A stretch of 25,966 nt of DNA from a candidate division TA06 bacterium SM23_40 (lineage in GTDB: Bacteria > LJUI01 > SM1-40), in NCBI GenBank assembly GCA_001303705.1, contig LJUI01000044.1:1-25966 (forward strand), written 5' to 3'. This document shows positions 1-25,966 of the stretch, in pieces; the stretch's first letter is position 1, and each line of letters opens with the position of its first letter. Made by a program: the position numbers and the translations under genes. The notes under the pieces were generated by a model. It saw nothing but the letters and a program-made list of their open reading frames with translations. It did no database searches and was not told the origin of the DNA.

Positions 1-343
1 TGCCGGACTCACTCTCAAGGCGGCCGCTCAGCTCAGCTCACAGAAACACGCACGGCTACCTCCTCGGACCTCCTGCTGCCAGGCCCGAAGCACGTAGCCG
101 TTGACCTGCCCGCTATTCTCCCGATCCGAGAAAACCACTCGGCCTGCCCTTAGCGGGCACTCCCCCCATACTCGACCGCCGCCACCATATGAAAACCCAT
201 CCACAGATCGTCACACCACACCCTCTCCCCTCCGCGCCGGGCCACCCCCTCCACTGCAGGCAGCCAGCGGGGCCGGATCCAACCCATTCTACTCGCTGAG
301 TGTACCTCTTCCACTCCGCCACGGCTGCTCCGCGGTCGACTGG
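1..343. other. Gap without a recognisable gene
   Basis: I see no gene in this stretch. It lies downstream of the small minus-strand lipoprotein gene. The open frames on both strands are low-complexity, rich in Pro, Arg and Ser or in Gly and Trp, and lack a ribosome-binding site. A weak tRNA-like string around 290-330 on the minus strand lacks a matching T-arm and acceptor stem. No terminator with a T-run follows the lipoprotein stop. Confidence 0.5.
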
Positions 344-727
344 CTACCGCCAGTGCCCGGGCACCCAAACCCAGCCGCGAGGTTTCTTGTCCCAGTGACC
401 CGGCACCCAGGCAGAACCACGGGGCTTCTTCTCCCAGTGTCCCTGCACCCAAACGTATGAATTGCCGTCCCACCTCCAGTATCCGGGTACCCACACCGCC
501 TTTCGCGTCGGCCTCGGCGGCTTGACTTCGGCCCGGGGACCGGGCGGAGCCTTCTGAACGTACACCACTTCCACAGAAGTCGAGGGTTGTGTGACGACGA
601 CCATCCTGGCCGGGCGCGGAGCGCATCCACCCGTTGCTAGCACCAGCGCGGCAGCAAGGAGTATGGCGAGGCCGAGACAACACACGGTGCGCATCGTATG
701 GCCTCTCGCCTGCAGCTTCAGGCTCAT
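344..727 (-). CDS. Small lipoprotein with four WVPGHW (WXXGXW/YXWXXGHW) repeats
   Basis: A 127-residue exported protein. The start at 727 is chosen because AGAGGAGA lies just upstream; an in-frame ATG at 805 has no such signal. Residues 13-34 are a hydrophobic signal segment ending in A-T-G-G before Cys35, a plausible lipobox, so the mature protein is probably a membrane-anchored lipoprotein. The C-terminal half is four copies of a W-V-P/Q-G-H/Y-W hexamer at residues 79-84, 93-98, 107-112 and 121-126. They are spaced exactly 14 residues apart, with KKPRG linkers between the last three, and the protein ends one residue after the final copy. This matches the WXXGXW/YXWXXGHW repeat families of periplasmic or outer-membrane proteins, whose function is unknown. 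The gene lies 360 bp beyond the macB stop, so it is probably a separate transcript. The repeat call is firm; any role is open. Confidence 0.8.
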   Translation of the reverse strand: MSLKLQARGHTMRTVCCLGLAILLAAALVLATGGCAPRPARMVVVTQPSTSVEVVYVQKAPPGPRAEVKPPRPTRKAVWVPGYWRWDGNSYVWVQGHWEKKPRGSAWVPGHWDKKPRGWVWVPGHWR

Positions 728-1087
728 GGGTCTTCTCCTCTCGGTTGAATTCGCACCTTCCATCTCCAGCGCATTCGGACCGGATACGACCCTCCCGATA
801 CACACGCCCGCCTGCCCTGCAGCTCTTGATTCCTGCTCCCGTACGCACGGTTCTGCGTCGCTTCCCCCTGAGCTCTCCTCCTAACAGAAGCCGACATGTA
901 GCCCGGCGTCTCAATCGCTCCGAGGCGCCGGTCAGTTGCAGAAGTAACCGCTCCCTTGCCGCACAGACAACCCGCGGAGGACTGCTTGAGAAGCAGACAC
1001 GAGCCGACCCTGCGTTCCATGTCACAGAAACCGCTGCCTCCCATCCTGCAGCACTCTCACCAGATGATCACCACAAAACGCCTCTCT
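728..1087. other. Intergenic stretch between macB and the lipoprotein gene
   Basis: No gene is supported here; open frames on either strand lack ribosome-binding sites and family resemblance. It must carry the lipoprotein gene's minus-strand promoter. A TATCGG hexamer in a GTGTG context near 803-808 resembles -10 elements elsewhere in the window but has no acceptable -35. I saw no strong terminator hairpin after the macB stop. Confidence 0.45.
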
Positions 1088-3043
1088 CTACTCATATCGC
1101 AGAGCCTCAATCGGGTTCATGAACGCCGCCTTCCGCGCCGGAACGAACCCGAAGAAGATCCCTACCGCAAAGGCGAACGAGCAGGAGAGCAGCACAGATC
1201 CGGTGGTGATGACGGTCGGCCAGTCACCAAAATGACTCATGAGTGTGCTGACCAGCATGCCGAGAAGAATGCCGATGGCGCCGCCGCTCAGCGAAAGCGT
1301 GACTGCCTCTATGAGAAACTGGCTCAAGATGTCCCGTTTCTGCGCGCCGATCGCCTTCCGGATTCCGATCTCGCGCGTCCTCTCGCTGACGGAGACGAAC
1401 ATGATATTCATGATACCGATTCCACCCACGATGAGGCTGACGGTCGCAACTCCGGCGAGGAGCATGGTGAATGTCCTGCTTGTCTCCTGGACTGCAGAAA
1501 GGATTTCCGCCTGGGACCTGACGTTGAAGTCCAGTTCCTGATCCTCTCTGATATCATGTCTGTCGCGGAGAAGAGCGGTAATCTCACGCGATGCCCTATC
1601 CATGACGTCCTCGTCCGTTGCCTGGACATTGATCCTCGACACGTAATCGACTCCAAACAGCCGCTTCTGGGCAGTTCTCAGCGGAATGAAGATGACGTCA
1701 TCCTCATCCGTCCACCCACTACTACCTTTTTCACTCATGACGCCGGCGACCTGGAAGATGACGCGCTCGATTCTGATGTACTCCCCTACCGGGTCTTCCT
1801 CGCCGAAAAGTTCCTCCACTACCGTCTTTCCCAGAACTGCCACCCGGCGCATGAGCCTGTTGTCCTCATCTGTGATGAAAGAACCTCTGTCGAGCGGGAA
1901 GTTCCTCACTTCTGGATAGTTCGGCGTCACCCCGCTTATGGAAGTGTTCGTATTGCTGTTTCCGTAGACTACCTGACCCCTGCCGGAGTACATGGCATCG
2001 ACCTTCGCGACTGACGGACACTCTTCGGCGATACTCTGTGCGTCCTCGAAGGTGAGGGTAGTCATGCTGCCCGGTGCTCCCCGCGCCGGTCCTCTATGGT
2101 ACGCCCCTGGCCGCACCGTAAGGAGATTCGCCCCGAGCTGACTGATCCGTTCGGTGATCTGAGCGCCGGCGCCCTGGCCGATTGCTATCATCGCAATCAC
2201 AGATGCGATGCCGACTATGATTCCGAGCATCGTCAAGGAACTGCGAAGCTTGTTGGAGAAGATGGCGAACATGGCCATCAACAGACTCTCTTTCAGCTCG
2301 GCGATCGACAGCTTCCTCTTCTTTTTGTCGCCGCGGAGATATGCAGGGACCTCGTCAGGCGCGGGCCGATCCGGTATCTTCTCATCTTCGACGACTTCGC
2401 CGTCTTTCAGGCGGATTATCCTCTGGGCATGCGAGGCCACCGACTCATCGTGCGTCACGACAATGACGGTGATGCCCCTTTTGTGAAGCTCAGCCAGGAT
2501 CGACAGTATCTCCTGGCCGGACCGAGAGTCGAGATTCCCGGTCGGCTCATCGGCCAGGATTATCGACGGTTCATTCGCCAGTGCTCGTGCTATCGCGACC
2601 CTCTGTCGTTCTCCGCCCGACAACTCGGTCGGCCTGTGCAGGGCTCTATCTCCCAGATTCACGGCCTCCAAGGCATTCATCGCCCTCTGCCTGCGCTTAT
2701 CTTGACCGCCAGCATAGATGAGCGGGAGTTCTACGTTGCTCAATGCTGTGAGACGAGGCAGAAGATTGAACGTCTGGAAGACGAACCCTACTCTCTCGTT
2801 CCGTATCTCAGCAAGTTCCGAATCGGACAACTGACTGACACTTGTGCCATCCAACCGGTACTGGCCGCTCGTAGAGACATCGAGACAGCCGAGAATATTC
2901 AACAGGGTGGACTTGCCCGAACCCGATGGTCCCATGATGGCTACGAACTCACCGGTTTCTATCGCCAATGAGACATCCTTCAGAGCGGGCACTCTAACCA
3001 CGCCCATTCTGTAGATCTTGCTCACATTCTTCAGTTCTATCAA
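1088..3043 (-). CDS. macB: MacB-type ABC transporter, fused ATPase and permease
   Basis: A 651-residue inner-membrane ABC protein of the MacB/LolCDE (type VII, mechanotransmission) class. It would use ATP to drive efflux through a MacA-like adaptor and TolC. The N-terminal ATPase (about 1-225) has Walker [10 protein letters not shown] at 38-46, Q-loop Q90, signature LSGGE at 141-145, Walker B with D165-E166 and switch His198. A charged linker (225-250) leads to the first transmembrane helix at about 270-290, a large periplasmic MacB_PCD domain, then three C-terminal FtsX-type helices from about 527. Length agrees with E. coli MacB (648). The start is TTG, with GGGGAGG five bases upstream; it overlaps the macA stop as TTGA, so translation is probably coupled. 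Substrate cannot be read: macrolides, peptides, lipoproteins or siderophores are all known for the family. Confidence 0.95.
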
Positions 3044-4023
3044 TGGGGCCTCCCCATCATCATCGGCCTCCGGGGCCGGTCGTCGGGCACGGCGTTGCTC
3101 TCGAGTTCGCCTACGATCACCCGTTCGCCTTCTCTCAGTCCGCTCATGATCTCGATGACCTTCCCGTCGGTGATCCCAGTCTCTATCGGACGCGGCTCAG
3201 GGCCTTCTCCCAGCACCAGCGCAAGCTCTCTGCCTCCTCTTACCCGTACTGCACCTCTTGGAGCGATGAGTATGTCGTCTTTCGCCTCGATGGCGAACTG
3301 AACGCTCGCTGTCATTCCTGATGACCAGTGAGGCGGCACGTGCACAGGTTCCACCATGACATCATAGACTACGACGTTGGAGACTACCCTGCCCTCTCGA
3401 GAGATCTTGGCAACTCTTCCCTCCACCTGTTCGTCTGGAAAGGCGTCGAGCACAACGCGGGCGGCCTGTCCCTCCTCGATCTTGCCTATGTCAGCCTCAT
3501 CCACTTCTACCCCTGCGACTAACCTGTCAGAGATCACGAAGAGGACGGTCTGCATAGAGACGTTCTGCCCGGGTTCGCACGACCGAGTTATCACCTCGCC
3601 CGAGATCGAATTGGTGAGGGGTACCGGTTTGTACGCTCTGGCTGCGACATCATACGCCGCTTTGGCCTCTTCCAGCATCTCTGCGTTCCGGTTCGTCTCC
3701 GCTTCTTCGATCCCGGAGCGTGCCGCGTCGAGAAGGGCAACCCTGTCCTCACTCGAAATCCATGCCAGGATATCGCCCTGCCTGATCATGTCTCCCTCAT
3801 CGACCTCTACCCTGTCCACTCTCCCGCTGACCGGCGAGTTCACCTCTACTCTGGTGTACGGCTGGATCGTCCCCGTCGAGAGCACTCGAATCTCTATCCT
3901 ACCACGCTCGACCTGTGCGGTCTGGTACGCAGGCTGGTTCCCAGCGTCTCTCTTCCGCAGAAGAAGAAATCCGGTCACGGCAAGCGCAGCAATCACGATC
4001 ACAATCCATGACAGCTTCTTCAT
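3040..4023 (-). CDS. macA: MacA/HlyD-type periplasmic adaptor with a short helical hairpin
   Basis: A membrane-fusion protein of about 327 residues that should connect MacB with the TolC channel. The N-terminal hydrophobic anchor (6-22) is followed by the two halves of a barrel-sandwich (lipoyl-like) domain at about 59-89 and 136-166, then beta-barrel and membrane-proximal domains. Only about 40 residues (91-131) lie between the lipoyl halves, much shorter than the long alpha-hairpin of E. coli MacA (371 residues). This is therefore the short-hairpin adaptor type. The start is taken as ATG at 4023, which shares its A with the tolC stop (TGATG) and has GGAGG five bases upstream; a TTG one codon earlier (4026) is the alternative. 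The 3' end overlaps macB as TTGA. Middle gene of tolC-macA-macB. Confidence 0.92.
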   Translation of the reverse strand: MKKLSWIVIVIAALAVTGFLLLRKRDAGNQPAYQTAQVERGRIEIRVLSTGTIQPYTRVEVNSPVSGRVDRVEVDEGDMIRQGDILAWISSEDRVALLDAARSGIEEAETNRNAEMLEEAKAAYDVAARAYKPVPLTNSISGEVITRSCEPGQNVSMQTVLFVISDRLVAGVEVDEADIGKIEEGQAARVVLDAFPDEQVEGRVAKISREGRVVSNVVVYDVMVEPVHVPPHWSSGMTASVQFAIEAKDDILIAPRGAVRVRGGRELALVLGEGPEPRPIETGITDGKVIEIMSGLREGERVIVGELESNAVPDDRPRRPMMMGRPH

Positions 4024-5273
4024 CAACTCCTCCGTCCTACCGCCCTCTCCAGACTGGCGCGGGCCACACGCAAGTTGAAGAGAGCATTAGCATGGTCAAG
4101 TTCCGCCCGAGTGAGGGCCGACTCTTTCTGTTGCAGAAACAGATACGAGGTGCGCCCCTGCTCATACTGGAGCTTCGTCAGTCGGTACATCTCGCCGACC
4201 GCGTCAAGCGACTTCTCGCTCACATCGAGGTTCACCACTGCCAGTTTCCAGCTCGAGTACGCCTGTTCGATCTCTTCCTCTATGCTATCCTCCAGTTCGC
4301 TCAGCCTCAGATCCTCTTCTCTCAGCGCAAGTGTCGCCTCAGTCACCTTTGCCTTTCTCGAGAAACCCTCAAAGACGGAGAATGAGACGTCGATGCCTGC
4401 GCTCCACCCTCCTTCCTGTTCCAAGGGTGCATCGCCCTGCCAACCGTACGAACTAGATAAGGAGATCGTCGGCCAGTAGTCGCTCTTTGCTTGAGTAAGC
4501 CGGGCCTCTACTGCTTCCCTGTAAAGTCTTTCGAACTCCAGTTCAGCTCTCTCGCTCTTTCCCTCTTCGACCAAGCTGTCAACCGCAGACAGTTCCATGG
4601 GTTCATCCTGATACCACACACTTATATCTTCTCCCCGCGGTCTACCCAGCAGCAGATTGAGTTCCACTTTCGCGAGCAAGAGCTCCTCTTCCGCTTTCAT
4701 TCTATCATATTCCGCCTGGAGAAGGTTCGCCTCCGCCTCCTGTACGGCCGGCGAGCTTTCTCTGCCGGCAGCATACTTGAGTTTGATGATGACGAGATCA
4801 TCTTCACGTCTCTTAAGAATGTTATCTATGAGTGCTATCTGATCCCGTTTCTGTAGAATTCTGAAGAACGCCTCCTTGACCGCAAACGCCACGTCGCTCT
4901 CCGTAAGATAATAGTCTACTTCTGCCATTTCCACCTCGGCCTCCGCAATCCTCGTGCTCGCGCCGACGTATCCACCCAGGTATATCGGATAACGCACGCT
5001 GAGGTTGGTCGAATACCGTCCTTCCCTCCCCCCAGCAAGTCCTTCGTTATTTCTGTACCCACTGCTGAGGTTGATGCTCGGGTAATAGAGCGAGTGTGCA
5101 TCGGTGAGGCCGGCCCGTTCTTTCTCTATGGCCGTCGCCGCCTGGGCAAGTTTCAGGTTATTCTCCTTCGCCAGGGAAATGCAGTCGTCCAGGGACAGCA
5201 GGTCGGCGGCGAAGGAGCTATTACTCATGATTGCCAGACTGAGGGGCAGTAGAAGAAGTGGTCGTAGGTTCAT
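4023..5273 (-). CDS. tolC: TolC-like outer membrane efflux protein
   Basis: A 416-residue outer-membrane factor that should form the trimeric exit duct of the MacA-MacB pump. Residues 1-22 are a signal peptide ending S-F-A before ADLLSLDDC. The mature protein shows the two-fold OEP repeat: long amphipathic Ala/Glu/Leu-rich helices (about 35-60 and 120-210, then 225-265 and 305-405) separated by short strand-rich stretches (YPSINLSSGYR near 60-70, YWPTISLSSSYG near 265-276). The second of these is the usual membrane-barrel motif repeated. Length is slightly under E. coli TolC, typical of efflux-operon OEPs. GGAGAGG lies four bases before the ATG. First gene of the operon; its stop overlaps the macA start. 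A promoter region with palindromes lies just upstream. Confidence 0.93.
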   Translation of the reverse strand: MNLRPLLLLPLSLAIMSNSSFAADLLSLDDCISLAKENNLKLAQAATAIEKERAGLTDAHSLYYPSINLSSGYRNNEGLAGGREGRYSTNLSVRYPIYLGGYVGASTRIAEAEVEMAEVDYYLTESDVAFAVKEAFFRILQKRDQIALIDNILKRREDDLVIIKLKYAAGRESSPAVQEAEANLLQAEYDRMKAEEELLLAKVELNLLLGRPRGEDISVWYQDEPMELSAVDSLVEEGKSERAELEFERLYREAVEARLTQAKSDYWPTISLSSSYGWQGDAPLEQEGGWSAGIDVSFSVFEGFSRKAKVTEATLALREEDLRLSELEDSIEEEIEQAYSSWKLAVVNLDVSEKSLDAVGEMYRLTKLQYEQGRTSYLFLQQKESALTRAELDHANALFNLRVARASLERAVGRRS

Positions 5274-5305
5274 GGACCTCTCCGTTGTTGTTCCTCGCCA
5301 GTGAG

Positions 5306-5343
5306 ATGATACGCTTCAGAGCTTATCATTAATGAAGTACTTC
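5306..5343 (-). promoter_or_regulatory. Candidate promoter and operator of the tolC-macAB operon
   Basis: On the minus strand TATCAT (5306-5311) is a good -10 about 33 bases before the tolC ATG. No -35 match lies 16-18 bases upstream. Instead two overlapping perfect palindromes occupy that place: TCATTAATGA (5326-5335) and GAAGTACTTC (5334-5343). The hexamer CTGAAG also occurs on both sides of this block on the minus strand. A regulator bound across the -35 region would fit, but no regulator gene is next to the operon. Confidence 0.45.
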
Positions 5344-5767
5344 TTCAGTCGCAGCGCGGCATTCGCGCCCCGCGTCAGTGGGCCATGGCGGATATGCTCC
5401 GACGCGGCGTCTCGGTGCAACTCTTTCGGTGCTACTTTCGAAGGGCGCACCGGCCGGCCAGAAGTCGGAAGCGCCGCCGCGGCACCAGTCCTCCTCAGGC
5501 GGAGGCCAATATAATCTACCATGACCGGCAGGCCGGCACAAACGATTGTCAGTGGGCCGTCCCCCTGTGGCACCGGGCAGGCCCACACTGGCACTCGAGC
5601 TCGACTTCGGGCGGGATCTCCGCCGCGTGACCTCCGGCCGGTCTCTATAGCTGCAGAACACCAATATCGCTCCAAACTTGCGCTGCTTCCGGCCTCGGCA
5701 CGGGGACGGACCCGAACAGGTTTACCGGGCCGGCCCGCGCCCCAGAGCGAAACTCCGGCTTTTTTCC
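5344..5767. other. Intergenic stretch between divergent tolC operon and amidotransferase gene
   Basis: No gene is supported. Long open frames here are products of high GC and lack ribosome-binding sites. Two small things are visible: an 11-bp direct repeat GTCAGTGGGCC at 5374-5384 and 5548-5558, and a 12-bp palindrome CGGGCCGGCCCG at 5726-5737 followed about 20 bases later by a run of six Ts. Neither is strong enough to name as a terminator or small RNA. Confidence 0.4.
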
Positions 5768-5797
5768 TTGATTTTGTGCCCAAAGCTAGTGTATCAT
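5768..5797 (+). promoter_or_regulatory. Sigma70-like promoter for the amidotransferase-peptidase pair
   Basis: TTGATT (-35, 5768-5773) and TATCAT (-10, 5792-5797) are 18 bases apart, giving a start near 5804 and a leader of about 60 bases. The -10 is preceded by GTG, a context shared with the promoters at 15945 and 20962. Confidence 0.6.
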
Positions 5798-5863
5798 AGG
5801 GCATGTCGAGCCGGGCAGTCCATCGAAATGCGATTCTGTAGGTACGAGCCTCAGGAGGAGACA

Positions 5864-7225
5864 GTGATCCTATTTCTTTCCTTCTTAATAGAGATCCTGG
5901 TCCTCACCGGCCTTCCGCCGGCCCAGGATGCCGCGTTTGCCGGTCCGCTGCTGAGCGCCGACCCCCTGACAATGGCTCACACCCCAACTTCAGACCAAAG
6001 CGACAACTGCCGCATGTGGGGCCTGATATCGGACAGTGTCCCGGACAGCATCATCATCAACCATCTCATCAATGACACCAACTCCCTCAAGAACCTCTCC
6101 CAGGAAAACCATGTGGACGGATGGGGAATCGCCTACTATCAAGAGTACGGCGATTCGGTCGTATTCGCCAGGGGCATGGAGAGGGCGTACACGGATAGTA
6201 CCTACGACAGCCTCGTCGTGTCCATGGAGGAGAATAAGCCGCAGATCGCGCTCGCTCACGTGAGACTCTGCTCGAGCGGGTGCTGCGAGCACGGTATGGA
6301 GACGATCGATGACCCGCATCCGTTCATTCGGCACAAGAATGGCCGTGATTGGTCGTTCGAACACAACGGCCTCGTCTCCGTCGAACGGCTCAAAGAAGTG
6401 ATAGGAGAGGAGTATCTCCTCAACAATCCTCCGGACTGTTCAGGAGTGTGCCCGCCTCCGGAAAACCAGAACTGCGATAGCGAATACCTGTTCCTGCTCC
6501 TGCTGAAGCATATCGAGGAGAATAACTGGAATACTCTGGACGGGATTGTGGAAGCGATCGATACACTCATCGCTGCCGGTGAAACGGGATATATGAATTT
6601 CGTGATGAGCGACGGGGAAAACCTCTGGGCGTTTCGCAAAGGGGGCCCCATCCATACGTTGTACTATCAGTACAATCCGGAAGAGCACTGGACAGTCGCT
6701 GTTTCTCACTATACCGGCGCTGCACAGGAAGAGTGGGTATGGGTCTGGAACGGCCAGCTGCTCGTCCTCCACAGCAACCAGGAACCGGAGATCATCATGA
6801 TCGGCGGCGCAGAGGTCATCCTCGATGACGCTGATCCGGGGTTTGTCACCATCTCCGGGAAGTGGCTCCACGGATATCATCCCAACGCCTGCTACGGCCA
6901 CGCCAGGTACAATGGGCCCGGGACAGGACGGGAACGGGCGGGCTGGCGGATGGATGGTATCGTCCCGCCCGGTGTATACGAGGTCTGGGTGTGGAAATTC
7001 GAACACGATTACATGCATCTCATGGCGACCGACGCCCGGTTCAAGGTCGTCCACAGAGATGGGATCTCCGAGTGGATCCTGGTCGACCAGTCTCAACCAG
7101 GGCATGAGTGGATATACCTCGGCACCTATGCATTCGATGACAGCCATATCCAGGGCGTCTTGCTGACCGATAATCCCGGCGGCCACGTGATCGCCGATGC
7201 GATAAAGGTCGTATACGTAGAGTGA
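5864..7225 (+). CDS. Exported class II glutamine amidotransferase (YafJ/GATase_4 type) with golvesin-like C-terminal domain
   Basis: The start is GTG at 5864, five bases after AGGAGG, giving 453 residues; it places a hydrophobic signal segment (2-17) and a possible cleavage site after A26 at the N-terminus. Residues 49-310 match the YafJ-type class II (Ntn) amidotransferase domain. Cys49 is followed by RMWGL, as in the MCxLxG start of the family. The domain then shows DGWGIAYY, the AHVR motif, [14 protein letters not shown] (H167-N168-G169, oxyanion site) and a DSE..F..LL motif. In known members the catalytic Cys is the mature N-terminus, so a pro-segment of about 22 residues should be removed after export. 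Residues 317-453 form a golvesin/Xly-like beta domain nearly the same as the end of the next gene product. Such enzymes hydrolyse glutamine or related amides; the substrate outside the cytoplasm is unknown. Family assignment is firm, export is inferred. Confidence 0.87.
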
Positions 7226-7295
7226 GGAAGGCAGAAATACCCCGCAGAGCGGTTATTGTGGGGAGAAAGAACAGCTCCAGAGAAAGGAGAGAGAA

Positions 7296-9944
7296 GTGAT
7301 GTCGAGGGATGGGATGGTAGCAGGTATTCTCATCGGCACACTCGTTGTGCTGATGGCAGGTCTTTGTGGAAGTGCGGGCGGCACCAGCAGCGCCGTCGGC
7401 GAGCCTGAGCAGGGTTTCGAGCCGCCGGGCCCCATAAAGGACCCGCCGGCCTACTTCGACCTGCGCGATGTCGGAGGCGAGAACTACGTCACCTCGGTCA
7501 AGACCCAGCAGGGAGGTACCTGCTGGACTCACGGCGTGATGGGCGCGATTGAGGGAAATCTTCTCATGACCGGAGCCTGGGAGGCGGCCGGGGAGGAGGG
7601 CGAACCCAATCTGGCGGAGTATCACCTCGACTGGTGGAACGGGTTCAACACGTTCAACAACGACGACGACCCGGGCGGCGGCGGTCTCGAAGTCCACATG
7701 GGGGGCGACTACCTGGTCTCTTCGGCATATCTCACGCGGAGTGAGGGCGCGGTGCGGGAGATCGACGGTCAATCCTATGCCACGCCTCCGGACAGGTGGC
7801 TTCCGAGCTTTCACTACTACTACGTGCGGGATATCGAGTGGTTCGTCGCCGGGCCGGATCTGAGCAACATCGACACGATCAAGAACAAAATCATGGCTGA
7901 GGGTGTCTTGGGGACATCGATGTGTTATGACAACGCGTTCATGTCCAATTACATACACTATCAGCCGCCGAGCAGCACCCTCGATCCCAACCATGCGATC
8001 GCCATTGTGGGATGGGATGACACGAAGGTGACGCAGGCGCCATATCCTGGTGCGTGGATCTGCAAGAACAGCTGGGGCATTGACTGGGGTCTGGATGGAT
8101 ATTTCTGGATCTCGTACTACGACAAGTACTGTTGTCAGCACCCCGAGATGGGCGCGATCTCTTTCCAGAACGTCGAGCCCCTCGGATACGACCGGATCTA
8201 CTACCACGACTACCATGGATGGCGCGACACGTTGGAGGATTACACGGAAGCATTCAATGCGTTCGTCGCCGAGGGAGACGAACTGCTGAACGGGGTCAGT
8301 TTCTATGTCGCGGCGGACAGTGTCGACTACACGGTCAAGGTCTATGACCGGTACGAGAGCGGCGAACTCCTCGATGAACTCGCCTCGAAGTCCGGCACGA
8401 CCGGCTACACGGGATTCCACACGATAGACCTCGATACGACAGTCCCGCTCACAGAAGGGGATGACTTCTACATCTACCTGCAACTCTCGGCCGGCGGACA
8501 TCCCTATGACCGCACGAGTGATGTCCCCGTCCTGCTCGGTGCGAAGTATCGAGTGATTGTGGAGTCGGCATCCGAGCCCGGCCAGAGCTACTACCGTGAC
8601 GGATCGCACTGGCTCGATCTCTATGACCTCAACGATACGGCAAACTTCTGCATCAAGGGCCTGGTCGCGCCTCCTCTTCGATTCCGCTACCCGGACGGCC
8701 TGCCCGAGTACGTGGAACCGGGGAATCCCGTTACGATCACCGTGCAGATCGAAGAGGTTGCCGATACGTATGTATCGGGGACGGGACTGATCCACTATCG
8801 CTACGATGCTGGCGAGTTCCTCACCTCATACCTGGTGCACCAGGGCGGCGACCTGTACGAGGCGACCCTGCCGGCGCCGAGCTGCACGGATACGCCGGAG
8901 TTCTACTTCAGCGCCGCGGCCGCGATCGCCGGAGTGGTGTACGACCCGCCTGATGCCCCGACAACGACCTACGCCGCGCTTGTCGGCTGGCTCGCCCGGG
9001 TCTTCCACGATAACTTCGAGGAGGATCTCGGCTGGACTGTGGAGAACGATCCCTACCTCACCGATGGTGCGTGGGAGCGCGGCGTGCCCGCAGGCGGTGG
9101 CGAGCGCGGAGATCCGCCGACCGACTACGATGGTTCGGGCAAGTGCTATCTCACCGACAATCAGTATGGCAACTCCGATGTCGACGGTGGGATCACATGG
9201 CTGATCTCGCCGACGCTCGACCTGAGCATGGGGCTCGATGCCGAGATCGAATACGCTCTCTGGTATACGAACTACTTCGGATCTGCTCCCAACGCCGACT
9301 ACTTCAAGGTCTATGTCTCGAACAACAACGGTGCCGAGTGGATACTGGCCGACACCTTCGGGCCGCACACGTTCCCCGGCTGGTATGTCCACAGCTTCAT
9401 GGTCGGTGATTTCGTGACGCCGACCGATCAGGTGAAGGTGCGATTCGAGGCGTCAGATCTTGCTGAACCGTCTGTGGTCGAAGCGGGTATCGATGCATTC
9501 TCCGCCTCCGTCCACATGTGCGATGCGTTCATCGTCGACAACGCCGAGCCCGAGTTCCTCGTTCTCGCGGGGAACTGGAATACCGGAACCCACGCCAATG
9601 CGCATGAGGGCAATGCCCGGTTCACCGGGCCGGGTACGGGAAGCAAGCGAGCCGGCTGGAGGGTCGATACCGCCGTCGTTCCCGGCGTATATGATGTGTA
9701 CGTCTGGAAGTTCGAGCACCAGTATCTCAATCAGATGGCGACGAATGCCCACTACAAGGTCCGCGACAGAAACGGCGTATCCGGCTGGATCCTGATCGAC
9801 CAGTCTACTCCGGGCAATGAGTGGGTCTATCTCGGAACGTTCGAGTTCGATAACAGCAGCTCTCAGGGGATCCTGATCACCGACAATGCGAACGGCCACG
9901 TGATCGCTGACGCGGTGAAGTTGTCGTATGTAGAGCCATACTGA
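7296..9944 (+). CDS. Exported papain-like (C1) cysteine peptidase with lectin-like, jelly-roll and golvesin-like domains
   Basis: An 882-residue secreted protease. The start is GTG 7296 or the adjoining ATG 7299; AAGGAG lies 6 or 9 bases upstream. Residues 8-25 are a signal peptide. The C1 domain (about 50-290) has Q71/Q72 with GGTCW (Cys76 nucleophile), NHAIAIVGW (His233) and KNSWG (Asn258): the complete papain triad in order. Residues 294-457 resemble the lectin-like domain that follows such peptidases in bacteria and archaea. A beta-sandwich of about 100 residues follows. Residues 571-740 (starting DNFEEDLGW) look like a MAM/choice-of-anchor-J jelly roll. Residues 743-882 are a golvesin-like domain closely similar to the end of the upstream amidotransferase. 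The gap between the two genes is 70 bp with no promoter seen, so they are probably co-transcribed. There is no obvious inhibitory pro-domain. Role: probably extracellular protein degradation. Confidence 0.9.
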
Positions 9945-10057
9945 TCGAAGGGTCTGACTGACGAACAACCAGACTGATAGTAATTGTGCATCTCGCTCCT
10001 CGCGCTGGCGGTAAACGCGCGGCGAGTATAGGCGCCGAGGCACATCGTACAATCAAC

Positions 10058-10097
10058 GAACTCCCGCCCCTGAGTATCGTAGCTCGGGCGGGAGTTC
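10058..10097. terminator. Strong hairpin between convergent genes
   Basis: GAACTCCCGCCC (10058-10069) and GGGCGGGAGTTC (10086-10097) form a perfect 12-bp GC-rich stem with a 16-base loop. It lies between the converging peptidase gene (+) and CPBP gene (-), so it may stop both. Neither side has a clear U-run, so the mechanism is uncertain. Confidence 0.65.
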
Positions 10098-10111
10098 CTG
10101 TTTGGTCAGTT

Positions 10112-10304
10112 CTCGTCTGCGCAGCCCTCGTCGGCGCGGCTCGTCTGGGCGGCCCCGGTCTGAACAGTCCTCGCTCGGGCCGCACTCGTTCGGGCGGTCC
10201 TCGTCCCCTCAGCTGTCGTCTACGCGGATCTCGTCTGCGCGGCTTTCGTCCGCCCAGCCCTCGTCTGGGCGGCTCTCATCTGCGCTGCTCCGGTCATCGC
10301 TCCC
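10112..10304. repeat. Diverged tandem array, 13 units of 15 bp
   Basis: Thirteen contiguous units of consensus CTCGTCTGCGCGGCC, each 15 bp except one of 13 bp at 10127-10139. Units 10112, 10140, 10230 and 10260 are closest to the consensus; 10155, 10200 and 10290 are the most diverged. The array ends ten bases before the stop codon of the minus-strand CPBP gene and begins 15 bases after the bidirectional hairpin. The period is a multiple of three, so frames stay open and encode Ser-Ser-x-x-x repeats, but no ribosome-binding site supports translation. Confidence 0.85.
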
Positions 10305-10313
10305 ATCCGACGC

Positions 10314-13300
10314 TCACTCCGTGCTCAATCTTCTGTACCAATAGACCGAGAGCGCAATCGTCAGGAGAATCGCCAGAATCGCCCCTGGAATGGCCGCGGG
10401 ATGGGCGTTCACGATACCCTGTCTCAGCATACCGAGGATGGCGACGGACGCCATCGCCAGCGGGACGAGTGCCAGCTGGAACCGAAAAATCAATACGTAA
10501 AGAAAGAGGAGCACGACTCCGCTTACGATCCCCGAAACCAGCCAGAAGGGTACGCTATCTGCAGAACGGCCGGCCATGACGAGGGCCGCGAAGATGAGCA
10601 CAATGGCGAACGGTATTCTTCTTCTCGACCATCCCTCTGTGGAACGATCCACGACAGTGAATATCAGCAGAAAGAAGACGGTAACCAGAACGAACTGTCC
10701 GAGCGGCTCAATGGCTGAGCCAATGATCGGGATGTAGCTCCCCAACGCGCCATACTCCGCCCAGAACGGCTCCAGCGATGGCTCGAATCTCATGACCAGA
10801 GCCTGTATGCCGGCGATCAGAGCTCCCACCGAGAAGCCCAGCCACAGGCCGCCAGGCCCGCGCACAGGACTCCCCTCCCTCTTCCACTTCTGGATGAACC
10901 CGAGAACGAGCGCGAGACCACCGGCAAGCAGCAGCGCCATCACCACAAAGAAGGCCAGCGCGGTGAAGGCCTGGTTCGACAGGGGCTGTGCCGTGGAAAA
11001 CTGAGCCACGGTAGAAGGCCAATCGTTGATGAATCCAAATGCCGCCACAACGAAGAAGAGCACCGAGAACGTGACGAAGTCACCAACGGAGAAGGTCCGA
11101 CGACTCCATCCAACGATCGCACTCCCCACTCCGGCTGCAATCACCACGATCATCAGTGTGGTACAGAGCGTCTGGACGACGAGGCGAGTTACATTCCTCT
11201 GGTTACGCTCCTGTCGGGCCCATTCCTCCGGAACGTGGACATATCGATAGGAGTCGACCACCTCGGATCCGGCGATCTCCACCGCAAGCCGCGCCTCACC
11301 CTCCTCCAACAGATAGCTGAGGGTATCTGCGAACGTGAACAGCCAATCTGTACGCGCAGGAAGCTTGGATGGAACTGACGAAACCTCTTTGAGCATTCCT
11401 GCATCAAGCCCGTAGGTCTCGGCAAGGACCGCGTGAGCCATCCCCCGCGCTTCGTCCTCAGGCAGAGTCGCTCCTGCCCTCGCCTCGGGCAGCTGATGGC
11501 GGAATCTCGTCACCTCCCCTTCTCCCACAATGAAGACCCGGTACTCCTCAGCCCGCTCTTCCACGTCTCCCTCGAAGCGCACATACCGAACCCTCCACCG
11601 GGGCGGGGTGAGGTAGCTCCCCATCAGAGCGGCATAGTCTTCTCTCCCGCCGGTCTGCCAGACAAAGCGATCCTCCTGATCTGGTTGAGCCTGGACGTGG
11701 CTGAGTGCCTGCCACGATTCTGCCAGTTCAATGCCACGCCCGGCGAGCGTCTCTCGAGCCAGTTCCTTTGCGCCGGAACGACCCACGGTCAGGGAGGGCG
11801 CGTAGTTCTGGAAGTCTGAGGCGAAGAACCAGATGACGAGGCCCACCGCTCCCCCCACCAGCAGCAGGCGGATCGCCCGCGGGCTGAGGGCAGGCAGTTC
11901 AACGGGTTTCGCCTCCACCGGCACAGGCTCCTCTCTCGCCGGCGGCTGCCAAGATCGGTTATAGTCCTCTTCCTTGAGCCGACTCCACTCTCCCCTCCTG
12001 AGCCGTGCGCCGATGATCACCCACAGAGGAACGAGCGTCAGGATCACCACCAACGCCTTGTCGATCCAAACACCCGGGGCCGAGGAGACGAAGAGCGGCA
12101 GTCCGATATACCCGACGTCGATCACGAAATGCGAGATGATCGCCGGGACAAGGCCGAAGTACAGGTATATCGCGCCGAAGGCCAACGACGGGATGATCAG
12201 CTCAACCACGCGTGCATAGGCGGGTTGCTGCGGATAGTTGGCATGGCCCGTCCCGAAGATGAGGGCCTGAACGATGAATGCTCCGATGATCCAGGCCCGG
12301 CGATGGCCGAGCCGCTGTCCGATGAGCGCTGCCCCTGCGATTGGAATCGCGCGGAACAAGCACTCCTCCAGAAAGCCGGCCCGGAGTGAAATTGCGACGG
12401 ATGTGAGCCAGGGGAAATGTGTGGCGAGCACATCGGGCTCGAACAAAGTAGCAGATGGCGTCCACCATCCGAGCGCTCTATTGGCGAAGGCGTACAGCGC
12501 GACATCAAACGCACCGAACAACGCTACCATCAGAAGGCCGCCGGTCGTTTGCCCGAGCACAGTGGGGGAATTCGCCACGCCCGGTGACCACGATCGCCAG
12601 AGCCGGACGTGGTGCGGGAATGCCTTGCGGGAGAGCGACTCGGCGGCCATGAACACCACCGTGAGCAGGGCAGCAAACCCGATGAAGTTGATGAGCAGCC
12701 GCGCGATCCTCTGCAGCCAGAACCCCTGTGAAGAGAGTGCGGTATCGTAGTTCATCCAGGCCAGCGGCCAGTAGTTGATGACGACGAGAACGTGGAGAAA
12801 GGCAATGAATAGGCCCCAGAGAAGCGGCTGGCGCCAGACGACCCAGCGCCCCCGGAGCAACAGCAGGAGTCCGATGACACAACCGCCGAGCACGTAGAGA
12901 ATGGCCGTCGCAAGGAGGGAGACAGCTGAAATCGTATTGTTGGCGGAGCGCATCTCCTCGTACCGGCGCGAAAACGCCTCCGGGATCTTGACGAAGTGAG
13001 TGAGCTCCGTGAGTCGATCGCCACCGACCACGAGGCGAAGGCGGTACCGACCCTCCCCGATCTGCACATCAGATCGTTCGTATACGAATGTGTGGTCGAT
13101 CCGTCCCCCGGGCCGGACCTCCTGAGACTCCTCCACCATCTCATACGCCGCCAGATCGATCTGCCACCACTCGCGAGCTGTCATCTCTGCGACCGCGCGT
13201 GCCGAATCGCCGGGGAGAGTTGCCCCGGGTTCATCTTCCGGCAGCGTCTCGACAAATCCATAGGGCTCGCCGTTCGGCGTGAACCGGACGAGCGTCTCGT

Positions 13301-13637
13301 TCGTCTCCCCCTCCTTGAAGAGGCGGACACGCCACGTGTACGGGACGTACAGCCCTTCGGCTATCAGCTGCCTGAAGGCATCAGTACCGCCGGCCTCGAG
13401 CTCCACGAAGTTCTGCACTCGACTATCGAGCTGGAATGAGGCAGCCTGCCGGAACCCTTCCGGTCCCCACCCATGCTGGCGAGCCAGCTCTCCTGAGGAC
13501 TCGAGTGCCATCTCGCGGTTCATGTCGAGATCGAGCGTCACGATGGGGTACGCCACTGCGAAGTACCGGACGGCGAAGATGACACTCCCGATAGCGAGCA
13601 GCACAAACACGACCCAGACGACCGGTTTTCTGAACAT
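10314..13637 (-). CDS. Large CPBP-family intramembrane protease with internally duplicated architecture
   Basis: The start is set at ATG 13637, with AAGGAG seven bases upstream, giving 1107 residues; a further-upstream in-frame start has no signal. Layout: transmembrane anchor (6-27), soluble domain A (about 34-250), a bundle of hydrophobic helices holding the CPBP (CAAX protease/bacteriocin-processing, Abi) core, a Pro-rich cytoplasmic linker, another transmembrane helix, soluble domain B (about 616-830), then a second helical bundle to the C-terminus. All three catalytic motifs are present once: EExxxR (E424, E425, R429), FxxxH (F461, H465) and HxxxD (H503, D507). Domains A and B are homologous (LPE...GATLP.D.AR in both), and the flanking helices also align (INYWP with INDWP). 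The second half therefore looks like a duplicated copy without the catalytic core. Typical CPBP proteins have 200-300 residues. Substrate unknown. Confidence 0.87.
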   Translation of the reverse strand: MFRKPVVWVVFVLLAIGSVIFAVRYFAVAYPIVTLDLDMNREMALESSGELARQHGWGPEGFRQAASFQLDSRVQNFVELEAGGTDAFRQLIAEGLYVPYTWRVRLFKEGETNETLVRFTPNGEPYGFVETLPEDEPGATLPGDSARAVAEMTAREWWQIDLAAYEMVEESQEVRPGGRIDHTFVYERSDVQIGEGRYRLRLVVGGDRLTELTHFVKIPEAFSRRYEEMRSANNTISAVSLLATAILYVLGGCVIGLLLLLRGRWVVWRQPLLWGLFIAFLHVLVVINYWPLAWMNYDTALSSQGFWLQRIARLLINFIGFAALLTVVFMAAESLSRKAFPHHVRLWRSWSPGVANSPTVLGQTTGGLLMVALFGAFDVALYAFANRALGWWTPSATLFEPDVLATHFPWLTSVAISLRAGFLEECLFRAIPIAGAALIGQRLGHRRAWIIGAFIVQALIFGTGHANYPQQPAYARVVELIIPSLAFGAIYLYFGLVPAIISHFVIDVGYIGLPLFVSSAPGVWIDKALVVILTLVPLWVIIGARLRRGEWSRLKEEDYNRSWQPPAREEPVPVEAKPVELPALSPRAIRLLLVGGAVGLVIWFFASDFQNYAPSLTVGRSGAKELARETLAGRGIELAESWQALSHVQAQPDQEDRFVWQTGGREDYAALMGSYLTPPRWRVRYVRFEGDVEERAEEYRVFIVGEGEVTRFRHQLPEARAGATLPEDEARGMAHAVLAETYGLDAGMLKEVSSVPSKLPARTDWLFTFADTLSYLLEEGEARLAVEIAGSEVVDSYRYVHVPEEWARQERNQRNVTRLVVQTLCTTLMIVVIAAGVGSAIVGWSRRTFSVGDFVTFSVLFFVVAAFGFINDWPSTVAQFSTAQPLSNQAFTALAFFVVMALLLAGGLALVLGFIQKWKREGSPVRGPGGLWLGFSVGALIAGIQALVMRFEPSLEPFWAEYGALGSYIPIIGSAIEPLGQFVLVTVFFLLIFTVVDRSTEGWSRRRIPFAIVLIFAALVMAGRSADSVPFWLVSGIVSGVVLLFLYVLIFRFQLALVPLAMASVAILGMLRQGIVNAHPAAIPGAILAILLTIALSVYWYRRLSTE

Positions 13638-13748
13638 ACCGCAGCTCCTTTTTCGCGTAGGCACAGATCTGCTGCAGCAAGCACCGAGAAGATCGATCGA
13701 TTTGCCACCGTGATCAGGTATCGATCGGTAGCAGGAAATGACCTGGTC

Positions 13749-13777
13749 AGTACAAGACATCTCTGCCCCTTTGTCAA
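13749..13777 (-). promoter_or_regulatory. Sigma70-like promoter for the CPBP protease gene
   Basis: On the minus strand a perfect TTGACA -35 (13772-13777) is 17 bases from TGTACT (13749-13754, four of six matches to TATAAT). The leader to the ATG at 13637 would be about 105 bases. Confidence 0.6.
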
Positions 13778-14108
13778 CAGTCTTTCTCCCAACACCCGGG
13801 TCCATCAGCAACACTGGAAGATCGTTACAAGATGGGATTTCTTTCGACAGGGGAAGACAGACTATGATCGAAGCGGTCAACGCGGTTTCCAGCGAGGACA
13901 GGGACGCCAGAAATGGCGGCGACCCGGGTCGCGTTGCCGCCCGGGTCGCTCATGTGGCGCTATATCACTTTCCCGGCCATCGTTGCTACGGCAAAACTGG
14001 CTACAGTGCCTGTATCATTCCTCGAGCTTCTTCGCTACGATACCGTCACTGCCCGAACCGTCCGCACATCTGGCCGCCTGCTCTGCTCAGTAACCGAAAA
14101 GCACTACC
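13778..14108. other. Intergenic stretch with a GC palindrome
   Basis: This lies between the stop of the Ycf48-like gene (-) and the CPBP promoter (-). No gene is supported. A strong inverted repeat lies at 13919-13949: GCGACCCGGG (13919-13928) and CCCGGGTCGC (13940-13949) with an 11-base loop. The left arm is itself the start of a perfect 14-bp palindrome, GCGACCCGGGTCGC (13919-13932). There is no T-run, so it could be a weak terminator for the propeller gene or a protein-binding site. Confidence 0.5.
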
Positions 14109-15428
14109 TCATTGCCGGGTATCCAACTTCATGAACTCAAACGAGTCGCTGTCCCAGACCTCACCGGGATAGACGCCGATGAAGGCGGTGTAGGTATAGA
14201 TGCCAGGCGGAGCGAACGCCGGGACACTCTGCGTCCGGTCACGGCTCACCATCCCGCCGCCCGGAAGGGTCACCTGGACCGGCCCCTGGACCGGGCCATA
14301 CGGCATTCCGCCGGGGAGCGTGGCCATGACCCAGGCATCGAAGGTCTGCGGGCTCGCTTCGTTATTCGTGATGACGACGTTGTACTCGAAGCTACCGCCG
14401 GAAGCCGGGATGACGATCGGTGCGCCGTACGGTGTCAGCGTGATGGTCACATCTGGCGGAGCCATGCCGCCGTTCATCGTATGCAGAATCGTTCCGTTCA
14501 GTCCTACACACCAGCCGATATTCTCATCCACGAAATGGACCCCGCTGAGAGAATTGGCCGTTCCGGAGACCTGAGGCATCGAGTTGGCTCCGCCGTCAGT
14601 GGTGTGCAGGATCGTGGCCTGGGTGGCGTCGCCTCCGACTGCCCAGCCAGTGCTGCCATCGGCGAAATGGACGCTCGCAAGCCACGTCAGAGTTCCCGAG
14701 TCCTGAGGATCCCAGTTGTCTCCGCCATTTGTGGTGTGCAGGATTACCCCGTCTCTTCCCACCACCCATCCCGTCGCGGGATCTGTGAGAAACACACCTC
14801 TGAATTGCATGAATCCGGAGAGCTGTTCGCTCCAGGTGTTCCCGCCATCGGTGGTGTACAGGATCGCGCCAGCGTCTCCTACCGCGCAGCCTGTGCTCGA
14901 ATCTGCAAAATGGACTCCGTGAAGAGGGCTCTTATCGAACTCGTAGAACTGGGAATCCCAGCTGGCTCCTCCATTGGTGGTGTTGAGAATGAAGCGCGTC
15001 GGGGGGGTATACGTTTGCTCCTTCCCGCCTACTGCCCACCCTCTGAGCTCGTCAGCGAAGAAGACATCCCACAGGGTATACGAAGTACCCGATGGTTGAT
15101 CGTACCAGTTGTCTCCGCTGTCCGTGGTGCGGATGATCTTGCCCGCACTTCCTACCGCCCAGCCCATCTGGGTGTCGACAAAATGGACACCCGTGAGCCA
15201 CGAGGAGGGAGGAGCATTCTGTGGAAGCCATTCGGCTCCGCCATCTGTAGTGCGCAGAACCGTTGTGCTCAAACCGACAGCCCAGGCGGTGTCAGCACTC
15301 GCACCATGGACATCGAAGAGGTAGAGCGTAGTTCCTGAGTTCTGAGGATACCATCCGCCCTGACCATAGGCAACGCCGAGAGCTCCCGTCAGGATCAGAC
15401 CGAAGATGGCCAGACTCTTCCTGTTCAT
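14109..15428 (-). CDS. Exported Ycf48-like seven-bladed beta-propeller with C-terminal Ig-like domain
   Basis: A 439-residue secreted protein. The signal peptide (1-22) ends V-A-Y-G before QGGWYPQNSG. Seven repeats of about 40 residues follow, each with the pattern V-H-F-x-D-x-x-x-G-W-A-V-G, then G-x-I-L-x-T-T-D/N-G-G-x-x-W. This is the Ycf48/BNR-type blade of the photosystem II assembly factor family, which in non-photosynthetic bacteria occurs in many exported proteins of unknown role. Blade 3 holds an insertion (TYTPPTR) and blade 7 lacks the final Trp. Residues about 327-439 form a beta-sandwich (PDVTITLTP... ending DSDSFEFMKL) related to the end of the BNR protein encoded divergently upstream. 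The ATG at 15428 has GAGGTGAG just before it. Probably a cell-surface or secreted scaffold; ligand unknown. Confidence 0.87.
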   Translation of the reverse strand: MNRKSLAIFGLILTGALGVAYGQGGWYPQNSGTTLYLFDVHGASADTAWAVGLSTTVLRTTDGGAEWLPQNAPPSSWLTGVHFVDTQMGWAVGSAGKIIRTTDSGDNWYDQPSGTSYTLWDVFFADELRGWAVGGKEQTYTPPTRFILNTTNGGASWDSQFYEFDKSPLHGVHFADSSTGCAVGDAGAILYTTDGGNTWSEQLSGFMQFRGVFLTDPATGWVVGRDGVILHTTNGGDNWDPQDSGTLTWLASVHFADGSTGWAVGGDATQATILHTTDGGANSMPQVSGTANSLSGVHFVDENIGWCVGLNGTILHTMNGGMAPPDVTITLTPYGAPIVIPASGGSFEYNVVITNNEASPQTFDAWVMATLPGGMPYGPVQGPVQVTLPGGGMVSRDRTQSVPAFAPPGIYTYTAFIGVYPGEVWDSDSFEFMKLDTRQ

Positions 15429-15441
15429 AGCTCACCTCTCT

Positions 15442-15458
15442 CAGGGCCGGCGGCCCTG
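15442..15458 (-). promoter_or_regulatory. Hairpin directly before the ribosome-binding site of the Ycf48-like gene
   Basis: CAGGGCC (15442-15448) and GGCCCTG (15452-15458) form a perfect 7-bp stem with a three-base loop. On the minus strand it ends immediately before the AGAGAGGTGAG leader of the gene starting at 15428. It could affect translation or mRNA stability; it could also be chance in GC-rich DNA. Confidence 0.4.
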
Positions 15459-15944
15459 TTTCCCGCACCCCGCTCACACGCGCGCTCAACACGTTTCCTC
15501 CCGCCGCGGAACGAAGATGCAATCAATAGGCCAAACCATGGAGGCATCGGAAGGTACCCTTCTGTGTGCTCGATTTCCTACCGGCCTCCAACCTCACAGA
15601 TCGGGAGGGCCGGATCCCCGATCTCATCAATCTCGACGCACGAAACTGAAGCACTAGCACAGGTGCCCGGCGGCGCGGATAATCGACCTCCGGCGACCTC
15701 ACGCTCGCGCGAGGCGCCTCGTCGCCACAGCCAGCCGCAGGACCTCACACAGCACCCTAGGGCAAGCCGCCATCCGGAGAGGGCGACCAGAACTGTATAG
15801 TAGAAGACCGGGGGCCGTGCGCGGGTGTTCGATAATATGCAACACCTCACGTCCGGGCGAGGTTCCCGGTTGAGATAGGGCTCCAGGGGATGGCCACGCG
15901 GAATTGGCATTCTCGGTCCGCAGCGTCACGGAGCCAATTGTCCC
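15459..15944. other. Divergent intergenic stretch, no gene seen
   Basis: This lies between the Ycf48-like gene (-) and the BNR gene (+). No coding frame with a ribosome-binding site is visible on either strand. I found no convincing -35/-10 pair for the minus-strand propeller gene, only a TTGATT (near 15520-15525) without a partner. Confidence 0.4.
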
Positions 15945-15973
15945 TTGACCACGGCTTCCAAATGGTGTACCCT
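15945..15973 (+). promoter_or_regulatory. Sigma70-like promoter for the BNR protein gene
   Basis: TTGACC (15945-15950) and TACCCT (15968-15973) are 17 bases apart, with GTG just before the -10. The -10 itself is weak, but the layout matches the promoters at 5768 and 20962. The leader to the ATG at 16033 would be about 53 bases. Confidence 0.5.
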
Positions 15974-16032
15974 CAAAGGCGAGGTGGATGACTGGAAGAA
16001 GGGGGAAGAAGAATAAGAGGAAGGGGAACGCC

Positions 16033-17706
16033 ATGAAGAACTACGCACTATTGCCAGTCCTGGCCGCAGCCGCGATGACCGCACTCGCCACTTGGGGTGT
16101 GGGCCTCGCCGGCGAGGCTGCCCTCAGCCCACTCCCGCAGGAGCAGGTGGAAGAAGCCTATCCACGTGTACCCACGGTCTTCCTCGAGCCGCATCCAGGG
16201 CCTGCCGGCCCGTCCCTGCAGCGCTCAACGACGGCCGGCTGGGTAAACATCCTCATCAACAAGGACGCCACACAGCAGGTGCAGAATGAACAACAGGTGG
16301 CTGTCAATCCTCTTGATCCTGATAACCTCGTCGCGGTGTGGCGCGACTTCAGATTCGGATACCGCAGGGTGGGCTACGGATACAGTTTCGATGGAGGCCT
16401 CACCTGGGGTGAGGGCCTGTTCGAGGAGCCGACCTGGCCCTGGCATAGCGATCCGGGCGTCACAGTCGATGCCGACGGCAACTTCCATGCTGTAATCCTC
16501 TCCTATAATCAGAGCGCGAATACGAACGGGCTCTTCATCTTCACTTCAACCGATGGCGGAGTGACCTGGGGCGATCCGGTGACGGTCGTCAATGGCGTGC
16601 CGAATGTCTTCGAGGACAAGGAACTGATGGCATGCGACAGGACAGATGGTCCCCACAGCGGGAACCTCTATGTAGCATGGACGCGGTTCTATACGACGAG
16701 GATCCTGATGGCCCGATCCATCGATGGAGGCCAGTCGTTCCTCGATCCCATTCAGGTGAGTGATGGAACCGGCGTCCAGTGGCCGGTCCCTCTTGTAGGA
16801 ACAGATGGAGAGGTATATGTCGCCTGGGTCGATTACTCTCCTGATCGCATCGCACTCGACGTCTCCTATGACGGCGGCGCGACGTTCGGAACGGACAAGG
16901 TCGTTACGGATGTGGAGCTCGGTGACGGGTACATCAATGGCGACATCTGGATCTTCTCGTATCCGGCTATGGACGCCGATATCACAGGCGGCCAGTACGA
17001 CGGGCGGCTGTACGTAGCCTATGCTGACTATGGTCCGTCCTGGGACGTGGACATCTTCTTCCGGTACTCTACCGACGGGGGGACGAACTGGAGCGCTGCT
17101 CATCGATTGAACGATGACCCTGTCGCAAACGGGTGCGACCAGTTCCATCCCTGGCTGACTGTCGACGAGACAGGCACCGTGAGCGTCGTCTGGCTCGACC
17201 GCCGCAATGACCCCTACAACCTGTGGATGGACTGCTATGTCACTCAGTCGACGAACGGCGGCCTGGACTGGTGTCCGAACGTCAGGGTCTCAACCGTTTC
17301 CTCTGATCCCACGGCCGGGCAGCTCGATGCAGGTCTGCTCGGCGAGTACATCGGGCTCGCCGCAGTCGAGGGAAGAATGAACCCCGTCTGGACCGACACG
17401 AGGCGGGGACATCAGGACGTCTTCACGTCGCGCCTCTTCCTGAACGCCGACGTGACCGTCGAGCTCACGCCCGATACCACGACCGTTCCTCAGGGAGAAG
17501 TCCTCGGGTACGACGTCACGATAGAGAATCAGACTGCCGAGCCGAAGACGGTATGGGGGCGAGCGATCGTCTTGATGCCCGATGGGTCGCCGTACCAGGG
17601 GAACCCGGTCGTCGAACCCAAGGCCGTTCAGGCGGGAACACCCCCTGACGACATCATCTATGAGAGCTCGTTCGAGGTCGAGATCGTCTCGGCCGACGGC
17701 CGGTGA
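16033..17706 (+). CDS. Exported BNR/Asp-box (sialidase-fold) protein with C-terminal Ig-like domain
   Basis: The start is ATG 16033, after AAGGGGAACGCC, giving 557 residues with a signal peptide (about 1-27, L-A-G before EAA). Residues about 70-470 contain six Asp-box motifs of type S-x-D-G-G-x-T-W: SFDGGLTW, STDGGVTW, SIDGGQSF, SYDGGATF, STDGGTNW and STNGGLDW. They recur at the spacing of a sialidase-like six-bladed propeller. Asp boxes are structural, and I do not see the arginine triad clearly enough to call it a sialidase. Residues 471-557 are a beta-sandwich (ADVTVELTP...) similar to the C-terminus of the Ycf48-like protein but about 25 residues shorter, ending at VSADGR. This may be natural or a truncated end. 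Divergent from the Ycf48-like gene; a small lipoprotein gene follows 219 bp later. Confidence 0.85.
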   Translation: MKNYALLPVLAAAAMTALATWGVGLAGEAALSPLPQEQVEEAYPRVPTVFLEPHPGPAGPSLQRSTTAGWVNILINKDATQQVQNEQQVAVNPLDPDNLVAVWRDFRFGYRRVGYGYSFDGGLTWGEGLFEEPTWPWHSDPGVTVDADGNFHAVILSYNQSANTNGLFIFTSTDGGVTWGDPVTVVNGVPNVFEDKELMACDRTDGPHSGNLYVAWTRFYTTRILMARSIDGGQSFLDPIQVSDGTGVQWPVPLVGTDGEVYVAWVDYSPDRIALDVSYDGGATFGTDKVVTDVELGDGYINGDIWIFSYPAMDADITGGQYDGRLYVAYADYGPSWDVDIFFRYSTDGGTNWSAAHRLNDDPVANGCDQFHPWLTVDETGTVSVVWLDRRNDPYNLWMDCYVTQSTNGGLDWCPNVRVSTVSSDPTAGQLDAGLLGEYIGLAAVEGRMNPVWTDTRRGHQDVFTSRLFLNADVTVELTPDTTTVPQGEVLGYDVTIENQTAEPKTVWGRAIVLMPDGSPYQGNPVVEPKAVQAGTPPDDIIYESSFEVEIVSADGR

Positions 17707-17925
17707 GAAGGCCGCTCGTCGATACGAGGCCCTGCGGAGAACGTACATCGGGCCCGACATGAAGGCGCCGTGGCGGCCAAAAGGAATGTCCTGGCGTGTG
17801 GGCGATCGCCTGACGCGGATGCAGTCACTTGGTGTCGTGTGCAGCCGGACCATCTCGTAGTGCATCGACCATCGATGGGGGACCGAACCTCCTCATAGTC
17901 GAATCGACCATGGAGGGAGAACAGA

Positions 17926-18390
17926 ATGAAGACCAGCCAGCCGGAAAAGCTCCTGCTCGTCATCCTCTCTCTGCTCGTCATCCTCGGATGCGCGCCCTCT
18001 CGGCACCGATACAGAAAGGCTCCCGAAGCGTCGGTGACTGTCGAGATAACCAACGTCGACCACGTCCGCGCGCATGCCGCCGCGGAGGAGTTTCTCAACG
18101 CCTGGGTGAACCGGGACGAGGAGAAAGGACTGAGCTTGCTCGCGACACGTGTGAGGGCCCTCTACGCAGAGGAGGACCTGAGAGCATACATCTCCGGGGA
18201 AGATGACCCCCGGCATCACTCGTATTCGATCGGCCAGGCAGAGACCCTGCCCGACGGGCGCATTCGCATCGAGGTCGAGTTAGCCCACCTCAATCTCGAG
18301 GCCAATTGGAAGGTGCTGTGGCAGAGAGAGGCTCACATCACCATGGAGAAAGATGCGGGAGGACGCTGGCTGGTCAGTGAGTTGCCGTAG
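17926..18390 (+). CDS. Small lipoprotein with an NTF2-like-looking domain
   Basis: A 154-residue protein. Residues 9-21 are a hydrophobic signal ending V-I-L-G before Cys22, a standard lipobox; Ala at +2 suggests outer-membrane sorting by the E. coli rule. The mature part has a helix containing FLNAWVNRDEEKGLSLL (about 56-72), followed by strands ending in GRWLVSELP. This is the pattern of SnoaL/NTF2-like or DUF4878-type lipoproteins, where a helix-rich start is followed by a curved sheet. The resemblance is by pattern only. GGAGGGAG lies a few bases before the ATG. A hairpin 38 bases after the stop separates it from the converging channel gene. No specific function can be named. Confidence 0.8.
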   Translation: MKTSQPEKLLLVILSLLVILGCAPSRHRYRKAPEASVTVEITNVDHVRAHAAAEEFLNAWVNRDEEKGLSLLATRVRALYAEEDLRAYISGEDDPRHHSYSIGQAETLPDGRIRIEVELAHLNLEANWKVLWQREAHITMEKDAGGRWLVSELP

Positions 18391-18428
18391 GAGAAGAACG
18401 GGCAGGAGAGATCGCGAACCATACAACG

Positions 18429-18451
18429 AAGGGCGCCGCTCGGGCGCCCTT
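18429..18451. terminator. Bidirectional terminator-like hairpin
   Basis: AAGGGCGCC (18429-18437) and GGCGCCCTT (18443-18451) form a perfect 9-bp stem with a 5-base loop. It lies between the stops of the converging lipoprotein and channel genes. There is no true U-run on either side. Confidence 0.65.
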
Positions 18452-18485
18452 GCCGTATTATCCGTCTCGGGAATGTTGGCATCCC

Positions 18486-19550
18486 TTAACGCATCATTCT
18501 CCGTCCAAATGTCAGGACGAAGAGTGCGATCATGAACGCCCCGGCGAACGCCTCCATCATGGCCACATACCTGGCCCATGACGTGGCATCTGGATGCCAG
18601 TCGCCGTATCCGACGGTCGTGAACGTGATGACACTGAAGTACAGGTAGTCGAGGAAGCCCGCCCTGCCCTCGGGTACGGCTCCATCCGAACTCGGACTCA
18701 CTCCCCCCGATATCCAGTACAGGAGCCCACAGAGGACGATGAATGCGACGGCGATGCCGATCACACGGAGGGGGCGCTCGCCGTATCCGCAACTGATGTC
18801 GAAGAAGAGAAGTTCGAGCCACCTCCGGGGGTCCTTGGTGGATTTCGCCTGCCGTTGGTACCGTCGTTCGCGGAGATAGTACTCGCCCGCCCCTCCGTAG
18901 TCACCGGCCTCCTGTGCCCGTGTCTTCGCCATTCTGCACGCATCCGCACCGGCACTCGGCCAGGCGAACATCGTTCCCACCAGGTCGAGTTCCTGGAGGA
19001 ATCGTGCACGATTGAGCTGCGCAGCTCGATGGAATTCGACATCCCGAAATGAGGCGGTGCCACGGAAGGTAGCGCGGGGATAGAGAACCGATCCGTAGAA
19101 GACGGCGCGGTCGAACGAGGCTGCCCGGAAGTTCGATCTGGCGAATCCGGCCGTTCCCCTGAACGTAGCTCCCTCGAAGGAGGTCTCCAGCCAGTCGAAT
19201 GTCGCATCGAGAAACCAGACGTCCCCTTCGAACCTCGCCTCGTCGAACCAGACCCCGCGCTCGAATCGCGCCCCGAGGAATCGAGCGTCTCCGAGGAAGG
19301 TCGCGCCCCGGAACGAAGCATCCCAGCGAAAGGTGACTCCCTCGAACCCGGAGAACCCGGCGGGAAAGACACATCCGTCGAAGTGGTAGTCCGCCAGCTC
19401 TATTTTGCAGCGGACGGCGGCCTCGAATGCAGCGAGAGGCTTGGACAGAGTTGGATCGTGGAGGATGCAGAACCCCTCCTTCGATCCCTCCCATGCGGGC
19501 TCCTTGCACTCTCGCAGGTGTCTTGGATCTTTATGCTGACACCGCTCCAC
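18486..19550 (-). CDS. Pentapeptide-repeat protein fused to a two-helix K+ channel domain
   Basis: The start is taken as GTG 19550, seven bases after GGAG, giving 354 residues; a GTG at 19556 is only one base from that GGAG. The N-terminus has a likely zinc knuckle (Cys4, His6, Cys15, Cys28, His31). Residues about 55-195 are pentapeptide-type repeats of pattern A-x-F-x-x (ATFLGDARFLGARF and similar), predicted to form a right-handed four-sided beta-helix. The C-terminal 110 residues hold a transmembrane helix (PLRVIGIAVAFIVLCGLLYW), a pore loop with the full potassium filter TVGYGD (312-317) and a second helix (AFAGAFMIALFVLTFG). This is the Ion_trans_2 channel layout. It should sit in the inner membrane with the helix and zinc site in the cytoplasm, perhaps gating the pore. 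Pentapeptide-channel fusions are known but little studied. Confidence 0.9.
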   Translation of the reverse strand: MERCQHKDPRHLRECKEPAWEGSKEGFCILHDPTLSKPLAAFEAAVRCKIELADYHFDGCVFPAGFSGFEGVTFRWDASFRGATFLGDARFLGARFERGVWFDEARFEGDVWFLDATFDWLETSFEGATFRGTAGFARSNFRAASFDRAVFYGSVLYPRATFRGTASFRDVEFHRAAQLNRARFLQELDLVGTMFAWPSAGADACRMAKTRAQEAGDYGGAGEYYLRERRYQRQAKSTKDPRRWLELLFFDISCGYGERPLRVIGIAVAFIVLCGLLYWISGGVSPSSDGAVPEGRAGFLDYLYFSVITFTTVGYGDWHPDATSWARYVAMMEAFAGAFMIALFVLTFGRRMMR

Positions 19551-19673
19551 GCTCACACTCCGGAACAGTCCGATCGCTAACTCGAACGCAAGATGGCCGC
19601 TCTATCCGGAGGCGACTCGCCTGATACCTACGGGTCGCTCCTCGGGGCTCTAATCGTCTCAACGACGGGGGAC

Positions 19674-19702
19674 ATTCTATCTGATGGGCACGAACCTGTC
19701 AA
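19674..19702 (-). promoter_or_regulatory. Strong sigma70-like promoter for the pentapeptide-channel gene
   Basis: On the minus strand a perfect TTGACA (19697-19702) is 17 bases from TAGAAT (19674-19679, five of six). It is the best consensus promoter in the window. The predicted leader is about 117 bases and contains a short GGCGA/TCGCC inverted repeat near 19611-19621. Confidence 0.75.
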
Positions 19703-19768
19703 GGAGGGCAATCGCTCCTCCAAGCCATAGCTGCCAACGCGTTGTGGTCGGCCGATGGCAGGACTGCC

Positions 19769-20488
19769 TCAAGGCGAAGTGTCCGTTCTGTCGGGCCAGT
19801 GTCCACTACGGCGCAGTATCTGGAGAGTCTTCGGCCCGCAGTTGAGGAGAAGGTCGATGAGCGAGAGGTTGGAGATGAAGTCGCCCCACAGTTGAGGGTA
19901 GATAGGTGGAGCGTACGAGAGATAGTGAAGCGCGATGCCCCGTTCTGAGAAGATCTGTTCATTCAGGTATGGATGTGCCCGCCTGCTGACGGCAAACGTA
20001 TCCGCGCCCGCCTTCTCGCACATCCGCACGAGGAGCTCGGAACCCCTGCCGTAGGCCCCGAACTCCGATCCCAACCGAAAGGGAGTGACAACGCCGACCT
20101 GATCCCGCAGGTAGTGGAGTGCCTCGAGATTCAGGTCGAGGAGGCGAGTCCACTGACGCCCGTACAGCCGTTCGAAGAATGGCATGTGCTCGCCGAAGTA
20201 CGGGGCGTTCGAATATGCATGTTCGATGCTCGCCAGGTGCTTGTGCCGCCAGATCCGGTCCTCGGCGATCTCCACATCCTTTATCAGCTGGAGACCACGG
20301 CCGGCGCGCCACACCGGCACGGCCAGCCAGCGCTGGCCGCCTGCCATCTTTATCCGATTGCGATAGACCCATGAGGTCCCGCGCGGGAACTGCACGTGGT
20401 CCAGGAGTAGGAAGAGATCGGCGTGAATAGCCTTATGGAAGAACCCGGGCCAGGGGAGATAGGTTGGCTGGTGGCAGGCCAGAATCAT
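19769..20488 (-). CDS. WbqC-family protein
   Basis: A 239-residue cytoplasmic protein of the WbqC-like family. The start is ATG 20488, preceded at about ten bases by GAGAGGAG. It opens with the family hallmark ACHQPTYLPWPGFFHK and continues with DxFLLLDHVQF, then W.YRNRIK, and ends in a helix (NLSLIDLLLNCG) as family members do. Length is usual for the family. WbqC proteins are encoded in O-antigen and other surface-polysaccharide loci and are thought to act in sugar or aminosugar modification, but the reaction is not settled. Here the gene stands alone, with its own promoter, divergent from the PDZ-repeat gene. A polysaccharide flippase lies about 5 kb away on the same strand, which agrees weakly with a polysaccharide role. 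Confidence 0.9.
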   Translation of the reverse strand: MILACHQPTYLPWPGFFHKAIHADLFLLLDHVQFPRGTSWVYRNRIKMAGGQRWLAVPVWRAGRGLQLIKDVEIAEDRIWRHKHLASIEHAYSNAPYFGEHMPFFERLYGRQWTRLLDLNLEALHYLRDQVGVVTPFRLGSEFGAYGRGSELLVRMCEKAGADTFAVSRRAHPYLNEQIFSERGIALHYLSYAPPIYPQLWGDFISNLSLIDLLLNCGPKTLQILRRSGHWPDRTDTSP

Positions 20489-20526
20489 CGGTGGCGAACT
20501 CCTCTCACTCACGGTGCCAGTACACG

Positions 20527-20556
20527 GTTCTACCACGCCTCCTGAGAGTAGGTCAA
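20527..20556 (-). promoter_or_regulatory. Sigma70-like promoter for the WbqC-family gene
   Basis: On the minus strand TTGACC (20551-20556) is 18 bases from TAGAAC (20527-20532). The leader is about 30 bases. The -35 lies 17 bases from the edge of the 19-bp tandem array. Confidence 0.6.
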
Positions 20557-20573
20557 GGACGAACCGGCTGGCG

Positions 20574-20915
20574 CGGCGACAGGCTCTGACTCGGCGCCCG
20601 GTTTCGGAGTCGGCGTCGGCGCTCAGTTCGGCACCGCGCGCTTAGCTCCGCACCAGGCTCTCCTCTCGACATCATGCTCTCCGCTTGGCGCCCAGGTCTT
20701 GACCCGGCGACTGATCCCGATTGGACGCACGGCTCCCGAGCGGATGCTCAACTCTGCACACAGCGCCCACCTCTCGAGGGGACGGCCAACTCTGAGCTCC
20801 CCGCTGAAGTCTGAACACGGCGCCCAGCTCTCGGGGCGGCGGCCGAATCTGAGCTCCGTGGCCAACTCTCGATGCGGTGCCTGAACCCGAGTTCCGCGCC
20901 TCTCCGTCCGGTCTT
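20574..20915. repeat. Diverged tandem array, 18 units of exactly 19 bp, between divergent promoters
   Basis: The 342 bp divide into 18 contiguous 19-bp units without a gap. The last nine units (from 20745) are the clearest: CGGCCAACTCTGAGCTCCC (20783), CGGCCGAATCTGAGCTCCG (20840) and TGGCCAACTCTCGATGCGG (20859). A higher-order 57-bp (three-unit) period is also visible, since the segments starting at 20759 and 20816 match well over their whole length. The first nine units are more diverged. The array almost fills the space between the WbqC -35 (20556) and the PDZ-gene -35 (20962). No frame in it has a ribosome-binding site. Confidence 0.8.
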
Positions 20916-20961
20916 AAGCCCGTCCGCTATGATAGTGGGTTCTCGCGCACCTGAGCGGCCC

Positions 20962-20990
20962 TTGACGGGCACAATGTTGTCGTGTACCAT
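20962..20990 (+). promoter_or_regulatory. Sigma70-like promoter for the PDZ-repeat gene
   Basis: TTGACG (20962-20967) and TACCAT (20985-20990) are 17 bases apart, with GTG before the -10. The leader to the ATG at 21042 is about 45 bases. Confidence 0.65.
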
Positions 20991-21041
20991 GGCGCTACAT
21001 AGCCATACTACCAACCCCTTTCCCATCCCGGAGGAAGACCA

Positions 21042-23537
21042 ATGACCAGCGCCTGCCGATGTGCGATGGATCTTCTGCCGGACCGAACGGTCCGGTCCCC
21101 ATGGCTCGCAGCTATCTCGGCCGGGGTCGCCCTGCTGTTAGTGCTCGCCTCGACACCCCGCATCGCAAGCGGTGAGGCGGAGCCTGCCCCAGAGGAGGCC
21201 GCCTCCTCGCTCCGGGAGCAGGCACGACGCATGTACCTCATGCCGCCCGATGTGGTGCGCGACATCGAACCCAGGACCTATTTCGGAGCCTATCTGGAGC
21301 GAGTAGAGCCCGACAGCCTCATCCTTCCGGAGGGGGTGAGGTATGAGACCGGAGTCGGGATTGACCGCGTCGTCCCCGGATCGCCTGCCGAGGAGGCGGG
21401 ATTCCGGGAGGGCGATATCATACTGAGCCTCGATCAAGAGAGATTCGGGGCCGATCCCGACGAGGCCGTGAATATCCTCTCGAAGCGGCTCAAGGAGAAG
21501 AAACCCGGCGACCGTATCCGCATCGAGTACCTGCGAGATGGACGAGTGCGCAGAGTATCCGCTCCCCTCGGGACGAGGCCGATCCTCGACATGCCGTCAA
21601 AACCTCACCCCGAACTGGCGAGCATCTTCCAGGGCCGCCGGGACCCTTCGATGGCAGAGCGCGCTGTCGAGCAGTTCGACCTCCTCGAGGAATATGCCGA
21701 GGTCGCAAGCCAGACCGCGGCCGTGGCGGCAGTCGACTACAACCACCGTCAGGTCCTGCCCGAACGGCCGAACCCGTTCCGCCTGCAGGAAGTGACCTAT
21801 CTCCTGCGCCGACCCACAGAGTTGGCTCTCGTCTCCGATGGAATCTGTCGGTCACTCGAGGACGAATTCAACACTGAGCAGCGCAACACAGCCGAACTCG
21901 TGATTCAGGCGGCGGGCCACCTGGATGAAACGGTACCCCGCCCTCCCTCGCCGCCGCGCGATCTGGGCCTGGATGGCCTCATCGGTGTGATGGAGAAATC
22001 CACCAGAATGATAGGCGAGGCGCTCGACGAGCTCACGCATGAAGAGATGGAGCTGGCCCACCGCCTTCTCCCCACGCTCCTCGACTATGAGGACGACTGG
22101 GAAGAGGCGCTGGAGGAGATCGAGGATGAAGGTGCGCGCAAGGCGGCGATCGCAGAAAAGGAGGAGGAGCTTGCCACCCTGTTTCGTGCCGCGCTGCGCG
22201 CAGACCTCGGCCGCCTGTTCGGGGCTGCCGCATACCTCAGCCAGCTCTCCGATCCCCCTGCCGCAAACCGGATCCGGGCGACGCTGGCCGATTTCCCCGC
22301 AAAACCCTTCCCCCAGATTTACGAGCAATCATTCCTCGGGGACATCCGCCTCGTCCGCGAAACGGACTTCGGACTCGTCGTCATCGGCGGTCCAGGCACC
22401 TCGGTCTACCTCGCAGATGCGGCCCTCATCGTCGATCTCGGCGGCGATGACTACTATGCCAACAACGCCGGCGGAAGCCGGCGCGAGAGCCCCTGCGCCC
22501 TTGTCCTCGATTTCGATGGGGATGATGTGTACGCCTGCGACTCGGCAATCTCGCAGGGAGCAGGTCTCCTCGGCGTGGGGATCCTCATCGACTACGAAGG
22601 GAACGACACATACTCGGCGAGGAACGATGCGCAGGCCGTCGGCCTGTTCGGCGTCGGCATGCTCATCGACCTCGCTGGTAACGACAGCTACAATGGTGAT
22701 CAATTCGTGCAGGGAGGGGGAGTCATCGGCCTCGGTCTGCTGTGCGAGGGCGAGGGAACCGATACCTATCGGGCCCACTGCTTCTCGCAGGGATTCGGCT
22801 ACGTCAAAGGGCTCGGACTGGTGCTGGAAGTCGATGGCGAGGATACGTACTCTGCGGGCTGGAAGTACGCCGATTTCCGCATACCTGACCGGGCGTTCGA
22901 CAGTATGTCGCAGGGATTCGGATTCGGCATGAGGCCGTGGGTTGTGGGCACCGGAGCCGACGGGGGCATCGGGATACTGCTCGACAGTTCGGGACACGAT
23001 GTGTACATGGGCGATTTCTTCTGTCAGGGATCGAGCTACTGGTACGCCCTCGGCATCCTCCTCGACCGGAGCGGAGCCGACCGGTACCTGTCCGGCAACT
23101 ACTCACAGGGAGCGGGAATTCACCTCTCAGTGGGAGCTCTCATCGACGAGGAGGGAGACGACCAGTATACCTGCTACGACGCCCTCTGCCAGGGCGCAGC
23201 CCACGACTGGGCCGCCGGCCTCCTCCACGACGTATCGGGGAACGATCTGTACGTCGGACACCACCTCGTGCAGGGCGGCTGCGGCACGGTCTCGATGGCG
23301 ATACTCGCCGACGGTGGAGGCGACGATACCTATGTGGCCGGCGATGTCGCGCAGAGCCAGGGAGCCGGAGTATGGCGTGACATCCGCGAGTATGGATCGA
23401 TCGGTATGCTCATCGACGGCGGCGGGGAGGACACGTATTCCGATGCACGCATCTCCAACGGCGCGACGATCACGAAAGAGACCTGGGGGATCGTCATCGA
23501 CAGCGATACGGCCTCAGGCGACGCGTATGCGGAGTGA
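21042..23537 (+). CDS. Exported PDZ-domain protein with a 26-27-residue D-x-Y repeat region
   Basis: An 831-residue protein; GGAGGAAG lies just before the ATG. A signal peptide (about 20-44) ends A-S-G before EAEP. Residues 80-178 are a PDZ domain (GVGIDRVVPGSPAEEAGFREGD and so on). Residues 190-430 are mostly helical and charged. From 465 to the end there are twelve copies of G-x-D-x-Y, the glycines at 468, 493, 520, 546, 572, 599, 651, 678, 705, 733, 760 and 795, so the spacing is 25-28 apart from one double interval (52) and one of 35. Between copies most units show a Q-G-x-G step and a G-x-G-x-L-I-D strand. I know no Pfam name for this unit. It has the look of a beta-solenoid or multi-bladed fold with acidic, possibly Ca2+-binding, turns. 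No protease catalytic residues are recognised. Own promoter; divergent from the WbqC gene. Confidence 0.85.
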   Translation: MTSACRCAMDLLPDRTVRSPWLAAISAGVALLLVLASTPRIASGEAEPAPEEAASSLREQARRMYLMPPDVVRDIEPRTYFGAYLERVEPDSLILPEGVRYETGVGIDRVVPGSPAEEAGFREGDIILSLDQERFGADPDEAVNILSKRLKEKKPGDRIRIEYLRDGRVRRVSAPLGTRPILDMPSKPHPELASIFQGRRDPSMAERAVEQFDLLEEYAEVASQTAAVAAVDYNHRQVLPERPNPFRLQEVTYLLRRPTELALVSDGICRSLEDEFNTEQRNTAELVIQAAGHLDETVPRPPSPPRDLGLDGLIGVMEKSTRMIGEALDELTHEEMELAHRLLPTLLDYEDDWEEALEEIEDEGARKAAIAEKEEELATLFRAALRADLGRLFGAAAYLSQLSDPPAANRIRATLADFPAKPFPQIYEQSFLGDIRLVRETDFGLVVIGGPGTSVYLADAALIVDLGGDDYYANNAGGSRRESPCALVLDFDGDDVYACDSAISQGAGLLGVGILIDYEGNDTYSARNDAQAVGLFGVGMLIDLAGNDSYNGDQFVQGGGVIGLGLLCEGEGTDTYRAHCFSQGFGYVKGLGLVLEVDGEDTYSAGWKYADFRIPDRAFDSMSQGFGFGMRPWVVGTGADGGIGILLDSSGHDVYMGDFFCQGSSYWYALGILLDRSGADRYLSGNYSQGAGIHLSVGALIDEEGDDQYTCYDALCQGAAHDWAAGLLHDVSGNDLYVGHHLVQGGCGTVSMAILADGGGDDTYVAGDVAQSQGAGVWRDIREYGSIGMLIDGGGEDTYSDARISNGATITKETWGIVIDSDTASGDAYAE

Positions 23538-23590
23538 GGTGATCGCTACGCATCCCGCCGCACATCTCAGCCCTCAGCCCGGGTGACGCG

Positions 23591-24059
23591 TATTCAGGGC
23601 GCGAGCGCCCATTCGTGAGCGCCTGGCGGGATGTATGAGAGCGCAGCTATCAATTCAGATGGCAAGTGTGGCCTTCCCAGGGCACCTGAAGGGAAGTATG
23701 AGAGCGCAGCCATCAACTCAGATGGCGAGTGTGGTCCTCCCTGAACGCCTGGCGGGGAATCCGGGAGCGCGGCTATCGATTCCGATGGCAAGTGTGGCCC
23801 TCCCTGAGCGCCTGGCGGGAAGTCCGGGAGCGCGGCTATCAATTCAGATGGCACGTGCGGCCCTCCCTGAACGCCTGGCGGGGAATGCGGGAGCGCGGCC
23901 ATCAATTCAGATGGGAAGTGTGGCCCTCCCTGAACGCCTGGCGCGGAATCCGAGAGCGCGGCCATCAAATCAGATGGGAAGTGTGGCCCTCCCCGAACGC
24001 CTGGCAGGGAATGCGAGAGCGCGATTGTTCGATCAGAAGGAGATGAGCGGCCGTCCGAG
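23591..24059. repeat. Tandem array, seven units of 63 bp plus a partial unit
   Basis: Seven exact-length units start at 23619, 23682, 23745, 23808, 23871, 23934 and 23997, after a partial unit from 23591. Middle units differ at only a few positions; the last decays in its second half. Each contains ACGCCTGGCGGGGAAT, GAGCGCGGC and AAGTGTGGCCCTCCC blocks. Because 63 is divisible by three, two plus-strand frames and one minus-strand frame stay open. The longest (from ATG 23635, 161 codons of 21-residue repeats) ends in a TGA overlapping the ferredoxin ATG. It lacks a good ribosome-binding site, and unit differences are often non-synonymous, so I do not call it a gene. Confidence 0.9.
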
Positions 24060-24116
24060 AACGGGCGAGCCGCCGTCTGAGGAAGAGCGACGGGTCATCG
24101 AAGAGAGAGGATCGAC

Positions 24117-24761
24117 ATGAACGATCAACCACGCGACTGGACGCGGGAAGAGCTGGAGGCCGAGTATGTCGGCCATATGACGGTGCGGACCGTACCGGTG
24201 AATATCAGGATCGAGGCCAAACAGATGATTCTCGACCTGTCACGCATCCGCAACCTCCTGGAGAGCGCCCGCCACATCGCCGTGGAAGAGTGTGAATGTC
24301 GCCACCGCGTGCAGGGATGTGATGGGCCGCTCGATGTCTGTCTCTCGCTCAACGACGAGGCGACGGATATAGTCGATCGCGGACATGGTCAGATGATCTC
24401 ACTTTCCGAGGCGCTCCGCGTGCTCGAGCGATCACACCGAGCCGGGCTCGTTCACCTCGCCTACACGCTGGAGGGAAGCGAGGAGATCGATATCATCTGC
24501 AGTTGCTGCCCCTGCTGCTGCCATTCGCTCGCCGCCCTGGTCCGGTTCGGATATGACGGTCACATCATCCGCTCCGACATGATCGCCTCCCGCAATGATG
24601 AGGACTGCATCCGGTGCGGCACCTGCGTGGAACGCTGCAGGTTCGGCGTGTGGGAGGAAGTGAATGGAGAGGTGGTGCCGGACTTCACGAAATGCTTTGG
24701 CTGCGGCGTCTGCGTCTCAACCTGCCAGGGGAGCGCGATCGCGCTCACCCCGCGTTCCTAG
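24117..24761 (+). CDS. Ferredoxin-like protein with two 4Fe-4S motifs and a second cysteine-rich region
   Basis: A 214-residue cytoplasmic electron-transfer protein. GAGAGG lies six bases before the ATG. The C-terminal 55 residues are a standard bacterial 2[4Fe-4S] ferredoxin domain: C164-x2-C167-x2-C170-x3-C174 and C193-x2-C196-x2-C199-x3-C203. The N-terminal part adds ten more cysteines: C59, C61, C68 and C75 in an EEC-x-CR...C...C motif, and C128, C130, C131, C133, C134 and C135 in a dense CSCCPCCC cluster followed by His136. This layout occurs in ferredoxin-like proteins of anaerobic bacteria and archaea and may hold a further cluster or metal. No oxidoreductase partner gene is adjacent, so the electron donor and acceptor are unknown. 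A terminator follows the stop. The 63-bp array lies directly upstream and I see no clear promoter between them. Confidence 0.88.
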   Translation: MNDQPRDWTREELEAEYVGHMTVRTVPVNIRIEAKQMILDLSRIRNLLESARHIAVEECECRHRVQGCDGPLDVCLSLNDEATDIVDRGHGQMISLSEALRVLERSHRAGLVHLAYTLEGSEEIDIICSCCPCCCHSLAALVRFGYDGHIIRSDMIASRNDEDCIRCGTCVERCRFGVWEEVNGEVVPDFTKCFGCGVCVSTCQGSAIALTPRS

Positions 24762-24769
24762 CCGGAACA

Positions 24770-24794
24770 GCTCCTCCTAAGGAGCCTACTTTTG
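24770..24794 (+). terminator. Rho-independent-like terminator after the ferredoxin gene
   Basis: GCTCCT (24770-24775) and AGGAGC (24780-24785) form a 6-bp stem with a CCTA loop, followed by CTACTTTTG. It begins nine bases after the stop codon and is the only hairpin in the window followed by a T-run. Confidence 0.65.
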
Positions 24795-25115
24795 TGGATC
24801 AACGATGTGTGAAATCCCCGACACCGGGGGCCGCATCAGGAGTTGGACTCCCGACTTTGCAAAGGGCAGAAGACTGCCCTTGTACGCCGCAAAAAGTCGC
24901 GAAATAGCAGATTCCCTTTCCCCACTCTGTGCTGCGGTCTGCGCTGTCCCTCAGGACTCCATGAGGGCGGCTCGGCCGGATGCCCCATGGAAAGAGGTCC
25001 CCGTGAGAGAGCGGCCGCGCCTCGACGAATGCAGCCGCCTGCAACTGCCCCTGGATTCGCTCACCGGCCCGTCCGGTGAGCTCTTGATGTGGGCCCGAAC
25101 GAAGCTCGCTGACGC
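24795..25115. other. Intergenic stretch between converging ferredoxin and flippase genes
   Basis: No gene is supported. It holds two hairpins. AAGGGCAG (24862-24869) with CTGCCCTT (24874-24881) has an AAGA loop. GCTCACCGG (25059-25067) with CCGGTGAGC (25073-25081) has a five-base loop and lies 35 bases beyond the flippase stop on the minus strand, so it may be that gene's terminator. A third small inverted repeat, GACGCTC/GAGCGTC (25111-25129), covers the flippase stop codon. None is followed by a clear T-run. Confidence 0.5.
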
Positions 25116-25966
25116 TCAACCGGAGCGTCCGAGGCCGGGGATGCTCCGCGCCCACTCCGCGATTACCGCCGCCTCCCTCCCGGATACCAGCCGCGACATC
25201 CAGAGCGCGGCCAGATAGACGGCGATGAGCCCGATGGCCCCCGCCGCATGGCCTACGCCGTCCGGGGGCAACACCCGCATCCCGAGCAGATAGAGCGCCG
25301 CGGCGAGGATCAGAATCGCGAGAGCGCGGCCGGGAGCATAGGGTATACGGTAGCACCGCTGGGAAACGACGTACATCCCGACGGCCAACGCACCATAAGA
25401 GATGAGAGTGGTCCAGGCTGCACCCATCATACCATATCTGGGGATGACGAGAAGATTGAGCCCAAGATTGAGGAGGGCTGCACCGCCGGCGACGAGCATG
25501 TTGAACGATGTTCGCTCGGCAAGCATGATGCCCACAGAGAAGACAAGATAGGACCCGTAGCAGATATAGGAGGCGAGCACGAGCGGGACGACAGCAGCCG
25601 CGGGAAGGAATTCAGGGGGGGAAATGAGGCCGATTATCTGGCGTGAGAAGAGCGCGATGATGAATGCGACGGTGACGAGTATGAACGCGTACAGGCGGAG
25701 CACCGAGGCATAGAGAACGGGCGCGTCAGGCCGCCGCGAGACAGAGAAGGCATACTGAGGCCAGGCGAGCTGGAATGCCATCAACACGAGGACGATCACC
25801 ATCCCCACCTGGTAGCCGAGGCTGTACAGCCCGACCTCGGTGAAATCCGCCAGCCGCTCGAGATAGTACCGATCGGCAAGGGTCAGGATCCACAGAGCCA
25901 GTCCGGATGGCACGAACGGCAGCCCGAACCGGAGCATGGGAACGACGTCCCGGGCCCGGAAGGCCG
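25116..25966 (-). CDS. Polysaccharide flippase (Wzx/MATE-like), C-terminal part, cut by the window edge
   Basis: At least 283 residues are in the window and the frame stays open to the right edge (AFRARDVVPM precedes the first in-window Met at 25937), so the start lies outside. The visible part has about eight hydrophobic helices. One hallmark is DRYYLERLADFTEVGLYSLGYQVG, in which the Y-Y-L-x-x-L...V-G-x-Y-x-x-x-Y pattern marks the second half of oligosaccharide flippases of the polysaccharide synthase family. They carry lipid-linked sugar repeat units across the inner membrane for O-antigen, capsule or exopolysaccharide assembly. Full members have 430-500 residues, so about 150-220 are missing. 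A polysaccharide gene cluster may continue beyond the window edge. The stop TGA at 25116-25118 lies inside a small inverted repeat. Confidence 0.88.
   Translation of the reverse strand, partial: AFRARDVVPMLRFGLPFVPSGLALWILTLADRYYLERLADFTEVGLYSLGYQVGMVIVLVLMAFQLAWPQYAFSVSRRPDAPVLYASVLRLYAFILVTVAFIIALFSRQIIGLISPPEFLPAAAVVPLVLASYICYGSYLVFSVGIMLAERTSFNMLVAGGAALLNLGLNLLVIPRYGMMGAAWTTLISYGALAVGMYVVSQRCYRIPYAPGRALAILILAAALYLLGMRVLPPDGVGHAAGAIGLIAVYLAALWMSRLVSGREAAVIAEWARSIPGLGRSG

Follow-up and report, generated by a model that had tools for sequence, protein, structure and literature searches.

The question raised by this locus is whether the long C-terminal repeat array encoded by ORF 21042-23537 (+) belongs to a known repeat family or fold, and what such an array would do in an exported protein. 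The ORF lies in the window, that is, the whole stretch of 25,966 nucleotides that was analysed, and the first-pass annotation, made from the sequence alone, had read its product as a signal peptide and a PDZ domain followed by twelve D-x-Y units of 26-27 residues, possibly an undescribed fold serving as a surface scaffold or a metal-binding module. The reading preferred here, to which we assign a probability of roughly 0.45, is that the array is an undescribed, widespread and exported solenoid that carries a calcium ladder and a candidate binding or catalytic ridge, with HEAT or PDZ domains as its partners.

The product is 831 aa long (Table 1). Both the N-terminal PDZ domain and the signal peptide were borne out, the former by Pfam matches and the latter by a hydrophobic N-terminus. 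Within the HtrA/Deg group only the PDZ part matches, no trypsin-like protease domain being found ahead of it. The segment between the PDZ domain and the repeats is probably helical, judged by its composition, and a HEAT-type paralogue fragment from the same genome aligns with the product from aa 241 onward.

Table 1 Features of the ORF 21042-23537 product, with example HEAT genes from related loci (nucleotide positions are those of the window unless a locus is named)
Feature	Position	Strand	Basis
N-terminal export signal (hydrophobic stretch at about aa 20-40)	21042..21173	+	Sequence; hydrophobic N-terminus in homologues
PDZ domain (aa 78-180), HtrA-like, without protease domain	21273..21581	+	Pfam PF17820 E 1.1e-9, PF13180 E 1.7e-9, PF00595 E 3.2e-5, all above cut-off
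Pre-module segment (about aa 196-433)	21627..22340	+	Family alignments; conserved along with the repeat module
Twelve-rung repeat module, 395 residues (about aa 434-828), predicted beta-solenoid	22341..23525	+	Repeat statistics, homologue alignments, AF2 models
Turn A ladder, 12 D-x-x-G-x-D-x-Y turns, candidate calcium half-sites on one edge	22434..23438	+	200-unit consensus; per-rung conservation in 99 homologues
Turn A invariant Asp	aa 470, 495, 522, 548, 574, 601, 653, 680, 707, 735, 762, 797		
Long step from rung 6 to rung 7, 52 residues here, carries R631	22848..22982	+	46-55 residues in most homologues; low pLDDT in AF2
Turn B ridge R631, Y666/W667, H694, H721/D722, candidate binding or active site	22932..23207	+	Rungs 7-10, conservation in 99 homologues
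Example HEAT genes directly after short-form members	L066:3318-4499, L069:2129-3133, L050:3407-4381		

The D-x-Y repetition is real. Past residue 440 the motif occurs 14 times against 2.7 expected, and none of 10,000 composition-preserving shuffles reached 14 copies (maximum 10), ruling out chance repetition as the origin of the pattern. Autocorrelation showed self-similarity peaks at 26-27 and about 52-55 residues in the repeat part, the N-terminal part being flat. Successive G-x-D-x-Y steps measure 25, 27, 26, 26, 27, 52, 27, 27, 28, 27 and 35 residues, so that the near-constant spacing first described holds for nine of the eleven steps (25-28) and breaks down at two long ones (52 and 35); the D680 site, reached by a step of 27, reads A-D-R-Y. 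The Q-G-x-G and G-x-G-x-L-I-D segments said to join the units are present, and the region originally placed at 22440-23537 needed only its limits redrawn, as the module begins about 33 residues earlier (about aa 434, nt 22341) and ends at about aa 828 (nt 23525). A unit consensus built on 200 units, each of exactly 27 residues and drawn from 41 family members, reads G-[LI]-L-[ILV]-D-x-[SAG]-G-[ND]-D-x-Y-x-[AS]-x-x-[YF]-[SAG]-Q-G-x-G-x-x-x-G, with conservation in the turn of 94% (D), 100% (G), 85% (N/D), 100% (D) and 94% (Y), and in the QG step of 77% (Q) and 74% (G). The consensus of the unit profile is GxLxDxxGNDxYxxxxxxQGxGxxxxx.

Searches against known families placed the module in none of them. 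For the repeat domain of the product, Pfam, NCBIfam, PHROGs and PDB sequences all came back without a match, and for 30 homologues there was no appreciable match in Pfam or NCBIfam and none among PDB sequences. PHROGs, queried with both the whole protein and the domain, returned matches only outside the module or at chance-level scores, and nothing convincing was found among PDB sequences with the module profile or with the unit profile. Literature searches gave no account of this repeat family. The suggestion that the repeat is undescribed is upheld at the level of a sequence family, and the module appears, by sequence comparison, to represent an exported protein family that is unnamed in the libraries searched.

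The fold, in contrast to the family, does not appear to be new. AF2 was run with two family members at 41% identity, each leading once, on alignments of these two sequences only; pTM and pLDDT were 0.73 and 69.4 with the module of ORF 21042-23537 first, and 0.78 and 71.5 with a Verrucomicrobia relative (L009) first. In both models a rung consists of two strands, with turn A spanning five residues over x-x-G-x-D and a short turn B after QGxG; confidence is moderate overall and low at the long step and the last rungs. Because the predicted beta-solenoid is a known architecture, the idea of an undescribed fold is not supported as stated. Stacked rungs along one axis, by which that architecture is recognised, are here a property of the prediction, and AF2 is known to over-predict beta-solenoids for perfect repeats (PMC11795689). 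The repeats in question are divergent and model confidence is moderate, so that a two-sided beta-solenoid is taken as likely, at about four chances in five.

Foldseek gave no match with E < 0.001 against PDB and viral models, and the Z values that follow come from a second structural aligner that only re-ranks the Foldseek list. The top long alignment for both models was to Pontibacter CsgA, a curli subunit (Z 20.6 and 22.6, rmsd > 8 Å), and another was to the HMW1 secretion domain (Z 19.0). For the Ca2+-dependent antifreeze solenoid 3p4g the alignments had Z 18.4 and 18.6, with rmsd 4.5 and 3.6; their identity of 17-19% was the highest among the matches listed. The L009 model also aligned with GH28 polygalacturonases (Z 17.8) and a GH87 glucanase (Z 14.0). 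Such Z values can, for repeats, reflect a common arrangement only. The CsgA alignment and the occurrence of glutamine about once per rung would fit a curli-like polymerising repeat whose Q-G-x-G ladders stack end to end into extracellular fibres; this explanation is very improbable, given the large rmsd to CsgA, the differences between rungs according to position, and the fusion of the module to large globular domains.

Turn A bears on the proposed metal binding. In RTX rolls the turn GGXGXD binds calcium via backbone oxygens and the Asp (PMC6891781), and in the one-sided roll of Marinomonas calcium is held at one turn only, XGTGND, the repeat of MpIBP region IV being 19-21 residues long (xGTGNDxuxuGGxuxGxux; PMC3492233). 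When turn A is numbered as in RTX, the 200 units have glycine at position 7 and Asp at position 9 in 100%, Asp at position 4 in 94% and glycine at position 5 in 13%; position 8 is [ND], and a large residue stands two positions past the Asp. Since most units lack the RTX glycine at position 5, turn A cannot be a canonical RTX turn and is better called RTX-like than RTX. Membership of the RTX family was rejected on this glycine, on the PF00353 profile and on the architecture, there being one motif per 26-27 residues as against two nine-residue motifs per RTX roll turn. PF00353 was not found at E 1 among 30 family members, nor in the genome of origin (which holds further members of the family) or 20 relatives, two control genomes being positive. 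The unit length also sets the module apart from the 19-21-residue repeat of the one-sided roll, and the unit profile matched no PDB sequence. The first-pass annotation could not match the array to RTX, yet its D-x-x-G-x-D-x-Y turn resembles an RTX half-site. On account of this resemblance the module is plausible as a candidate metal-binding unit. The module is strongly acidic (pI 4.05; family median 4.23). By analogy with RTX, the odds lean slightly towards turn A binding calcium as a stacked ladder; it may act like a one-sided RTX ladder in which the extra Asp at position 4 is a possible ligand.

The array behaves as a domain of set size. Twelve rungs and a common register are kept in nearly all homologues examined (some of whose ORFs end at contig ends, and whose start codons were assigned mechanically), including the long sixth and the long last step; D-x-Y steps in most members are about 26, 26, 27, 47-55, 27, 27, 27, 27 and 33 residues. 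Same-numbered rungs are 48% identical between proteins, whereas different-numbered rungs are 37% identical between and 38% within proteins. The retained register and the greater likeness of same-numbered rungs indicate that the twelve rungs were reached long ago and have been kept whole, and a freely expanding array is ruled out by the fixed rung number and register.

The family was found in 66 of 386 broadly sampled genomes, these 66 coming from 44 families. In one phylum (that of genome G003) the module is present in 16 of 17 genomes, and in 9/9 good assemblies, at one to three copies each, which suggests a core exported function; in another (that of G034) it is present in 4/4 genomes. One genome of the latter phylum, G386, gave seven module matches, some partial at contig ends, which points to an expansion of the family there, for the most part in the form of beta-propeller fusions. 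The genome of origin encodes further members besides ORF 21042-23537, namely a short form (contig C160) and a HEAT-fused form apparently split over the ends of two contigs (C55 and C40; loci L056 and L057). C55 breaks off inside a repeat rung and C40 begins in one, and from these break points we infer a single HEAT-type gene divided by the assembly. A separate scan of genome contigs with a single protein as query recovered one named relative, a Verrucomicrobia MAG, so that the taxonomic range from this source is thin. Spread by plasmids or phages was considered and rejected, plasmid matches being to PDZ domains only and two viral-contig scans giving no relative.

Members differ in what accompanies the module. 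Fusions to PDZ, PQQ/ACSF4 beta-propeller, AhpC-TSA, right-handed beta-helix and C-terminal HEAT repeats were seen, while many members consist of the pre-module segment and the module and nothing more. Three architectures (alone, PDZ-fused and HEAT-fused) recur across bacterial families, and on a tree of 99 modules architectures cluster across families (12 changes versus 47 in shuffles), so that the three forms have the appearance of ancient paralogues; this tree is weak in its deep branches and the placing of the ORF 21042-23537 module is unsure. A strongly hydrophobic N-terminus was found in 89/97 members versus 5/97 interior controls, consistent with a periplasmic or extracellular location, where calcium is available.

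A second link to HEAT proteins comes from gene neighbourhoods. Of 42 short-form loci, 24 have an independent HEAT-repeat ORF close to the module gene and in the same orientation; the 18 loci without one include some with little flank. Seventeen of the 24 HEAT ORFs start in an interval that runs from 145 bases ahead of the stop of the module gene to 56 bases beyond it; three lie about 680-800 bases downstream, one upstream, and three further ones downstream. Each of the 24 is homologous to the HEAT tail found in a fused form (best E from 2e-9 to 4e-75), and the three checked by Pfam were all HEAT_2. No other neighbour recurred in more than 6 loci within the roughly 2 kb of flank surveyed. The module is tied to HEAT proteins in two ways, by gene fusion in one class of members and by neighbouring genes in another.

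ORF 21042-23537 itself has no HEAT gene next to it. Just downstream is a tandem 63-bp unit (23639-24023; 6.1 copies, 85% matches), across which a frame stays open (ORF 23635-24120) and encodes a 21-residue repeat with no Pfam match; directly after this array lies an ORF (24117-24761) with two C-terminal 4Fe-4S ferredoxin motifs and a cysteine-rich middle. Elsewhere in the window, pentapeptide repeats and an ion-channel domain occur in one protein (18486-19556, minus strand; PF13576, PF07885), and two adjacent plus-strand ORFs (5678-9944) each end in a Golvesin C-terminal domain, one encoding a class-II glutamine amidotransferase-like protein and the other a papain-family protease with a lectin-like domain. 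A 1188-aa ORF (10314-13880, minus strand) has no Pfam match at E 0.001.

Conservation at turn B, on the edge opposite turn A, is confined to part of the array. Across 99 members, non-glycine residues conserved at 75% or above occur at this turn on rungs 7-11 only, rungs 1-6 keeping glycines only. R631, in the lengthened turn of rung 7, is Arg in 96/98 homologues; Y666 is kept in 95 members and W667 in 80%, H694 in 96 members and D722 in 96/99. H721 is His in 73/99, including the ORF 21042-23537 protein, and Trp in 13/15 PDZ-type members; position 750 is Asn in 76% of homologues and Val in this protein. W667, H694 and D722 each lie 13 residues ahead of the invariant Asp of their own rung, a common phase by which they would stack in a solenoid. 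R631, Y666, H694 and D722 are common to short, PDZ-, HEAT- and propeller-fused members, and this pattern, kept across architectures, argues for a ligand or active site. From its conservation, the ridge on rungs 7-10 has a somewhat better than even chance of being a functional site; that it is catalytic is doubtful.

These residues also weigh on the scaffold originally proposed. The repeats, the export signal and the interchangeable partner domains would all fit a purely structural spacer that has no site of its own and holds a PDZ or other domain off the membrane. Such arrays usually vary in repeat number, however, and here it is fixed at 12; the non-structural residues R631, Y666, H694 and D722, which occupy a single turn on four successive rungs, show conservation of 96% or more, and many members have no partner domain at all. 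A spacer is thus unlikely, and an open-ended surface scaffold became less likely on the same fixed rung number and position-specific conservation on rungs 7-10.

Arg, Tyr/Trp, His and Asp on neighbouring rungs are typical of the grooves of beta-helix enzymes. The ridge could accordingly be a catalytic groove, and the protein an enzyme whose substrate is a polysaccharide of the envelope or the extracellular space, as for glycosidases, lyases and esterases with a right-handed beta-helix; GH28 and GH87 are among the long structural matches of L009. Those matches are to generic beta-helices, and adhesin secretion domains and curli give similar Z; Pfam and NCBIfam searches with the 30 homologues gave no sequence match to any glycosidase or lyase family, and carbohydrate genes are not widely recurrent beside the family. 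We consider such an enzyme an unlikely explanation. More improbable is a transition-metal site on the ridge, in which H694, H721 and D722 would form a 2-His-1-carboxylate centre: H694 and D722 have the same phase on adjacent rungs, with H721 next to D722, but H721, mostly replaced by Trp in PDZ-type members, is not kept throughout, and a 2-His site would not be family-wide.

In the preferred reading, that of an exported calcium-ladder solenoid with a functional ridge, twelve rungs of mostly 26-27 residues are predicted to coil up as a two-sided beta-solenoid. Along one edge, stacked D-x-[SAG]-G-[ND]-D-x-Y turns would hold a calcium ladder comparable to that in the one-sided RTX roll from Marinomonas, by which the domain would fold and stiffen after export. 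On the opposite edge, R631, Y666/W667, H694 and H721/D722 would stand in a row on rungs 7-10 and may bind, and perhaps chemically alter, a ligand outside the cytoplasm. Selecting the target, or displaying it, is probably the task of the partner domains (PDZ here; HEAT, beta-propeller or thioredoxin-like elsewhere), and PDZ or HEAT domains would bring in a partner protein or a substrate. A bolder version, which we hold only tentatively and regard as rather unlikely in full, is that the calcium-laddered twelve-rung solenoid has an Arg-Tyr-His-Asp active site spread over four rungs, that the alone, PDZ and HEAT forms are old paralogues of which the first works with a separate HEAT protein, and that they constitute a new family of enzymes or receptors with a core envelope function in poorly studied phyla.

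The module is widespread (in about one genome in six of those sampled) yet unnamed in Pfam, NCBIfam and PHROGs. The finding yields a profile for annotation, residues to probe (R631, Y666, H694 and D722) and a candidate partner in the adjacent HEAT protein, and the module would serve as a natural experiment on the divergence from RTX sequence that an RTX-like calcium ladder tolerates.

Among known systems, MpIBP region IV of Marinomonas primoryensis (3p4g) resembles the predicted module in that each rung of the solenoid makes a single calcium-type turn along one edge and another kind of turn opposite. That region comprises 13 tandem, Ca2+-bound repeats of 19-21 residues (PMC3492233, PMC6891781), whereas the module has 26-27-residue rungs, a turn without glycine after the first position, no sequence match to it, a fixed set of 12 rungs, a conserved R-Y-H-D ridge and export by an N-terminal signal. 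Canonical RTX (PF00353, HemolysinCabind) shares the G-x-D core and the large hydrophobic residue two positions past the Asp; the module differs in having no nonapeptide repeat, one turn per rung and not two, and no glycine 5 in 87% of units. Right-handed beta-helix enzymes (GH28, GH87 and pectate lyases) are likewise solenoids with conserved polar residues on neighbouring rungs, with Z of 14-18 reflecting architecture only; here there is no sequence similarity to them, and the model has two strands per rung. The Knotted Solenoid (PMC13123833), also bacterial and recently described, is a beta-solenoid that is likewise preserved as a fixed whole and whose coils follow an irregular order. The accessible part of its description presents it as Brevundimonas-exclusive, nearest to pentapeptide repeats, homodimeric and tied in a trefoil knot, and mentions no D-x-Y repeat; by that description it stands apart from the twelve-rung module.
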